In this document: piece after piece, positions 1 through 64,000 of the stretch
How positions within the stretch are numbered: position 1 is the stretch's first letter
Layout of the letters: each line of letters opens with the position of its first letter
Assembly: GCA_006218035.1 (NCBI GenBank)
Contig: VBWC01000007.1
Span: forward strand, 1 to 64,000
Source: Gammaproteobacteria bacterium
GTDB lineage: Bacteria; Pseudomonadota; Gammaproteobacteria; VBWC01
Length of the DNA: 64,000 bases
Direction: 5' to 3'
Translations under genes and position numbers: made by a program
The notes under the pieces: model-generated
Database searches by the model: none
Seen by the model: the letters and a program-made list of their open reading frames with translations, nothing else
What the model was told of the DNA's origin: nothing

Positions 1-184
1 ACCGGGCGGGCCGGCGGCGACGTTGCCACGCCGCGGTCGGGCTGCGCCGCGGTCATCGCTATGGCCAGCGGCGCCGCACGGCCAGGGTCTGCCAGCAGCA
101 ACGCCTCCGGCGGCCACAGCAGCGCCATCACCACGCCGTGCGTGGCGAGCGAGACGAGCAGAAAAACCGGCAACCGCCGTTTCA
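1..184 (-). CDS. TonB-like protein, N-terminal fragment
   Basis: Leftward reading frame cut by the window edge; about 61 codons are visible. It begins MKRRLPVFLLVSLATHG, followed by a hydrophobic stretch to about residue 25 and an Ala/Pro-rich segment. This is the usual layout of an energy-transducing TonB-type protein: inner-membrane anchor with a Ser/His in the helix, then a proline-rich periplasmic linker. The ATG lies 6 bases downstream of the btuB stop on the same strand, so the two are probably co-transcribed. A TonB would power outer-membrane B12 uptake by BtuB. The C-terminal domain that would settle the family is outside the window, so this is inferred from the anchor and from context. 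Confidence 0.6.
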
Positions 185-190
185 TCGCCG

Positions 191-2005
191 CTATTTCGCC
201 TGGTAGTTCACTTCAACATAAGCGGAGCGCTCGGCCGTGTTGAAGCCGGACGCCAGCTCGTAGGTCTTGTCGAGGACGTTCTCGATGCGTGCCGAGATTT
301 TCAGCTCGTCGCTGATCCGGTGGCCGACACTGAGATTCACCAGTCCGTAACCGGGCAGGGTCACGTTGCCGATGTCCTGGCGCTCGGCATTGGCGGCGAG
401 TTCGGCGCCGAGGTAGGTTTTTGCGCCGAGGTCGCGGCTGGCGCGCACGGCAAGCTTGCGATCCGGCCGGCGCAACAACGGCGCGTCAGTCGCCTGGTCC
501 CGTGCCTGCTGCAGCGTCACGCCGGTGTGCAGTGCCCACGGTCCGTCGGTGAGTCGATAGGCCGCCTCTGCGCCGGTGATATTCGCCTGATCAAGGTTGA
601 TCGCCTGCGAGTTGGTGCCCTGAAACACGATCAGGTCGTCGACGTCGGTCCGGTACAGGCTCAGCTCGACCTGCGACGACGGCGTGACCGCGAGCCGTGC
701 TCCTAGCTCTGCGGTTGCCGAGGTCTCCGGCTTCAGGTTTGGATTACCGGCGAAAAAGCCGCCGTATCCCGGGTGAAAGAGTTCGTTGATCGTCGGGCTG
801 CGAAACGCGGTGCCATACGAGGCGAACGCACGCAGGTCATCGGTCAGCAACCGGCCCCAGGCAATATTGCCGGTGGTCTTGTTGCCGGCATTCAGATGAT
901 CGTCGGCACGCAGGCTGAGCTGGTAATCATTCTTGCCGAACGCGGACTGCCAGCCCGCGAATACCGCGCGGTCCGAGGTGGCCTCGTCAAATACGTTGGT
1001 CGCGGAGACGACATCAAGGTTCACTGCCGTATCGCGTACCAGACTCAGGCCCAGCGTCAGCAGTGCCATGTCGCCGACGCTGATATCGTTCTGCCATTCG
1101 ATCATGCGGCGGTGGGTATCGGTTTTGGACGGAAACGCCGAGCGGGTATCCAGGTCGTCCTGGATGAAGCCAATCCGCACCGTGTGCGACCAGATGTCGG
1201 TCGCGCGTGTCTTGATCGCCAGCGAGAAGGTCTGATTCAGGCTGTCGAGTACGCCGTCATCGAATTCGGTTTGGCCTCTGCTGGACCATGCGCCGAAGTC
1301 GAATTCGATATCGTCGCCGATCGGGTAAACGATGCCGGCGGTGACGCTGCTGTTATCGTAACCGTCGTTGTCCGGGTCGAACGAAAAGCCATTGCTGTTC
1401 TGCGACGAATAGCCGTCGGTATGGCGGTTTTCCAGATTGACCGTGAGGCGCCGCTTGTCGCCGATCGCCAGCGCGGTACCGAAATTGCGCGTGCCGAAAC
1501 TGCCGGCTTCGGCGGTCGCGCTCCATGTGTCCGGTTTGCGAGTGAAGATATGGATGACGCCGCCGATCGCCTCGGAGCCATACAGGCTGGCGCGCGGGCC
1601 ACGCACGATCTCGATGCGCTCGATCTGCGACGCCGACAGATGCGTCCACGCGAACGCGCCCGTGGTCGCCGAGGCCGCGCGCACGCCGTCGATCAGCACC
1701 AGCACGTGATTCGAGTTGGTGCCGCGCAGGAACACGCTGGTCTGCTGGCCCGGTCCGCCGCCGCGTACGACGTCGACACCGTTTTCCAGACGCAGCAGTT
1801 CCATCACGTCGTGCGCGCCGCTGCGCTCGATCTGGCGGCGGGTAATCACCGATACCGCGGCGAGAGATTCATCGGCAGCTTGTGCGGTGCGGGTGGCGGT
1901 CACCACGACCGGAGAGGTTTGCTGAACGTCTGCCCAGACCGCTGAACCATACAACAGGACCAGCGCCGGGATGGCGCTCCCGACACGACCGATAAACGTA
2001 TGCAT
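191..2005 (-). CDS. btuB: TonB-dependent outer membrane vitamin B12 receptor BtuB
   Basis: Predicted 604-residue TonB-dependent receptor that moves cobalamin across the outer membrane with TonB energy. A signal peptide spans about residues 1-25 (ending SAVWA). The TonB box SPVVVTAT follows, then a plug domain (VSVITRRQIERSGAHDV, VLVLIDGVR, RIEIVRGPRASLYGSEAIGG) and the beta-barrel. The frame stays open far upstream, but that extension runs through the cobalamin riboswitch. The ATG at 2005 is preceded by AAGGAAG and starts a proper signal peptide, so I chose it. The riboswitch in the leader strongly supports B12 as substrate. The last residue is Lys rather than the aromatic residue common at the end of barrels. 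Confidence 0.93.
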   Translation of the reverse strand: MHTFIGRVGSAIPALVLLYGSAVWADVQQTSPVVVTATRTAQAADESLAAVSVITRRQIERSGAHDVMELLRLENGVDVVRGGGPGQQTSVFLRGTNSNHVLVLIDGVRAASATTGAFAWTHLSASQIERIEIVRGPRASLYGSEAIGGVIHIFTRKPDTWSATAEAGSFGTRNFGTALAIGDKRRLTVNLENRHTDGYSSQNSNGFSFDPDNDGYDNSSVTAGIVYPIGDDIEFDFGAWSSRGQTEFDDGVLDSLNQTFSLAIKTRATDIWSHTVRIGFIQDDLDTRSAFPSKTDTHRRMIEWQNDISVGDMALLTLGLSLVRDTAVNLDVVSATNVFDEATSDRAVFAGWQSAFGKNDYQLSLRADDHLNAGNKTTGNIAWGRLLTDDLRAFASYGTAFRSPTINELFHPGYGGFFAGNPNLKPETSATAELGARLAVTPSSQVELSLYRTDVDDLIVFQGTNSQAINLDQANITGAEAAYRLTDGPWALHTGVTLQQARDQATDAPLLRRPDRKLAVRASRDLGAKTYLGAELAANAERQDIGNVTLPGYGLVNLSVGHRISDELKISARIENVLDKTYELASGFNTAERSAYVEVNYQAK

Positions 2006-2132
2006 TTTTTTCTTCCTTGCCCAGCAGGCACACACCCGTGCCGAATGAAAAACTGAGTGGCGCGGAAGGAAGACAAAGGTCAGGAAGTGAGTGATTCCTG
2101 CCGTGTCGCCCGCCGCAACACTCGCCGTCGCT

Positions 2133-2333
2133 GTGTCAGGCCGGTCTCCGGGCTCACGAGCAGGGATCACTCCCCTGGTTGGCGCCTTCCCGTGCCGATG
2201 GCACAGTGGCATTTCGCCAGCCAGTATCTCGTCTACCGTTGCGGGGGCAGTGTCGGGTTTGCCAGTGTTGAATCACTGGCGCACCGACTTCCCGTTTCAT
2301 TCCGTGGACGGATGTCCGTGGAACACCTGACAC
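2133..2333 (-). promoter_or_regulatory. Cobalamin (B12) riboswitch controlling btuB
   Basis: Read on the minus strand, this leader has the cobalamin riboswitch landmarks in order: a purine-rich GAAACGGGAAGTCGGTG element, the CCCCCGCAACGGT segment, GCCACTG, and the B12 box AGCCCGGAGACCGGCCT. The outer P1 helix is a perfect 8-bp pair (2326-2333 with 2133-2140, GTGTCAGG/CCTGACAC). It lies about 130 bases upstream of the btuB start. B12 binding would be expected to lower btuB expression. I could not define the expression platform, so whether it works on transcription or translation is open. Confidence 0.95.
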
Positions 2334-2354
2334 GCATGGTCGTAAACGGGGGTG

Positions 2355-2384
2355 AATCTACGGGCATGGCGCCGGCCGTGTCAA
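2355..2384 (-). promoter_or_regulatory. Sigma-70 promoter for the btuB riboswitch leader
   Basis: On the minus strand there is a perfect -35 TTGACA (2379-2384), an 18-base spacer, and a -10 TAGATT (2355-2360). Transcription would start near 2348, just upstream of the riboswitch P1 helix, giving a leader of about 340 bases. The position relative to the riboswitch is the main support. Confidence 0.6.
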
Positions 2385-2576
2385 GGCCGGAAATTTTTCT
2401 CTTGACGAAGCAGTGGGTTGCTGTGATCCAGCAGACAGCTGAAGAACTATTTCCCATGTAACTTTAATTTCACCTACCATGGAGCGCGTACCAGGCCTCC
2501 GCGCCGTCGCTGTTCAGACGACGCACAGTTAAGCAGCGATAAACAAAGCGACATATCCGGGAGAGCGCACTTTCTG

Positions 2577-2957
2577 ATGAATGCGCGGATTTCACGCATC
2601 GTCTGTTACATCAATGCACACTATCGCGACCCGGTCACGCAGGCCAGTGTCGCTGCGCGCTTCAGGATACACCCGGATTATCTAAGCCGCCGTTTCAAGA
2701 TCGAAGTCGGTATGCGGTTTCATCAATACCTGTTGTGGAAGCGTCTGGAATACGCGAAGGGCTTGTTGACCAATACCTCCAGCAGCATCAAACAGGTCGG
2801 TTACGATTCGGGATTCAGCTGCCCGGAGACGTTTTCCAAGACATTCCGCCGCGCGATAGGCTGCTCGCCGCGTGCGTATCGCAATCGGGGTGGCCTGGTC
2901 TCCATGGCGCCGCGCGCTGGCGGCGTGCCATCTCTTCTGTCGACACGTTCAAACTGA
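2577..2957 (+). CDS. AraC-family DNA-binding domain protein (126 aa)
   Basis: Short protein made almost entirely of an AraC-type double helix-turn-helix: VTQASVAARFRIHPDYLSRR (about 20-39), then KQVGYDSGFSCPETFSKTF and the typical end CSPRAY. There is no N-terminal sensor domain, so it belongs with the DNA-binding-only members of the family. It is divergent from the btuB leader and may regulate btuB or the secreted protein downstream, but nothing in the sequence shows its target. The start at 2577 has a GGAGAG about 12 bases upstream, which is rather far. The last 25 residues (Gly/Ala/Pro-rich) lie outside the domain. Confidence 0.8.
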   Translation: MNARISRIVCYINAHYRDPVTQASVAARFRIHPDYLSRRFKIEVGMRFHQYLLWKRLEYAKGLLTNTSSSIKQVGYDSGFSCPETFSKTFRRAIGCSPRAYRNRGGLVSMAPRAGGVPSLLSTRSN

Positions 2958-3190
2958 TCACCCGCCGGGTTTCCGCCGCCGCCGGATATGTCAGTTTGCG
3001 ACATGCGATGCGTATTGCGGCGCCACCGGCATGAAACCACAATCGCACTTGTCCGCGCCGCGTCGAGGCGCAGGGGCGGGATTGTTAAAACGTTGCATTT
3101 TCGCGTGCCGTTGACGGAACCGGCGGTGGTGCTCTTCGCATACGATGTTACCGGCCGGTCCATGTCACCGCATGCCAGCGAGGTGATGCC

Positions 3191-5035
3191 ATGCTTAAGA
3201 CCATGCACAAATGGGGTTGGCCGATAGCGTTGCTGGTTTCGATGATGGTGCTGACGACCGGTACGAAGGCCGCGCTGACATTCGGGCCGAGCGTCAAGGT
3301 GTCATCGTCGGTAGCCGACGACGATGAGGATCACGCGATGGTGGTCGATCCGGTCAGCGGCAATCTTTATGTCGTCTGGGAAGGGGCCGCCGGTTCGATA
3401 ATGTTCAGCCGGTCCACGGATCAAGGCGCCACATTCGATATGCCGTCGCTGCCGGTCGACGGCGGCTATACCGGCAGTTTCGACAGCTTCAGGGTGTCGG
3501 TGATCAAGGCGGATCGCCGGGGCGGCACTTCCAACGTGTCCATCGTCTGGGACTGTAACGGGGTCTGTTTTACGCGGTCCGAGGACGGCGGTGCGTCGTT
3601 CGCGGCCGTGCCGGCGACGCAGCTGAGCGCGGACGCTTCCGATCCCTTTCTGCAGGTCGATGACGCCGGGAATCTGTACATCGCCGCCGAGGACAATGTC
3701 TCCGCCGACTACGTGCTGTTCAAATCAACGGACGGCGGACGCAATTTCGCGGGACCGGTGTCCATGCTCGGCGCCAATACGCCGGACGTGATATCTGACG
3801 GCGAGATACCGCGCATCATCGCGCGGGGATCGAACGTCTATGCCTACATGGAAGGCTTCGATACGGTCGGATCATTCAGGGACGCGTATTTCGCGAAGTC
3901 CACCGACGGCGGCGCCAGTTTCGGTCCGGCGATGCCGCTGTCCGGACCGAAGACCTATACGACGTTGCCGCGTCGTACCCGTGGCATCGAGGTGGACGCC
4001 GCCGGCAACATCAACATCGTCTGGACGGGCGACAGCGATCTGGTCGGAGTTCCATCCGCCGACGAGGACCGCTATTACATGCGCTCGGTCGATGGCGGCG
4101 CGACGTTCTCGACACCGCTGAACATCAGCGGGACCGGCCAGGCCCGCTCCGGGCACGTCAACATGGGCATTGATAGTACCACCACCAATATCTATGTTTC
4201 GTGGCAGGATGACACCGAGTGCGTTGACGCGAACCAGCATGCGCTGCCCGGGGAAACCGTCGCGACCTGTCTCGGTTCCGGTGGCGCCGATGCAATACCG
4301 TCGTCCGACCGGCCACAGACGTTCTTCACGCGATCACTGGACGGCGGGTTGACCTTCGAAACGTCGAAGCTGATTTCCACGCGCGGCCCCGACCGCCTGC
4401 ACATCCCCGGCGATACGATATGCCTGGAAGGCGAGGTCGACGGGCAGGGCAATATCGTCGCGGCCTACAGCAACGATGGGCCGCCGAATGACACGATCCA
4501 GGTGACCGTATCAACGGACCTCGGCGTGACGTTTTCCGATTCGTTCGTGATGGACAACTCGATCGACGGCGACGAGGCCAAGGTCGTGTTCGACGAGCCG
4601 CGGGGGATCATTTACGTCGGCTGGCACGCGGACGCCGACAACGATGCGCGTGACGACGTCTACGTCACGAAACTGGTATTGAGCCAGGTGATTCAGGTGG
4701 CGATCGATATTCGCCCCGGGTCGGACGACAACAGCATCAACCTCGGCTCCGGCGGCGTCGTGCCGGTCGCGATCCTCAGCACCGCCGGGTTCGACGCACG
4801 CACGGTGGATCCGGCCACCGTCACGCTCGCCAATGCGGCGGTCAAGCTCAAGGGCAACGGTTCGCCGCAGGCGTCGTTCGTCGACGTCAATAACGACGGC
4901 CGGCTCGATCTCCAGGTGCACATCGTCACCGATGCGCTGGCGCTGACCGATGGTGATACGACAGCGACATTGAACGGCCAGACGTTCGGCGGCAGTCCGG
5001 TTCAGGGCTCCGATTCGATACGCGTCGTGCCGTAG
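3191..5035 (+). CDS. Secreted sialidase-like Asp-box (BNR) repeat protein
   Basis: A 614-residue exported protein. Residues 1-28 form a signal peptide ending TGTKA. The body carries at least seven Asp-box motifs (SRSTDQGATF, TRSEDGGASF, KSTDGGRNF, KSTDGGASF, RSVDGGATF, TRSLDGGLTF, VSTDLGVTF), so a sialidase-type beta-propeller is likely. The last ~110 residues form a separate domain starting IDIRPGSDDNSIN and holding DVNNDGRLDL, a calcium-loop-like motif common at the C-terminus of secreted proteins. I see no sialidase active-site set (FRIP motif, Arg triad), so glycosidase activity is unproven; it may be a carbohydrate-binding or structural propeller. GAGG lies 8 bases before the ATG. Its 3' end overlaps the convergent gene by 34 bp. 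Confidence 0.8.
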   Translation: MLKTMHKWGWPIALLVSMMVLTTGTKAALTFGPSVKVSSSVADDDEDHAMVVDPVSGNLYVVWEGAAGSIMFSRSTDQGATFDMPSLPVDGGYTGSFDSFRVSVIKADRRGGTSNVSIVWDCNGVCFTRSEDGGASFAAVPATQLSADASDPFLQVDDAGNLYIAAEDNVSADYVLFKSTDGGRNFAGPVSMLGANTPDVISDGEIPRIIARGSNVYAYMEGFDTVGSFRDAYFAKSTDGGASFGPAMPLSGPKTYTTLPRRTRGIEVDAAGNINIVWTGDSDLVGVPSADEDRYYMRSVDGGATFSTPLNISGTGQARSGHVNMGIDSTTTNIYVSWQDDTECVDANQHALPGETVATCLGSGGADAIPSSDRPQTFFTRSLDGGLTFETSKLISTRGPDRLHIPGDTICLEGEVDGQGNIVAAYSNDGPPNDTIQVTVSTDLGVTFSDSFVMDNSIDGDEAKVVFDEPRGIIYVGWHADADNDARDDVYVTKLVLSQVIQVAIDIRPGSDDNSINLGSGGVVPVAILSTAGFDARTVDPATVTLANAAVKLKGNGSPQASFVDVNNDGRLDLQVHIVTDALALTDGDTTATLNGQTFGGSPVQGSDSIRVVP

Positions 5036-5679
5036 CGGCCCGTCATTGCGCGTATGGCCAGTGGAAACTCGGCCGGATCGAGCCTCGCGAGATCCGCCGG
5101 CCGGTCGAGGTCCCATTTCGTGTCGAGCTCGGTCCAGCGCCAGCCGAGTTGCTGAAGGCGCGTGCGCGTCTCGTGCATCACCGTCCACGTGCTCCACGCG
5201 ATGCCGGTGAACAGTTCCGTGGCCGGCCGGCGCAGGCCGATCAGCGCGTACCCGCCGTCGCGCGCCGGATTCAGCACGGCATCGGCGCCACTGCGCAAGC
5301 CATCGATCGCCGCCTCGAGATCCGCCGCGTGCAGCGTCGGACAATCGGTGCCGATCAACAATGCACAGGCGCTGCTTTTCAGCGTATCGCTGAAGGCGTT
5401 GTGCATGCGTTTGCCGAGATCGGCCCCTTGCTGATCGTGTAGCGTAACGGCGTACTGTCTGCGGCAATTTTCAAAGAATGCGTGGTGACGTGATGGTGTG
5501 CAATGCAGTTCGACCGGGGCCAGCGCCGCGCCGGTCGCCATCGCCAGCGTCCTATGCACGAGTCGCGCGTGGAGTTCGGCGGCCTGCGCATGCGTCAACG
5601 GCGGCACCAGCCGCGTTTTCACTTCGCCCGCGACCGGCGCCTTGGTGAAAACAATGATCCGTGCGTCGGGGTATTGCAT
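5002..5679 (-). CDS. TIGR04282-family glycosyltransferase, arsenosugar cluster
   Basis: A 225-residue GT-A-like enzyme of the DUF2064/TIGR04282 type. Visible motifs are IVFTKAPVAGEVKTRL near the N-terminus, LLIGTDCPTLHA (the DxD-like metal/nucleotide site) mid-protein, and NPARDGGYALIG. The family is annotated with arsenosugar biosynthesis because of its neighbours, and here too it follows ArsS, ArsM and a TIGR04283 glycosyltransferase on the same strand with short gaps. It would transfer a sugar in making or modifying an arsenosugar, but the substrate is unknown. The ATG at 5679 is taken because it leaves a 10-base gap to the upstream gene and starts at the conserved domain. Its end overlaps the convergent Asp-box gene. 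Confidence 0.85.
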   Translation of the reverse strand: MQYPDARIIVFTKAPVAGEVKTRLVPPLTHAQAAELHARLVHRTLAMATGAALAPVELHCTPSRHHAFFENCRRQYAVTLHDQQGADLGKRMHNAFSDTLKSSACALLIGTDCPTLHAADLEAAIDGLRSGADAVLNPARDGGYALIGLRRPATELFTGIAWSTWTVMHETRTRLQQLGWRWTELDTKWDLDRPADLARLDPAEFPLAIRAMTGRYGTTRIESEP

Positions 5680-5689
5680 CGGACGCCGC

Positions 5690-6370
5690 TCAGGGCCGCT
5701 GATACAGGCGGGCGAGCTGTTGCGGACTGGCGCCAAAAAAATAGGCCAGCCGCAGCCGCCACATCATCAGGATCGTACGCAGCACGCCGCGCTGTTCCCA
5801 ACGGCGGCTTGAAGTGATCACCTTGGTGTGGATCAACGCCGGGGCGCTGTGTCGTTTAAGTGTCCGGCTGAGTGTGATGTCTTCCATCAACGGGATATCG
5901 GGAAAGCCGCCGGCGGCGTCGAACAGTTTCCGCGTCATGAACATCGCCTGATCGCCGGTCGCGATGCCGGTCAGGCGCGAGCGCCAGTTCATGAAAAATC
6001 CGACGACGCGCAACGCTGGCCGCGAGCCGGACAGCCGCACGTCAAACCGCCCCCAGCGGCGCCCGGTGTTGGCAAGCGCCGTGGTCAGCAGCAGGTCCGC
6101 TGCTGCCGGCAGTCGGGTGTCGGCATGCAGAAACAGTAGTACATCACCGTCGGCAACGCTGGCGCCGGCATTCATTTGCACCGCGCGGCCGCGCGGCGTG
6201 GTGATGATGCGGTCAACCAGCGGTCTCGCCAGCTCGATTGTTTGATCGCTGCTGCCGCCGTCGACGAGGATGACCTCGTGACCGCGTGCGCGTAACCCCT
6301 GTACTCTCGACAGGCTTTGCTCGACGATCCCGGCCTCATTCAGGCAGGGCATAATGACGGTGATCTTCAT
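5690..6370 (-). CDS. TIGR04283-family glycosyltransferase, arsenosugar cluster
   Basis: A 226-residue family-2 (GT-A) glycosyltransferase. The start MKITVIMPCLNEAGIVEQSL is the classic nucleotide-sugar site; it is followed by VILVDGGSSDQT, GRAVQMNAGA and LLFLHADTRLP (DxD-type metal site), then GDQAMFMTRKLFDAAGGFPD and LMEDITLSRTLKR (acceptor/catalytic region). The TIGR04283 subfamily regularly sits next to ArsM and ArsS. It lies 28 bases downstream of arsM and just upstream of the TIGR04282 enzyme on the same strand, so all are likely one transcript. The exact sugar reaction is not established. Confidence 0.88.
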   Translation of the reverse strand: MKITVIMPCLNEAGIVEQSLSRVQGLRARGHEVILVDGGSSDQTIELARPLVDRIITTPRGRAVQMNAGASVADGDVLLFLHADTRLPAAADLLLTTALANTGRRWGRFDVRLSGSRPALRVVGFFMNWRSRLTGIATGDQAMFMTRKLFDAAGGFPDIPLMEDITLSRTLKRHSAPALIHTKVITSSRRWEQRGVLRTILMMWRLRLAYFFGASPQQLARLYQRP

Positions 6371-6398
6371 ATGACGTTGCGCATGATCAACCCGGCGG

Positions 6399-7523
6399 TT
6401 AACAGCAACCCGACTCGTCGTCACAGGCCGCGGTGCTGTAGATCGCACCCCTGGTTTCCGCTGCCGGGCGCCGCGTGCCGGCTGGCGCGCACCACGTCAC
6501 CGGTTCACGCGCATCGGCCGGCGTAATGCCGATGAAGTTGTCGCGACAGGGCCCTTCGGTCAGAAACTCGTAGGTGCGTTCGCACACCGCCATGCGTTCG
6601 CCGCGCGGAAACACGTGACCTTCATCGTCGGTGACTGATGCGTACGGGCCACGGTAGATGACCGCCTGGCCGATATCGAGGCATGGCCGATCATCGCCTT
6701 TGGTCGCGGTCAGTGTCGCCGACCGAAACTCGATGTCAGCGACGACCCGCCAGGGCTGCGTGTCCCATTTGTCGTAAGCGATGGCAAGAAAACCGGCGTT
6801 ACGAAATGCTTCCAGGAAACCCTGCTCGGTGAACGCGCCGGATATGCAGCCGCTCCATAATTCGGCATTCGCCTTCAAATGATCCGGCGCCGGCTCGTCG
6901 CTGACGATATCCGAAATAGCAACGCGGCCGCCGGGCTTCAGCACGCGGAATATCTCGTTGACCAGTTGCTGTTTCTCGGTATCCCCGACGAGATTCAGCA
7001 CGCAGTTCGATATCACCAGATCGACGGACTTGTCGGGGATCAGCGGTTGCGCGGTGCGCTGCTGTTGTTGCCAGGCCTGCAGTGCCGCCAGATCGGCGGC
7101 GTTACGCACCGGATGCCCCGCCAGATACTGTTCCATCGCGGCGACATCCAGTGCGAGATCCTGGATATACCCTTTGACAAAGCGGACACGGTCGCCACCG
7201 AGTTTCTGCGCCATCGCACGCTGATACTTGCGCGCCAGCGCGAGCATGTCATCGTTCATGTCGACGCCGATCACCCGGCCGTTCTCGCCGACGATCTGCG
7301 CGGCCATGTAGCAGATCTTGCCGCCGCCGGAGCCGAGATCGAGCACGGTATCGCCGGGGCGCACATAGCGCGACGGATCACCGCAGCCGTAATCCTTGCG
7401 GATGATCTCGTCCGGCAGCAGCCGCAGCAGGTCCTTGTCGTAGTCGATCGGGCAACACAGTGCCGCTTGCAGGACCTGCGCGCCTTCGGAGTATCTTGCC
7501 AACACGGCGGACTGTACGTTCAT
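6399..7523 (-). CDS. arsM: Arsenite S-adenosylmethionine methyltransferase ArsM
   Basis: A 374-residue methyltransferase that would convert As(III) to methylated arsenicals using SAM, the entry step to arsenosugars. The SAM motif is LDLGSGGG (61-68), with GVDMN at 86-90. The cysteines expected to bind As(III) are present at C47 (YGCGD), C174 (SNCV) and C226 (SGCISGA), and there is an N-terminal pair C23-C24. It is longer than simple ArsM because of a ~120-residue C-terminal extension, which ends in CDDESGCC, a vicinal-Cys tail. The start is supported by GGAGAG about 10 bases upstream. It lies between arsS and the glycosyltransferases. Confidence 0.93.
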   Translation of the reverse strand: MNVQSAVLARYSEGAQVLQAALCCPIDYDKDLLRLLPDEIIRKDYGCGDPSRYVRPGDTVLDLGSGGGKICYMAAQIVGENGRVIGVDMNDDMLALARKYQRAMAQKLGGDRVRFVKGYIQDLALDVAAMEQYLAGHPVRNAADLAALQAWQQQQRTAQPLIPDKSVDLVISNCVLNLVGDTEKQQLVNEIFRVLKPGGRVAISDIVSDEPAPDHLKANAELWSGCISGAFTEQGFLEAFRNAGFLAIAYDKWDTQPWRVVADIEFRSATLTATKGDDRPCLDIGQAVIYRGPYASVTDDEGHVFPRGERMAVCERTYEFLTEGPCRDNFIGITPADAREPVTWCAPAGTRRPAAETRGAIYSTAACDDESGCC

Positions 7524-7570
7524 GGTTACTGTCTCTCCTGCTGTTCTGCTATGGGAGCTGTGAATAATCC

Positions 7571-7657
7571 GTCATATCGGGTCTCCGCTACGCTACGCCA
7601 GGAATCCCGCGGCAGCAATTCAGCCGCTACTGGATTCCGGCTTTCGCCGGAATGACA
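7571..7657. repeat. Dispersed palindromic repeat, copy 1
   Basis: An 87-base element in the arsS-arsM gap. It contains GGGTCTCCGCTACGC and ends CTGGATTCCGG...CCGGAATGACA, which folds into a hairpin (ATTCCGGC/GCCGGAAT). It shares the words CTGGATTCCGG, CGCTACGC and GGAATGAC with elements at 30132-30289 and 33748-33860, so it is one of at least three copies in this window. I see no coding capacity. Confidence 0.6.
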
Positions 7658-7700
7658 TTAATGAAATCAATCGAGCCATCATTAGTATGATCGCTTGGAA

Positions 7701-8666
7701 TCATGAATTCAGTGCGCCGCCACAACTGCTGCCCTGGCCGGCGGTGCAACCGTAGCAGTGATCCTTGACGTACACCGGCCGGCCGGCCAGATCGACGTCC
7801 ATCAATTCGCTCAGATGCACCCGCGGCAGGCCGTCGACCAGTACAGGCAGGCCGAGCATCTGGTTGAAATCGCAATCGTAGACGTAACCCTGCCAGTCGA
7901 TGCTGATCAATGACCGGCACATGACGGTGGCGAGATTCGCTTCATTGTACGAATTGCGCAGCAGCTGCATGTACTCGCCGAACTGGCCTTTGGAGATCAG
8001 CGTGCTGCCGAAGCGCTGGATCGGCATGTTGGCCAGCGTGAACAGCCCGTTGAACGTGACGCCGAAATTGTCGAATAGGTGGCGGTGATAGTCGGCCTCG
8101 AGTTTTTGCTGCGGCGGCGGCAGTGTCGGCCCCTGCGGGTTGTAGACCAGATTCAATACCAGATCGGAATCCGCTTTGCCGTAGCCGAGTTCGTTGAGCA
8201 TCCGCAACGCCCGGATGCTGGTGCCGAAGACGCCCTTGCCACGCTGGCGGTCGACATTGTCCTCGAGATAGCACGGCAGCGACGCGACGACCTCGACGCG
8301 GTGCGTGGCGAGGAATGCCGCGAGATCTTCGTGGCCGGGTTCGAGCAGAATGGTCAGGTTGCAGCGGTCTATCACCTGCTTGCCGGACGTCGTTGCGCGT
8401 TCGACGAGGTAACGAAAGTGCGGGTTCAGCTCCGGCGCGCCGCCGGTGATGTCCAGCGTCGAGGCGCCGGACGTGGACAGATAGGCGAGCACCTGATCGA
8501 TGGTATCCCGGTCCATTGATTCGGTACGGTCCGGGCTGGCATTGACGTGGCAGTGCAGGCAGCGTTGATTGCAGCGGTAGCCGAGGTTGACCTGCACGGC
8601 GTCGAGTTTGCCGCGCGATAGCGCCGGGAAGTCGCTGTCTGCGAGTAATGGAAGTGTTGCGTGCAT
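7701..8666 (-). CDS. arsS: Arsenosugar biosynthesis radical SAM protein ArsS
   Basis: A 321-residue radical SAM enzyme of the TIGR04167/ArsS family, thought to add the deoxyadenosyl group to a methylated arsenical and so make the arsenosugar precursor. The [4Fe-4S] motif is C32xxxC36xxC39 (YRCNQRCLHCH), with DITGGAPELN as the GGxP-type SAM motif. The C-terminus is Cys-rich (HCYGCTAGQGSSCGG), as expected for extra iron-sulfur ligands. Some family members are selenoproteins, but here the Cys-rich end is complete with ordinary Cys codons. AAGGAAC precedes the ATG. It is 14 bases downstream of the PiT gene, and arsM follows after a 177-base gap that carries a repeat. Confidence 0.92.
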   Translation of the reverse strand: MHATLPLLADSDFPALSRGKLDAVQVNLGYRCNQRCLHCHVNASPDRTESMDRDTIDQVLAYLSTSGASTLDITGGAPELNPHFRYLVERATTSGKQVIDRCNLTILLEPGHEDLAAFLATHRVEVVASLPCYLEDNVDRQRGKGVFGTSIRALRMLNELGYGKADSDLVLNLVYNPQGPTLPPPQQKLEADYHRHLFDNFGVTFNGLFTLANMPIQRFGSTLISKGQFGEYMQLLRNSYNEANLATVMCRSLISIDWQGYVYDCDFNQMLGLPVLVDGLPRVHLSELMDVDLAGRPVYVKDHCYGCTAGQGSSCGGALNS

Positions 8667-8680
8667 AGGGTGTTCCTTGA

Positions 8681-9769
8681 CTATATATGGTTAAGCGACC
8701 AGCTCGCGAGCGCCGCTATTGCCGCTGCCACCGGTAGTGTAACGACCCACCCGAACAGGATCATTTTTAGCGCGTCGGCATGATTCGGACGGGCTTTCTG
8801 TGTCCAGCGAATGCCCATCAGCGAGCCTGCGCTGACATGGGTGGTCGACACCGGCAGGCCGAGCGGCGACGCCAACAGCACCAGCGCCGACGTGCCGACA
8901 TTCGCCACCAGTCCGCTGCTGGCGTCCAGTGGGGTCACGCGGTGCGCCATGACATTCAATATCCGTAACCCGCCCCACAGACTACCGCCGGCCATGGTGA
9001 CAGCAACGGCAATGACAGGCCACGCACTGTTCAATGGAGTGGAGACGTCGCTGACGTTGGGGTATAGCGCCAGCGCCAGCACCAGAAACGCCGCGATTTT
9101 CGGCACATCGTTCAGTCCTCGCGCAAAGCTGGTAGCGCCGCTCGACAGCCAGTGCAACGTGCTCCAGATTCTTTCCGGGCGACTGAGCTGGCCGGGCGTT
9201 TTCCGTTGCGGCGCGCAGGCATAGGGATTTCTGCGCCACTCCGGCTCGTCGCAACACCCGGGTGTCCATGCCGGCACCCGTTTTGCCACATAACGGGTTA
9301 CCAGCAGTAGTGACGCGCACAAACCAATGGCGATTAACGGGCTCAGCAGCAACGGCAGCAAGGCTTTTTGTGTGACCGCACCGGCGTGCAGCGCTGATGG
9401 CCCGGCCGCGACCAGCGTCGCGCCGACGACACCGCCGAGCAGGGCGTGCGTCGTCGATACCGGCAACCCGAGGCGCGTCGCGGCAAACACCCACAGTGCA
9501 GCGCCTCCCAGCGTGGCGGCAAGGAAGATGACATCGACGTGGAAATCCGCGCTGAGGTAACCGCTGCTAAAGGTCTTCATCAGTGCCGTGCCCCACACGA
9601 TTGCCGTCAGACCGCCCAGTAGCGTCCACAGCGTTCCCCAGAGGATAGCGCGCCGCGCGCTGGCGGTGCCGTTACCCACCAGTGTCGCGACGCCTTTGGC
9701 GATATCGTTCGCACCGTTGGCCCATGCGAGCAACAACACCAGTACGAAAACCGCGATCATGCTCATCAT
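8681..9769 (-). CDS. Inorganic phosphate transporter, PiT family
   Basis: A 362-residue polytopic membrane protein. The two PiT signature repeats are clear: WANGANDIAKGVATLVG near the N-terminus and FARGLNDVPKIAAFL in the second half, each followed by a GLPVSTTHAL/VS helix. It would import phosphate by cation symport. In an arsenic island a low-affinity PiT may set the phosphate/arsenate uptake balance, which is inference. The central loop carries CC at 172-173 and another Cys, echoing vicinal Cys in neighbouring gene products. The start was placed at 9769, where GAGGAG lies 10 bases upstream; the frame is open further but without support. Confidence 0.92.
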   Translation of the reverse strand: MMSMIAVFVLVLLLAWANGANDIAKGVATLVGNGTASARRAILWGTLWTLLGGLTAIVWGTALMKTFSSGYLSADFHVDVIFLAATLGGAALWVFAATRLGLPVSTTHALLGGVVGATLVAAGPSALHAGAVTQKALLPLLLSPLIAIGLCASLLLVTRYVAKRVPAWTPGCCDEPEWRRNPYACAPQRKTPGQLSRPERIWSTLHWLSSGATSFARGLNDVPKIAAFLVLALALYPNVSDVSTPLNSAWPVIAVAVTMAGGSLWGGLRILNVMAHRVTPLDASSGLVANVGTSALVLLASPLGLPVSTTHVSAGSLMGIRWTQKARPNHADALKMILFGWVVTLPVAAAIAALASWSLNHI

Positions 9770-9836
9770 GTCGATGCTGCTCCTCGATCGCGAAAAAATG
9801 GCGGATTGGCGCCGGTGGGCGGCACGCGATACGGTT

Positions 9837-10799
9837 TCATCGCGCCCGGTCACCTTCAGGCAAACGAAATACCGCCGTGTCGGGATGAAAGGTATACCAC
9901 GCAAACCAGAACGCCGTGATACCGGTCAGCGCGTTTCCGCTTTCGTCAGCGATCGTCGCACTTTGATGCCGCGCGCTGTATTGCACATGCACGGTTTTGC
10001 CGCCCACGGTATCGGTGATCACCCCGCCGGTTTTGGCCAGCTCACGGAAGGGGTAGGCCTTGTACCGGCCGTTGATTCCGATACCGATGACCCAATCCTT
10101 CGGCTGATAGCGCGGATCGGTGCCGGTCACCGGAAAGAACAGCCGGTTGCTGCCGGCGTAGCCGAGATACGGGTCGCGATCATAGTCGCGGTGAAAGCCG
10201 GTGTCCGTCGATAGCACCAGGGTCTCGGGGTGGCGGGAACGCCAGTCGGCCCAGGACGTGTGCGCCAGCGGCACCGGGGTCAGCGTGGCGCCCCGCTGCG
10301 GCCCGCTGACAGCCTGCATCATGATCTGCGACCAGAGCGACTCGCTCTGCCGGTCATAGAGCAGTACGTCGCTGTTGTACAGCAATCCGGAGACACCGAA
10401 TGCGCGCGGCCGGCTGTCGATGTCGGCCAGAAACGCGATGCCGCTGCCGCACAGCGGGCAATAGGTGATCACGACGGGCTCGTCGCCGAAACGGTCGTTG
10501 ACGACCTCGTGCCAGTTCAGGATCGCGATGGGATAGGCCTTCGCGACGCCGTTACGCTTCAGGCCGAGCACGCGGCCGGCGTCGGCCAAAAACCCCGCCT
10601 GCGATGCCGTTACGAACGCCGGCGCATCAATCGCCGGAATCCCGTCGCGCGTCGGCCCGCCGCTCAGGATCTCGTCCACGGGAATCAGTGCGCCGCTCAG
10701 GTCAAAGCCGTTCAGCGACTGCGCCAGCGCCGTTTCGGGCAGCAGCGCCGCGACGAGCAATACCATCGCACAAAGACGTCGTTGCGGTCCTGTCGTCAC
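9837..10799 (-). CDS. DUF3179 domain-containing exported protein
   Basis: A 320-residue protein with a signal peptide (hydrophobic core MVLLVAALLP, end TALAQ) and a DUF3179 domain. Typical motifs are NWHEVVNDRFGDEPVVITYCPLCG (first part), SGLLYNSDVLLYDRQSESLW and GGKTVHVQY. The CPLCG pair suggests metal or redox chemistry, but the function of the family is not known. I chose the GTG at 10799, with AGGAA 8 bases upstream; the longer frame would run across the arsR promoter. It is the first gene of the leftward arsenic unit, and DUF3179 genes often accompany arsenosugar genes. Confidence 0.82.
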   Translation of the reverse strand: MTTGPQRRLCAMVLLVAALLPETALAQSLNGFDLSGALIPVDEILSGGPTRDGIPAIDAPAFVTASQAGFLADAGRVLGLKRNGVAKAYPIAILNWHEVVNDRFGDEPVVITYCPLCGSGIAFLADIDSRPRAFGVSGLLYNSDVLLYDRQSESLWSQIMMQAVSGPQRGATLTPVPLAHTSWADWRSRHPETLVLSTDTGFHRDYDRDPYLGYAGSNRLFFPVTGTDPRYQPKDWVIGIGINGRYKAYPFRELAKTGGVITDTVGGKTVHVQYSARHQSATIADESGNALTGITAFWFAWYTFHPDTAVFRLPEGDRAR

Positions 10800-10940
10800 A
10801 CGAAGTTCCTTTTTCCCGCTGGCATGAAACCGGTTTACAGGTAGTCGCGGCACGCGGGCCAACCTTGCAGGCCGTTGGCCCCGGGGTCGCCAGATGCCAG
10901 GACAACGCTTCGTTGCGGTCGGCCGAACGCCGGCGGCGGG

Positions 10941-10983
10941 TTGACTATATTCGATCAAGCGTATATACGTTAAAACGAATATG
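10941..10983 (+). promoter_or_regulatory. arsR promoter with ArsR-type operator
   Basis: TTGACT (10941-10946) and TATACG (10964-10969) are 17 bases apart and form a plausible sigma-70 promoter. An inverted repeat ATATTCG (10947-10953)/CGAATAT (10976-10982) brackets the -10 region, with a small palindrome CGTATATACG (10960-10969) at its centre. This suits autorepression by ArsR. The right arm overlaps the arsR ATG, so transcription would begin within a few bases of the start codon. Confidence 0.6.
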
Positions 10984-11328
10984 AAGACCGATACCCTGTT
11001 CAAGACCCTGGCCGATCCGACCCGGCTGCGTTCCATCGTGCTGCTGGAGCAGGAGGGCGAGCTCTGCGTCTGCGAACTGACCCATGCGCTGGGCGTTGCG
11101 CAGCCCAAAATCTCGCGGCACCTCGGCGTGTTGCGCGCCGCCGGGCTGGTGCTGGATCGTCGGCGGGGGCAGTGGATTTACTACCGTATCGATCCCGCGC
11201 TGCCCGGCTGGGCGCATGCCGTCATTCGTGGCGCCGTCGACGGGGCGGCCGGCGCCGCGCCGTTCGTCACCGACCGCGCCGCACTCAAAGAGATGCCCAA
11301 TCGCCCGGGTGCCCCGTGTTGCGCCTGA
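10981..11328 (+). CDS. arsR: ArsR/SmtB-family arsenite-responsive repressor
   Basis: A 115-residue winged-helix repressor. LFKTLADPTRLRSIVLL at 6-22 is the family signature, and ELCVCELTHAL carries the As(III)-sensing CxC pair. The recognition helix is in VAQPKISRHLGVLRAAGLV, and QWIYYRIDP is the wing. As(III) binding would release it from the operator overlapping its own start. The C-terminus ends PCCA, another vicinal Cys pair. There is no Shine-Dalgarno sequence, and the predicted transcript begins close to the ATG, so translation may be leaderless. It heads the rightward unit arsR-arsI-arsC-acr3 and faces the leftward arsenosugar unit. Confidence 0.93.
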   Translation: MKTDTLFKTLADPTRLRSIVLLEQEGELCVCELTHALGVAQPKISRHLGVLRAAGLVLDRRRGQWIYYRIDPALPGWAHAVIRGAVDGAAGAAPFVTDRAALKEMPNRPGAPCCA

Positions 11329-11359
11329 CACCCACCATATTTACATAAGGAGCCATGCC

Positions 11360-11797
11360 ATGAGTCGCTTTCATGTCCATATCGCCGTCGACGACCTCGA
11401 CAGGAACATCCGGTTTTATTCCGCCGTGTTCGGTAGTGAGCCGGGCGTGCGCAAGACCGACTACGCCAAATGGGCGTTGACCGAGCCGGCGATCAATTTC
11501 GCGATCTCCGCCCGCGGTCGACGGGCCAGCCTCGATCACGTCGGTATCCAGGCCGATGACGCCGGGGAACTGGCCGTTATCCGCGAGCGTCTGGAGGCCG
11601 CCGGGATTGCGGGCCTGGCGCAGGAGGCCACCACCTGCTGCTATGCGAAGTCCGACAAATATTGGGTGCAGGATCCGCAAGGCATTGCCTGGGAGACCTT
11701 CCATACGCTGGGCGACGCGCCACTGTTCGGCGCGGTCGCGGCCGACGTGACGGCCGGCGCCTGCTGCGCGCCGGCGCTGTCCAGCCGTTGCTGCTGA
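11360..11797 (+). CDS. arsI: ArsI/CadI-family VOC protein, probable C-As lyase
   Basis: A 145-residue single-domain vicinal-oxygen-chelate protein. Motifs match ArsI, the Fe(II)-dependent enzyme that cleaves the C-As bond of methylarsenite: H5 (FHVHIAVDDL), a second His in LDHVGIQ, the vicinal pair in TTCCYAKSDK that binds trivalent As, and the Glu in AWETF. The C-terminus is also Cys-rich (ACCAPALSSRCC). AAGGAG sits 7 bases before the ATG. Its role here could be to detoxify methylarsenite or to reverse ArsM. CadI-type cadmium-induced proteins share this fold, so the lyase activity is inferred. Confidence 0.87.
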   Translation: MSRFHVHIAVDDLDRNIRFYSAVFGSEPGVRKTDYAKWALTEPAINFAISARGRRASLDHVGIQADDAGELAVIRERLEAAGIAGLAQEATTCCYAKSDKYWVQDPQGIAWETFHTLGDAPLFGAVAADVTAGACCAPALSSRCC

Positions 11798-11807
11798 GGG
11801 CGCCGCG

Positions 11808-12248
11808 ATGAACCTGCTGTTTCTGTGCACCGGCAACTCCTGCCGTTCGCAAATGGCCGAGGGCTGGGCGCGGCGGCTGGCGCCGCGCTGGTTGCAGGTC
11901 GACTCCGCCGGCATCGAGGCCCATGGCAAGAATCCGCGCGCCATCGCCGTGATGGCCGAGGCGGGCGTCGATATCTCGCAACAGGAGTCGACGAAACTGA
12001 CGGATGCGATGCTGCAACGCGCCGATTATCTGGTGACGGTGTGTGGTCACGCCGACGAACACTGTCCGGCGCTGCCGCCGGGCACGCGCAAGGAGCACTG
12101 GCCGCTGGACGATCCCGCGAAAGCGACCGGCAGCGAGGAACAGGTCATGGCGGTGTTCCGCGCGACGCGCGACAATATCCGCAAGCGCGTCGAGGATCTG
12201 ATCACGCGTCTGGCGCGCGACCGGTTCCGGCACGAGGACGACGTATGA
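11808..12248 (+). CDS. arsC: Arsenate reductase ArsC, low-molecular-weight phosphatase type
   Basis: A 146-residue arsenate reductase of the thioredoxin/glutaredoxin-linked LMW-phosphatase family; it reduces As(V) to As(III). The P-loop CTGNSCRSQMAEG (7-19) carries the nucleophile, VCGHADEHCP carries the resolving cysteines (the second and third Cys of the relay), and LDDPAKATG is the downstream Asp-Pro loop. It begins 10 bases after arsI and its stop overlaps the acr3 start (ATGA), so translation is likely coupled and delivers As(III) to Acr3. Confidence 0.94.
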   Translation: MNLLFLCTGNSCRSQMAEGWARRLAPRWLQVDSAGIEAHGKNPRAIAVMAEAGVDISQQESTKLTDAMLQRADYLVTVCGHADEHCPALPPGTRKEHWPLDDPAKATGSEEQVMAVFRATRDNIRKRVEDLITRLARDRFRHEDDV

Positions 12249-13372
12249 GCGCGCCGGCCGCAGCCGAAACAACAGCGGCCGGCGGCATGGGTCTGTTCGA
12301 GCGTTATCTGACCGTCTGGGTGCTGCTGTGCATTGTCGCCGGCATCGCACTGGGTCATTTGTTTCCCGACGTCTTTCAGGGCATAGGCGCGCTCGAGGTG
12401 GCGCGTGTCAACCTGCCGGTGGCGGTGCTGATCTGGCTGATGATCATCCCGATGCTGCTCAAGATCGACCTGCGCGCGCTCACCGGCGTGCGCCGGCACC
12501 TGCGCGGCGTCGGCGTGACGCTGTTCGTCAACTGGGCGGTCAAGCCGTTTTCGATGGCGCTGCTGGCGTGGTTGTTCATCGGCGGGTTGTTCCGTGACTG
12601 GCTGCCGGCGGAGCAGATCGATTCCTATATCGCCGGGCTGATCATACTCGCCGCCGCGCCGTGCACGGCGATGGTGTTCGTCTGGAGTCATCTGTCGCGC
12701 GGCGAGCCGCACTACACACTGTCGCAGGTCGCGCTCAATGACGTGATCATGGTGTTCGCGTTCGCGCCGGTCGTCGGCCTGTTGCTCGGGTTGTCGGCCA
12801 TCACCGTGCCGTGGGACACGCTGCTGCTGTCCGTGGCGTTGTACATCGTCGCGCCACTGATCATCGCCGGTCTGTGGCGCCGCCGGATATTACAGGGTGA
12901 GCATGGCTATGCGCGTCTCGACGGATTGCTGAAGCGATTGCATCCAGTTTCGCTGGCGGCGTTGCTCGCCACACTGGTACTGCTGTTTGCCTTCCAGGGC
13001 GGGCAGATCCTGGCCCAGCCGCTGGTGATCCTGCTGCTCGCGGTACCGATCCTGATCCAGGTCGTGTTCAATGCGGGACTCGCCTATCTGCTCAATCGCG
13101 CCGTGCGCTCGCCGCACTGTGTGGCCGGCCCGTCCGCATTGATCGGCGCGAGCAATTTTTTTGAACTGGCGGTGGCCACCGCGATCGTGCTGTTCGGCTT
13201 CCAGTCCGGCGCGGCGCTTGCCACCGTGGTCGGCGTACTGATCGAGGTGCCGGTGATGCTCGGCGTGGTTGCCGTCGTCAATCGCAGCCGCGTCTGGTAC
13301 GAACGCCGCGCCGGTGTGCCGAGCTACGAGGAATGCTGCCCGGCCAGCGTGCATCTGTACGCCAGTCATTGA
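12245..13372 (+). CDS. acr3: Arsenite efflux permease Acr3
   Basis: A 375-residue ten-helix arsenite permease of the ACR3/BASS family that exports As(III) using the proton gradient. Conserved stretches are the CTAMVFVWSHLSRG segment with its essential Cys, ALNDVIMVFAFAPVV, and SALIGASNFFELAVATAI, which carries the conserved Glu. It starts in the ATGA overlap with arsC, with GAGG 8 bases upstream. The C-terminal tail holds EECCP, another vicinal Cys pair in this island. Confidence 0.94.
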   Translation: MSAPAAAETTAAGGMGLFERYLTVWVLLCIVAGIALGHLFPDVFQGIGALEVARVNLPVAVLIWLMIIPMLLKIDLRALTGVRRHLRGVGVTLFVNWAVKPFSMALLAWLFIGGLFRDWLPAEQIDSYIAGLIILAAAPCTAMVFVWSHLSRGEPHYTLSQVALNDVIMVFAFAPVVGLLLGLSAITVPWDTLLLSVALYIVAPLIIAGLWRRRILQGEHGYARLDGLLKRLHPVSLAALLATLVLLFAFQGGQILAQPLVILLLAVPILIQVVFNAGLAYLLNRAVRSPHCVAGPSALIGASNFFELAVATAIVLFGFQSGAALATVVGVLIEVPVMLGVVAVVNRSRVWYERRAGVPSYEECCPASVHLYASH

Positions 13373-13444
13373 CCGGCGCAAGCCGGCCGTCGTCCCTCGG
13401 GAGGCGAACCGGCCGGTAATGTTTTTCCACCCGGGAGATTCCTG

Positions 13445-14017
13445 ATGCGAACCGCCGCCGTATTTCTACTCTGCTCCACTACGCTGCTCGCGGCGCCCGT
13501 CCATGCTGCTGAGCATGCGCACCAGCCCCACGGTTCCGCGTCTGATGCCGCGGCGCCGCTCACCGCGCCGGGCAATGACGCCTTCGCCGCGATTCAGGAA
13601 GTCGTCGGGAAACTGCTCGCCGATCCCGACACCGACTGGCGGCGCGTCGACCTCGAAGCGCTGCGCCGGCATCTGGTGGACATGCACAACTTCACGCTCA
13701 ACGTCGAGGTCACGTCGCAACACGCCGTTGACGGCGGCGTCGAGTTCACCGTGGAACCGGCGACGCCGGACGCCGCCGGTTCGCTCGATCGTTTGTTCAG
13801 CGCGCACCCCGCGATCCTGAAACAGGAGTCTGGCTGGGACATGACCGCGAAGAAAAACCCGGACGGCGGCTACACCGCGCGCGTCACCGGCGCCATGCCC
13901 GAAGACACAGCGAAGATTCGCGGCCTGGGTTACATCGGCATCATCGCCTTCGGCCAACACCACCAGGCCCACCACTGGCAGATGGTCACCAGTACCGATC
14001 CACACCGCGGACATTGA
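13445..14017 (+). CDS. Periplasmic hypothetical protein in the arsenic island
   Basis: A 190-residue protein with a clear signal peptide (residues 1-21, LLAAPVHA), then a His-rich stretch (EHAHQPHG), a mixed alpha/beta body, and a His-rich end (QHHQAHHWQM and DPHRGH). The His clusters could bind metal, but I recognise no family. It follows acr3 by 72 bases with GGGAG upstream, so it may be part of the ars transcript. Its stop codon overlaps the start of the SulP remnant. Confidence 0.7.
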   Translation: MRTAAVFLLCSTTLLAAPVHAAEHAHQPHGSASDAAAPLTAPGNDAFAAIQEVVGKLLADPDTDWRRVDLEALRRHLVDMHNFTLNVEVTSQHAVDGGVEFTVEPATPDAAGSLDRLFSAHPAILKQESGWDMTAKKNPDGGYTARVTGAMPEDTAKIRGLGYIGIIAFGQHHQAHHWQMVTSTDPHRGH

Positions 14018-14391
14018 TACGCGGTTTGTGCAATTATCGCGGCGGCTGGAGTGGCCGGGCGCGGGCGTACCGCGACGCCGCCAATACGACGGTCTACGAA
14101 CTGCACGGCCCGTTGTTCTTCGGTTCGGCGGCGCGCTTTCACGAGCTGTTCGATCCGAAGAACGACTCCGACGACGTGCTGGTCGAGTTCCAGCATTCCA
14201 AGGTCTGGGGCCACTCCGGCATCGAGGCCATCGACGCGCTGGCCGAGCGCTACAGCCGCGCCGGCAAACGCCTCCACCTGCGCCATCTGAGTCCCGATTG
14301 CCGGGCCCTGTTGCACAAGGCCGGCGATCTGGTCGAGGTGAACGTGATCGAGGATCCCCGCTACCGCGTCGCCGACGACGCCCCAGGCTAG
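14014..14391 (+). pseudogene. SulP transporter remnant (STAS domain only)
   Basis: A 125-codon frame beginning with TTG in overlap with the preceding stop. It encodes only the C-terminal STAS domain of a SulP anion transporter: VYELHGPLFFGSAARFHELF, VWGHSGIEAIDALAERY and RLHLRHLSPDCRALLHKAG are near-consensus SulP. The dozen transmembrane helices that should precede it are absent, and the first 18 codons look like untranslated sequence. It is therefore most likely the tail left after a deletion fused the preceding gene's downstream region to sulP. A free-standing STAS protein is less likely but not excluded. Confidence 0.7.
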
Positions 14392-14705
14392 CCCCCGGCC
14401 GCCGCGCCGGCCTGGCGGAGCGTCCGGCAAAGCGGCGGTTGCCCCTGATGGCGGCCTTCGCTATGATGCGCAGTTTCCGCGTGCCGGGGTGGAAACTGCG
14501 CCGGTTTTGTGCCGGAAAAACCATGACTTGCGAGGCGACGCACGGTCGGTCTCGCCATGGTCCCGGCCGCCGGGTTCAGGAACGCAGGACAAATAACACG
14601 GGTCCAGTATTTTCAGCCTTTGCCCGTCAGGACCTTGCGCCGTAGGCGCCGCGCCCCGCGGTCGGAGTTCAGCATATCGGGCAGGAGATTGGGAGAGGAA
14701 CAGGA
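14392..14705. other. Intergenic region before the transhydrogenase operon
   Basis: No convincing gene. The only clear element is AGGAACAGGA directly before the pntAA start. A promoter for pnt must lie here or upstream, but I cannot pick one with confidence. Open frames on either strand lack family motifs. Confidence 0.4.
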
Positions 14706-15848
14706 ATGTCGTTACGCTTGGGGGTCCCCAAAGAGATTACGTCCGGAGAGCGCCGTGTCGCGCTGGTGCCCGACGTGGTCGCGCGCCTGGTCAAGAAAGG
14801 TTTCACGGTGGTGGTGGAAAAGGACGCCGGCAAGAGCGCGTTTTTTAGCGACGACGCCTACCGCAATGCCGGGGCGGAAATCGCTGACAATGCCAGCGCT
14901 GTCTACGCCGCAGCGGATATCGTCCTGCGTGTGCAGCCGCCGTCGCTGGAGGAAATCGGTGCGCTGAAGGGCTCGTCGATTGTCATCGGGCTGATGGCCG
15001 CCCATGCCAACATCGATCGTGTCCGCCGCATGCAGGAAAAAGGCCTGACCAGTTTTTCACTGGAACTCGTGCCGCGCATCACGCGCGCGCAGGCAATGGA
15101 TGTGCTGTCGTCCCAGGCGACCGTCGCCGGCTACAAGGCCGCGCTGATGGCCGCCAACATGACCGGCCGGTTTCTGCCGATGCTGACGACCGCCGCCGGC
15201 ACGATCCGGCCGGCGAAAGTGCTGATCATGGGCGCCGGTGTCGCCGGCTTGCAGGCGATTGCGACCATGCGCCGGCTCGGCGCGATCGTCGAGGCCTATG
15301 ACGTGCGCCGCGCCGCCGGCGAGCAGGTGCAGTCGCTCGGTGCGAAATTTCTCGCGCTCGAAATCGACGCCGAGGGTTCCGGCGGCTACGCGCGCGAATT
15401 GACGGCCGAGGAAAAGGTCCGTGAGCAGGAAATGCTGGCGCGTCATGTCGGCGAGGCGGATGCGGTGATCACCACCGCGCAGATCCCGGGCCGGGCGGCG
15501 CCGCGCCTGATCAGCCGGGCGATGGTCGAACGCATGAAACCCGGGTCCGTGGTGATCGATCTGGCCGCCGAGAGCGGCGGCAACTGCGAGCTGACGAAGG
15601 CCGGCGAAGTCGTTGACCATCACGGCGTGTCGGTTGTCGGCCCGGTAAATATCGCGGCCACTCTGCCGGTGCATGCCAGCGAAATGTACGCAAAGAATAT
15701 GATGAGTTTTCTCGGGCTGTTCAGTGACGACGGCAGTGCGCTGACCATCGACTGGAACGACGAGATTATCAAGGGCAGCGTGGTGACCCGTGAGGGGCGG
15801 ATTATGAATGAGGCCGTGCGCAAGCTGGCAGAAGGAGGGTCGTCATGA
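14706..15848 (+). CDS. pntAA: NAD(P) transhydrogenase subunit alpha part 1
   Basis: A 380-residue NAD(H)-binding domain I of the proton-translocating transhydrogenase, which uses the proton gradient to pass hydride from NADH to NADP+. It starts LRLGVPKEITSGERRVAL, the alanine dehydrogenase/PntA signature, and has the Rossmann motif VLIMGAGVAGLQAI and the AAGEQVQSLGAKF mobile-loop region. It is the short, three-subunit form (PntAA, PntAB, PntB) rather than the fused E. coli form. AGGAACAGGA precedes the ATG. It overlaps pntAB by 4 bases. Confidence 0.95.
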   Translation: MSLRLGVPKEITSGERRVALVPDVVARLVKKGFTVVVEKDAGKSAFFSDDAYRNAGAEIADNASAVYAAADIVLRVQPPSLEEIGALKGSSIVIGLMAAHANIDRVRRMQEKGLTSFSLELVPRITRAQAMDVLSSQATVAGYKAALMAANMTGRFLPMLTTAAGTIRPAKVLIMGAGVAGLQAIATMRRLGAIVEAYDVRRAAGEQVQSLGAKFLALEIDAEGSGGYARELTAEEKVREQEMLARHVGEADAVITTAQIPGRAAPRLISRAMVERMKPGSVVIDLAAESGGNCELTKAGEVVDHHGVSVVGPVNIAATLPVHASEMYAKNMMSFLGLFSDDGSALTIDWNDEIIKGSVVTREGRIMNEAVRKLAEGGSS

Positions 15849-16147
15849 TCGAAGGCATCTGGGCCGCGCTCTTTATATTTATGCTGGCCGGATTTACCGG
15901 TTACGAGGTGATCAGCCGTGTGCCGGTCATTCTGCATACGCCACTGATGTCCGGCTCCAATTTCGTTCATGGCATCGTCCTGGTCGGCGCCATGGTAGCG
16001 CTGGGCCATGCCGAGACACCGGTCGAGCAGGCGATCGGGTTTTTCGGCGTATTGCTTGGTGCGATGAATGCGGCCGGTGGCTACGTGGTGACCGAGCGCA
16101 TGCTCGAGATGTTTGAAAAGAAGAAGCAAGGCAAGGGGGGCGGCTAG
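15845..16147 (+). CDS. pntAB: NAD(P) transhydrogenase subunit alpha part 2
   Basis: A 100-residue membrane subunit with about three transmembrane helices (LFIFMLAGFTGYEVI, then VHGIVLVGAMVALGHA and IGFFGVLLGAMNAAGGYVV). This is domain II-alpha of transhydrogenase and part of the proton channel. It starts in an ATGA overlap with pntAA and its TAG overlaps the GTG of pntB, so the three genes are tightly coupled. Confidence 0.94.
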   Translation: MIEGIWAALFIFMLAGFTGYEVISRVPVILHTPLMSGSNFVHGIVLVGAMVALGHAETPVEQAIGFFGVLLGAMNAAGGYVVTERMLEMFEKKKQGKGGG

Positions 16148-17517
16148 TGGTGGAGCACTTAATTCAGGCCGCCTATTTCCTGACGGCGCTGCTGTTTATT
16201 CTCGGTCTGAAGCGCATGAGCCGGCCGCACACCGCGCGCAGCGGTATCGTCTGGGCCGGTGCCGCGATGGGGCTCGCGGTGCTGGTGACGTTGTTATCGC
16301 CGGGATTGCATAATTTCGGCCTGATGATCGCGGCGATCGTCGTCGGCGGCGCGCTGGCGTGGATATCCGGCCGCAAGGTGCCGATGACGGCAATGCCGCA
16401 GATGGTCGCGATCTACAACGGCATGGGTGGCGGCGCCGCCGGCGCTATTGCCGCCGTTGAGCTGCTGCGCGGGCAGATCGAGAGCACCGGGCTGATCGCA
16501 CTGGCCGTGACCGGCGGTCTGATCGGCGCGATAGCGTTCAGCGGCAGCATGGTGGCGTTCGCCAAACTTCAGGGCCTGATCAGTGAGCGCCCGATGGTTT
16601 TTCCGCTGCAACAGGTCGTCAATTTTATTGTGCTTGGCGCATCCGTGGTATTGGGCGTGATGCTGCTGACGACCAGCGATAACGTCACGTTTATTGCGGC
16701 GTTCTTTGTCGCGACCCTGTTGTTTGGCATTCTGATGACCCTGCCGATCGGCGGTGCCGATATGCCGGTGGTAATTTCACTGTATAACGCGCTGACCGGC
16801 ATGGCGGTAGCTTTCGAGGGCTTTGCACTGGGCAATGCCGCGATGATTGTCGCCGGTACGGTGGTCGGCGCGGCCGGTACCTTGCTTACCCAGCTGATGG
16901 CCAAGGCGATGAACCGTCCGCTGTCGAACGTGTTGTTCAGCGGTTTCGGTCAGGAGTCTGCCGCGGCGGCCGGTGAGGTCAAGGGCAGCATGAAGGCCAT
17001 CGAAATCGACGATGCCGCGATCATGATGGGTTACGCGAACAAGGTGATCATCGTGCCCGGCTACGGTATGGCGATGGCGCAGGCGCAGCACAAGGTCTAT
17101 GAGTTGATGAAACAGCTGGAAGAGCGCGGCGTGACGGTCAAGTTTGCGATACATCCGGTGGCGGGGCGCATGCCCGGCCATATGAATGTGTTGCTGGCCG
17201 AGGCGGGTGTGCCGTATGAAAAGCTGTTCGATCTCGAAGAGATCAACGCCGAGTTCCAGACGGCCGGCGTATCCATTGTCATCGGCGCCAACGACGTGGT
17301 GAATCCGGCCGCCAAGACCAGCCCGGGCAGCCCGATCTTCGGCATGCCGATACTGGATGTCGAGGCCTCCGAGAACGTGCTGGTGATCAAGCGCGGCAAG
17401 GGTAAAGGTTTCGCCGGTATCGAGAACGAGCTGTTCTATCGCGACAATACGCGCATGGTCTATGGCGACGCGCAGGGCGTGGTCAATGATCTGGTGCAGG
17501 CGCTGAAGAAACTGTAA
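16147..17517 (+). CDS. pntB: NAD(P) transhydrogenase subunit beta
   Basis: A 456-residue subunit holding the remaining membrane helices (domain II-beta) and the NADP(H)-binding domain III. Diagnostic motifs are GNAAMIVAGTVVGAAG in the membrane part, and VIIVPGYGMAMAQAQH, FAIHPVAGRMPGHMNVLLAEA and VIGANDVVNPAAK in domain III. It begins with GTG sharing a base with the pntAB stop. The finished enzyme would supply NADPH for biosynthesis. Confidence 0.95.
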   Translation: MVEHLIQAAYFLTALLFILGLKRMSRPHTARSGIVWAGAAMGLAVLVTLLSPGLHNFGLMIAAIVVGGALAWISGRKVPMTAMPQMVAIYNGMGGGAAGAIAAVELLRGQIESTGLIALAVTGGLIGAIAFSGSMVAFAKLQGLISERPMVFPLQQVVNFIVLGASVVLGVMLLTTSDNVTFIAAFFVATLLFGILMTLPIGGADMPVVISLYNALTGMAVAFEGFALGNAAMIVAGTVVGAAGTLLTQLMAKAMNRPLSNVLFSGFGQESAAAAGEVKGSMKAIEIDDAAIMMGYANKVIIVPGYGMAMAQAQHKVYELMKQLEERGVTVKFAIHPVAGRMPGHMNVLLAEAGVPYEKLFDLEEINAEFQTAGVSIVIGANDVVNPAAKTSPGSPIFGMPILDVEASENVLVIKRGKGKGFAGIENELFYRDNTRMVYGDAQGVVNDLVQALKKL

Positions 17518-17534
17518 CGGGCGTGCCGCCCCGG

Positions 17535-17789
17535 CTACCGGGATTCCCTGATCTTCTGCGTTAACCGTTGTGCGGCATCGGCTGTGAGTACCGCCACCGC
17601 GTCGCCCGGTCGCGGGGCACGCTCGGTGTACATCGTGGCGGCCCGATGCAGGAATTTCAGCTGCTGTTGGTAACGCGAGCACATCTTGCAGAGCAGCAGG
17701 TGAAACCGCAGGCCGATCCGCCGGGAGACCGGCAGGCGTGTATCCAGTGATGTCGACAGCAGGTCGCTGACTTCTTTGCACGACGTCAT
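17535..17789 (-). CDS. Zinc-finger anti-sigma factor (84 aa)
   Basis: A small protein with the ZAS-type zinc motif HLLLCKMC (H-x3-C-x2-C) at about 30-37, plus an upstream Cys (MTSCKEV). It directly follows the ECF sigma gene; the sigma TGA and this ATG share one base. The length and motif fit a soluble anti-sigma that binds and inhibits the neighbouring sigma factor, perhaps in response to oxidation of its zinc site. A GTG one codon upstream is an alternative start. Confidence 0.8.
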   Translation of the reverse strand: MTSCKEVSDLLSTSLDTRLPVSRRIGLRFHLLLCKMCSRYQQQLKFLHRAATMYTERAPRPGDAVAVLTADAAQRLTQKIRESR

Positions 17790-18367
17790 CACGTTTCTCC
17801 ACTACCCCGCCCGGTAAACCAGTTCGCCTCGAGGCAGTCTCGCAGGCGCATGCGGGCGCGGGACAGCATTACCCACACGTTGTTGGTCGTCGAGATATCC
17901 AGCGCCTTACACAGCTCCTCGCCGCTCAGGCCGTCCATCTCCTTCAGCAGAAACAGCCGGGCCATCCTGGGCGGGAGTCTTTCTACGCACGCTTCGAACA
18001 CCCGCCAGAACTCGTCCTTTTCCAGCGCCAGGTCCGGGTCGCTCCACTGGGCGATTTCGGCCCGCCAATGTCCCGATTCATCAAACCTGTCGGCAAAATT
18101 ATCCGCGATCAGCGCGATATCCTCGACCTGCATCCCGTTGCGGGCCCGGTACACCTGGTCGATGAGCTTGTGTTTCAGAATGCCGACCAGCCAGGTTTTT
18201 TCGCCGGATTTTCCGGAAAAACTCCCGCGTGCCTTCAGCGCAGCGAGAAATGTCTCCTGCACAAGATCCTCAGCGACCGCCGGGTCACGGACGCGCATCA
18301 TCGCGTAGCGATACAAGTAGTCGCCGTGCTCCGCGACCCAGTTATCCGGATCCGACAATGCCGTCAT
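17789..18367 (-). CDS. ECF (group 4) RNA polymerase sigma factor
   Basis: A 192-residue sigma factor. Region 2 includes YLYRYAMMRVRDPAVAEDLVQETFLAALKA and the adjoining TWLVGILKHKLID; region 4 includes LPPRMARLFLLKEMDGLSGEELCKAL and the recognition helix (TTNNVWVMLSRARMRLRDCL). It is co-transcribed with a zinc anti-sigma. The gene is preceded by a long perfect-looking inverted repeat (18403-18451) within 40-85 bases of its start. The regulon and stimulus are unknown. Confidence 0.92.
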   Translation of the reverse strand: MTALSDPDNWVAEHGDYLYRYAMMRVRDPAVAEDLVQETFLAALKARGSFSGKSGEKTWLVGILKHKLIDQVYRARNGMQVEDIALIADNFADRFDESGHWRAEIAQWSDPDLALEKDEFWRVFEACVERLPPRMARLFLLKEMDGLSGEELCKALDISTTNNVWVMLSRARMRLRDCLEANWFTGRGSGET

Positions 18368-18402
18368 ATTCCCAGTCTCTGTCTTCGCGCCGCCGATTAT
18401 TA

Positions 18403-18451
18403 CTCAGGAGTCAGACAGTAAGGGGTGTTTCCTTACTTTCTGACTCCTGAG
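18403..18451. repeat. 21-bp inverted repeat upstream of the ECF sigma gene
   Basis: The arms 18403-18423 and 18431-18451 match at 20 of 21 positions around a 7-base spacer (CTCAGGAGTCAGACAGTAAGG against its complement). A third, weaker arm TAACTGACTTCTGAGTAATTA begins at 18532, about 80 bases on. The hairpin has no T-run on either side, so it is not a typical terminator. It could be a large operator, a leader RNA structure for the sigma operon, or a mobile-element scar. The rest of this 438-base intergenic region (18368-18805) holds a C-run and the PilU ribosome-binding site, and I see no gene there. Confidence 0.75.
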
Positions 18452-18805
18452 CAAGAACCCTTTTTTACTCTACCCCCACCCTGTCCCCCCCCCTGCACAG
18501 GGGTCGGGAACCGGGGGAAGTGTCGCCTTAATAACTGACTTCTGAGTAATTACTGTTTTCAGCAAATTATATGCGTATGTCGGGTGTCGCGGGGTCGCCG
18601 GGCGTGTTCTCAAGCACCCGGCATGGTAGCCGCTATATTTCTTATCTTGCCGGCGCCTGGTCACGCGCGGGATATTGTATGGGAAATCCTGAATAAATTC
18701 GCCGAGTGACGCGCGACCGGACACAGGCTGGCATGCCTGATCGCGGCGACCGGTAAACCGGCTCGGTCTGATCGGAAAATCGTGTGAGGAGGGGATGCGC
18801 AGAAA

Positions 18806-19984
18806 ATGGATGGGCAAGCTCAACACAACACGGACGTTCACGCCCTCCTCAGGTCAATGGTCGAGAAGAGCGCATCCGATTTGTTCGTCACGGCCGGGGT
18901 GTCGCCCAGTCTCAGAATTCACGGCCGGGTCGTGCCCGCCAGCCAGCACGTACCGACGCCGGAGCAAGTGCGCGGTATGGTCTACAGCCTGATGTCGGAC
19001 GAGCAGCGCGATATCTTTGAAACCACGCATGAATGCAATTTCGCCGTTAATCCCCCGGGCGTCGGCCGGTTCCGTGTCAACGTGTTTCAGCAGCAATATA
19101 ACGTCGGTATGGTGGTGCGGCTGATCGCAACAATTATCCCGACCATCGACCAGCTCAAGGTCCCGTCCGTTCTGAAAGATATCGTGATGGCCGAGCGCGG
19201 GCTGGTGTTGCTGGTGGGGGCTACCGGTTCAGGAAAATCCTCGACGCTTGCCGCGATGATCGGTCATAGAAACCGGCACAGCACGGGTCACATTATCAGT
19301 ATCGAGGACCCGATCGAATTTGTTCACCAGCCGGAAGGCTGCATTATCACGCAACGCGAGATCGGCGCCGATACCGACTCCTACGAGGACGGATTGAAGA
19401 ACGCGCTGCGTCAGGCGCCGGACGTCGTTTATATCGGTGAGATTCGCAGCCGCGAGACGATGGCACATGCGCTAACGTTTGCCGACACCGGCCACCTCTG
19501 CCTGTCGACATTGCACGCGAAGAATGCGAGTCAGGCGCTGGACAGGATCGCCAACCTGTTTCCGCGTGACCGGCGTGATCAGCTGTTGATGGATCTCTCG
19601 CTTAATCTCAAGGCAATTATTGCGCAGCGACTCGTTCCGGTCGGCGAGGGCGGTGGCCGCCGTGTGGCGATTGAGATCCTGATCAATACGCCGCTCGTGG
19701 CTGATCTGATCCTGCGCGGCGAAATTCATTTGTTGCGGGACGTCATCAAGAATTCCGGTCACTATGGCATGAAGACCTTTGATCAGGCCGTCTACGATCT
19801 TTACCGGGACGGGCTTATAAGCCTCGAGGATGCGCTGCAGTATTCGGACTCTGCGACCGACGTGCGGCTCATGATAAAACTCGGTCCGGATGCCAATATC
19901 GACGACCTGAATGCATCGATCGCCGATTACACGCTGGTGGAGCCCGAGCTGCAAACCGGCATCAACGTGCGCCAGAAATTCTGA
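18806..19984 (+). CDS. pilU: Type IV pilus retraction ATPase PilU
   Basis: A 392-residue secretion ATPase of the PilT/PilU group that powers pilus retraction at the inner-membrane pilus base. Walker A is GATGSGKSSTLAAM, the Asp box is ISIEDPIEFVHQPEG, and Walker B lies in APDVVYIGEIRSRETM. The wording CIITQREIGADTDSYEDGLKNALRQAPDVV and GHLCLSTLHAKNASQALDRI is closer to PilU than to PilT, and the C-terminal tail extends beyond PilT length. It stands alone, with no pilT next to it. GAGGAGGGG is about 12 bases upstream of the ATG. Confidence 0.9.
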   Translation: MDGQAQHNTDVHALLRSMVEKSASDLFVTAGVSPSLRIHGRVVPASQHVPTPEQVRGMVYSLMSDEQRDIFETTHECNFAVNPPGVGRFRVNVFQQQYNVGMVVRLIATIIPTIDQLKVPSVLKDIVMAERGLVLLVGATGSGKSSTLAAMIGHRNRHSTGHIISIEDPIEFVHQPEGCIITQREIGADTDSYEDGLKNALRQAPDVVYIGEIRSRETMAHALTFADTGHLCLSTLHAKNASQALDRIANLFPRDRRDQLLMDLSLNLKAIIAQRLVPVGEGGGRRVAIEILINTPLVADLILRGEIHLLRDVIKNSGHYGMKTFDQAVYDLYRDGLISLEDALQYSDSATDVRLMIKLGPDANIDDLNASIADYTLVEPELQTGINVRQKF

Positions 19985-20002
19985 TAGCGGCACGCTTGCC
20001 GG

Positions 20003-20845
20003 TTATGACCGGTGCGGTTTTGCATCCGGCACATCCATTGCCCGTCTGACCAGTCCGCAGGTTTGTGTTAAATCATTGCTGTGAATGCTGTAGCAGCGGC
20101 ATTGCTTCGCAATGGCGATGGCCGCGTCGATACCGCCCTGCGGGTGGGCGAGAAGATTCAATGTATTCGCATAGAGGCGCGCGCTGGCCTCGGCGGTGTT
20201 GAGGGCGAGGATCGTCGAGCGGTCCTGGTCCGGCGTATACCGGAGAAAAAATATTGCGAAAAGCGGAACGGCGTGCGGTACGGCAGCGGCCGGAAGCGCG
20301 TCGACCGGCACGTGCAGGGTGCCGGGGGTTCTGAGCGTTGATTCTGGCAGTGGGTACGGTGGTGGGGGATCGCTTTTTAGATTGAGCGCATGGGGATACG
20401 GCTCAATCTCCATGGTACTCAGATCCACCGGCGCCAGTTCGTCGCTGAGATAGCGAAACCCATGATGCAGCAGCGCCCATGTCGTTGTGGATTTCCCGCT
20501 GCCGGACGGCGCCACGATCATGCAGGCCTTGCCGTTGAATTCCAGCGCGGCACTGTGCAGGAAATACAGATCGCGCCGGATCTTCTGCAGCTCGATCGTC
20601 ATGTCCTTTTCCACAATGAACAGCAGGTCGGCTACATCGTCCGCAATCAGTGGCGGTTGATCGCGCCGGGTAACCGAAAAGGTTTCGCGCGTGCTGTCGG
20701 CCTGCACCGTGAATTCGAGATCGAACGTCTCAACGTTCGCCGCCAGGAACCCGAAATTCCTGCGCAACAGTTGTTCGGTCTGCGGATCGGTAAGAATCGA
20801 CACGTTGGTGTCGAACACGCGCAGCGATAGTAGTTTGGTTTTCAT
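20003..20845 (-). CDS. HprK-related kinase in a PqqD/peptide cassette
   Basis: A 280-residue protein with an HPr kinase-like core: LHSAALEFNGKACMIVAPSG, P-loop APSGSGKST at 112-120, and a downstream acidic SDELAPVD (134-141) where HprK has its Walker B-like residues. The N-terminal ~90 residues resemble the alpha/beta lead-in of HprK-related kinase A rather than canonical HprK. No HPr or PTS genes are near; the neighbours are a PqqD-like protein, a short peptide gene and a nucleotidyltransferase. HprK-like kinases can phosphorylate lasso peptides in other bacteria, so a peptide substrate is a possibility, but this is inference. I chose the ATG at 20845; the longer frame crosses the terminator. 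Confidence 0.8.
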   Translation of the reverse strand: MKTKLLSLRVFDTNVSILTDPQTEQLLRRNFGFLAANVETFDLEFTVQADSTRETFSVTRRDQPPLIADDVADLLFIVEKDMTIELQKIRRDLYFLHSAALEFNGKACMIVAPSGSGKSTTTWALLHHGFRYLSDELAPVDLSTMEIEPYPHALNLKSDPPPPYPLPESTLRTPGTLHVPVDALPAAAVPHAVPLFAIFFLRYTPDQDRSTILALNTAEASARLYANTLNLLAHPQGGIDAAIAIAKQCRCYSIHSNDLTQTCGLVRRAMDVPDAKPHRS

Positions 20846-20931
20846 GTCTCGGCACGGCCGATGCCGGCCGGTGTGCGTCTTGCGATCAGGCGGGAAGCCC
20901 GGCACATCATAGTCAACCATGCCGCCTGGCG

Positions 20932-20962
20932 AAAAAAAAGACCCAGGTTTTAGCCGGGTCTT
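20932..20962 (-). terminator. Rho-independent terminator between the peptide and the kinase
   Basis: On the minus strand a hairpin forms from AAGACCC (left edge, 20938-20944) and GGGTCTT (20956-20962), extended by two inner GC pairs around one mismatch, with a six-base loop. It is followed by eight T residues (20932-20939). It sits about 80 bases after the 54-residue peptide gene and about 90 before the HprK-like start, so it would limit read-through into the kinase. Confidence 0.8.
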
Positions 20963-21040
20963 CTTCGCTACTTGCTTGTCCCCGTCGCCCGGCTGGTTCT
21001 TGCTGACATCCTGCCCGGCCAACGGTTCGCGTCGAAATGA

Positions 21041-21205
21041 TCAATCGTCTTTCTTATTGTCCTTCAACTTTTTGGCCTTGAATTTTAGTGAGCCGGCCGA
21101 AGCAATCGACGGAATTGCCGACAGCGTAATGATTGCTGGCGGAACAAACGCCATCTTCTTGATAAATCCACGACGGGATTTATTAATACCTGTGTTGTCT
21201 ACCAT
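21041..21205 (-). CDS. Short twin-arginine-like peptide, possible precursor (54 aa)
   Basis: A 54-residue frame in the gap between the PqqD-like and HprK-like genes. It reads MVDNTGINKSRRGF, then a hydrophobic stretch (about 19-34), ASA at 35-37, and a basic tail GSLKFKAKKLKDNKKDD. SRRGF followed by a hydrophobic core and AxA is a plausible Tat (or Sec) signal, which would release a 17-residue cationic peptide. A strong GGAG lies 6 bases before the ATG and 2 bases from the PqqD-like stop, and a terminator follows. Its place between a PqqD/RRE-like protein and a kinase is typical of a modified-peptide precursor. I recognise no family; it could instead be a short exported anchor protein. Confidence 0.65.
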   Translation of the reverse strand: MVDNTGINKSRRGFIKKMAFVPPAIITLSAIPSIASAGSLKFKAKKLKDNKKDD

Positions 21206-21217
21206 ATACATCTCCAG

Positions 21218-21520
21218 TTATTGAGCCACTAACAGATCAAGTTCCTGCAGTTGGGCTATCAAACTGACTACCTCGTTTCTTGCAACTTCCGGCTCGACTT
21301 CAAACTCGTGGATCACAAATTCAACGATGTCGTCTACCGAGTACACTCCATCGCACTTACCCCAAACAAAACTTGCAGTCCGGTTCAGTTGATGCACCTG
21401 CATACCATCCGTGCCCACAAGAATTGTTTCATCATCGACAATCCGTGACGTTACGTTTTGCTTTTGATGAAAAAACCTGCTGTCCGGCACAAGATACACT
21501 CTACCCCGATGCGGTCGCAT
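21218..21520 (-). CDS. PqqD-like peptide chaperone (RRE-type)
   Basis: A 100-residue PqqD-family protein. The fold signature is ETILVGTDGMQVHQLNRTASFVW (about 31-53), followed by the helical half SVDDIVEFVIHEF and VSLIAQLQELDLL. PqqD-like domains bind leader peptides of ribosomally made, modified peptides. With the adjacent HprK-like kinase and nucleotidyltransferase it matches the kind of set named HPr-rel-A in protein family collections, whose product is not known. The ATG at 21520 gives a normal PqqD length; a TTG at 21565 would add 15 residues. Neither start has a clear ribosome-binding site. Confidence 0.82.
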   Translation of the reverse strand: MRPHRGRVYLVPDSRFFHQKQNVTSRIVDDETILVGTDGMQVHQLNRTASFVWGKCDGVYSVDDIVEFVIHEFEVEPEVARNEVVSLIAQLQELDLLVAQ

Positions 21521-21709
21521 ATTGCAATACGACCGTGGGCCATGCGGCGCGTTCGCCCGCTTCAATTGTGAAATTGTGTTAAGTGCTGGCAGTCAAAGCG
21601 CACAACGTACGCACGCGGCGCACAAAAACGCATAAAAATGTAAAAGTTTCCGACACAAAATCGAGCGCGGGGAATAGTGAAAAAAGCGGTGACGCTCGTG
21701 CCTCGCTGG

Positions 21710-22984
21710 CTAGTCAGGATCGCCAATCCAGCGTTTCAGCGCAGCTTCGTTTTTGATGCGTATCAGGTGCCGCCGCAGCCGTTTTCGTTTGCCCAGCCAG
21801 ATAAACGGGTAAACCAGGTAGTACCAGTAAATCTTGTCGGCACCCGGTGCAACGCCGAACCGTTGAGCGAGCCACGCTTTCGCTGGAAAGATGATCGAAA
21901 CCAGATTGGTCATTCTTTCGCGAACCGATTCGCCACCCATGGCGCCGAATCCCGCCCGTGTGAGTGGTGAAGCGGCATCGTCGCGGTTGAACAGGCATTC
22001 GCCGATCAGGTTTACCATGTTCTGATCCTCGGTGGAAGGTTCGAACATCGGTTGGGCATCAAGTGGAATTTCGCTGATGCCGCCAGGTACGGTTGTCATC
22101 GCAAGCGCCATAACGGCGCCGGTAAGGCTGTCCATACGGTAGGCTGCGGTGTCGTGCTTGAGTTGCGACCAGTCAAGATGGTTTTGCTCACCTCGCGCCA
22201 CGTTGGCGATATCGCATAGCTGAATGAGCCCTCCCGTGCTGACAAATCCGAGGCGGGACATCGCGAAGCGGCTTTTGAGAAAATGCTGACACAAATGAAA
22301 CAGCGTATCCGCCGGCCCGAGTGTGCGCGCCTCCTGATCGGCGACGACAAACGGGCGCGTTCTCGTCCACCACGCATTGATCAGCGTATCGTCGGCAATC
22401 TGCACGCGCGTCGCCAGCCGGTGATGCGAGATGTGCCAGTGCAGGTCGATAAGCACGTCCTGGCCGGGCACGCCGTAGGCCAGCTCATAGTGATGCTGTA
22501 ACGCCCAGTCCCGCTCGACCGCGCCGTCCAGCTCGAAGCCCATGTCAATCAGCGCCGACTCGGCCCTGGTCAGATCATCACGGCGGACGAGCAGGTCGAT
22601 ATCACCCATCGGCCGCAACGCCGTATCGCCATACGCCAGCTTCGCGAGCGCCATGCCCTTGAGCACGATACAGTCGACCTGTCTGGCGCGAAACTGTGTC
22701 AACACGCGGCCCAACAGCGCCTCGAGGACCATGTTGCGCATCAGGTTGTCGTGATAAAGCCGTTTCAGGCCGGCGAGAAAATCCGCGGGGACATGGCCGC
22801 CGCTATCGACCGACTTGAGGTTCCGGTACATCAACGGTGCGACGCCGTGCCAGGCCGCTGCATCGATAATTTTCTGCCAGTCCAGCGTCGGTGTAATCAG
22901 CGGCTGCAGGGTTGCGCCAAAGGCGGGTGACGGGTTAAGCGCGAGGCATTCCCGTATGAAACGATGTTCGTTGGACAGTTGCAT
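21710..22984 (-). CDS. Nucleotidyltransferase family protein (PF14907-like)
   Basis: A 424-residue protein of the uncharacterised nucleotidyltransferase family often found beside PqqD-like and HprK-like genes. The core reads VDCIVLKGMALAKLAYGD...LRPMGDIDLLVRRDDL, the minimal NTase pattern with two metal-binding Asp (GDIDLLV), preceded by a helical bundle. Later conserved parts are DLHWHIS and DTLFHLCQHFLKS. The basic C-terminus (GKRKRLRRHLIRIKN) follows an aromatic stretch YWYYLVYPFIWL that might touch the membrane. The substrate is unknown. I chose the ATG at 22984; a TTG seven codons upstream with AGGGAA beside it is an alternative. Confidence 0.8.
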   Translation of the reverse strand: MQLSNEHRFIRECLALNPSPAFGATLQPLITPTLDWQKIIDAAAWHGVAPLMYRNLKSVDSGGHVPADFLAGLKRLYHDNLMRNMVLEALLGRVLTQFRARQVDCIVLKGMALAKLAYGDTALRPMGDIDLLVRRDDLTRAESALIDMGFELDGAVERDWALQHHYELAYGVPGQDVLIDLHWHISHHRLATRVQIADDTLINAWWTRTRPFVVADQEARTLGPADTLFHLCQHFLKSRFAMSRLGFVSTGGLIQLCDIANVARGEQNHLDWSQLKHDTAAYRMDSLTGAVMALAMTTVPGGISEIPLDAQPMFEPSTEDQNMVNLIGECLFNRDDAASPLTRAGFGAMGGESVRERMTNLVSIIFPAKAWLAQRFGVAPGADKIYWYYLVYPFIWLGKRKRLRRHLIRIKNEAALKRWIGDPD

Positions 22985-23121
22985 ACGACCGGTGTCTGAG
23001 CGCAATTCCCTGCGGAGCCTTTTGAATAGCTAGATGAGCAGTATGCAAATGATTCGCTGTCGCTGGCAACCCAGCGCCGGCAGAATCCCGGTGCGCTAAC
23101 GCCGTGTGGACGGATGCGCGC

Positions 23122-24048
23122 TCAAAAGAACACGCTGGTCGCGTCGAACACCGGCCCATCGACGCAGACGCGCTTCATCGCCGGACCGGCAGGCGTGTTG
23201 ACCGGCACCACGCAGCCGGCGCAGCCGCCGACCGCACAGGCCATGAATTCCTCCAGCGAAACCTGACAGGCGATGCCATACCGTTGTGCGAGTTTTGCCG
23301 TCGCCGCCAGCATCGGATGCGGGCCACAGGCGAAAATTTCGACGTCCTTGCGTTGTGGCGGTGTCAGCGCGTCCAGCCAATGCGCCGCCAGTTGCGTGAC
23401 ATAGCCCTGATAACAACCGGCAAACTTCTGCTGGCTCGCCAGACGGCTGGCGATGCGCCATTGCTCCAGCAGCGGCATCGCCGTACTGGCCTCGGCGGGA
23501 ACACCGCCGACGTCAATGGCGGAGCGCTGCGGCGTGAACGGAAACGGGGTCTCCGATCCCATCAACACCAGCGGTTGCTTGTGCGGCTGGTGTCGATGTA
23601 GCCATTCGGCGAGAAACACCATCGGCGGTATGCCGACGCCGCCGCCGATCAACAGCGGCCGTGAACGCGTCTGGTCCGGTTCGAAATGACGGCCGATGGG
23701 ACCGAGCAGGCTGATGTCGTCGCCGACCTTGCGCTGTGCCAGCAGACGCGTGCCGGTGCCGACCGCGCGATAGAGAAACTCGACCCAGCCGTCACTGCCA
23801 CTCGTACGCATGATCGACAGCGGTCGCCGCATGGGCAACTGCGGGTCGCATTGCAGATGCGCGAAACTGCCGGGGGTGGCGTGTTGCGCGCAACGCGGCG
23901 CATGCACGCGCAAAATATACTGATCGCCCGCGTACGCGTCATGGGCGAGTACGCGCGCGGCTTCCACAAAGATCGTGTTGCGATGCGTCGTTTTAGCGGT
24001 TTTCACGGCGATGACCACAGTTTCTGTTGGTGCGCTGGAGCCGCGCAC
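23122..24048 (-). CDS. Dihydroorotate dehydrogenase electron transfer subunit, PyrK-like
   Basis: A 308-residue ferredoxin reductase-type protein: flavin-binding region RRPLSIMRTS, NAD-binding start PLLIGGGVGIPPMVFLA, the FACGPHPML motif, and a C-terminal [2Fe-2S] site FMACAVGGCAGCVVPV with a further Cys in RVCVDGPVF. PyrK passes electrons from dihydroorotate dehydrogenase to NAD+. No PyrD is nearby, so the partner must lie elsewhere. It begins with GTG seven bases after the pyrC-like stop on the same strand, making it the last gene of this pyrimidine run. Confidence 0.85.
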   Translation of the reverse strand: MRGSSAPTETVVIAVKTAKTTHRNTIFVEAARVLAHDAYAGDQYILRVHAPRCAQHATPGSFAHLQCDPQLPMRRPLSIMRTSGSDGWVEFLYRAVGTGTRLLAQRKVGDDISLLGPIGRHFEPDQTRSRPLLIGGGVGIPPMVFLAEWLHRHQPHKQPLVLMGSETPFPFTPQRSAIDVGGVPAEASTAMPLLEQWRIASRLASQQKFAGCYQGYVTQLAAHWLDALTPPQRKDVEIFACGPHPMLAATAKLAQRYGIACQVSLEEFMACAVGGCAGCVVPVNTPAGPAMKRVCVDGPVFDATSVFF

Positions 24049-24054
24049 AGCGGC

Positions 24055-25350
24055 TCAGCTAACCGCCTTCGGGCCGAACACGATTTTACCATCGAGCAGC
24101 GTATGCGTGACCTTGCCGGTGAATTCCCAGCCGGTAAATGGCGTATTGCGCCCGCGGCTCACCATCCTGTCGGCCGACAGCATCCAGGTCGCGGCGGGGT
24201 CGAAGATGCATATGTCCGCCGCGTCACCGACCGCCAGCCGGCCGGCCTTGATGCCGAGTATGTCGGCCGGCATAAAGGTCAGCCGCGCGAGCATTTCGTT
24301 GAGTGACAGTACTTCGTCCTCCACCAGCCGCAGGCTTAGCGGCAGCAGCGTCTCGAGCGCCGATATGCCGGGTTCGGTTTCCGAGTACGGTGCGAGCTTG
24401 GCGTCCGATTCGTGCGGATAGTGATCGGAACACACGGCGGATATCGTGCTGTTCGCGACGCCCGCGCGCAGGCCGTCGCGGTCACGTTGTGTCCTGAGCG
24501 GCGGACGGACGTGGCTCATGCTGTTGAACAGGCCAAAATCCATTTCGGTCAGATGCAGGTGATGCGCCGTCACGTCGGCGGTAACCGCCAGGCCGTCATA
24601 CTGTGCGCGTCCCAGCATGCGCACCGCGCGCGCCGTCGACAGGTGGCAGAAATGCGCCTGGGTGCCAAGCTCCTCGATCAGTGCCACGTGCTGCGCAAAC
24701 GCGACGCTCTCGGCGGCGGCCGGGTTGCCGTACAAGCCGTAGCGCGTGCTGATAACGCCTTCATGCACGCAGGCGTTATTGCGCAGCCACGGGTCCTCGG
24801 CATGTATGAATACCGTCAGATCGTGGGTCGCGGCGTACTCCATCGCCCGGCGCATGATCAACGTGTTGGATATCGGCAGCAGCGCATTGCTGACGCCGAC
24901 GCAACCGATCTCTTTCAGCGCGCTCATCTCGCTTAGCTGATCGCCGGCGAGACCGCGCGTCAGCGCGCCGAGGGTGTAGATCTTGGCCTTGCCGGCCTGG
25001 CGCGCCCGTTGATAAATCAGCGTCGCCACCGCCGGCGTGTCGATCACCGGAGTCGTGTCCGGCAGGCAGCATAACGAGGTGATGCCGGCGCTGGCCGCCG
25101 CCGCGGTCTCGCTCGCGATCGTCGCCTTGTGCTCCTCGCCCGGTTCGGTCAGATGCACGCGCAGGTCGACAAGCCCCGGACAAACAATCCGGTTGGTGGC
25201 GTCGATCTCGCCTTCGACGACGAAGCCGTCCGGCGCCTTGCCGAGCGCGACGATACGGCCCTTGGCGATGAAAATATCCTGAACGCTGTCGATGTTATTC
25301 GCCGGATCGATGACCCGGCCGTTACGTATTCTCAGCTTGAGCTTCTTCAT
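24055..25350 (-). CDS. Dihydroorotase homologue, probably non-catalytic (PyrC')
   Basis: A 431-residue amidohydrolase of the class I dihydroorotase family. The metal motif D-x-H-x-H is altered: residues 62-70 read DLRVHLTEP, so the first His is Arg64 and the substrate-binding Arg of HLREP is Thr68. Other sites remain ([30 protein letters not shown]). In pseudomonads a similar inactive PyrC' sits directly after pyrB and holds the aspartate transcarbamoylase dodecamer together. Here the ATG overlaps the pyrB stop by 4 bases, which fits that structural role. Catalysis would then need another pyrC in the genome. Loss of activity is inferred from residues. Confidence 0.88.
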
Positions 25351-26330
25351 TTCTCACCCGCCCCGGCACCGACCGGATGGCGCTGCATCGCCATCGACAT
25401 GACCGCCATGCGCACGGCGATGCCATGCGTCACCTGCTGCAGGACGACGGACCGCGGGCCGTCGGCGACGGCGGAATCCATCTCGACGCCGCGATTGATC
25501 GGTCCCGGATGCATCACGATCGCGTCCGGCTTCGTCACCGCGAGTTTTTCCCCGGTCAGCCCGTATAACCGGAAGTACTCGTGCTCGCTCGGCAGCATCG
25601 CGCCGAGCATGCGCTCCTTCTGCAGGCGCAGCATGATGACGACGTCGACACCGCGCAGTCCCTCGCGCAGGTCGTGATAGACATGCACGCCGAGCGACTC
25701 CGGCTTGACCGGTATCAGCGTCTGCGGCCCGATCACGCGGATTTCAGGCACACCCAGCGTGGTCATCGCATGTATCTGTGAGCGCGCGACGCGCGAATGG
25801 AGGATGTCGCCGACGATGGCGACCGTCAGCCGCGTGAAATCGGGCTTGTGGCGGCGGATGGTGAACATGTCGAGCAGCGCCTGCGTCGGATGGGCGTGCT
25901 GGCCGTCGCCGGCGTTGATGACGCTGGTATGCGGCGATACATGCCGGGCGATAAAATGCGCGGCACCGCTTTCGGAGTGCCTGACGACAAACATATCGCA
26001 GTGCATCGCCTCGAGATTATGCAGCGTGTCGAGCAGCGTTTCGCCCTTGCTGGTGGCCGATGTCGACAGGCTGAGATTCAGCACGTCCGCCGACAGGCGC
26101 TTGGCCGCGAGTTCGAAGGTGGTGCGCGTGCGGGTGCTGGCCTCGAAAAACAGATTAACGATGGTTTTGCCGCGCAGCAGGGGGACTTTCTTGACGGATT
26201 GCGCGGTTACGCCGGAAAAGGATTCGGCGGTATCGAGGATTTCGGTGAGCAGCGTGCGGCTCAGGCCTTCAATAGTCAGGAAATGGCGCAGCCGCCCGTT
26301 TTCGTCCAGCTGGATATCCTGTTGTATCAT
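25347..26330 (-). CDS. pyrB: Aspartate carbamoyltransferase catalytic subunit
   Basis: A 328-residue enzyme making N-carbamoyl-aspartate from aspartate and carbamoyl phosphate. The carbamoyl-phosphate site is [13 protein letters not shown]; other conserved parts are [26 protein letters not shown] and MHPGPINRG. An N-terminal extension before LTIEGLS is typical of the pseudomonad class, which pairs with PyrC'. The start at 26330 follows GAGG, although the spacing is very short. It lies downstream of pyrR and overlaps the dihydroorotase-like gene. Confidence 0.95.
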
Positions 26331-26418
26331 GCCTCGTCTGAAGAATCGCGACCGGTCACCGCATTGTGGCGGCCCATTGTAGCGGTTCGTACTGAAGTTT
26401 TCACAGGGTTTTTGCCGG

Positions 26419-26931
26419 CTATTTTTCCGGCGCCGCGCTGATGCTGAGCGCGAGTCCGTCGGGACCGGCGAGCTTGATGTGCTGGTCCGGCCGGAGAGCG
26501 ATGCGCGTACCGGTGATATCCGCCTGGATCGGCAGTTCACGCCCGCCGCGATCGACCAGTACGGCGAGCGTCACCGACGCCGGCCGGCCGTAATCGAAGA
26601 TTTCATTCAGCGCCGCGCGTATCGTCCGGCCGGTATAGAGCACGTCATCGACCAGCACGATATGGCGGTCGTCCACAGTAACCGGCAGGTTGGACGGTTT
26701 TACCTGCGGGTTCATGCCGATGCGGGTGAAGTCGTCGCGGTAAAACGAGATATCCAGCGTGCCCAGCGGTTCGTCCAGCGCGAGCAGGCGATGCAGTCGC
26801 TCTGCCACCCATACGCCGCCGCTGTGTACGCCGATCATGATCGGCTTGTCGATGTGCTGCTCGCGAAGACGCGCGCCCAGCGCGTCCGCCATGCCGGAAA
26901 TCAGCTGCTTGACATCGTTCGGTATCGTCAT
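26419..26931 (-). CDS. pyrR: PyrR-like regulator/uracil phosphoribosyltransferase
   Basis: A 170-residue type I phosphoribosyltransferase. The PRPP loop is [18 protein letters not shown] and the N-terminal half carries [15 protein letters not shown]. PyrR proteins bind pyr mRNA in Gram-positive bacteria and also have weak uracil phosphoribosyltransferase activity; in gammaproteobacteria the regulatory role is less clear. It sits in the conserved order yqgE-ruvX-pyrR-pyrB-pyrC', 3 bases after ruvX. Confidence 0.92.
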
Positions 26932-26934
26932 CGG

Positions 26935-27429
26935 TCAATCCTGGTGCCGGTCGTCGGCGCTGTCATCGGTCGCGCGCAACGACGGCTCGTTGTGCGGGTC
27001 GGTCAGCCACGTTTGCAAAATCACCTGCGCGGCGACCATGTTAACCTGATCCCGGTAATCCGCGCGATTCTCCGCCGATCGGCCTTCGGCGGAGCGCAAG
27101 CGGTACTTCGCCTCCACCGACGACAAACGCTCATCGGCGGTGTGTACCGGCAGCCGACAACGCTCATGCAACTGGTTGGCGAAGCGTTGCGCGGCGCGGG
27201 ACATGCCCTGGACGGTGCCGTCCATATTTAATGGAATACCCACGACCAGCGCATCCGGGCGCCAGGTCTGTACCAGTTTTTCGATCGCGCTCCAGTCCGG
27301 CTTGCCGTTCTGCAGCGTCGCGACCGTGGCCAAAGGGGAGGCGGTGCCGGTGAGTTCCTGGGCAACGGCCACCCCGATTCTGCGCCGGCCGTAATCGAAC
27401 CCGAGCAGGGTTCGATGGCCGCGCGTCAT
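26935..27429 (-). CDS. ruvX: RuvX/YqgF Holliday junction resolvase-like nuclease
   Basis: A 164-residue RNase H-fold protein: LLGFDYGRRRIGVAVAQ near the N-terminus (catalytic Asp), VVGIPLNMDG mid-protein, and VHTADERLSS with the second acidic site. Members process the 5' end of pre-16S rRNA and have been called Holliday junction resolvases. It starts in an ATGA overlap with yqgE. The frame is open far upstream, but that region is the yqgE gene. Confidence 0.92.
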   Translation of the reverse strand: MTRGHRTLLGFDYGRRRIGVAVAQELTGTASPLATVATLQNGKPDWSAIEKLVQTWRPDALVVGIPLNMDGTVQGMSRAAQRFANQLHERCRLPVHTADERLSSVEAKYRLRSAEGRSAENRADYRDQVNMVAAQVILQTWLTDPHNEPSLRATDDSADDRHQD

Positions 27430-27989
27430 GCGTGCCCGACCTCCCCGGAAAGCCGGGTCAGATCCACGCCGACCAGCGCCGCCGCCGCCGCCCAGCGTTT
27501 GTTGGTCGGCAGGTCGAACAGAATCTCGGCATTGGCCGGGCCGCTCAGCCACGCGTTCTCGGCGATCTCCTTTTCCAGCTGCCCCGGCCCCCAGCCGGCG
27601 TAGCCCAGCGCAATCAGCGATCGCTTCGGGCCCTCGCCAACGGAGATCGCCGCGAGGATATCGCGTGAGGTCGTCAGGCCGACAGTCGCGCTGATCTCCA
27701 TCATCGAATCCCAATCCCCGGGCAGTTCATGGATGACAAAGCCCCGCTCCGGCTGGACCGGCCCGCCGAGGTAGACCGGGCGGCTGGCGATTTCCACGTC
27801 GCGGACCTTGATATCCATCTGCTCCATCACGTCACCGAGCGCCAGCTCCATCGGATTGGTGATGACAATGCCCATCGCGCCTTCCTCATTGTGCTGACAG
27901 ATATAGGTCACGCTGTGGAAGAAGTTGGGGTCCGGCAGCGCCGGCATCGCGATCAGAAAATGATTCGTCAGTGTGAGCGTTTCCTTCAT
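27426..27989 (-). CDS. YqgE/AlgH family protein
   Basis: A 187-residue protein of the YqgE/AlgH (DUF179) family: LTNHFLIAMPALPDPNFFHSV at the start, NEEGAMGIVITNPM, and VYLGGPVQPERGFVIH. The function is unknown, though it is linked to transcriptional control of alginate in Pseudomonas. It is the first gene of the run toward pyrB and overlaps ruvX by 4 bases. The upstream side is occupied by the first copy of the Fic-flanking repeat, beginning 22 bases away. Confidence 0.92.
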   Translation of the reverse strand: MKETLTLTNHFLIAMPALPDPNFFHSVTYICQHNEEGAMGIVITNPMELALGDVMEQMDIKVRDVEIASRPVYLGGPVQPERGFVIHELPGDWDSMMEISATVGLTTSRDILAAISVGEGPKRSLIALGYAGWGPGQLEKEIAENAWLSGPANAEILFDLPTNKRWAAAAALVGVDLTRLSGEVGHA

Positions 27990-28010
27990 GTCGAATAGTA
28001 TGTTGGGTTA

Positions 28011-28368
28011 TCCCGCCAGCCGCAACCGGGTGTGGATACAAGGCGCAGCGAAACAACCGTGTTGTGCGCGCTGCCGTCCGGCAAATCTCTTTTCCCATCA
28101 ATGGGCATGGCGGCGCCCCCCAAAACCGGACCGACCGAGCAGGATGATCGGTCGATGGAGGTCGCGCGTTGAACGGCAAACGAATCAGCTCGGAGAACAT
28201 CATCGGCATGCCGAAAGCGCATGGAGCGGGGTGACGGAAACCGGGTACGGCGGCGTGGTGAAAATGGTGCCACCCACCGCAACACTGCAATAATAGTGTC
28301 TTGCATGACGACATCCTGTCGACAACGAATGAGCCGGCGATTGCGAGGCCTGACCCGCGGATTACGAG
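28011..28368. repeat. Imperfect direct repeat flanking fic, copy A
   Basis: About 358 bases closely related to 29724-30078 in the same orientation. Matching stretches include TCCCGCCAGCCGCAACCGG, GAACATC(A/G)TCGGCATGCCGAA and GTGTCTTGCATG(A/G)CGAC followed by ATCCTGTCGAC. On the minus strand both copies can be read as AFGMP(M/T)MFS(E/A)LIR, then ARPP and PARSVR, so this may be a decayed or tiny protein-coding repeat family rather than a plain non-coding repeat. No transposase is nearby. Confidence 0.75.
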
Positions 28369-28488
28369 GGCCTCGTCGGGTGCGCTCCGTGTATCCTTCT
28401 CTCTCTGGGAGTGCCGCTTGGTTCCCGCGCCGTTAGCCCGCACGAGACCACCAGAAAACGACCATGATTGCGTAGAGGACAGGTGCCC

Positions 28489-28559
28489 ATGTTCGAACAA
28501 GCCTTCAAAAATATCGACGACGTCCTGTGGGAAGAGGCGGCTGCACCAGCGAACTCGAT
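28489..28559 (+). pseudogene. hsdM relic (type I restriction methylase start)
   Basis: The sequence reads MFEQAFKNIDDVLWEEA, the conserved opening of type I restriction-modification methylase HsdM, with AGAGGACAGG before the ATG. After that a one-base loss shifts the frame: GGCTGCACCAGCGAACTCGA in the neighbouring frame gives the next conserved residues GCTSELD. The similarity then stops within 25 bases and the rest of the gene is missing. It is a broken remnant, immediately upstream of fic; Fic genes are common passengers in type I loci. Confidence 0.7.
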
Positions 28560-28591
28560 GCCTGCGCGGGAATGACGGGCTTTGAGGCGGC

Positions 28592-28620
28592 TTGACACAA
28601 AACTTGACTTATACTTGACA
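28592..28620 (+). promoter_or_regulatory. Three phased TTGAC repeats upstream of fic
   Basis: TTGAC occurs at 28592, 28604 and 28615, spaced 12 and 11 bases, about one helical turn each, ending 20 bases before the fic ATG. The array can serve as promoter -35 elements or as an operator. Fic proteins with a C-terminal winged helix can regulate their own gene, so autoregulation is possible. There is no direct proof. Confidence 0.45.
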
Positions 28621-28638
28621 CTTAATTAGCCTTTTCCC

Positions 28639-29646
28639 ATGGCTTATGTTCCGCAATTCACCATCACCCCAGCCCTGCTTGCTGAGGTAGAGCAGGTGGC
28701 GGCGTTGCGCGAGCGGATACAAAGCGCCGTGGTGGATCTTGCCTGGATACCTGCGCTCCAGAAAGACACACGCACGCGCAACGTTCACGCGTCGACGGCT
28801 ATCGAAGGAAACCCGCTGACCCTCGAACAGGTGCGCGCACTTGAGGAAGGGCGCGAGCTTTCTGCTTCCGGTGCGCGGCCCAGGCGGGAAGTCCTCAATT
28901 ATTTTGCCGGGCTGCGCTACGTGGAAAAAAACGCAGCCAAGAAAAACATCCGTCATGCGGACATTCTGGAGTTGCACCGGATTTTGGCCGGGGAGGTGAT
29001 GGATCAGGGCGAGGCCGGGAAATACCGGATGATAAACGTCCGGGTCGGGCAGTATCGTCCGCCCCCGCCTGATGCTGTTTCCGGGCTGATGTTTGAGTTG
29101 CTGGAGTGGTGGAACACGGCTGCAAAAAAACTTTCGCCGGTTCTCAGTTCAGCCATTCTGCATTACCGTTTCGAGGCTATCCATCCGTTTGCCGATGGCA
29201 ATGGGCGCACAGGCCGGGCACTCGCCTTGTGGGAACTCTACCGGCGCGGCTTCGACACGCATCACATTTTTTCGGTGGATGAGTATTACTGGGAAGACCG
29301 GCCAAAATATTACGCCGCGCTGCAAGGTGTGCGCGAGGCCGGGGAAGACGTGAGCGCATGGCTGGAATATTGCGCGGCGGGATTGCGGCAAACACTGGAG
29401 CGGGCATGGCTGCGGATACAAACCTTGCAGGTAAAGTCTGCGGACAAGCTGGTTTTGCGCCCAAGGCAGGAGCAGCTTCTTCATCTGCTTCGCGATCACG
29501 GTGGTATGGCTCCCGCTGAAATATGGGAGGCGCTGGGGGTGTCCAGACAGGGGGCGATGGATTTATTGCGCCCGCTGCTGGATGCGGGAGTGGTCGAGAA
29601 GGTCGGTGGAAATAAGACCGGGCGTTACGTTTTGCGAAAACCATGA
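28639..29646 (+). CDS. Fic family protein with C-terminal winged helix
   Basis: A 335-residue Fic enzyme, likely transferring AMP to a protein target. The catalytic motif HPFADGNGRTGR begins at His182. The N-terminal inhibitory helix motif STAIEGN (52-58) is also present, so it is a self-inhibited class II Fic. Upstream of the motif, GKYRMINVRVG forms the target-docking flap. The last ~65 residues (LHLLRDHGGMAPAEIWEALGVSRQGAM) form a winged helix, suggesting DNA binding and autoregulation. It lies between two direct repeats and beside an hsdM remnant, so it looks like accessory cargo. The target is unknown. Confidence 0.93.
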   Translation: MAYVPQFTITPALLAEVEQVAALRERIQSAVVDLAWIPALQKDTRTRNVHASTAIEGNPLTLEQVRALEEGRELSASGARPRREVLNYFAGLRYVEKNAAKKNIRHADILELHRILAGEVMDQGEAGKYRMINVRVGQYRPPPPDAVSGLMFELLEWWNTAAKKLSPVLSSAILHYRFEAIHPFADGNGRTGRALALWELYRRGFDTHHIFSVDEYYWEDRPKYYAALQGVREAGEDVSAWLEYCAAGLRQTLERAWLRIQTLQVKSADKLVLRPRQEQLLHLLRDHGGMAPAEIWEALGVSRQGAMDLLRPLLDAGVVEKVGGNKTGRYVLRKP

Positions 29647-29723
29647 ACAAAGCCGAAACTCGCGCTGAGGGCAGCGGGCCGGGGTGTGGTCTAAGGCAGT
29701 CGCATCCGGCGCGAGTATCCGAA

Positions 29724-30078
29724 TCCCGCCAGCCGCAACCGGCTGTGGATAAAAGGCGTAGCGAAACAGCAGTGTTGCGTATGTGCTCCCGCGCATCCGT
29801 GTTACGCGTCAATGCGTCTGACGGCGCCCCCGAAACCCGGACTGACCGAGCGGGGCTCCCCCCCTCGTTCCGGCCGGGAGGTCGTGCATCGAACGGTGCG
29901 CGGATCAGCGCAGAGAACATCGTCGGCATGCCGAACGCGCTTCAAGCGGGGGTGACGGCAACCGGGCGCGGCGGCATGGTGCCCACTGCAATAATCAATA
30001 ATAAAGTGTCTTGCATGGCGACATCCTGTCGACGCCGGATGAGTGGGCGATTGCGAGGCCTGCCCGGCGGACTACGCA
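29724..30078. repeat. Imperfect direct repeat flanking fic, copy B
   Basis: Second copy of the element at 28011-28368, same orientation, with small indels. It carries the longer version of the middle (CGGGGCTCCCCCCCTCGTTC) missing from copy A. The minus-strand reading includes MPTMFSALIRAPFDARPP and VSLRLLSTAGCGWRDSD; the last words also appear in copy A in another frame (VVSLRLVSTPGCGWRD), so at least one copy has a frameshift. Confidence 0.75.
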
Positions 30079-30131
30079 CAAACGCTAGTGCATGCCGCGG
30101 ACTGACCTCTCGGCTGATCCATCACCGCGTT

Positions 30132-30289
30132 GTCATTCCCGCGAAAGCGGGAATCCATGGACGGGCGAGGCAGAGCGACGTCGGGAACAGCGGCCGGGGA
30201 ATCCAGTAACGCACTGCTTCGAAAGCGCTGGATTCCGGGTCTTCGCTACGCGCAGCCTGCCCCTGCGAAAGCAGGGGCCCGGAATGACG
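30132..30289. repeat. Dispersed palindromic repeat, copy 2
   Basis: Begins GTCATTCCCGCGAAAGCGGGAATCC, a perfect hairpin, then CTGGATTCCGG, CTTCGCTACGCGCAGCCTG, and a second hairpin CCCCTGCGAAAGCAGGGG ending GGAATGACG. The centre and right end match 33748-33860 almost word for word. This type of ATTCCC/GGGAAT element is widespread in proteobacterial intergenic regions. Confidence 0.65.
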
Positions 30290-30531
30290 ACATATCAGAG
30301 TTGCCTTAGGGCGTAATTACCGGAGGAACAATCCGCAAGTGATTGCTTTGGTTTTGACGACCCGGATGCTACGTACCATACTCGCGCAAAACAACGCACG
30401 AGCTAGGGTGTCGAACACATGTTGAGCCACCGCTCTACGCTTCGCAGTCGATATTTTTTCAAGAAATTTTGCCGGTATTGCACAAAGGGTGCGAGATTCC
30501 AGAGTGTGGCCCAACCCTGAGTTAGAGTCTA

Positions 30532-30601
30532 CACGCGGCTCAAGTACAGTGACACTCTCGTAGCGTCTTAACCACGTGGCGATCAACTACGTTCGTTATG
30601 T
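30532..30601 (+). repeat. Degenerate attC-like hairpin upstream of the orphan cassette gene
   Basis: CACGCGGCTCAAG (30532-30544) pairs with CTTAACCACGTG (30567-30578) with one bulged base, and GTTATGT, close to the GTTRRRY core, ends the block at 30601. It shares CGGCTCAAG and GCGTCTTA with the better attC at 31091-31150. It would be the left boundary of the 156-residue gene's cassette. The arm-to-core spacing is abnormal, so it may be decayed or chance. Confidence 0.3.
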
Positions 30602-30622
30602 GTTTGGTGGAGTTATTTATTT

Positions 30623-31093
30623 GTGGCAATAAATGACGATGACCTGGAAATTTCGATATTAAAGGAATATATCGAACAATATGAACTTATCGGCGATAAG
30701 AATAGCAACAAGTGCGCACGTGAATTGGATATGAGGGAAGTTCTAAAAAAGATAACGGGTGATGCCGATCAAAATTTAGAGTCGAAAGCTTTACTTTGGC
30801 ATATTCGTTTAGCGCCTCGAAATCCTGGCAAATCTTTAGGCGTCTTAAGGCCATGTAGCGATAGTACAATAATGAATACGTCTCATAAATATCGCGCGCG
30901 TGCTTTTACAGATCCAATAAATAGCCAACCAGCCCCTGCGTGGGATCGAATTCGTGAGCTTCAGGGGACGTCGCAGGTAGGACGGGACAAACCAGAGGAA
31001 TTGCTCCAACTTAATCCAAATCTCTATGGTATTGGGTTAAATTTGAAAGAAGCATGGAGACGAATTGTCAAATTTTTTAAAAGAAATACATAA
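30623..31093 (+). CDS. Orphan integron cassette protein (156 aa)
   Basis: A 156-residue protein of no family I recognise. It is rich in charged residues at the start (DDDLEISILKEYIEQYEL), has no signal peptide or transmembrane helix, and ends in a basic helix (NLKEAWRRIVKFFKRNT). The coding sequence is clearly AT-richer than neighbouring chromosomal genes. It starts with GTG after GGTGGAG. Its TAA stop is the first part of the TAAC of an attC site, the usual arrangement for an integron gene cassette. Confidence 0.65.
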   Translation: MAINDDDLEISILKEYIEQYELIGDKNSNKCARELDMREVLKKITGDADQNLESKALLWHIRLAPRNPGKSLGVLRPCSDSTIMNTSHKYRARAFTDPINSQPAPAWDRIRELQGTSQVGRDKPEELLQLNPNLYGIGLNLKEAWRRIVKFFKRNT

Positions 31094-31150
31094 CCAACGG
31101 CTCAAGCACAACGCGCAAAAAGCGCGCGCGTCTTAGCCGAGCCGTTAGGC
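31091..31150 (+). repeat. Integron attC recombination site
   Basis: A 60-base imperfect palindrome beginning TAACCAACGGCTCAAGC, the same opening pattern as VCR-type attC sites, and ending GAGCCGTTAGGC with the core GTTAGGC at 31144-31150. Outer arms AACGGCTC (31096-31103) and GAGCCGTT (31139-31146) are perfect complements. An inner stem ACGCGC/GCGCGT closes a loop containing A5. The overlap with the upstream stop codon and the AT-rich flanking genes support it. No integron integrase is in the window. Confidence 0.75.
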
Positions 31151-31167
31151 GACAAGATACGACGCAT

Positions 31168-31974
31168 ATGAAGCGCGCATACCTAGAAACAAATGCAATC
31201 TCCCGCGCCGCTGATGAATTCATATCAGGACAACAACTGCGTAACATATTACGGTCGCGTGGGTTCACGCCGGTAATTGGGTTTCACACTATTTACGAGC
31301 TCGCCAAGACATTTCTTAACGAAAGCAAAGGTGAAGTCGCTAAAGAGCTTTTTCAAATTGTGGTGGCTCTTGAAGCCGAGTATTGCGAGGAATCACGCGA
31401 GATACTCAATCAAGAATTCAATCATTGCTTTGAAAGGAACCCCATTAACCCGTTTCTTGATGGTTGCAAAAAAACGGATACACTGAGTGAAGTGCGAAAA
31501 CTCGCTGACGGAGTCTTTGATGATTGCGCCAGAAACTTTATTGAGGCGCGTGAGAAAAATTTTCGCATAGACCATCCACAGATATCTCAGAACAATATTC
31601 AAGATTTTGCTAAAAATCCACCTACAAATCGGTTGCGCACGTTCGAAGAAGTCTTGGCCTACTACGCCAACGACATTCCTTCCATGGTCATACAAATTTT
31701 CGGGGGCAAGCCGTCACACGAACAAGCGCAGGGAGTTTTTAAATTGCTAGAGCACTACCCGGCAATAAGAGCAGCCGTCAGAGCAAACATGTTTCTCATT
31801 TACGTGCAGGTAGTACAGAAAGTTGTACCTGCCACGGACAAAGTCGACGACCATCGCCACGTAATTGAGGCATCGTATTGTGACGCGTTTATCACGAGTG
31901 ATACTCAATTGTTGAGAAACTTGAAGAAGATAAATCCGTGTCTCGAACCCGTATCATGGCAAACTCTTAGGTAG
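31168..31974 (+). CDS. PIN-like domain protein (268 aa)
   Basis: It begins KRAYLETNAIS, a PIN-type opening in which the usual Asp is Glu. An internal acidic helix HTIYELAKTF follows, and near the C-terminus there is VIEASYCDAFITSDTQLLRNL, the classic second half of a PIN nuclease site. It is longer than a typical VapC toxin (about 130 residues) because of a large helical insert, and I see no antitoxin gene beside it. It directly follows the attC, so it is probably the next cassette, although no attC is visible after it. It is AT-rich like the previous gene. RNase activity is inferred. Confidence 0.7.
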   Translation: MKRAYLETNAISRAADEFISGQQLRNILRSRGFTPVIGFHTIYELAKTFLNESKGEVAKELFQIVVALEAEYCEESREILNQEFNHCFERNPINPFLDGCKKTDTLSEVRKLADGVFDDCARNFIEAREKNFRIDHPQISQNNIQDFAKNPPTNRLRTFEEVLAYYANDIPSMVIQIFGGKPSHEQAQGVFKLLEHYPAIRAAVRANMFLIYVQVVQKVVPATDKVDDHRHVIEASYCDAFITSDTQLLRNLKKINPCLEPVSWQTLR

Positions 31975-32248
31975 CGGGTTCAAGCTATGAGCGGCCGGAG
32001 ACATCGGTTATTCCTGCGCGTCAGTCGGACACGCGCAAGCGCGCCGCCGTGCCAGGGCGCTGGGTATCCTGAAACAGTAAATCAAAGCGTCTCCACAAAA
32101 GAGCACGTGTCGTTCGGGAGAATCGCAGCGCACGCTGCTGATCGAGTCCTTCATGTTCACGGTAGGCGGGATTCTTCCGCCCGCGAGCTTGGACAACCGC
32201 GTGAGCAACCGCTACGCTTGCGTTCAACCAGGAACGGAGGGCTGAACT

Positions 32249-33175
32249 GTGGAATACGATAATTTTGTGGATGGTATTACCCCAAAGGCGATGGACTCGC
32301 TGAGGCTTCCGTTGGCGTTCGATGAGGCCGCCCATGCGACGGCGCTGGACATCGACGCCTTTCTCAAGCAGGACGAGCGACCCGCTGCCGCGCTGGATGC
32401 CAAGGTGGCAGCCTATCGAGACGTCACGCTGACACACCTCCTGTCGCACCACGGGAAGCAGTCATTCGACACCAACCTGTTTCGTTGGCCGCCCTCTCTC
32501 TACATTCCCAAAAGCGCCAAGGCCAGTGACTACTGGATCAGCCCCGCGCCTGACGATCACCGCTATGGCCTCGACTGGACGTCACCGGCAAGTGCCACGG
32601 CCAACCGGGCGTCGCGTAACGACGGAACGCTGTTCAGCTTCAGTCAGCTGGATAACCAAAACGCGCGTAGCGCCCAGTCTTCCGAGTCGGGCCTCGGGAT
32701 TTTCTATCAACCGCCAATGACGTTGGGCGTCATCGATTTCCAGCCCCATGTGGACTGCTCGGGGACGCTGCGCACCTTGCTGGAGTTTTTTCCGGAGCTG
32801 GCCGCCGGCTACGTCGAGGTTAAAGCCCAGCTGCTGCTGGCCGCATGGCAGCAGATTCCCGGCGGCTTTGATCTGCTGGGGTTCAGGCAATTCGACGTGG
32901 CGAGTTCCGGCCGACGCGACCAGACCTTCGGACCCGAGTTGCGTCCGTTCATGACCTCATTCAGCGGCCCAAGCCTGTCGGCCCCCTTTGTCGTGCAGCG
33001 TGGCCGTACCTATTTGCTTGGCGTGGTGAACCGCGTCAGTGTCATATCGACGCTGACATCCAACACCGGTAAACCGCTGCCGGCGATCAGCAACACGCTG
33101 CTGCGCGTCTGGGGTTCGATGAACTGCGTGGTACCGCAGATCGACGTCGTAACAAAGCGGATCGACATCCCCTAG
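32249..33175 (+). CDS. Hypothetical protein (308 aa)
   Basis: Unrecognised 308-residue protein; no signal peptide or membrane helix. The GTG start follows GGAGG by about 10 bases, and codon use is GC-rich like the core genome. The C-terminal half looks like a compact beta-rich domain (AAWQQIPGGFDLLGFRQFDV, SAPFVVQRGRTYLLGVVNRV). Pro/Trp-rich turns such as FRWPPSLYIPKSAKASDYW are frequent in the first half. It might be a phage- or secretion-related structural protein, but nothing shows this. Confidence 0.6.
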   Translation: MEYDNFVDGITPKAMDSLRLPLAFDEAAHATALDIDAFLKQDERPAAALDAKVAAYRDVTLTHLLSHHGKQSFDTNLFRWPPSLYIPKSAKASDYWISPAPDDHRYGLDWTSPASATANRASRNDGTLFSFSQLDNQNARSAQSSESGLGIFYQPPMTLGVIDFQPHVDCSGTLRTLLEFFPELAAGYVEVKAQLLLAAWQQIPGGFDLLGFRQFDVASSGRRDQTFGPELRPFMTSFSGPSLSAPFVVQRGRTYLLGVVNRVSVISTLTSNTGKPLPAISNTLLRVWGSMNCVVPQIDVVTKRIDIP

Positions 33176-33225
33176 GCCGCGCGGGGCGTGTGGCGACCGG
33201 CGGCACCACGACAGAAAAACTTGCA

Positions 33226-33432
33226 ATGGAAGGTACGTCGCTGCTGGTTTGGGGAATGATCTTCGGCTCTATCGGCGTCGGATTTTTTATCTATGGAAAA
33301 AAGCAACGGGCAGTAGTGCCATTCGTGACGGGCATCGCGCTGTTTACCTTTCCTTATTTTATCTCGAATGTATACGTGCTGGTGATGGTCGGCTGTGCCT
33401 GGGTGGCGCTGCCGTATTTCGTGAGGATATGA
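33226..33432 (+). CDS. Small two-helix membrane protein (68 aa)
   Basis: Starts MEGTSLLVWGMIFGSIGVGF; the sequence continues with FIYGKKQRAVVPFVTGIAL and ends in a second hydrophobic stretch with ALPYFVRI. Two or three transmembrane helices fill the protein, with a conserved-looking GKKQ turn. Similar short proteins are common in proteobacteria, sometimes labelled amino acid transport protein without evidence. The ATG at 33226 is preferred over an earlier GTG at 33190 because the family starts near it. Confidence 0.65.
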   Translation: MEGTSLLVWGMIFGSIGVGFFIYGKKQRAVVPFVTGIALFTFPYFISNVYVLVMVGCAWVALPYFVRI

Positions 33433-33458
33433 CGCTGGCTGAGGCGCGGGAAAAAATT

Positions 33459-33662
33459 GGGTCAGTGTCGAATGGCACTTACTTCAGTGGTTTCACAATC
33501 GATGCAGGGCGGGTTAGGCGCGTTGCGCGCCGTAACCCACCAACCGTGCCGTTAGGCGCTCGTTAAAAAACAGTTTGTGTGCTTCGCACGCCAGGTGGGT
33601 TACGCAAAAAACGCTCACCCACCCACATTTGGCTTGAGTAAGTGCCATTCGGGTCAGTGTCG
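33459..33662. repeat. MITE-like element with 14-bp terminal inverted repeats
   Basis: GAATGGCACTTACT (33470-33483) and its exact complement AGTAAGTGCCATTC (33637-33650) bound about 180 bases. GGGTCAGTGTCG occurs just outside at both ends (33459-33470 and 33651-33662) in direct orientation. The inside is made of further hairpins around GGGTTAGGCGCG and GGTGGGTTACG. This is the form of a small non-autonomous element. The rest of the 33433-33975 gap holds the dispersed repeat copy 3 and no gene. Confidence 0.65.
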
Positions 33663-33747
33663 ATTTTCTTTTGGCGATCATGGCAAGTAGTCTTGATAAA
33701 AGTAACATGCAACTCTCACGCGATTTATTCCTATCAAGCAAGACTGC

Positions 33748-33860
33748 GTCATGCCGGAAACGGCGTAGCTGTTATCCGGCATCCAGTAGTTGAAAAATCC
33801 TGGATTCCGGCTCTTCGCTACGCGCAGCCTGCCCCCGCTCAGGCGGGGGCAGGAATGACG
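33748..33860. repeat. Dispersed palindromic repeat, copy 3
   Basis: Starts GTCATGCCGGAAACGGCG and contains CTGGATTCCGGCTCTTCGC, ACGCGCAGCCTG and the hairpin GCCCCCGCTCAGGCGGGGGC, ending GGAATGACG. The middle is nearly identical to copy 2 and partly to copy 1. Confidence 0.65.
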
Positions 33861-33975
33861 TTGTGATTTTGTTAAGTCTCATGTCACGTTTCTAAAAAAA
33901 TCCGGGATACTCGTGAGGCCGCTTTTTTACCATGAACAATCCTGCGTTTACGGACCGTAGCCGGTAAGAATAAAC

Positions 33976-34860
33976 CTACTCGCCGCTAAAGCGATTCCCC
34001 GCCTGGAACTGCCAGGTGCGGGTGATGTGCAGCACGTCGGTGTCTTTTCGCATCCCGTCCGAAAACGCGGCATAGGGCGCGGCCAGCTGGACGATGCGTT
34101 TGGCGGCGTCGTCGAGGATCTTCGAGCCCGACGAGCGCCGGATGTCGATGGTGATCGGCGTGCCGTCGGCGCGGATCGCGACGTGCAGGATCAGGCTGCC
34201 GGACAGGTTGCGGCGTCTGGCCTCTTCCGGGTAATTGAGATTGCCGATCTGTTCGACCTTCTTGCGCCAGCCATCGAGATAGGCGGCGTCGCGGTATTCG
34301 CGCGTGTTGGACGAGATGTAGCGATGACGCGGGTTTTTGGAATAGGACTCAAGCGATTCGTTGACTTCGGCGGTGAGATTGGCGATCTCCATGCTGCGCT
34401 GCATCAGCTCGGCCGCCGTCACGGCGGTCTCGTGGTCGGGTACCGGCAGTTCCTCCAGCGCGATGGCCCGTTCCGCTTCCTGCTGAGTCAGTACCGGCAC
34501 CAGCGGCGATTTTACCGGTCGCGGTGCCGCGGACTGAAGCTGGATTTCCGCCGTGTCGCCGGGCGTCGATTTCAGCAGCGGCGCGTTCGCCGGGCTGGAG
34601 GAGCGGTCGCGCGCCTGCTTGTCGCCGCCGCCCTGTTGATTGGCCTGCGCCAGCAGATCGGCATCGTCGGGCGCCTTATCGCTGCGATCCTGCGCGAGCG
34701 TGATGTCGAGCGTCGCGGTGATCGGCGGGGATTTGTTGTCGAGCGGCCCGAAGGTAATGCCGAGAATCACCACCGCGTGCACGACCACCGCGCCGAACAG
34801 CGCGAGGCCGAGCCGGTCGGCCGGCCTAATCTGCGGCGGCAGCGGCTGGATGGCGGCCAT
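33976..34860 (-). CDS. tonB: Energy transducer TonB family protein
   Basis: A 294-residue TonB-type protein. An N-terminal anchor helix ALFGAVVVHAVVILGITFG holds the conserved His (VVVHAV). A long hydrophilic linker follows, then a C-terminal TonB domain: LNYPEEARRRNLSGSLILHVAIRADGTP and IDIRRSSGSKILDDAAKRIVQ. It would couple the proton gradient to an outer-membrane receptor; the nearest known candidate, BtuB, is far away and has its own TonB-like gene. It overlaps the upstream Gx gene by about 35 bases. A GTG at 34872 would add four residues. Confidence 0.9.
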   Translation of the reverse strand: MAAIQPLPPQIRPADRLGLALFGAVVVHAVVILGITFGPLDNKSPPITATLDITLAQDRSDKAPDDADLLAQANQQGGGDKQARDRSSSPANAPLLKSTPGDTAEIQLQSAAPRPVKSPLVPVLTQQEAERAIALEELPVPDHETAVTAAELMQRSMEIANLTAEVNESLESYSKNPRHRYISSNTREYRDAAYLDGWRKKVEQIGNLNYPEEARRRNLSGSLILHVAIRADGTPITIDIRRSSGSKILDDAAKRIVQLAAPYAAFSDGMRKDTDVLHITRTWQFQAGNRFSGE

Positions 34861-35374
34861 AATCCGTATCACTCAAACGATCCAGAACGGCGCGGGCGAT
34901 GACGCCGGTGACCAGGCCGGCGATCACCGCAGCGGTCATCAGCACCGGCAGCAGGTGAAACAGCGCATCGTGCGGAATGAACAGCCAGTAGGCGATCCAG
35001 AATTGCGCGGCGATATGCGTCATCGCCGCGAGCACGCAGTAACCGACCGGACCGACGCCACGGCCGGGCAAGCGGCTGGCGATGCCGAGCACAGCCAGAC
35101 TGGCGACGGCGCCGCCCAGACTCAACATAAACGTCGGTGTCAGAAACGTGCCGACCAGCAGGCTGCCGACGACGACGCGCAACAGTGCCACCCAGACCGC
35201 CGTCGTCCAGCCAAACTGCATCAGCACGATGATCGTGACGATATTGGCGAGCCCCGGTTTGATGCCGGGGATCGGGCTCGGCAGCGCGCTTTCCGCGATA
35301 TGGATCGTGATCGCCAGCGCCGCGAGCCAGGCGATGCGGTGATCTTCGCGCGTGGTTTGCAGGGTCAGCTGCAT
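34826..35374 (-). CDS. Gx transporter family membrane protein
   Basis: A 182-residue protein with about five transmembrane helices, of the family first labelled heptaprenyl diphosphate synthase component I and now Gx transporter. Diagnostic parts are ESALPSPIPGIKPGLANI and VVVGSLLVGTF. It is a small ECF-type S-component-like membrane protein whose substrate may relate to flavin or quinone precursors. It sits between the NusG-II protein and TonB in the same direction, 2 bases after the former. Confidence 0.85.
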   Translation of the reverse strand: MQLTLQTTREDHRIAWLAALAITIHIAESALPSPIPGIKPGLANIVTIIVLMQFGWTTAVWVALLRVVVGSLLVGTFLTPTFMLSLGGAVASLAVLGIASRLPGRGVGPVGYCVLAAMTHIAAQFWIAYWLFIPHDALFHLLPVLMTAAVIAGLVTGVIARAVLDRLSDTDYGRHPAAAAAD

Positions 35375-35376
35375 AT

Positions 35377-35736
35377 TCAGAAATTAATCGTGTCGTAGCG
35401 ATTGTTCAGGCCGGACACCACGAGGCTGACGCGGTTCGGCAGGCAGGCGGCGAACTCACCGCCATGCTGCAGCCAGCCGGTGTGTACGCACAGTTTATTG
35501 GCGCACGGCGAATCGGTGAAGCGGACCTGGCCGCCGTGGACCTTGATGTGGCTGGTGCCGAGCGGGCCGTCGACGGTGAATTCCGTGTCAGTGGCCAGCG
35601 ACGCCGCCAGAACCTGCTTGCCGTTGACCAGTACCAGCACCCGGTCGCCGGGCGCCGCGTTTCCCCAGTACAGCGCATACAGAAATGGCAGCAGCGCGAC
35701 GGCAGAGATCACGATCACCCAATCGGCGCGCGTCAC
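35377..35736 (-). CDS. NusG domain II-containing protein
   Basis: A 119-residue protein with one N-terminal membrane helix (VIVISAVALLPFLYALYW) and a NusG domain II-like beta-barrel outside the cytoplasm, including the motif SPCANKLCVHTGWLQHGG and PNRVSLVVSG. The paired Cys are typical. The family co-occurs with ApbE and Gx proteins in flavin-related extracytoplasmic electron transfer loci, as here. Its biochemical role is unknown. Confidence 0.86.
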   Translation of the reverse strand: MTRADWVIVISAVALLPFLYALYWGNAAPGDRVLVLVNGKQVLAASLATDTEFTVDGPLGTSHIKVHGGQVRFTDSPCANKLCVHTGWLQHGGEFAACLPNRVSLVVSGLNNRYDTINF

Positions 35737-36815
35737 GGCGGGTCCGCCACAATGACTACGGACGGCGCTTCGCCTTCGAATTGGACGCGCTGGGCCATTT
35801 TCAGCGTCATATGAATATTGTTGCCCTTATCCACCAGCATAACGTTTTCGATACCCATTTGCCGGGCGACGTTGGCCCAGTGTTCGGGACCGGCGACGAG
35901 CAACGCGGTAGCCGCGGCATCTGCCGTGGCGCCGTTGGTGTGAATCACCGTCACCGAGGTGGCTCCGTCGGCGGGATAGCCGCTGCGCGGATCGATAATG
36001 TGATGATAGCGCGTGCCTTCGTAATCAAAATACCGCTCGTAGTTGCCCGAGGTAAACACGCTTTCGTCACCCGTGACCTCGACCGAGGCCAGGATGCCCG
36101 GGCCGCCGGGGTTGCGGATGCCGATGCGCCATGGCCGCCCGCCATGACGGCCGATCGCGCGCAGATCACCGCCGGCGTTGACGATGGCATTCTCGATGCC
36201 GGCGGCGCGTACGATCCCGATCGCGCGGTCCACCGCGTAGCCCTTGGCGAATGCCCCCAGATCGAGTTGTACGTCAGGGTTGCCGCTCGTTACGGCGGTG
36301 TCGCTGAATGTCAGGTCCGACATCTGCGGGTTTTTGGCGACCAGTTCGGCAACCACTTCGGCTGGCGGCGGCGGGCCCTTCGGCGCATCGTCCTGGTGGA
36401 ATCCCCAGAGCCCGATCAGTTTGCCGACGGCGGGATTGAACAGCCCGCCACTGGCGATCGACAGTTCCTGCGCGCGGCGCAATATCCGCATGCCCTCGGC
36501 ATCGACGATTGCGCCTTCGCCGTGCGCGAATCTGTCGTTGATTGCGGTGAGCGTGCTGGTTTCCCACGCGTGCCAGGTACGGTGGAGCCGGTTCAGATCG
36601 GCGGTGATGCCGGCGCTGGCCCTGGCGATACTTTTGTCGTCGGCGTCGAATATGGTGATATCGACCAGCGTGCCGAACACGACCAGTTGTTCGTGATGCT
36701 CGTGCGGTCGGTGGCTGCAGGCGGTGACGATCAGGGCAGCGGCGAGCAACGTTACGGCGCAACGAAACGCCTGCGTTATGCGGTTGGCGGTCATCGGTGA
36801 GGTGCCCGTGGTCAT
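35733..36815 (-). CDS. apbE: FAD:protein FMN transferase ApbE, lipoprotein
   Basis: A 360-residue periplasmic lipoprotein: the lipobox LIVTAC gives the acylated Cys at about residue 33. It attaches FMN to Thr or Ser of target proteins. Motifs seen are SGGLFNPAVGKLIGLWGF, LDLGAFAKGYAVDRA, NAGGDLRAIGRHGG and the metal/FAD site HIIDPRSGYPADGATSVTV. No flavinylated target (such as RnfG/NqrC) is in the window. The start is placed in the ATGA overlap with gshB; an ATG seven codons later is possible. Confidence 0.93.
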   Translation of the reverse strand: MTTGTSPMTANRITQAFRCAVTLLAAALIVTACSHRPHEHHEQLVVFGTLVDITIFDADDKSIARASAGITADLNRLHRTWHAWETSTLTAINDRFAHGEGAIVDAEGMRILRRAQELSIASGGLFNPAVGKLIGLWGFHQDDAPKGPPPPAEVVAELVAKNPQMSDLTFSDTAVTSGNPDVQLDLGAFAKGYAVDRAIGIVRAAGIENAIVNAGGDLRAIGRHGGRPWRIGIRNPGGPGILASVEVTGDESVFTSGNYERYFDYEGTRYHHIIDPRSGYPADGATSVTVIHTNGATADAAATALLVAGPEHWANVARQMGIENVMLVDKGNNIHMTLKMAQRVQFEGEAPSVVIVADPP

Positions 36816-37762
36816 TGCGCCAGCTTTCTGGCGATGCAGTCCATCAGCTGTCCGGCGATGTCGAGCCCATGGAGTTTGTCCAGCTCGCGTATGCAGGTGG
36901 GACTGGTGATATTGATCTCGGTGAGGTAATCGCCGATCACGTCGAGCCCGACGAACATCAGGCCTTTCTGCCGCAGCAGTGGGCCGACCTGCGCGCAGAT
37001 CCAGCGGTCGCGCTCGCCGAGCAGCCGGCCGATGCCCGTGCCGCCGGCGGCCAGATTGCCGCGCGTCTCGCCGGCCTGCGGCACTCGCGCCAGCATAAAG
37101 GGCACGGGTTCGCCGTCGATCAGCAGGATGCGTTTATCGCCATCGACGATCTCCCGGATGTAGCGCTGCGCCATCACCAGCTGCGTGCCGTAATGCGTGA
37201 TGGTCTCGATGACGACGCTGATGTTCGGATCGCCGGGCCGCAGGCGGAAGATCGAATGGCCGCCCATGGTATCCAGCGGCTTGAGGATGACGTCTTCGTG
37301 TTCGAGCAGAAAATCGCGCAGGCGGCGCGCATCGCGCGTCACCAGTGTCGGCGCGGTGCATTGCGGAAACCACGCCGTCGCCAGTTTCTCGTTGGCGTCA
37401 CGCAGCGTCTGCGGCTTGTTGACGACCAGTACGCCGGCCGTTTCGGCCAGCTCGAGTATCTGCGTCGTATAGATGTATTCGATATTGAACGGCGGGTCCT
37501 TGCGCATCAGGATCACGTCGAGACTGTCCAGTGCGATATCGGCGGCATCGTGAAAGTGATGCCAGCGCCCCAGGTCATCGAAGACTTCCACCTGCCGCGC
37601 CCGGGCGCCGGCGCGACCGTCGCGCAGGAACAGATCGCCCTGTTCCATATAATAGAGCGACCAGCCACGCCGTTGCGCGGCGAGCAGCATGGCCAGCGTG
37701 CTGTCTTTTTTCGGCTTGATGGACGCGATCGGGTCCATGACCACACCGAGTCTGATGGTCAT
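36812..37762 (-). CDS. gshB: Glutathione synthetase
   Basis: A 316-residue ATP-grasp enzyme joining gamma-glutamylcysteine and glycine. It begins RLGVVMDPIASIKPKKDSTL, the family start; MRKDPPFNIEYIYTT, ILKPLDTMGGHSIFRL and RGNLAAGGTG (ATP-grasp loop) are diagnostic, and FVGLDVIGDYLTEIN carries metal ligands. It lies 61 bases after gshA on the same strand and overlaps apbE by 4. Confidence 0.96.
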   Translation of the reverse strand: MTIRLGVVMDPIASIKPKKDSTLAMLLAAQRRGWSLYYMEQGDLFLRDGRAGARARQVEVFDDLGRWHHFHDAADIALDSLDVILMRKDPPFNIEYIYTTQILELAETAGVLVVNKPQTLRDANEKLATAWFPQCTAPTLVTRDARRLRDFLLEHEDVILKPLDTMGGHSIFRLRPGDPNISVVIETITHYGTQLVMAQRYIREIVDGDKRILLIDGEPVPFMLARVPQAGETRGNLAAGGTGIGRLLGERDRWICAQVGPLLRQKGLMFVGLDVIGDYLTEINITSPTCIRELDKLHGLDIAGQLMDCIARKLAQ

Positions 37763-37823
37763 GGGCGGGTGCTCGATTGTTGGCCGCGGTCGCGCACGTA
37801 TCGTAAAGGCACTAACGGCGGGT

Positions 37824-39131
37824 TCAGGGTGAGCGGGGCTTGCGGTCCGCCAGCTCGCGGGCGGCGGCGACCAGCGCCAGCCGGCCGATCACGCCGTAGG
37901 CATAAAACCGGTTCGGGCTGGCGTCCGGCGCCTTGCGCTGGTCGGGATTGCTGCATGTTTCGGCAAATGACAAAGGCTCGAAGTGCATGCCCGGCGCGTT
38001 GAGATTTTCCTTTGGTCCGCGCTTGGTGTGTACCCGATAGAATCCGCCGACGACGAAGTGATCGATCATATAGACCACCGGCTCGGCGACCGCGCGTTCC
38101 ACACCCCAGGTCTCGAAGGTCGGCACGCCTTCCTGCAGGATGACCTTGGTGACGCCCTGGCCGCCCTTGCTTGCCGCCATCTTGGTGCGCTGCTTGCGGT
38201 TCAGTTCGCGGATCTCGTCGGTGCTCTGTACCGTCATGATGCCCATGCCGTAGGTGCCGGCGTCGGCCTTGATCACGACGTACGGCGCGGCATCGAGCTG
38301 GTACTCATCGTATTTACGTTGTATTCCTGCCAGCAAGGTCGTGACGTTTTTTGCCAGGCAGTCCTCGCCCTCGCGTTTCATGAAATCGATCTCGCCGCAT
38401 TGCCGAAACAGCGGTTCGAGCAGCCATGGGTCAACGTCGAGCTGGCTGACGAATTCGTTCACCACCTCGTGGTAGTGCTGGAAATGCACCGATTTCAGCC
38501 GCGTCGACCAGCCGAGTTCCAGCGACGGCACAACCGGCTGATCCAGGCCCTGCAACAGCGGCGGGCGGCCGTCGGACAGATCGTTGTTGAGTAACACCAC
38601 GCACGGATCGAAATCGTCCAGCCCGACGCGGTTGCCATCGCGAATCAGCGGTTCGAGGCGGATGCGCCGGCCGGAGGGTAGTTCGATATCCTGCGCGGTG
38701 GTGATTTCCTCGATCAGCGTACCGATACGCACGTCGTAGCCGGCGCGCATGACGATGTCCTGCAGCGTCGCGAGACTTTCGAAGTACGGAATGTTACGCG
38801 TGTGATTTTCCGGCACCAGCAGCACGTGGCAGGCGGTGGGGCAGAGGCGCTCGAACGCCGACTGGATTGCGTGTATGCACAGCGGCAGAAACGACGGATT
38901 CAGATTGTTGAAGCCGGCGGGAAACAGATTGGTGTCGACCGGCGCGACCTTGAAGCCCGCATTGCGCAGATCGACCGACGAGTAGAACGGCGCCGGCGTT
39001 TCCAGCCACTGCGCCCGCAGCCACGCCTCGATCATGGACTGGTGGTCGAGGAAATGGCGTTCGATCTTCTGCAGCGGGCCGGTCAGCACCGTCGTCAGGT
39101 GCGGCACGGCATGAAGTTGTTCTACGCCCAT
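37824..39131 (-). CDS. gshA: Glutamate-cysteine ligase, T. ferrooxidans type
   Basis: A 435-residue enzyme making gamma-glutamylcysteine, of the proteobacterial class unrelated in sequence to E. coli GshA (TIGR02049-like). Recognised stretches are FKVAPVDTNLFPAGFNNLN, LLNNDLSDGRPPLLQ, PYVVIKADAGTYGMGIMTV and GGFYRVHTKRGPKENLNAPG. This class is typical of acidithiobacilli, chromatia and related sulfur oxidisers. The ATG is followed directly by the conserved N-terminus. gshB follows. Confidence 0.93.
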   Translation of the reverse strand: MGVEQLHAVPHLTTVLTGPLQKIERHFLDHQSMIEAWLRAQWLETPAPFYSSVDLRNAGFKVAPVDTNLFPAGFNNLNPSFLPLCIHAIQSAFERLCPTACHVLLVPENHTRNIPYFESLATLQDIVMRAGYDVRIGTLIEEITTAQDIELPSGRRIRLEPLIRDGNRVGLDDFDPCVVLLNNDLSDGRPPLLQGLDQPVVPSLELGWSTRLKSVHFQHYHEVVNEFVSQLDVDPWLLEPLFRQCGEIDFMKREGEDCLAKNVTTLLAGIQRKYDEYQLDAAPYVVIKADAGTYGMGIMTVQSTDEIRELNRKQRTKMAASKGGQGVTKVILQEGVPTFETWGVERAVAEPVVYMIDHFVVGGFYRVHTKRGPKENLNAPGMHFEPLSFAETCSNPDQRKAPDASPNRFYAYGVIGRLALVAAARELADRKPRSP

Positions 39132-39408
39132 AATTCGATGAAATCCTTGCCGTTATGGTGCGTCACTATAACGCAGTTCAGCGCCGAAAGCGTAATGGTG
39201 CCCCGGTCGATCTGCGGTCGCCTCTCGCGGGTGGCCCGCCACAGCGCGCATCAGCACGGGGCGCGTAAGCGGCTGTCGCTGAAGGTTAAGTGCCTGACCC
39301 GCAAGATGATACTCGCCTGACCGATGGTGCGGTTGACTTTTCAAGTCACGCTGCAACATAGTCGGGGGATCGCGGACAGTCGCCAACGGGTCGAGGTGGA
39401 GGGAGCCT

Positions 39409-39843
39409 GTGGACACAGAGTCAGCCATTGTTCTGTCGGGAATCAAGGCGGTCGTGGTGGACGACAATCGGGTGATGTGCCGCGTCATGGCGGCGATACT
39501 CGAGGGCGTCGGCTGCGACGTGGTGACCGCGTCGGACGGATTTTCGGCGCTGGGCAAGATTGTCGATCACACGCCCGACGTCATCGTGCTTGATACCAGT
39601 CTGCCCCGGCTGGACGGTTATCAGGTCTGCGCGGTGATCAAGCAGAATCCCAAATTTCGCCAGTGTCCTGTGGTGCTGGTGTCCGTATCCGGCAGCCTGA
39701 TGGATCGCGCGCAGGCCCAGGCCGTCGGCGCTGACCGGGTGCTGGTCAAGCCGTTGGTGCGCGAGGAGTTGCTCGCCGTCGTGGGGCAGCTGACGGCGCC
39801 GGTGCATCTTGAGGAAACGCTCGCGATCCGGCATGGCGGTTGA
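39409..39843 (+). CDS. PilG-like single-domain response regulator
   Basis: A 144-residue receiver domain close to PilG of the twitching (Pil-Chp) pathway: acidic pair D18-D19 (VVVDDNRVMC), phospho-acceptor D62 (VIVLDTSLPRLDGYQ), and Lys114 in RVLVKPLVREEL. The wording CDVVTASDGFSALGKIVDHTPD and DGYQVCAVIKQN resembles PilG rather than CheY. It starts with GTG after a good GGAGGGAG. The next gene overlaps its end, and a CheB follows. Confidence 0.82.
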   Translation: MDTESAIVLSGIKAVVVDDNRVMCRVMAAILEGVGCDVVTASDGFSALGKIVDHTPDVIVLDTSLPRLDGYQVCAVIKQNPKFRQCPVVLVSVSGSLMDRAQAQAVGADRVLVKPLVREELLAVVGQLTAPVHLEETLAIRHGG

Positions 39844-40981
39844 TCCGGTATTGACGGCCTGGACCGGGGAACCGCGCGCAAGCCCGCTGTATTCAACCGT
39901 CGCCGATGTCATGCGCGGCGAGCTCGCCGACGTGCAGCAGACGCTTGGCGGACTGGAATCCCAAACGACGCTGGCTTGGGGTGCGCTGCAGAATATCGAG
40001 CGGCGGTTGGTGCAGCTCGCCGGGGTTTTCGATTTGCTGGGCTGGGAATCGATCCGCCAGGCGATGACGGTGCAGGCCGAGCGCGTCGTTCGTCTGGGCT
40101 CAGCCGATGCGGCCGAGCGCCGCGGATTATTCGAGGGTATCCTCGCGGGTCTGCTCGACATTAATGTGCGCCTGGGTGACGCGGGTGCGGCGGCCGCGTC
40201 ACATCCGCACCGCGCGGACGAGACGCTCGCCGGCCGGTTGCGTGGCAGCGTCATCGCGCAAACTCGCAACGAACTCGATGTTCTCGCGACACTCCTCGAC
40301 GACGGGCCGACCGGGCGGTCGCCGGCCGACCGCGCGGATCTGGTCAACCGGGTGACCAGCATTGCCGGCAGCCTGTCGTTACTCGATATGCCAAGAGCGG
40401 CGCTGATGATCGACCGTTGCCGCCGGCTGGTTGATGCGACCGCCGATGCTCCGGCGGCGCAGGCGCCGGACGCGATAGTGAACCAGGTGACCGGGGCGCT
40501 GGCGGCGGTGCAGGGGTATTTGCGCGCGTATGTCGTGGATCCGGCGGCGGCGGACCAATGGCTCGTTGCGGTCGAGGTGCCTTGGCAGGACGCCGTGTCC
40601 ACCGGTTCTTCGGCGTCGGCCGACGCGACGACCGGCATGCCCGCGGCCATCGCCGTTCACGCAGTGGATGACGATGAAACCGTGTTTGCGTACGCCGCCG
40701 CAGACCTGATCGCCAGTGCTGCGGAATTTGCCGGACAGTGGCGCAGCGGGTCGGCCGCGGCCTTTCCCGCCGCGCGGCTGGTAGCGCTGCTGCGCGGCTT
40801 GTCGGTGGCCGCCGATCGGGCCGGCAAAGACGATATTCGCTATCTCAGTCAGGATGTCGCGATGGTCGTCGATGCAGTGGCGAGCGGCGACCGCGAGTTG
40901 TCGCCGCATTTGTATGAAACGATCGAGTATTCGCTGTCGACTCTGACCGGCAAGCTGGCAGCAACGAAATACCGTCATTAG
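39833..40981 (+). CDS. PilL/ChpA N-terminal (Hpt-like) protein without kinase
   Basis: A 382-residue, helix-rich, Ala-rich protein. VADVMRGELADVQQTLGGLE, LQNIERRLVQLAGVFDLLGW and AERVVRL resemble the N-terminal helical repeats of PilL/ChpA kinases, and the second half (LRGLSVAADRAGKDDIRYLSQD) has similar helical repeats. No phosphorylatable His in an HxxKG motif is visible, and there are no CheA kinase, CheW or receiver domains. It overlaps the PilG-like gene by 11 bases. It may be a stand-alone scaffold or a split piece of ChpA. Confidence 0.6.
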   Translation: MAVDPVLTAWTGEPRASPLYSTVADVMRGELADVQQTLGGLESQTTLAWGALQNIERRLVQLAGVFDLLGWESIRQAMTVQAERVVRLGSADAAERRGLFEGILAGLLDINVRLGDAGAAAASHPHRADETLAGRLRGSVIAQTRNELDVLATLLDDGPTGRSPADRADLVNRVTSIAGSLSLLDMPRAALMIDRCRRLVDATADAPAAQAPDAIVNQVTGALAAVQGYLRAYVVDPAAADQWLVAVEVPWQDAVSTGSSASADATTGMPAAIAVHAVDDDETVFAYAAADLIASAAEFAGQWRSGSAAAFPAARLVALLRGLSVAADRAGKDDIRYLSQDVAMVVDAVASGDRELSPHLYETIEYSLSTLTGKLAATKYRH

Positions 40982-41209
40982 CGGTCGCCAGCGGTGCGCC
41001 GGGTGCACGCCGTTAACGGAAGTATAAACGCAGCGGAATCAACGCAAGCTTATCGCGGTTCGCACCGGCGACTTACCTGCCCTGGGGGGATGTGTTATCG
41101 TCCGCTGTCCAAAACGTTCTTGTCTCATTGCCGTTGAGCGTTCCGTGAGTGTTTCCGCCTGGGGCGGTGCGCTCGTTGCGGCGAATAATTACGCCCTGGT
41201 ACCCGGATA

Positions 41210-42409
41210 ATGGATGCATCTCCCCGTCGATCGGCCCGTGTAGCGATATCCGCCTGTTCGGTGGAGCAGCGCTTCCGTCTGGAAGAGATGCTCGAGCGCA
41301 ACGGCTGGTATGTCATTATCAATGCGCCATTGAAAACCGCGATACTGAGCCGGTTGAACGATGTGCGGCCCGACGCGCTGGTGGTTGATCTGGAAAATGC
41401 CTCCGACCACGACCTGGAAGTGCTCAAGTTCTTGCTGCCGCGCTGTACGATACCGGTGCTGATTACCGACGACGAGATCCGTCACGCATTGACCAGCGAA
41501 ACGGAGCTTGCTGAACGTTTCAACGAGAAGCTCGAGGCCGTGATCGAGCGGCGCTTTGTGCCGGACGCATTCGACCGGAAAAGTCCTGAAACAGCGCCAG
41601 CGGAAGCAGTAACCGCGGCGGTGCCTCTGTCCGTCGAGCCATCACCCGCCGCGATGCCGGCGCCGGTGACCGCGCCGCCGCAGGCAGCGGAGACTCCCCC
41701 CGTGGTGCCGAGCAACGTGATTGAAACGCCTTATTTTACGGTCGGAACCCTGGCGCGGGCCGAGCCGGAACCGGCCAGGGCGGTCGCCGATACCAAACGG
41801 GCCGGCACGGGCCGCCCGGGCAGCGTCTGGGTATTGGGGGCCTCGCTGGGCGGGCCGCAGGCGGTCGCGCGTTTCCTGGGCGGTATTCCACCGGAACTGG
41901 ATGTCGCCTTCGTGCTGGTGCAGCGCATCGGGCCGCAGCACGTGCCGATACTCGTCAAGCAACTTAACAACCGTTGCGCATTCGATGTGTTGGCGGCGGC
42001 GGACGGTCATATCATCCGCAGCGGTGATGTGATCGTCGCCCCGGTTGATCAGCGCATTTCACTCGGCAAGGACGGCAAGGTGAAGCTACTGGCCGCGGCG
42101 CAGGCGGTCGGCGTGAGCGCGCTGGACTACGCCATGCAGGCGATCGCCAGGCGCTATCGCGCCCATGCCGGCGCCATTGTATTCAGTGGCATGGGCGACG
42201 ACGGCATCAAGGGATGTCATGCGGTGCTGGATCGTGGCGGTACGGTCTGGACGCAGGACCCCGACAGCTGTGTGATCGACAGCATGCCCAAGCATGTCCG
42301 GCACGCGTGCACGATCGAGATCAGCGCCGACCCGGAGTCGTTGGCGGTCCATCTGGTGGAAAAACTGTCGGTGCAGGATTATGTCCGCGCCGGTAGTGCC
42401 AGCGGCTGA
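41210..42409 (+). CDS. ChpB/CheB-type methylesterase with altered active site
   Basis: A 399-residue protein: a degenerate receiver-like domain (1-110) without the usual acidic pocket, a Pro/Ala-rich linker (125-200), and a CheB methylesterase domain (205-390). The catalytic Ser is S212 (LGASLGGPQAV) and the Asp is D330 (SGMGDDGIKG). Where CheB has the catalytic His (VQHMP), this reads VQRIGPQHVP, so the position is R239, with a His five residues on. Activity is uncertain. With the PilG-like and Hpt-like genes it forms a reduced Chp group without CheA, CheW, CheR or receptor genes. Confidence 0.8.
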   Translation: MDASPRRSARVAISACSVEQRFRLEEMLERNGWYVIINAPLKTAILSRLNDVRPDALVVDLENASDHDLEVLKFLLPRCTIPVLITDDEIRHALTSETELAERFNEKLEAVIERRFVPDAFDRKSPETAPAEAVTAAVPLSVEPSPAAMPAPVTAPPQAAETPPVVPSNVIETPYFTVGTLARAEPEPARAVADTKRAGTGRPGSVWVLGASLGGPQAVARFLGGIPPELDVAFVLVQRIGPQHVPILVKQLNNRCAFDVLAAADGHIIRSGDVIVAPVDQRISLGKDGKVKLLAAAQAVGVSALDYAMQAIARRYRAHAGAIVFSGMGDDGIKGCHAVLDRGGTVWTQDPDSCVIDSMPKHVRHACTIEISADPESLAVHLVEKLSVQDYVRAGSASG

Positions 42410-42454
42410 CGCCGGCAACCCGTTCGCTCTGTTCGAGCGGCCTGACCGGTCGGC

Positions 42455-43216
42455 CTATCCCAGGTCTCCCCACCAGCTCTGCAACACCGCCAGTACCGCG
42501 ACCGGGGCGGTCTCGGTGCGCAGCACGCGCGGCCCGAGGCGCAGGCGCACAAAGCCGCGCTCTTCGGTACGCCGGATTTCCGTATCGCTCAAGCCGCCTT
42601 CAGGACCGATCAGCAGCATGACCGGCGTGCCTGGCGCCGGCGGGGTGAGATCCGACAGCGACTGTGTCGCATCGGGATCGAGCACCAGCTTGAGCGGCTT
42701 GTCCGACGCATCGGCGCCGGGGGGCGGATCGATATGCAACCAGTCCGCGAGTGTCGTCGGGTGGTGAATCGCCGGCACCGCGGTGCGGCCGCTCTGCTGG
42801 CAGGCGCTCGCGATCAACGCCTGCCAGTGCTCGACGCGCCTGGCCAGACGCTCATCGCGCAAACGCACTTCGCAGCGTTCGGTAAACAACGGCACGATGT
42901 CGGCCACGCCCAGCTCGACCGCCTTCTGCAGCGTGTAATCCATGCGCTCACCGCGCGAGATACCCTGACACAGCGTAATCCGCAGCGGCGATTCCCGGTT
43001 GCAATCAACAAAGGCGTTCACGTCGACGGTGGCGAGCTTGCCGGCCGGCGCACCCAGGACGCCATCGTATTCGCCGCCGCGGCCGTTGAATACTGTCAGC
43101 GGTGCGCCGGGCGGCAGCCGCAACACGCGTAAAAGGTGCTGGCTGGCTTGTGCATCCAGCGTGATGCGCTGGCCTGCGTGGAGCGGTCCGGGGAAATAGA
43201 TACGTGGTTTGTGCAT
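42455..43216 (-). CDS. rsmE: 16S rRNA (uracil-1498-N3)-methyltransferase RsmE
   Basis: A 253-residue SPOUT-fold enzyme that methylates U1498 of 16S rRNA. The knot motifs are LLIGPEGGLSDTEI and LRLGPRVLRTETAPVAVLAVLQ; the N-terminal PUA-like part includes SQHLLRVLRLPPG. RsmE is commonly beside bioA or the metK cluster in gammaproteobacteria, as here. It lies 12 bases downstream of bioA on the same strand. Confidence 0.95.
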   Translation of the reverse strand: MHKPRIYFPGPLHAGQRITLDAQASQHLLRVLRLPPGAPLTVFNGRGGEYDGVLGAPAGKLATVDVNAFVDCNRESPLRITLCQGISRGERMDYTLQKAVELGVADIVPLFTERCEVRLRDERLARRVEHWQALIASACQQSGRTAVPAIHHPTTLADWLHIDPPPGADASDKPLKLVLDPDATQSLSDLTPPAPGTPVMLLIGPEGGLSDTEIRRTEERGFVRLRLGPRVLRTETAPVAVLAVLQSWWGDLG

Positions 43217-43228
43217 CGGCGTTCGATA

Positions 43229-44578
43229 TCAGTCGGCGGTCGCGATGTCGATGCCTGCACGCGCGACCTCGGCCAGAAAACCGATCTCGCCCTCGGTGAT
43301 CACGTACGGCGGCATGAAATAGACGACGTTGCCGAGCGGTCGCAACAGCGCGCCGCGGCGCAGCGCATGCTGGTAGACACGCAGGCCGCGGCGTTCCTGC
43401 CATGGATACGGCACACGTGCGTTTTTGTCCCGGCACATTTCCAGCGCGACGATCATGCCGGTCTGTCGGACCTCGGCGACATGGGGGTGATCGCAAAACG
43501 GTTGCGTGGCAGCACGTAACGCCTCAATGAGTTTGGCGTTGTTACGGATGACGTCGTCCCCGGCAAAGATATCCAGCGTGGCGAGCGCGGCACGGCATGC
43601 CAGCGCGTTGCCGGTGTAGCTGTGCGAATGCAGGAACGCCTTCAGTGTCGCGTAATCATCATAGAACGCTGCATAGACGGTGTCAGTGGTGAGTACCGCC
43701 GACAGCGGCAGATAGCCACCGGTCAGGCCCTTGGCGAGACACAGGAAATCGGGCGTGATGCCGGCCTGTTCGCAGGCGAACATGGTGCCGGTGCGGCCGA
43801 AACCGACCGCGACCTCGTCGGCGATCAGGTGTATGCCGGCGCTGTCGCAGGCCTCGCGCAGCAACTTGAGATAGACAGGATCGTACATGCGCATGCCGCC
43901 GGCGCACTGCACCAGCGGTTCGATGATGACCGCACAGACCTCGTCGGTGTGTTGCTCGATCGCTGCCCGCATCGGCTCAAACCGCCGCTCGGAGTACGCG
44001 CACCACGATTCGCCTTGCTCGCGATGGAAGCAGTCCGGCGACGCGACGGTGATGACGTCCATCAGCAGCGGGCGATAGGTTTCCTTGTACAAGGCGACGT
44101 TGCCGACCGCCAGCGCGCCGAGTGTTTCGCCGTGGTAGCTGTTATCCAGCGTGATGAACTTGGTCTTCGTTGATCTGCCACGGTTGCGCCAGTAGTGGTA
44201 GCTCATCTTCAGCGCGACTTCTATGGCCGACGAGCCGCTGTCGGCATAAAAGCATCGCGACAGCCCGGCCGGTGACAGCGCGACGAGACGCTCGGCCAGC
44301 TCAATCGCGGGTTGATGCGAGCAGCCGGCGAGCAGCACGTGTTCCAGCGTGTCGAGCTGGTCGCGCAGAGCGGCATTGATGCGCGGGTTGGCGTGGCCGA
44401 ACAGGTTCACCCACCAGGAACTGATCGCATCCAGATAGCGCTTGCCGTCGAAGTCCTCGAGCCAGACGCCGTCGCCACGTCTCATCGGGATCATGGGCAG
44501 TGACTCGTGGTCCTTCATCTGCGTGCACGGGTGCCACAGCACGGCGCGGTCGCGTTCGATCAGATCACGGTTGTTCAT
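43229..44578 (-). CDS. bioA: Adenosylmethionine-8-amino-7-oxononanoate aminotransferase
   Basis: A 449-residue PLP enzyme of biotin synthesis that uses SAM as amino donor. Conserved parts are VLWHPCTQMKDHES, SSWWVNLFGHANPRIN, LDNSYHGETLGALAVG, LIADEVAVGFGRTGTMFACEQ and the PLP-Lys region FLCLAKGLTGGYLPLSAVL. It is an isolated biotin gene here, possibly cotranscribed because of the neighbouring SAM genes. Confidence 0.96.
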   Translation of the reverse strand: MNNRDLIERDRAVLWHPCTQMKDHESLPMIPMRRGDGVWLEDFDGKRYLDAISSWWVNLFGHANPRINAALRDQLDTLEHVLLAGCSHQPAIELAERLVALSPAGLSRCFYADSGSSAIEVALKMSYHYWRNRGRSTKTKFITLDNSYHGETLGALAVGNVALYKETYRPLLMDVITVASPDCFHREQGESWCAYSERRFEPMRAAIEQHTDEVCAVIIEPLVQCAGGMRMYDPVYLKLLREACDSAGIHLIADEVAVGFGRTGTMFACEQAGITPDFLCLAKGLTGGYLPLSAVLTTDTVYAAFYDDYATLKAFLHSHSYTGNALACRAALATLDIFAGDDVIRNNAKLIEALRAATQPFCDHPHVAEVRQTGMIVALEMCRDKNARVPYPWQERRGLRVYQHALRRGALLRPLGNVVYFMPPYVITEGEIGFLAEVARAGIDIATAD

Positions 44579-44675
44579 CGGTGGCCGGCTCCCGGCGCAG
44601 TAGCAGAATGGTCGGGGGTACGAGCGTACCTGCTGGCGGAACCGGGCTCAATAGGGCGGGGGGCCTTTACTGCCT

Positions 44676-45551
44676 TTAGCTTTTGCTGCGTTTCTTGAAC
44701 TCGCCGAGATTCAGGTTGTTCCAGATCGCGAGCGTCGCTTCGCTGCTGTTCATCGTGTAGAAATGCAGGCCGGGCGCGCCGCCGTCGAGCAGCTGGCGGC
44801 ACAGCACTGTAGTAACCTCCAGGCCGAAGGCGCGGATCGCGTCGATATCGTCGCCGTAGCCCTCGAGGCGCTTGCGTATCCAGCGCGGGATCTCGGCGCC
44901 GCAGGCATCGGAAAAACGCGCCAGCTGCGTGTGATTGGTGATCGGCATGATGCCGGGCACGATCGGCAGATCGAGGCCGAGCTTTTCACAGCTGTCGACG
45001 AAGCGGAAATAGGCATCGGCATTGTAGAAATATTGTGTCAGCGCGGCGTCCGCACCGGCGTCGACCTTGCGCTTGAAATTCAGCAGGTCGGCCTGCGCCG
45101 ACGGTGCCTGCGGGTGAAATTCCGGGTAGGCGGCGACTTCGATGAAGAAATGGTCGCCGGTCTCGGCGCGTATGAATTCGACCAGTTCATTGGCATGGCC
45201 GAACGCGCCGGGATCGCGTAGCCCGGACGGCATGTCACCGCGCAGTGCGACCAGATGGCGTATGCCCTGGTCGATATAATTCTTGAGAATCTCGCGAATA
45301 CTTTCTTTAGTGGACGCGACGCAGGACAGATGCGGTGCGACGTCGATGCCGGTGTGCTGCTTGATATCGATGACTGCGTTGAAGGTTCTTTCCCGCGTGG
45401 TGCCGCCCGCGCCGAAGGTTACCGAAAAAAAACACGGGTCCAGTTTGGCGAGCTTCGCCCCGACCGCGCGCAGCTTGCTGGCGCCCTCGTCCGATTTGGG
45501 CGGGAAGAATTCGAAACTGAACGCCACGGGAAAGATTTTCTGGGATTGCAT
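44676..45551 (-). CDS. metF: Methylenetetrahydrofolate reductase MetF
   Basis: A 291-residue flavoprotein reducing methylene-THF to methyl-THF for methionine synthesis. It has VAFSFEFFPPKSDEGASKLR, FFSVTFGAGGTTRERT, ALRGDMPSG and ALTQYFYNADAYFRFVD. It follows ahcY by about 60 bases with a hairpin between, on the same strand. The product feeds the same methyl cycle as metK and ahcY. Confidence 0.96.
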   Translation of the reverse strand: MQSQKIFPVAFSFEFFPPKSDEGASKLRAVGAKLAKLDPCFFSVTFGAGGTTRERTFNAVIDIKQHTGIDVAPHLSCVASTKESIREILKNYIDQGIRHLVALRGDMPSGLRDPGAFGHANELVEFIRAETGDHFFIEVAAYPEFHPQAPSAQADLLNFKRKVDAGADAALTQYFYNADAYFRFVDSCEKLGLDLPIVPGIMPITNHTQLARFSDACGAEIPRWIRKRLEGYGDDIDAIRAFGLEVTTVLCRQLLDGGAPGLHFYTMNSSEATLAIWNNLNLGEFKKRSKS

Positions 45552-45577
45552 CGCTGTCCTGTGTCGCGGGTTAGGGA

Positions 45578-45603
45578 GAGCCGCTGCCGATGGGCAGCGG
45601 CTC
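45578..45603 (-). other. Intercistronic hairpin between ahcY and metF
   Basis: GAGCCGCTGCC and GGCAGCGGCTC pair over 11 bases around a four-base loop. On the minus strand it lies between the ahcY stop and the metF start, without a T-run, so it is more likely an mRNA processing or stabilising structure than a full terminator. Confidence 0.6.
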
Positions 45604-45609
45604 CAGCCA

Positions 45610-47028
45610 TCAATACCGGTAATGATCCGGCTTGTAAGGCCCGGCGGCGGCGACGCCGATGTATTTGGCCTGTTCCGGTGTCAGCATCGTCAGATCTGCG
45701 CCGACCTTCTTGAGATGTGCGCGCGCCACCTTTTCATCAAGGTGCTTGGGCAGAACGTAGACCTTGTTCTGGTACTTGCTGCGGTATTTGAACAGCTCGA
45801 TCTGCGCGAGTACCTGGTTGGTAAACGAGTTGGACATGACGAAGCTCGGATGGCCGGTGGCGCAGCCGAGATTCACAAGGCGGCCTTCGGCCAGCAGAAT
45901 GATGCGCTTGCCGTTTGGCAGCTCGATATGGTCGACCTGCGGTTTGATATTGTCCCAGGTGTACTTGCGCATGCCGGCGACGTCGATTTCCGAGTCGAAA
46001 TGCCCGATATTGCAGACGATGGCGTTGTGGCGCATGCGTACCATGTGATCGTGAGTGATGACGTCGACATTGCCGGTCGCTGTGACAAAGATGTCGGCCT
46101 TGTCGGCCGCATAGTCCATCGTGACAACGCGATAGCCTTCCATCGCTGCCTGCAGCGCGCAGATCGGATCGATTTCGGTGACCCACACGGCCGCGCCGAA
46201 GCCGCGGAACGCGTGCGCGCAACCCTTGCCGACATCGCCATAACCGAGCACCAGTGCGACCTTGCCGGCGATCATCACGTCGGTCGCGCGCTTGATGCCA
46301 TCCAGCAGCGACTCGCGGCAGCCGTACAGATTGTCGAACTTGCTCTTGGTGACGGAGTCATTGACGTTGATCGCGGGAAACGGCAGGCGGCCGTCCTTCT
46401 CCATCTGGTAAAGCCGGTGCACGCCGGTGGTGGTTTCTTCCGTCACGCCCAGGATGTTGGCCAGCACCTTGCTATACCAGCCGGGTTTGCTCTCGATCCG
46501 GCGCCTGATCGCCGCGTACAGTACGGTTTCTTCCTCGTTGGCCGGTTTGTCGAGCAGCGACAGGTCTTTTTCCGCGCGCGCACCGAGTGTGATCAGCACG
46601 GTGGCGTCGCCGCCGTCATCGAGAATCATGTTCGGCGTACCACCGTCGTGCCACTCGAAGATCCGGTGTGTGTAATCCCAGTATTCCTCCAGTGACTCGC
46701 CCTTGTAGGCGAACACCGGTATACCGCTTTTAGCTATCGCAGCCGCCGCGTGATCCTGGGTCGAAAAAATATTGCACGAGGCCCAACGTACCTCTGCGCC
46801 CAGCGCCGCAAGGGTTTCGATCAACACCGCGGTCTGGATCGTCATATGCAGCGAACCGGCGACGCGCGCGCCTTTCAGTGGCTTTTGTCCGGCATATTCC
46901 TCGCGCAGTGCCATCAGGCCCGGCATTTCGGTTTCCGCGATGGCGATTTCCTTGCGACCCCAGCCGGCCAGCGCGATATCCGCGACCTTGTAGTCGGCTT
47001 TGAGGTTTTTTACTGGCTGCGTGCTCAT
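45610..47028 (-). CDS. ahcY: Adenosylhomocysteinase
   Basis: A 472-residue NAD-dependent enzyme that splits S-adenosylhomocysteine to homocysteine and adenosine, clearing the product of SAM-dependent methylation (including ArsM). Motifs: [69 protein letters not shown] (NAD-binding) and the C-terminal PDHYRY. It is the middle gene of metK-ahcY-metF. Confidence 0.97.
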
Positions 47029-47086
47029 TAAATACTCTCCTTGACTGAATTCCTGGTGTTGGCTGTGGATTGTTTATGACGCGCGA

Positions 47087-48259
47087 TCAGGCCGCGGACG
47101 ACAGGCCGGCGGCGGACCGCAGTACGTTAACCTTGTCGGTCCGTTCCCAGCTGAACCCCGGTTCTTCGCGGCCGAAATGGCCGTAGGCAGCGGTGTTGCG
47201 GTAGATAGGCCGCAACAGATCCAGCATCTTGACCAGGCCTTTCGGGCGCAGATCGAAGTGTTCGCGGACCAGCGCGATAATCTGGTCGTCATCGATCTTG
47301 CCGGTGCCGAACGTGTTGATGCTGATCGATGTCGGTTCCGCGACGCCGATTGCGTAAGACACCTGGATTTCGCATCGGTCCGCCAGGTCGGCCGCGACGA
47401 TATTCTTGGCGACGTAACGTCCCGCGTAGGCGGCGGAGCGATCGACCTTGGACGGATCCTTGCCGGAAAACGCGCCACCGCCGTGCCGGGCCATGCCGCC
47501 GTAGGTGTCGACGATGATTTTCCGGCCGGTGAGACCGCAATCGCCCATCGGGCCGCCAATGACGAAGCGGCCGGTCGGATTGATGAAAAACCGCGTATGT
47601 TTGTTGATCCATTCCTTCGGCAGTACCGGCAGGATAATCTCGTCCATGACGGCTTCCTTCAGCGCCTTGAGCTCGATGTCCGGGCTGTGCTGGGTCGACA
47701 ATACGACGGCGTCGATGCCGACCGGCTGGTCGTCTTCATAGCGGAACGTTATCTGGCTCTTGGCGTCGGGGCGCAGCCATGGCAGCGTGCGGTTCTTGCG
47801 GACCTCGGCCTGGCGCTTGACCAGGCGATGCGCATAGGTAATCGGCGCGGGCATGAAGACGTCGGTTTCGTTGGTGGCGTAACCGAACATCAGGCCCTGA
47901 TCGCCGGCACCCTGCTCGTGTCCCGCGGATTCATTGACGCCCATCGCGATATCAGGCGACTGTTTGCCGATAGCGTTCAACACCGCGCAGGATTCCCAGT
48001 CGAAGCCCATGTCCGAACTGTTATAGCCGATCTCGCGGATGGTCTGGCGCACCAGTTCCTCGATGTCCACCCAGGCGCTGGTTGTCACTTCGCCGGCAAC
48101 CATTACCATGCCGGTCTTGACCAGGGTCTCGCAGGCGACGCGTGCCGGTGGATCCTGAGCGAGTATCGCGTCAAGTATCGCATCGGAGATCTGGTCCGCG
48201 ATCTTGTCGGGGTGGCCTTCGGCAACCGATTCCGATGTAAATAAGTAACTGTTCGACAT
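47087..48259 (-). CDS. metK: S-adenosylmethionine synthetase
   Basis: A 390-residue enzyme making SAM from methionine and [39 protein letters not shown] and [19 protein letters not shown] (the phosphate loop) are signature motifs. A GGGGGAT lies before the ATG. It is the first gene of the leftward methyl-cycle unit; I did not find a recognisable SAM or SAH riboswitch in its leader. Confidence 0.97.
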
Positions 48260-48988
48260 TCACTGATCCCCCGTAATTCGTAATGCACCAATATGTTGGA
48301 AAATGATAGAAACCGGCGTTGCCATACAATAAATCAGCTCGTACGCCCGTTTCGGCGCGGCAAATTCTTCGGCTTGCGCTTGCAGTCCCCGGAAATTCTG
48401 CCGCCGCGTCCGGGATGCCTCATGTCGCAGTTCGGGCCGCGGGATTTCGTCTATTGTTCCATCGATTCGGATATAAAGCGGCGCATTTTAACGTATCCGC
48501 CACCGTGATCGCCAGCCGCCGTTGTCGCTGCCGTCGTGCAGGCAGTTTGGGCCGCCCGTTACGGCGGGAGAATATGGCCCTCTCTGGCACTTCGCGGTTC
48601 ATCGAGTATAATGGCCGCCCGCTGACATCCGATCGCCAGTGCTATATATAAAGGGATAGTAAAACAGGCGGTTATACCGACGCACTATTGCTGAATGGTG
48701 TGGGCGGGGTAGAATATATTGTTCGGCTCCGCGATTTTGGGGTGGCTTGCTGGTCGGTTCGGTTGGGGAACAACAACATTCGAGGATTAGCCGGATCAAG
48801 CCTGCAATCGCGCGGTCTTCCACTGGTTTAGCAAGATAAACGCGCCAGCACTATTCACGCGGATTCCTTGAGCGCAGGTGTGGTTTCCGGGGCCGGTCGG
48901 ATCGGGTCGCCGGTGTTTGGGATTTTAACGAGAACATTCCGGGAGTGTCGTTTGTATGGGTTTATCGATTTCACCTAAGGAGAGAAAC
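48260..48988. promoter_or_regulatory. Divergent intergenic region metK/tkt with possible tkt promoter
   Basis: No gene is convincing in these 730 bases. The best promoter toward tkt is TTGCTG (48688-48693), a 16-base spacer, and TAGAAT (48710-48715), which would give a leader of about 270 bases. An AAGGAGAG ribosome-binding site stands just before tkt. No riboswitch was recognised on either strand. Confidence 0.4.
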
Positions 48989-50986
48989 ATGCCCTCTCGC
49001 AGAGATTTAGCCAACGCTATTCGCGCGCTCAGCATGGATGCTGTGCAGAAGGCCAATTCGGGCCATCCGGGTATGCCGATGGGTATGGCGGACATTGCGG
49101 AAGTCCTCTGGAACGATTTCCTGACGCACAACCCGGCTAATCCGCACTGGGCGAACCGTGATCGATTTATTCTCTCCAACGGCCATGGTTCGATGTTGCA
49201 GTACTCGCTGCTGCATCTGTCCGGCTACGATCTTTCGATAGACGATATCAAGAATTTCCGCCAGTTCCATTCGAAAACACCCGGTCATCCGGAGATCCAT
49301 TACACGCCAGGCATCGAGACCACCACCGGTCCACTGGGTCAGGGCGTCACGAATGGCGTCGGTATGGCGCTCGCCGAGAAGGTGCTGGCAGCCCATTTCA
49401 ACCGTGACGGCCACGCTATCGTGGATCATTCCACCTACGTTTTCCTGGGTGATGGCTGCCTGATGGAGGGTATTTCCCACGAGGCGTGTTCGCTGGCCGG
49501 GACGCTGGGACTGGGCAAGCTGATTTGTTTTTACGACGACAATGGTATCTCTATCGACGGCCATGTCGAAGGCTGGTTCACCGATGACACGCCGAAACGG
49601 TTCGAGGCCTACGGCTGGCATGTGGTGCGGGATGTCGACGGTCATGACAGCGATGCGGTAAAGCGCGCCGTTACCGAGGCGCGCTCAGTGTCGGACAAGC
49701 CGACGCTGATCTGCTGCAAGACGATTATCGGCTGGGGCGCGCCGAATCTGGCCGGGTCGCACGATTGTCATGGTGCGGCACTGGGCGATGAGGAAATCGC
49801 CGCGACGCGCGTGAAGATCAACTGGCCGCATGCGCCGTTTGTCGTGCCGAAAGAGATCTATGCCGGTTGGGACGCCAAGACGAAGGGCGGCAAATCGGAA
49901 GAAGAGTGGAACAAGAAATTTGCGGCCTACCGGACCGCTCATCCCGAGCTGGCAGCGGAATTCGAGCGGCGCATGTCCGGCGCACTGCCCGCTGACTGGG
50001 CCGAGAAGTCGGTGGCCTTTATCAAGGCGGTCAACCAGAAGGCGGAGAAGGTCGCCACCCGCAAGGCCTCCCAGAACACCTTGAACGGATTTGGCCCGCT
50101 GGTGCCCGAGCTGATCGGCGGTTCCGCCGATCTGGCCGGCTCGAACCTGACGCTGTGGTCGGGCTCGAAGGGTGTCTCGAGCGATGACCCGGATGGTAAT
50201 TACCTGTATTACGGTGTGCGCGAGTTTGGTATGTCGGCGATCATGAACGGTATTGCGCTGCACGCCGGGTTTATTCCGTATGGCGGTACGTTCCTGGTGT
50301 TTTCGGACTATGCGCGCAATGCCGTGCGCATGGCGGCGATCACCAGGGCGCGCAGCATTTTCGTCTACACCCACGATTCGATCGGTCTGGGCGAGGACGG
50401 CCCGACGCACCAGCCCATCGAGCATGTTGCGTCATTGCGCATTATTCCCAATATGACGTTGTGGCGTCCCTGCGATGCCGTCGAGACCGCCATCGCCTGG
50501 AAGGCTGCGATCGAAAATGACCAGGGACCGTCCAGTCTGATACTGACACGGCAGGCGCTGCCCCATCAGGTCCGCAGCCAGGAGCAGATAACGAATGTCG
50601 AGCGCGGCGGTTATGTGCTGGTGGACTGGCCGGGCAAGCCGGATGCGATCATTATCGCCACGGGTTCCGAAGTGGCGCTGGCGGTTGATGCCGCCAAACA
50701 GATGAGCAGCAAGGGCACACGGGTCCGCGTCGTGTCGATGCCGTCGGTGGAGATATTCGCCCGCCAGGATGCCGCGTATCGCGATGCCGTGCTGCCACCG
50801 GACGTTACTGCCCGGCTGGCCGTGGAAGCGGGCGTGCCGGACGGCTGGTGGAAGTATGTCGGGATGAAAGGCAAGGTGATCGGCATGACGACGTTCGGCG
50901 AATCCGCGCCCGCCGGCGATCTGTTCAAGCACTTTGGATTTACCGTGGATAACGTGGTCAAGGCCGTTCGCGACGTTTTGTCCTGA
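48989..50986 (+). CDS. tkt: Transketolase
   Basis: A 665-residue thiamine-diphosphate enzyme of the pentose phosphate pathway and Calvin cycle. Motifs: [66 protein letters not shown] (ThDP/Mg site) and [17 protein letters not shown]. The frame is open 11 codons further upstream, but AAGGAGAG six bases before the ATG at 48989 fixes the start. It heads tkt-gap-pgk-pyk-fba, whose order fits a Calvin/gluconeogenic unit. Confidence 0.97.
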
Positions 50987-51045
50987 CGGACCGGAATCGG
51001 CAGACGATAGTAGAGTAAATAGAAGAAATAACGGAGGCTCAGGTT

Positions 51046-52062
51046 ATGGCAATTAAAGTCGCAATCAACGGTTATGGGCGCATCGGTCGCAACGTGCTGC
51101 GCGCGCTTTATGAAAGCGGCCGCACCAGGGAAATCCAGATTGTCGCGATTAACGATCTGGGTGACGCGAATACCAATGCGCATCTGACCCAGTACGACTC
51201 GGTTCACGGCAAGTTTCCCGGAACCGTTGCCGTTGAAGGCGATTATATTGTGGTCAATGGCGACAAGATCCGCGTGTTCGCCGAACGCGATCCGGCCAAG
51301 TTGCCGTGGCGCGATCTCGGCGTCGACGTCGTGCACGAATGCACCGGGTTTTTCACCAGCAAGGCCAAGGCATCGGCGCATATCACCGGTGGCGGCGCCA
51401 GGAAGGTGATCATTTCCGCGCCCGGCGGCAGCGATGTTGATGCGACGATCGTTTACGGCGTCAACCACAAGACCCTGAAGGCGTCGCACACGGTCATTTC
51501 CAATGCGTCCTGCACGACCAACTGTCTGGCGCCGTTGATCAAGCCGCTGCATGAGAAAATCGGCGTGGTGAACGGGCTGATGACGACGATTCATTCGTAC
51601 ACCAACGACCAGGTGCTGACCGACGTTTACCACTCCGACCTGCGCCGCGCGCGGTCGGCGACGATGTCGCAGATCCCGACCAAAACCGGTGCCGCCGCCG
51701 CCGTTGGCCTGGTGTTGCCGGAACTGAACGGCAAGCTCGACGGTTTTGCGATCCGCGTGCCGACGATCAATGTGTCACTGGTCGATCTGACCTTTCTGGC
51801 GGCACGCGAAACCAGCAAGGAAGAGATTGACGGCATCATGAAAGAGGCGTCGCAGGGCAGCCTGAAGGGCATCCTGGCGTACAACGACAAGCCGCTGGTC
51901 TCGATCGACTTTAACCACGATCCTGCCTCGTCGACCTATGAGTCCACGTTGACCAAGGTCATGGAAGGCAAGACCGTCAAGGTGCTGTCCTGGTATGACA
52001 ACGAATGGGGTTTTTCCAATCGCATGCTCGATACCACGGTTGCGTTGATGGCGGCGAAGTAG
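51046..52062 (+). CDS. gap: Glyceraldehyde-3-phosphate dehydrogenase, type I
   Basis: A 338-residue NAD(P)-dependent enzyme. [17 protein letters not shown] is the Rossmann start and [12 protein letters not shown] carries the catalytic Cys156. [19 protein letters not shown] is typical of the proteobacterial glycolytic/Calvin type. It lies about 60 bases after tkt with GGAGG upstream. Confidence 0.97.
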
Positions 52063-52171
52063 GGCCGGGCGGAAGTTTGGCGAGCAGCGGTCCGCGCGGG
52101 GCTTCCCCGTTGTTCGCCAGCTCACGTAGCAGGAGTGTTTGCGCTGTTTTCGGATTGCAGGGAGTTTGGAA

Positions 52172-53350
52172 ATGTCCGTAATCAAAATGACCGATCTGGA
52201 CCTGACCGGCAAGCGTGTGCTGATCCGGCAGGATCTCAACGTGCCGTTGAACAACGGCAAGGTTGCCGATGACACGCGTATCCGCGCGTCGTTGCCAACG
52301 ATCGAAATGGCGCGCAAGGCCGGCGCTCGCGTGATCCTGATGTCGCATCTCGGTCGGCCGGAAGAGGGTGTCTATGACGCGGCGTTCTCGCTGAAACCGG
52401 TGGCCGATCATCTGTCGGGCATTCTGGGCAAGCCGGTACGGCTGATCAAGGACTGGTTGAGCGGCGTGGAGGTTGCCAACGGTGAGGTAGTGATCTGCGA
52501 GAACGTGCGTTTTAACAAAGGCGAGAAAAAGAACGACGATGCACTCGCCAGGAAAATAGCCGGGTTGTGTGACATATTTGTCATGGATGCCTTTGGTACC
52601 GCGCATCGGGCTCACGCCTCGACGCATGGCGTAGCCAAATATGCGCCCGTCGCCTGCGCCGGGCCGCTGCTGGCGGCGGAACTCGATGCGCTCGAAAAGG
52701 CGCTCGCCAAGCCGGCGCGGCCGATGGTCGCGATTGTCGGCGGATCGAAAGTGTCGACGAAGCTGACGGTACTCGAGTCCTTGTCGAAAATCGTCGACCA
52801 GCTGGTGGTCGGTGGCGGCATTGCAAACACCTTTATCAAGGCGGCCGGAAACAACGTCGGCAAGTCGCTGTGCGAGAACGACCTGGTCGATACCGCAAAG
52901 TCGTTGATAGCGGCGGCGCAGGCGCGCGGCGGCGATATCCCGGTGCCGACCGATGTGGTTTGCGGCAAGGAATTTTCGCCGGACGCCAAGGCAACGCTCA
53001 AGCGGGTAACCGAAGTCGCCAACGATGATCTGATTTTTGATATCGGACCGGAGTCCGCCGAGGAGTTACGGGAAATTCTGCTTAAGGCCGGGACTATCGT
53101 CTGGAACGGCCCGGTCGGGGTATTCGAATTCGATCAATTTGGCGAGGGTACCCGGGCAATAGCGAATGCCATCGCCGAATCGCCGGCGTTTTCGATTGCC
53201 GGTGGTGGTGATACATTGGCGGCAATTGCAAAGTATGGCGTTGGTGACAAGGTGTCTTATATTTCGACGGGAGGGGGGGCGTTTCTCGAATTTCTGGAGG
53301 GCAAGAAACTGCCGGCGGTTGCGATTCTCGAGGAGCGCGCCGGCAAGTAA
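52172..53350 (+). CDS. pgk: Phosphoglycerate kinase
   Basis: A 392-residue kinase interconverting 1,3-bisphosphoglycerate and 3-phosphoglycerate. [45 protein letters not shown] and the ATP loop [18 protein letters not shown] are clear. The ATG at 52172 follows GGGAG; the frame is open upstream without support. Confidence 0.97.
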
Positions 53351-53356
53351 AACTTT

Positions 53357-54793
53357 ATGTTGAGGCGAACCAAAATAGTAGCGACGCTTGGACCGTCGAC
53401 GGACGATCCCAAGGTTCTTGATGAGATCATTGAGGCGGGCGTCGACGTTGTCCGGTTGAATTTTTCGCACGGGACTGCCGAGGAGCACAGCAAACGTGCC
53501 GAGGCGGTGCGCAATCGTGCCCGTGCGCACGGACGCCAGGTAGGCGTGCTCGCGGATCTGCAGGGACCCAAGATCAGAATCGAGCGTTTCAAGGACGGCA
53601 AGGTGCTGCTGGTAGAGGGTGCCAGATTTGTTATCGATACCGCCTGCGATCCGAAAGGTGGGACGCAGGAGCGCGTCGGCACCAGCTATACGGATCTGAA
53701 AAATGACGTCAATCGCGGCGACACGCTGTTGCTGGACGACGGGCGCCTGAGTCTGTGGGTTGAGGAGGTTGAAGGCAGCGAGATTATTTGCCGGGTAATT
53801 ACCGGCGGCGAATTATCGAACAACAAGGGTATCAATCGTCAGGGCGGCGGCCTGTCCGCCACGGCGCTGACCGACAAGGACCGGCGCGACATCCGGACCG
53901 CCGCGGAACTGAAGGCGGATTACGTCGCGATTTCCTTTCCTCGCAGCGCGGCTGACATACACGAGGCGCGCGAACTGTTGCGCAGCGTCGGCGGTCATGG
54001 CGGCATTGTCGCAAAAATCGAACGTGCCGAAGCGCTGGTGGCGCTGGAGGATATCATCGCGGCATCGGATGTTGTCATGATTGCGCGCGGTGATCTTGGT
54101 GTCGAGATCGGGGATGCGGAACTGCCGGCGGTACAGAAGCGGATCATCAGCCTGGCGCGGTCGATGAACCGGGTGACGATCACGGCGACCCAGATGATGG
54201 AAACGATGATCGAGAATCCGATTCCGACCCGTGCCGAGGTCTTTGACGTTGCCAACGCGGTGATTGACGGTACGGATGCGGTGATGCTGTCGGCCGAAAC
54301 GGCGACCGGCATGTACCCGGGCAAGGTGGTTGCTGCCGTCAACCGGATTTGCCGCGCGGCGGAAAGGCAGCGGGAGACGCAGAAATCCCAGCACCGTCTC
54401 GACACGCGTTTCACGCGTACTGACGAGGCGATTGCCATGGCGGCGATGTATACCGCCAATCACTGGAATATTGCAGCGATTGCTGCCTTGACGGAGTCCG
54501 GCGCGACGCCGTTATGGATGTCGCGTATCAGTTCCGGAATTCCGATTTACGCGCTGACTCCCAGCGTGGATACCCGGCGGCGCGTGACGCTCTACCGCGG
54601 CGTCTGCCCGGTCAGTTTCTCTCCCGATTCCGATGATCATCGCGTGATCAACAAGGAAGCGGTCGAGGAGCTGGTGCGGCGGGGCGCGGTGCGGGAAGGT
54701 GACCTCGTCATCATCACCAAGGGTGATCGTGTCGGTAAGCACGGGGGAACCAACGCAATGACGATATTGAAGGTTGGTGAGGACGTGGAGTAG
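53357..54793 (+). CDS. pyk: Pyruvate kinase
   Basis: A 478-residue enzyme forming pyruvate and ATP from phosphoenolpyruvate. RRTKIVATLGPSTDDPKVL at the start, VRLNFSHGTAEEH, IARGDLGVEIG and GTDAVMLSAETATGMYPGK are signatures. It begins only 6 bases after pgk with no clear ribosome-binding site, so translation may be coupled. A pyk inside a Calvin-like cluster is common in chemolithoautotrophic gammaproteobacteria. Confidence 0.97.
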   Translation: MLRRTKIVATLGPSTDDPKVLDEIIEAGVDVVRLNFSHGTAEEHSKRAEAVRNRARAHGRQVGVLADLQGPKIRIERFKDGKVLLVEGARFVIDTACDPKGGTQERVGTSYTDLKNDVNRGDTLLLDDGRLSLWVEEVEGSEIICRVITGGELSNNKGINRQGGGLSATALTDKDRRDIRTAAELKADYVAISFPRSAADIHEARELLRSVGGHGGIVAKIERAEALVALEDIIAASDVVMIARGDLGVEIGDAELPAVQKRIISLARSMNRVTITATQMMETMIENPIPTRAEVFDVANAVIDGTDAVMLSAETATGMYPGKVVAAVNRICRAAERQRETQKSQHRLDTRFTRTDEAIAMAAMYTANHWNIAAIAALTESGATPLWMSRISSGIPIYALTPSVDTRRRVTLYRGVCPVSFSPDSDDHRVINKEAVEELVRRGAVREGDLVIITKGDRVGKHGGTNAMTILKVGEDVE

Positions 54794-54900
54794 CACGGGC
54801 AGGTTGTCACTGTATTTCATAGTGATGAATTCCCGGGTTGGCCCGAACCAGAATATCAACCAGGTAAGTTGTAATTATTAATTAGCTTAAGGAGATTACT

Positions 54901-55965
54901 ATGGCACTAATGACCCTGCGCCAATTGCTCGACCACGCTGCCGAACATGGCTATGGTGTGCCCGCCTATAATGTGAACAACATGGAGCAGATGCACTCCA
55001 TCATGCAGGCGGCGGCCGAGACCGACAGTCCGGTGATCGTGCAGGCGTCGGCTGGCGCGCGTAGCTATGCTGGCGCGCCGTTCATACGGCACCTGATGCA
55101 GGCTTCCGTGGAGTTTTGGCCGGATGTGCCGATCGTGGTGCACCAGGATCATGGTGCTTCGCTTGGTGTTTGTCTGCGTTCTATCCAGCTCGGTTTCACG
55201 TCGGTGATGATGGACGGATCGTTGAAAGAGGATATGAAGACGCCGGCCAGCTATGAGTACAATGTCGACATCACCCGTCGGGTCGCGGAATTGGCGCACG
55301 CCGGCGGCGTATCGGTCGAAGGCGAACTGGGCTGCCTGGGGTCGCTCGAATCCGGTATGGCCGGCGAGGAAGACGGCTCGGGTGCCGAGGGCAAGTTGTC
55401 GAAAGAACAGCTGTTGACCGATCCCGAGGAGGCGGCCGATTTCGTCAAGAAGACCCAGGTGGACGCGCTCGCCATCGCTATCGGCACCAGCCATGGCGCC
55501 TATAAATTTACGCGTCCGCCGACTGGTGACATTCTGGCGATCGAACGTATCAAGCAGATTCATGCGCGTATACCGGACACCCATCTGGTTATGCACGGGT
55601 CGTCGTCGGTGCCGCAGGAGTGGCTCAAGATCATCAACTCCTATGGCGGTGACATGGGTGAAACCTATGGCGTGCCGGTCAAGGAAATCCAGGAAGGCAT
55701 CAAACATGGCGTGCGCAAGGTCAACATCGACACCGACTTGCGCATGGCCTGCACCGGCGCGGTTCGCAAGTTCCTGGCCGAAAATCCGAAGGAGTTCGAC
55801 CCGCGCAAGTTTCTGAAGGCCGGTACCAAAGCCATGAAGGATATCTGCAAGGCCCGCTACGAGGCATTCGGAACCGCCGGTAACGCTTCCAAGATCAAGG
55901 TAATCGACATGGAAGACATGACCAAGCGTTATACCAGCGGTTCGCTCGCTCCGCGCGTGAATTGA
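54901..55965 (+). CDS. fba: Class II fructose-bisphosphate aldolase
   Basis: A 354-residue zinc aldolase of the Calvin-cycle subtype (TIGR01521-like). [35 protein letters not shown] (zinc ligands), [17 protein letters not shown] and [14 protein letters not shown] are diagnostic. AAGGAGA precedes the ATG. A bidirectional terminator ends the cluster after this gene. Confidence 0.97.
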
Positions 55966-55987
55966 TTAGCTGGCGCAGCAAGACGAC

Positions 55988-56016
55988 AAAAAGGGTGGCA
56001 TTAGCCACCCTTTTTT
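55988..56016. terminator. Bidirectional terminator between fba and ugd
   Basis: GGGTGGC/GCCACCC with an ATTA loop, flanked by A5 on the left and T6 on the right. It lies between convergent fba and ugd and can end transcription from both sides. Confidence 0.9.
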
Positions 56017-56082
56017 ATTGTAAGCCACCATTTCGCGCTTCTCATCATCGAAGGCAATGGCGGTGCTGTGCGGTGTATACCG

Positions 56083-57411
56083 TTAGACGTTGCCTCGCCC
56101 AATCGCGTAGTAGGTAATCCCTTCCTGTTTCATGAGCGCCGGATCGTAGAGGTTCCGTCCGTCAAAGATCAGCGGATTTCGCAGCGTCGATTTGATGTGC
56201 TGGAAATCGGGGCTGCGGAACGAATTCCACTCAGTGACAATTGCCAATGCGTCGGCACCTTGTAGTGCTGCCTCGGGCGTGCTACACAGTTTGAGGTCTT
56301 TCCGGTCTCCGTAAATGCGCTTTGCTTCGTTCATCGCCACCGGATCGTAGGCTTGTACGGTCGCCCCGTGGCTCCATAGGGATTCCATTAGTTCACGGCT
56401 GGAAGCTGCTCGCATATCGTCGGTATTGGGTTTAAACGCCAGCCCCCACAACGCAACGGTGAGCCCCTGCAATTTCCCGTTGAAATGCTTCATTATCTTT
56501 TCGAACAAGATCTGCTTTTGGCGATTGTTGACGGATTCAACCGCGTCAAGTAACTCAGCCCGGTAACCGACTTGTCGCGCGGTGTGCTTGAGCGCCTGGA
56601 CATCTTTCGGGAAGCAGGAGCCGCCGTAGCCGCATCCGGGATAGATGAAGTGATAGCCGATGCGCGGGTCCGAGCCGATACCGATGCGTACTTTCTCTAT
56701 ATCCGCGCCCAGATGCCCGGCGAGATTGGCGAGTTCGTTCATGAAGCTGATTTTCGTCGCCAGCATCGCGTTTGCCGCATATTTCGTCAGTTCAGCCGAT
56801 CGAATGTCCATCGTTATCAGCCGGTCATGCTGGCGGTTAAAAGGCGCATATAAAGCACGCAATAACTCGGTAGTACGCGGGTTATCTGTTCCAACAATCA
56901 TGCGATCAGGCTTCATGAAATCCTCGATCGCAGCGCCTTCCTTGAGAAATTCGGGATTTGAAACCACATCAAACTCAACCGTTGCCCCACGTTTCCTTAA
57001 GGCTTCGTTGACGCCAGCCCGCACTTTTTCCGCGGTGCCTACGGGAACGGTCGATTTGTTGACAATAATCCGGTAGTCGCTGATGTGCTCGCCGATGCTG
57101 TTGGCCACTGCGAGCACATATTGGAGGTCGGCCGATCCATCCTCGTCCGGTGGTGTGCCGACCGCAATACACTGGAAAAGGCCGTGAGCCACTCCTTCGG
57201 CAACATCGGTAGTAAAAGACAGCCGACCCTCGCGGGCATTGGCCTGCAGCATTTTCTCAAGGCCAGGCTCAAAGATCGGGACCTCGCCGCGCCTGAGCAT
57301 GTCGATTTTTTGTCGATCAATGTCGACGCATACCACGTGATTTCCGACCTGAGCCAGGCAGGTGCCGGTGACAAGACCGACATAACCGCTCCCGAATATG
57401 GTTACTTTCAT
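56083..57411 (-). CDS. ugd: UDP-glucose 6-dehydrogenase
   Basis: A 442-residue NAD enzyme making UDP-glucuronate for polysaccharides. The Rossmann motif is GSGYVG (7-12), the catalytic Cys is C266 in [10 protein letters not shown], and [14 protein letters not shown] and [15 protein letters not shown] are conserved. It belongs functionally with the exopolysaccharide genes to the right but faces the other way. I took the ATG at 57411 as the start of the conserved domain. Confidence 0.95.
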
Positions 57412-57809
57412 TATATTTTGATGACGTTCTTCGCAGAATGAGCGGTTGTTGTTGATCTGGATGCAGTTAGCGATATCAAGATCGCGGGTAACAATACCAA
57501 ACCGGTGGATTTTCGTCACGCTTCGCGTGGCGGGAAGTCGTCACCAACGACGACCCGCGGCGCGCACCACACGCGGCTCTCCTTCCGTCAGCCAGAATGA
57601 TGGGCTGCCCCGAACAGCAGGATTTTTAAAGCTTTTTGAAATCTGCCCGATAGGTATATCCAGGTATACCGGGGTGACGTTACCCACGCGAACGAGCACC
57701 TGCGCCGCCAAATTCGGAGATGTGCCTCAGGGACAGAGCATTGTGTTTCTCGTCACCAAGATGAATGTCAGCAACGCCATAGTGGCTCGGCTGTGCCGCG
57801 CTTGATGCT
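57412..57809. other. Divergent intergenic region ugd/prsK
   Basis: No convincing gene. A 6-bp palindrome pair GGTATA (57653)/TATACC (57665) is the only local feature; a 119-codon frame through the region has no family motif and was not called. No ribosome-binding site is clear before prsK. Confidence 0.35.
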
Positions 57810-59894
57810 ATGGATACCGGGACGGATAACGTAGGGACAATCGGCTATCTGGCGAGCGCAGTCGCCTATCTGGCGCTTGCGGCAGCACTCATTTTTTCGT
57901 GGCGTGGCCGTTTCGATCGCGTGCTGCTGTCGTTTGCAATGTTGATTACCGTCGTCTGGTCGGCGTCGGCCGGCTTCCTTGGCGCGCCGCGCGGCGGTCT
58001 TCCCGTGGTTGCGTTGGAGGTTGAGGTCTTCCGGGATGTCGTCTGGTTGATATTTTTGTTGCAAGCACTTGGTGCCCGATATCAAAACGTGGCCGGTCCA
58101 GCGACGATGCTGCGATACGCCGCAATCACCGCCGGTTCCATTGCCTTCCTGTTGCTGATCGGGCTGCTGACGAAGGACTTGACCGGTGCGTCAGAGCCGA
58201 CACGTACGGTGTCTGCGGCGTTTAACGTCGGCTTTACGCTGCTTTCTGTGTTCGGCCTGGTATTGGTTGAGCAGCTTTTCAGGGGCTCGCGTCCCGAGCG
58301 ACGCCGGGCAGTCAAGTTCCTCTATATCGCAACAGCCGGCATGTTTGTCTATGACTTTATTCTTTACGCCGACGCGCTGGTATTTGGCGTATTGGATGAT
58401 TCGCTATGGGCAGCTCGCGGGATGTTTATGATCTTGCTGGCACCGCTGATGGCCGTCTCGACCATGACCGGCGCTCCACGCTGGTCGCGGGACATCTACG
58501 TATCGCACAGCGTGGTCTTCTTCACGGCGGCTCTGTCGTTCTCCGGCATTTATATCATCACGCTGTTTGTCGGTGCCGAACTGGTACGGATGTATGCCGG
58601 CAGCTGGGCCAGCGTCATCCGGTTTCTGGTGTTGGCAGGCGGCACGCTGTTGCTGATGGTATCGCTTAGCTCGACGCGCTTGCGCGCCCACATGCGGGTA
58701 TTTGTCGGCAAGCATTTCTTTAATTATAAATATGATTATCGGGAAGAATGGCTACGCATAATCCGCACCTTGTCGAAGGGAGGGGCGGGCGCGCATCTGC
58801 TCGAACGTTCCATTCAAGCGATTGCGCAGATTGTGGACAGCCCCGGCGGAGTGCTGTGGTTGCAGCGAGACCACGGTTACTGTGAGCCTGCGGCACATTG
58901 GGAAGTGCCACCGATGATTGGTGTGCGCGAGTCCGTGGACGGTTCTCTGGTCAGATTTCTCGCGAAATGGCAATGGGTGATCAGTCGAGACGAGTACCGG
59001 GACGAGCCCGATCTCTACCAGGATCTGGTATTGCCTGAATGGTTACACGCCTACCCCAAGGCATGGCTGGTCGTGCCGCTAATGCTGGACGTGGAGCTAC
59101 TCGGTTTTATCGTGCTGGCGAGGCCTCCGGTGCGTCGCGACATCAACTGGGAAGACCGCGATTTGTTGAAAACCGCCGCGCGGCAGGCCGCGACGCACGT
59201 CGCGCAGTTGATGGCCGCCCAGGCGCTGATCGAGGCACGCGAGTTTCAGGCCTTCAGCAAGCTCTCTGCGTTCGTCATGCATGACCTGAAAAATCTGATC
59301 GCCCAGCTGTCGCTCGTGGTATCGAATGCGGCACGTCACAAAAACAATCCGGCTTTTCTGGAGGACGCGATCAAGACTGTTGATAACTCCGTGACCAAGA
59401 TGAACCGGCTGATTACGCAGCTCAGGGCGGGAGAGGCCCGGGTCGAGTCCGTCAGCGAAGAGTTTGATTTGGCGGATATTGTTCGGGAGGCGGTTGCGGG
59501 CCGTTCCGGGCGTAAACCGGTGCCGGTTTTCTCCAGCGAGGTTGGCGGCGTCCGAATGCGGGCCAACCGGGACAGAACGACAGCGGTTCTCGAACATATT
59601 ATGGAAAATGCCCAGGATGCGACGCCGCCGGACGGCAAGGTGGAAGTTCGATTGAAGTTCGAGCAGGATCATGCCGTTATCGATGTCAGGGATACCGGTT
59701 GCGGGATGGATGCGGATTTTATACGTAATCAGCTGTTTCGACCCTTCCGCTCCACGAAGGGCTCCGGTATGGGGATCGGGGTGTTTGAGAGCCGGGAGTT
59801 TGCTCGCGAGCTTGGTGGGGACATTGATGTGGTGAGCCAGCGGGGCCGCGGAACCACTTTCCGAATCCGTCTACCGGCCGCGAGAGCGGAGTAG
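57810..59894 (+). CDS. prsK: XrtA/PEP-CTERM system histidine kinase PrsK
   Basis: A 694-residue sensor kinase. The first ~280 residues carry about eight hydrophobic helices (YLASAVAYLALAAALIFSW at the start), then a GAF-like segment (VDSPGGVLWLQRDHGYCEPA), the dimerisation/phospho-His motif FVMHDLKNLIAQLSLV, and the ATPase domain (IMENAQDATPPDGKVEV, DTGCGMDADF, GSGMGIGVF). This order is that of PrsK (TIGR02916-like), which pairs with PrsR in exosortase-linked exopolysaccharide loci. The next gene is prsR. The signal sensed is unknown. Confidence 0.9.
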   Translation: MDTGTDNVGTIGYLASAVAYLALAAALIFSWRGRFDRVLLSFAMLITVVWSASAGFLGAPRGGLPVVALEVEVFRDVVWLIFLLQALGARYQNVAGPATMLRYAAITAGSIAFLLLIGLLTKDLTGASEPTRTVSAAFNVGFTLLSVFGLVLVEQLFRGSRPERRRAVKFLYIATAGMFVYDFILYADALVFGVLDDSLWAARGMFMILLAPLMAVSTMTGAPRWSRDIYVSHSVVFFTAALSFSGIYIITLFVGAELVRMYAGSWASVIRFLVLAGGTLLLMVSLSSTRLRAHMRVFVGKHFFNYKYDYREEWLRIIRTLSKGGAGAHLLERSIQAIAQIVDSPGGVLWLQRDHGYCEPAAHWEVPPMIGVRESVDGSLVRFLAKWQWVISRDEYRDEPDLYQDLVLPEWLHAYPKAWLVVPLMLDVELLGFIVLARPPVRRDINWEDRDLLKTAARQAATHVAQLMAAQALIEAREFQAFSKLSAFVMHDLKNLIAQLSLVVSNAARHKNNPAFLEDAIKTVDNSVTKMNRLITQLRAGEARVESVSEEFDLADIVREAVAGRSGRKPVPVFSSEVGGVRMRANRDRTTAVLEHIMENAQDATPPDGKVEVRLKFEQDHAVIDVRDTGCGMDADFIRNQLFRPFRSTKGSGMGIGVFESREFARELGGDIDVVSQRGRGTTFRIRLPAARAE

Positions 59895-59970
59895 TTTTAG
59901 ATGCTTTTTCCGATTACTCATGTGGAAGTACCTGACGTCGCGGCGACGTTTCCGGCGCTGAGGTGATTTG

Positions 59971-61329
59971 ATGACCGAGCCAAAGAAACACCTGATGGTG
60001 GTTGAAGATGATCCCGGCCTGCAAAGCCAGTTGCGCTGGAGTTTCTCAGACTACGAGGTACTGATCGCCGGGAATCGTGAAGACGCTTTGGCGCAGTTGC
60101 GGCGCCACGAACCGCCCGTGATTACCCTGGATCTGGGTTTGCCGCCGGATGCCGACGGCGCTAGCGAGGGTCTGGCGACGCTGGAGCAGATATTGAGCCT
60201 CGCGCCCGATGCCAAAGTGATCGTCGTGACCGGAAACAGCGATCATGAGAATGCTGTGAAGGCGATCGGGCTGGGCGCTTACGATTTTTACCAGAAGCCC
60301 ATAGCTCCCGAGATTCTCGCGCTTATTGTCAACCGGGCATACCACGTCTATGCGCTTGAAACAGAAAACCGCAAGCTGACCAAGCACAAGATTGGCTCGC
60401 CCTTGCCGGGACTGATTGCGGCAAGCGCTCAGATGACCAAAGTATGCCGGACGATCGAGCGGATCGCGTCGACCAACGCCACCACCCTGCTGCTGGGCGA
60501 GAGCGGTACCGGTAAGGAGTTATTGGCGCGCGCGCTGCATGACCTGAGCGCCAGGGCGAAAAAACGATTTGTGGCAATTAATTGCGCAGCCATTCCGGAA
60601 ACGCTGCTTGAGAGCGAGCTGTTCGGTTACGAGAAAGGGGCGTTTACGGGCGCTCATAAGCAGACTATTGGCAAGATAGAAAGTGCGGATGCCGGAACGC
60701 TTTTTCTCGATGAGGTCGGTGACTTGCCGATGGCCATGCAGGTCAAGCTGCTGCGCTTTCTGCAGGAGCGCGTTATCGAACGCGTCGGTGGTCGCAAGGA
60801 AATTCCGGTAGACGTGCGCGTGGTCTGTGCGACTCATCAGGACCTGCCGGCGTTGATCCAGGACGGGAGTTTCAGGGAGGATCTGTATTATCGGATATCG
60901 GAAATCAGCATCCGGATCCCGTCGTTACGGGAGCGTGATGGCGATGCTGTATTGTTGGCCCGGGCATTTCTGGAGTCATTCAAGGAGCAGCAGGGTCTGA
61001 ATCGCTCGCTGCGCGGATATAGCAAAGATGCGCTCACGGCCATTTCATCATACCCGTGGCCCGGCAATGTTCGGGAGCTGGAGAACAAGGTGAAACGGGC
61101 GGTAATTATGGCGGACGGTCGGCATGTTACCGCCGAGGATCTTGAGCTTGATATTGCCAACAATGAACCGGAGATGCTCAATCTGCGCGCGGTAAGGGAT
61201 CAGGCTGAGCGCCAGGCCCTGCAAAAGGCGTTGACGCTGTACGACAGCAATATTTCGCGGACGGCGGAAGTGCTGGGTGTCAGCCGACCCACTTTGTACG
61301 ACTTGATGAACAAGCATGGCATTAAGTAA
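59971..61329 (+). CDS. prsR: PEP-CTERM-box response regulator PrsR
   Basis: A 452-residue NtrC-type regulator. The receiver domain (1-120) has VVEDD and phospho-Asp D54 (ITLDLGLPPD). The AAA+ domain has GESGTGKELLARALHD (Walker A) and YEKGAFTGAHK, the sigma-54 contact loop. A Fis-type helix-turn-helix ends the protein (TAEVLGVSRPTLYDLM). PrsR activates sigma-54 promoters of exopolysaccharide/PEP-CTERM genes. GAGG stands 7-8 bases before the ATG at 59971. Together with PrsK it is a complete two-component pair, and a sigma-54 promoter lies to the right at 63724. Confidence 0.93.
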   Translation: MTEPKKHLMVVEDDPGLQSQLRWSFSDYEVLIAGNREDALAQLRRHEPPVITLDLGLPPDADGASEGLATLEQILSLAPDAKVIVVTGNSDHENAVKAIGLGAYDFYQKPIAPEILALIVNRAYHVYALETENRKLTKHKIGSPLPGLIAASAQMTKVCRTIERIASTNATTLLLGESGTGKELLARALHDLSARAKKRFVAINCAAIPETLLESELFGYEKGAFTGAHKQTIGKIESADAGTLFLDEVGDLPMAMQVKLLRFLQERVIERVGGRKEIPVDVRVVCATHQDLPALIQDGSFREDLYYRISEISIRIPSLRERDGDAVLLARAFLESFKEQQGLNRSLRGYSKDALTAISSYPWPGNVRELENKVKRAVIMADGRHVTAEDLELDIANNEPEMLNLRAVRDQAERQALQKALTLYDSNISRTAEVLGVSRPTLYDLMNKHGIK

Positions 61330-61438
61330 TGCCGGTGAGCTCGTATCGTTTACCGCGAAAAATAATGTAGAATAGCCCCGTTCTTCAGTATCTCTTTTTG
61401 ATACAAAAAAGCCCCGAGGCAGAGATTTTGTTGCTCTC

Positions 61439-62743
61439 ATGTACGAATCTTTCTATAAGCTGAGTGCGAAACCGTTCGCGCTGAGTCCGGATCCCCGCTT
61501 CTTTTTTGGGAGTCGCACCCACAAGAGGGCGATGTCCTATCTTCGTTACGGACTTACTCAGGGCGAAGGATTTATTGTGATTACCGGCGATGTCGGTGCC
61601 GGAAAAACGATTCTCGTCCGCACGCTTTTCGCCGGTCTTGCCAAAGAAAATATTATCGCCGCACAGCTGGTGACCACACATCTGGATGCGGACGAGATGC
61701 TCAAGCTGGTTGCCGCATCGTTTGGTCTCGCGCACGAGGGCTTGAGTAAGGCATCGTTGCTCAAAAATCTCGAGACCTTTCTGATCACGAGGACCCGGGA
61801 AGGCAAGCGTGTTTTGCTGGTGATCGACGAGGCGCAGAATCTTCCACGGCGAGCTATCGAAGAATTGCGCATGTTGTCTAACTATGAGCTTGCCGGAAAG
61901 ATTCTTCTGCAGAGCTTCCTGCTCGGACAGGCTGAGTTCAGGAATCATCTGCAAGATCCGGAGATGGAGCAGCTGCGGCAGCGCGTGATCGCCGCTTACC
62001 ATTTAACGCCTTTAGATTCGGAAGAGACCAAGGGGTATATCGAGCATCGCCTGCGCCTGGTCAATTGGGAGCGGAATCCGGATTTCACCGCGGCGGCTTA
62101 CGATGCCATTCATCAGTATTCGCGTGGCATACCGCGCCGTATCAACCAGATATGTGACCGGCTGCTTCTATATGGATATCTTGAGGAGCTCCGTGAGCTC
62201 GACCGGAAAGACGTTGTCACGGTCGCAGACGAACTCGAAGAAGAGGTGGCCCATCTTGAGCCAAGACCCGCCGCCAGTCCGAGAACGAATGAGGCGGATC
62301 CCCGTAAGCCTCAACCTGCCGAGTGGCGCGGTCAGCCGGAAAACCGTCGTGCCGGAGACGTTGCACACGAACCGGGATCTGAAATTCGCGCGGGCGATGA
62401 CGATAGCGCTGAGGCGGGAGAAGGCAAGCGCAAGGGTAAAGGCACCAGAAAACGTAAAGAACATGAGGTGACGACCGGAGCCGCTCCGTCGGTGGAGGAC
62501 ATCGACCTGGTGACTGGAAAGGTCGATGATTTTGCGGGGCGACTCGAAGCAGTCGAGCGTAAGCTTGGTGTTCTCGATGAGGCGGTGCATGCTCAGCAAG
62601 ACCGCCTTCGAATCAGAAGTGAATTGGAGGAGCAGTTAACCGCGTTAGAGGAGCGGACCAACGCGCTGGAATCGGCGTTGCGTCGTCAGCAGGATCGATT
62701 GCGGAGCGCCTTGCTGACAGAGGAAGATCCGTCGTTAAATTAA
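61439..62743 (+). CDS. XrtA-associated AAA ATPase with C-terminal coiled coil
   Basis: A 434-residue protein. Residues 1-270 are an ExeA-like AAA ATPase (TIGR03015-like, PEP-CTERM-associated): YESFYKLSAKPFALSPDPRF, Walker A GDVGAGKT at 50-57, and Walker B LLVIDEAQNL at 127-135. Beyond that, a charged, low-complexity linker (about 280-350, KGKGTRKRKEHE) and a heptad coiled coil (EAVERKLGVLDEAVH to the end) are an extension over the usual length. The family is thought to act in polysaccharide export or chain length control. Confidence 0.85.
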   Translation: MYESFYKLSAKPFALSPDPRFFFGSRTHKRAMSYLRYGLTQGEGFIVITGDVGAGKTILVRTLFAGLAKENIIAAQLVTTHLDADEMLKLVAASFGLAHEGLSKASLLKNLETFLITRTREGKRVLLVIDEAQNLPRRAIEELRMLSNYELAGKILLQSFLLGQAEFRNHLQDPEMEQLRQRVIAAYHLTPLDSEETKGYIEHRLRLVNWERNPDFTAAAYDAIHQYSRGIPRRINQICDRLLLYGYLEELRELDRKDVVTVADELEEEVAHLEPRPAASPRTNEADPRKPQPAEWRGQPENRRAGDVAHEPGSEIRAGDDDSAEAGEGKRKGKGTRKRKEHEVTTGAAPSVEDIDLVTGKVDDFAGRLEAVERKLGVLDEAVHAQQDRLRIRSELEEQLTALEERTNALESALRRQQDRLRSALLTEEDPSLN

Positions 62744-62773
62744 TGTCCATGACGATGGACCGCCGCCTGGCGC

Positions 62774-63601
62774 TTACTGCAGCAAAAATCGTTGGATTGC
62801 TTTTATGTAGTTGTCGACGCGGCCAATGTCGATGTATGGCTCGTCCGATACATGCAAGGCTTTTACGCTGAAATTTTTGTCTACCGCCGCCTGAATCACA
62901 TCACCGAGATGTAGTTCGCTTGCGCCACCGTTAGCGGTTGCTGCCGCACCGCTGATATTGCGTCGGTAGTCGCGCAGGAACTGGTGCAGAAAATCAGAGA
63001 ACGCGGGAGCCCATACCGCGATGCCCCAAGTATATTTTAGGTCAGTTTGTGTCGGCTTTATGACGATTTTGCGCACCACGTGATGGTTGTCGTATTCGAC
63101 GAGATCGGAATGCTCGGGTTGGTCGGCCGGAAACAAACCGAGCACGATGTCCGCGCGATCTGCTTCCAGGTGATCAAGCAGTTTTTTAAATGCTTGTTTT
63201 TCATTAAAAAGAATATCCGGGAAGCCGACGGCAGTCAGCTTGTCGTGGACAAATGGATAAACCTGGTCGACGGTGTATGGAACCCCGGGTGTTCCCCCAT
63301 TCACCAGATAGGCGATGTGGCCGTTAGATGACGGAGGATATCCCTCGAAATATGCCGGAATGTCCCATTTTTCTTTGCGGATCACCATATAAATGGTATT
63401 AATTTCTGCGCATGCCATATTTTGCAGCAGATATTCGCATGCTACTTTCAAGCGGGGCTTTTGGTCTGCATCCTCCCGGTGTACCGCCACGGGCAATATT
63501 TCCTTGCTACAGGGTGACCGCAACAAACGCGTCGCGCGGCCGCTGGCCGGGATGATTCCGATGACTTGGGGTTCGCGCGTGCGGCGCGGTTGTTTCGGCA
63601 T
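62774..63601 (-). CDS. Sugar nucleotidyltransferase, glucose-1-phosphate thymidylyltransferase-like
   Basis: A 275-residue nucleotidyltransferase. The start VIGIIPASGRATRLL is the NTP-binding loop, followed by CSKEILPV (Lys contact), YLVNGGTPGVPYTVDQVYPF and VLGLFPADQPEHS (metal site). A later GAASELHLGDVIQAAV is shared with sugar-nucleotide synthases. It likely activates a sugar for the exopolysaccharide, but the nucleotide and sugar are not certain. It is divergent from the last gene. Confidence 0.75.
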   Translation of the reverse strand: MPKQPRRTREPQVIGIIPASGRATRLLRSPCSKEILPVAVHREDADQKPRLKVACEYLLQNMACAEINTIYMVIRKEKWDIPAYFEGYPPSSNGHIAYLVNGGTPGVPYTVDQVYPFVHDKLTAVGFPDILFNEKQAFKKLLDHLEADRADIVLGLFPADQPEHSDLVEYDNHHVVRKIVIKPTQTDLKYTWGIAVWAPAFSDFLHQFLRDYRRNISGAAATANGGASELHLGDVIQAAVDKNFSVKALHVSDEPYIDIGRVDNYIKAIQRFLLQ

Positions 63602-63723
63602 AGTTTACGGATATAGGAGCCCGTGTCGGGTTAATTGACAGTTCTAGTATTGAGAAGGCGTTTAATTATAAGATTAATCAACAATTTTGAATAGTTTGGT
63701 ACACTTAGCCGGTGAGATTCTTA

Positions 63724-63738
63724 TGGTACGAATCTTGC
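63724..63738 (+). promoter_or_regulatory. Sigma-54 promoter before the terminal gene
   Basis: TGGTACGAATCTTGC has the -24 GG and -12 GC pairs separated by exactly 10 bases, matching TGGCACG-N4-TTGC at nearly all key positions. It lies about 147 bases upstream of the last gene's ATG. PrsR, encoded 2.4 kb to the left, carries the sigma-54 contact motif and is the expected activator; an AT-rich stretch upstream (63655-63700) could hold its binding site. Confidence 0.75.
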
Positions 63739-63884
63739 CTTAGGTCTGGATGGTCTAACGTCTGCATCGATTAACTGAGAAGCATAGGGACAAGTGCGAC
63801 TTGCGATCTAGCAAATCCCCGGATTCGGTTCGTTATATTGAGGGGCCCGCGCGTGGGCCGGCCCCAAGCTGAGGTATCCAGTTA

Positions 63885-64000
63885 ATGGTTGATCAAGAAC
63901 GCTCGAAGCAAACCGGCAGCCACATTTCAGTCGCGCCGACTGCGCTAACATTAATGCTGTTGACGATCATCATGTTCGGCGACCCCGTGTCGGCTGCGGA
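63885..64000 (+). CDS. Exported protein start, cut by the window edge
   Basis: The first 38 codons are seen: a hydrophilic start (MVDQERSKQTGSH), a hydrophobic core (LTLMLLTIIMFG) and VSAA at the end, a Sec signal peptide. GAGG lies 10 bases upstream. It follows a sigma-54 promoter in an exopolysaccharide locus, so an export or PEP-CTERM-system protein is likely, but nothing in the visible part shows which. Confidence 0.7.
   Translation, partial: MVDQERSKQTGSHISVAPTALTLMLLTIIMFGDPVSAA

Follow-up and report, generated by a model that had tools for sequence, protein, structure and literature searches.

What do a PqqD-like protein, an HprK-like kinase and a nucleotidyltransferase act on when their genes stand together? 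In the window, the whole 64,000-nucleotide stretch of gammaproteobacterial DNA that was analysed, the open reading frames form a cassette of four leftward genes in the order nucleotidyltransferase, PqqD, 54-residue peptide and HprK-like kinase (Table 1). An earlier note on this DNA had picked out all four, and had proposed that the small, overlooked frame encodes the substrate of a non-lasso, RiPP-like locus. That proposal is strongly supported, because of the association of the genes, the purifying selection on the leader, the RRE-binding motif and published precedents that use these three enzymes. The cassette probably makes a linear phosphorylated RiPP-like peptide, similar to those of the LPP pathway, with a leader that doubles as a Tat signal and without a peptidase or ABC exporter of its own.

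Table 1. Features of the cassette, with positions in the window.
Feature	Position	Strand	Basis
NTP_transf_5 nucleotidyltransferase with GDIDLLV; candidate second modifying enzyme	21710..22984	minus	PF14907, 3e-55
PqqD-family RiPP recognition element (RRE)	21218..21520	minus	PF05402, 1e-15
Precursor peptide, 54 aa, MVDNTGINKSRRGFIKKMAFVPPAIITLSAIPSIASAGSLKFKAKKLKDNKKDD	21041..21205	minus	ORF, homologue family, leader dN/dS
Tat motif SRRGFIK	21158..21178	minus	RR in every distinct family member examined
Putative RRE-binding segment FVPPAIITL (family YxAPxILTL)	21122..21148	minus	Family motif and AF2 strand
Conserved Gly-Ser, predicted phosphorylation site Ser39	21089..21094	minus	GS in 50/58, Y/F-to-Ser spacing
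Terminator-like hairpin and T run, GAAGACCCGGCTAAAACCTGGGTCTTT followed by TTTTT, -13.2 kcal/mol	20932..20963	minus	Peptide-kinase gap
HprK-like kinase: H in FLHSAAL, P-loop SGSGKST, SDE	20003..20845	minus	NCBIfam HprK_rel_A, alignment

The flanking genes, for a pilT-type ATPase, a DHODB-like reductase and a dihydroorotase-like amidohydrolase (DHOase), are ordinary. The cassette is dispensable, since a same-genus genome has lost it by one clean deletion (window 20443-22965) between flanks that are ~95% identical. Neighbourhood clustering of related loci revealed no fifth recurrent gene, only sporadic polysaccharide-export genes. The PqqD start is uncertain (ATG 21520, an upstream TTG at 21565 or an internal GTG). 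Its stop TAA (21220-21218) is followed in frame by CTG GAG ATG, so that the end of PqqD and the start of the peptide share one frame. The small ORF has a further in-frame ATG at 21211; the 54-codon start is preferred because TGGAG (21216-21212), the strong GGAG seen earlier, sits 6 nt before ATG 21205.

The overlooked small frame is a true gene and not a chance ORF. The 56-aa frame, taken from the first ATG and used as the only query, retrieved relatives from other genomes in the class; the clear ones begin (S/T)RRxFxK...YxAPxILTL...AxxGS and diverge afterwards, and the contigs around many of them carry the same kinase, PqqD and nucleotidyltransferase. Around 60 distinct forms were recovered, nearly always beside a PqqD-type RRE, an HprK-like kinase and a PF14907 nucleotidyltransferase, in carriers that include Gammaproteobacteria, Burkholderiales, Rokubacteria, Acidobacteria and Planctomycetia. 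Both checks suggested for the frame thus came out in its favour: homologues stand beside PqqD/HprK in many other genomes, and the codon-substitution pattern is that of a coding sequence. Leader dN/dS is ~0.03-0.3 in most close pairs, indicating strong purifying selection, and the tails are far looser in most pairs, dN approaching or exceeding dS in several; the conserved Thiogranum tails are the exception. The family thus has the RiPP-like pattern of a conserved leader and a variable core. NCBIfam holds no family for the peptide, which gave weak single-member matches to generic Tat-signal models only.

The kinase is only weakly similar to Pfam HPr kinase (0.026) and to the solved HprK 1jb1, but its identity is clear from NCBIfam HprK_rel_A (8e-22, 78 bits against a cut-off of 200 bits). 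The pattern H, GK[ST], [SA]D[DE] is found in 42 of 49 open kinase frames from related loci; in the remaining frames it occurs as a close variant, or the frame is truncated. In published lasso kinases the residues are His-Lys-Asp-Asp (PMC9266682). In the window kinase the His and the P-loop Lys are retained together with an S-D-E triplet, and from the alignment its last acidic residue appears to be Glu, against Asp in the lasso enzymes. Among the precedents, PadeK and PsmK phosphorylate the C-terminal Ser of their precursors (PMC9266682), BsfK acts on Ser3 of BsfA with stimulation by the RRE (PMC10368454), and LppK adds one to four phosphates to S3 of LppA, an activity abolished by S3A (PMC13381572). 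The distance from Tyr(-17) to Ser3 in BsfA is 19 residues (PMC10368454), and that from Tyr(-16) to the modified S3 in LppA is 18 (PMC13381572).

A Ser at the same 19-residue spacing as in BsfA recurs in the peptide family. All 58 parsed members have Y/F, P at +3 and I/V/L two after the P, with the caveat that the parsing pattern itself demands the aromatic residue and the P; 56 members have Y at the aromatic position and two have F, the window peptide having Phe. GS is present in 50 and absent or replaced in eight, and the Y/F-to-Ser spacing is 19 in 45. In six members Tyr lies 12 residues from RR, not 9, yet Y-to-Ser is still 19 in five of these, and the Ser is therefore positioned relative to YxxP, not RR. 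By analogy with the characterised kinases, modification would be expected at the conserved GS Ser and not in the tail.

A different reading, which we think rather unlikely, is that the enzymes modify the tail or another residue, by nucleotidylation or by a glycosyl-phosphate on Ser, Thr or Tyr, and that GS is conserved as signal-peptidase context. Signal peptidase prefers small residues around its cleavage site, some tails are rich in Ser and Tyr, and a nucleotidyltransferase adjoins most kinase-led loci; that of the window is the sole copy in its own genome. Against this, the likely AxA site shifts relative to Tyr in three loci while GS stays at +18/+19. The tails, counted from GS onward, run from 95 down to 7 residues, are rich in Gly, Lys, Pro and Asn and mostly hypervariable, and the shortest (GSNGQTE) leaves few other sites for modification. 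Ser3 is moreover the proven site in both BsfA and LppA (PMC10368454, PMC13381572). Phosphorylation at the GS Ser is the reading followed below.

The leader carries a Tat signal, (S/T)RRxFxK, and, overlapping with it, a putative lasso-type RRE-binding motif, [Y/F]xxPx[I/V/L], the lasso YxxPxL appearing in the window as FxxPxI. The closest solved structures to PqqD are the lasso RREs TfuB1 and TbiB1, both solved with leader peptides, which the RRE models match with VIA Z 11.9-13.3 (11.9-12.4 for the window). Because the PqqD stop and the peptide start lie in one frame, the two could be folded by AlphaFold2 (AF2) as one readthrough chain in which Gly replaces the stop. In the window model IITLS, after FVPP, forms a strand (pLDDT ~76), and in that of Azohydromonas lata ILTLA forms a strand in a block of mean pLDDT 90, the neighbouring peptide blocks having 56-76. 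In both, the VIA alignment to NisB carrying the NisA leader (4wd9) runs from the RRE over the added strand. Strand placement was read from the DSSP string and the VIA alignment ranges, and the prediction, that the leader motif docks as an added strand on the RRE at two loci, comes from tethered chains with 34 or 32 sequences in overlapping alignments and without a scrambled-peptide control.

The signal-like SRRGF/AxA layout noticed earlier is a signal, and its type is Tat. RR is constant in all 58 parsed members, with S/T before it in 51 and K/R four residues after it in 56, and usually with an F after it. The remaining features of a Tat substrate are present as well, namely a hydrophobic stretch, a signal peptidase I site and TatC encoded in the same genome. 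The aligned site, with cleavage after the Ala of PS(F/I/L)A and before xxGS, has signal-peptidase-compatible residues in 45/58. Beyond sporadic ABC genes, the related neighbourhoods show no recurring gene for a dedicated exporter or peptidase. From the Tat motif, TatC and this lack of a recurring exporter or peptidase we infer that the peptide is exported by Tat and cut by ordinary signal peptidase; with a Tat signal, an exporter gene is not needed nearby. The predicted product in the window would be SAGSLKFKAKKLKDNKKDD or GSLKFKAKKLKDNKKDD, of 19 or 17 residues. The 17-residue basic peptide proposed before is thus one cleavage option, 19 residues being just as probable, and across the family the peptides vary both in length and in basic character.

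We regard as quite improbable the idea that this is a RiPP leader with a fortuitous RR, whose mature peptide leaves through an unlinked pathway or remains intracellular. The leader does resemble those of lasso peptides and LPPs, and Tat signals normally have no conserved prolines in the hydrophobic core. Such a reading has to accommodate an RR kept in every distinct member, the lack of RR in the published lasso and LPP leader motifs, and the sharing of RR and APxxMT by the proteins of HPr-rel-A loci (below). Tat export of a modified precursor remains the preferred reading.

The association of peptide and kinase was assessed from both sides. A scan of genome contigs with the window PqqD alone gave no matches; one led by the kinase alignment, independent of the peptide search, named 49 loci, in Gammaproteobacteria, Burkholderiales (including cultured Azohydromonas and Rhizobacter), Rokubacteria, Binatia, Thermoanaerobaculia, Vicinamibacteria and Planctomycetia. 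An HMM trained on the peptide-led set only and run on 40 other kinase-led loci placed a peptide no more than 2.5 kb from the kinase in 30 and had no match elsewhere in the 40; among loci with at least 700 bp upstream of the kinase, the peptide was present in 29/34. Across 369 genomes of the class, nine have both a close kinase and a strong peptide, two the kinase only, four the peptide only and 354 neither (Fisher p ~1e-13, genomes being treated without phylogeny correction). In sister loci PqqD and the kinase are fused, as PqqD-HprK in two and as HprK-PqqD in one, all beside a similar peptide with RR...PPAVM/APVLM. Counter-cases are five loci without an adjacent peptide and one genome (88% complete) with three peptides in which no kinase was detected. 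No plasmid record carried the kinase family. Very improbable is a third alternative, in which the peptide would be a small structural or matrix protein secreted by Tat in the usual way and the enzymes would act on something else, for example exopolysaccharide: hypervariable Gly/Lys/Pro-rich tails, a few loci adjoining polysaccharide export genes and orphan peptides away from the enzymes would suit it, against which stand the strong co-occurrence in unrelated neighbourhoods, the RRE-type motif in the leader and the fusions beside the peptide.

The cassette can be set against several described systems. With LPP (LppA/LppB/LppK/LppN; PMC13381572; 2026) it shares a discrete RRE, an HprK-like kinase and an NTP transferase, a short precursor with conserved leader, variable tail and YxxP motif, and the lack of a cyclase. 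However, LPP has the SpI leader peptidase LppS and an MsbA-like exporter, neither of which has a gene in the cassette. The LPP leader, YxxPxVLxHQxIxFETxxS, lacks RR; only YxxPx[IVL] and the rough Ser spacing (18 to the modified Ser, against 19 to the predicted site) are common to both, and it does not double as a Tat signal as the cassette leader appears to. LPP is also described as restricted to Bacillota (PMC13381572). The phosphorylated lasso pathways (Bsf, paeninodin, pseudomycoidin; PMC10368454, PMC9266682) likewise combine an RRE, an HprK-like kinase and a nucleotidyltransferase with a YxxPxL leader. Here, in contrast, there is no macrolactam cyclase among the neighbouring genes and the whole genome lacks the B2-type leader peptidase family (PF13471); a lasso reading was rejected on these grounds, in keeping with the earlier view of a non-standard locus. 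With the SynChlorMet cassette it has in common weak ScmC and ScmD matches, both below cut-off; the ORFs beside the cassette include no radical SAM gene. The cassette works like the LPP and phosphorylated lasso pathways and belongs to neither by their definitions; it is a variant of the RRE/HprK/nucleotidyltransferase phosphopeptide kind. Searches of open-access literature on Tat with PqqD or RiPPs, on HPr-rel-A and on TIGR04352 brought up no description of it.

HPr-rel-A (TIGR04352, TIGR04353) also places an HprK-related kinase, a PqqD-like protein and a nucleotidyltransferase in one operon. The window kinase falls below the cut-off of that family, the window PqqD has no TIGR04353 match, and TIGR04352 finds nothing over its cut-off in the same genome. 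True HPr-rel-A loci, with both models above cut-off, carry an upstream Tat-leader protein of ~200-240 aa as candidate substrate, against 54 aa for the one here. In seven genomes it reads RR...APVIMTLASRPA, then C(T/S)xSxxxSGNLS; at several loci it has an APxxMT(L/V)xSRPA-like segment, and the examples tested had no NCBIfam or Pfam match. Since its loci carry this analogous protein, HPr-rel-A looks like a sister system of the cassette.

Taken in order, the pathway might run as follows. The 195-nt gap between peptide and kinase genes contains the hairpin of Table 1, which a consensus terminator scan did not detect; hairpins of -8 kcal/mol or better occur in 27 of 31 relatives, against ~8 expected from crude shuffles. 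Acting as a partial terminator, it may allow the precursor to be made in excess over the kinase. The PqqD-family RRE would then capture the leader segment [Y/F]xxPx[IVL]xTL as an extra beta strand, and the kinase would phosphorylate the GS Ser, 19 residues after Tyr/Phe. Elaboration of the phosphoserine by the PF14907 enzyme is the least certain step, because PsmN, annotated as a nucleotidyltransferase, has been linked to hexose addition on phosphoserine (PMC9266682), whereas deletion of LppN had no detectable effect and LppN no detectable activity (PMC13381572). The predicted docking segment is also the hydrophobic core of the Tat signal, so that the peptide would become available for Tat export once the RRE lets go of it, and signal peptidase would cut just before SAGS or GS to leave the 19- or 17-residue product.

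Tat proofreading chaperones hold the signals of redox enzymes. The RRE could act in a comparable way, as a modification adaptor and a Tat-signal chaperone that holds the signal until modification is complete. We give an even chance to this stronger proposal, that the RRE reads the Tat signal itself, the hydrophobic core being the RRE-binding strand and export being held until the kinase has acted. One peptide segment would then be both RRE docking site and Tat signal.

With the cassette, a widespread, unexplained PqqD/HprK/nucleotidyltransferase gene set gains a concrete candidate substrate and modification site that can be tested, and cultured A. lata and A. australica, which carry it, make such tests practical. 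It would extend the idea of phosphorylated linear RiPPs beyond Bacillota and suggests what the HPr-rel-A system probably acts on. If the stronger proposal is true, there would be a Tat-exported RiPP class across several phyla, and HPr-rel-A systems would be larger-substrate versions of the same machine.

Nearly the whole cassette is gone from a genome of the same genus as the window, removed by one clean 2.5-kb deletion that joins the start of the nucleotidyltransferase gene to the C-terminal half of the kinase; its flanks are ~95% identical to the window. Another genome carries three peptide copies, located at contig ends or adjoining V-type ATPase genes, and a kinase of the cassette's family was not found in this genome, which is 88% complete.

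Elsewhere, the PqqD and HprK domains are naturally fused, in both orders, and each fusion adjoins a peptide that has a Tat signal and contains PPAVM or APVLM. One peptide subfamily has a conserved tail (GNNGIGQEKRG.xDGPPPGLAKK..DFND.G.FAP.GQSGAK.GGRP), whereas those of other members are hypervariable.

Feature coordinates
Feature	Locus	Position	Flanks
Cassette deletion	window	20443-22965	~95% identical
Deletion junction	L167 (G001:C35)	near 9701-9706	~95% identical
Peptide copies, genome G048	L008	8482-9010	
	L009	5610-5870	
PqqD/HprK fusion	L055	8537-9745	
	L174	1562-2821	
	L056	10292-11479	
Conserved-tail peptides	L080	5612-5902	
	L102	5595-5900	
	L050	9914-10207	

Polysaccharide export or sugar-transferase genes adjoin the cassette or peptide at some loci (L078, L088, L093, L095 and L044), as likewise reported for linear polyphosphorylated peptide and paeninodin clusters of Bacilli.

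HPr-rel-A-type loci (L172, L173, L175, L176, L123, L128 and L131) encode upstream a Tat-leader protein of ~200-240 residues, with an APxxMT(L/V)xSRPA-like segment, then C-T/S-xSxxxSGNLS and, frequently, a CTPGYW-like segment. The examples tested matched no Pfam or NCBIfam family. This protein is probably the substrate of the HPr-rel-A system.
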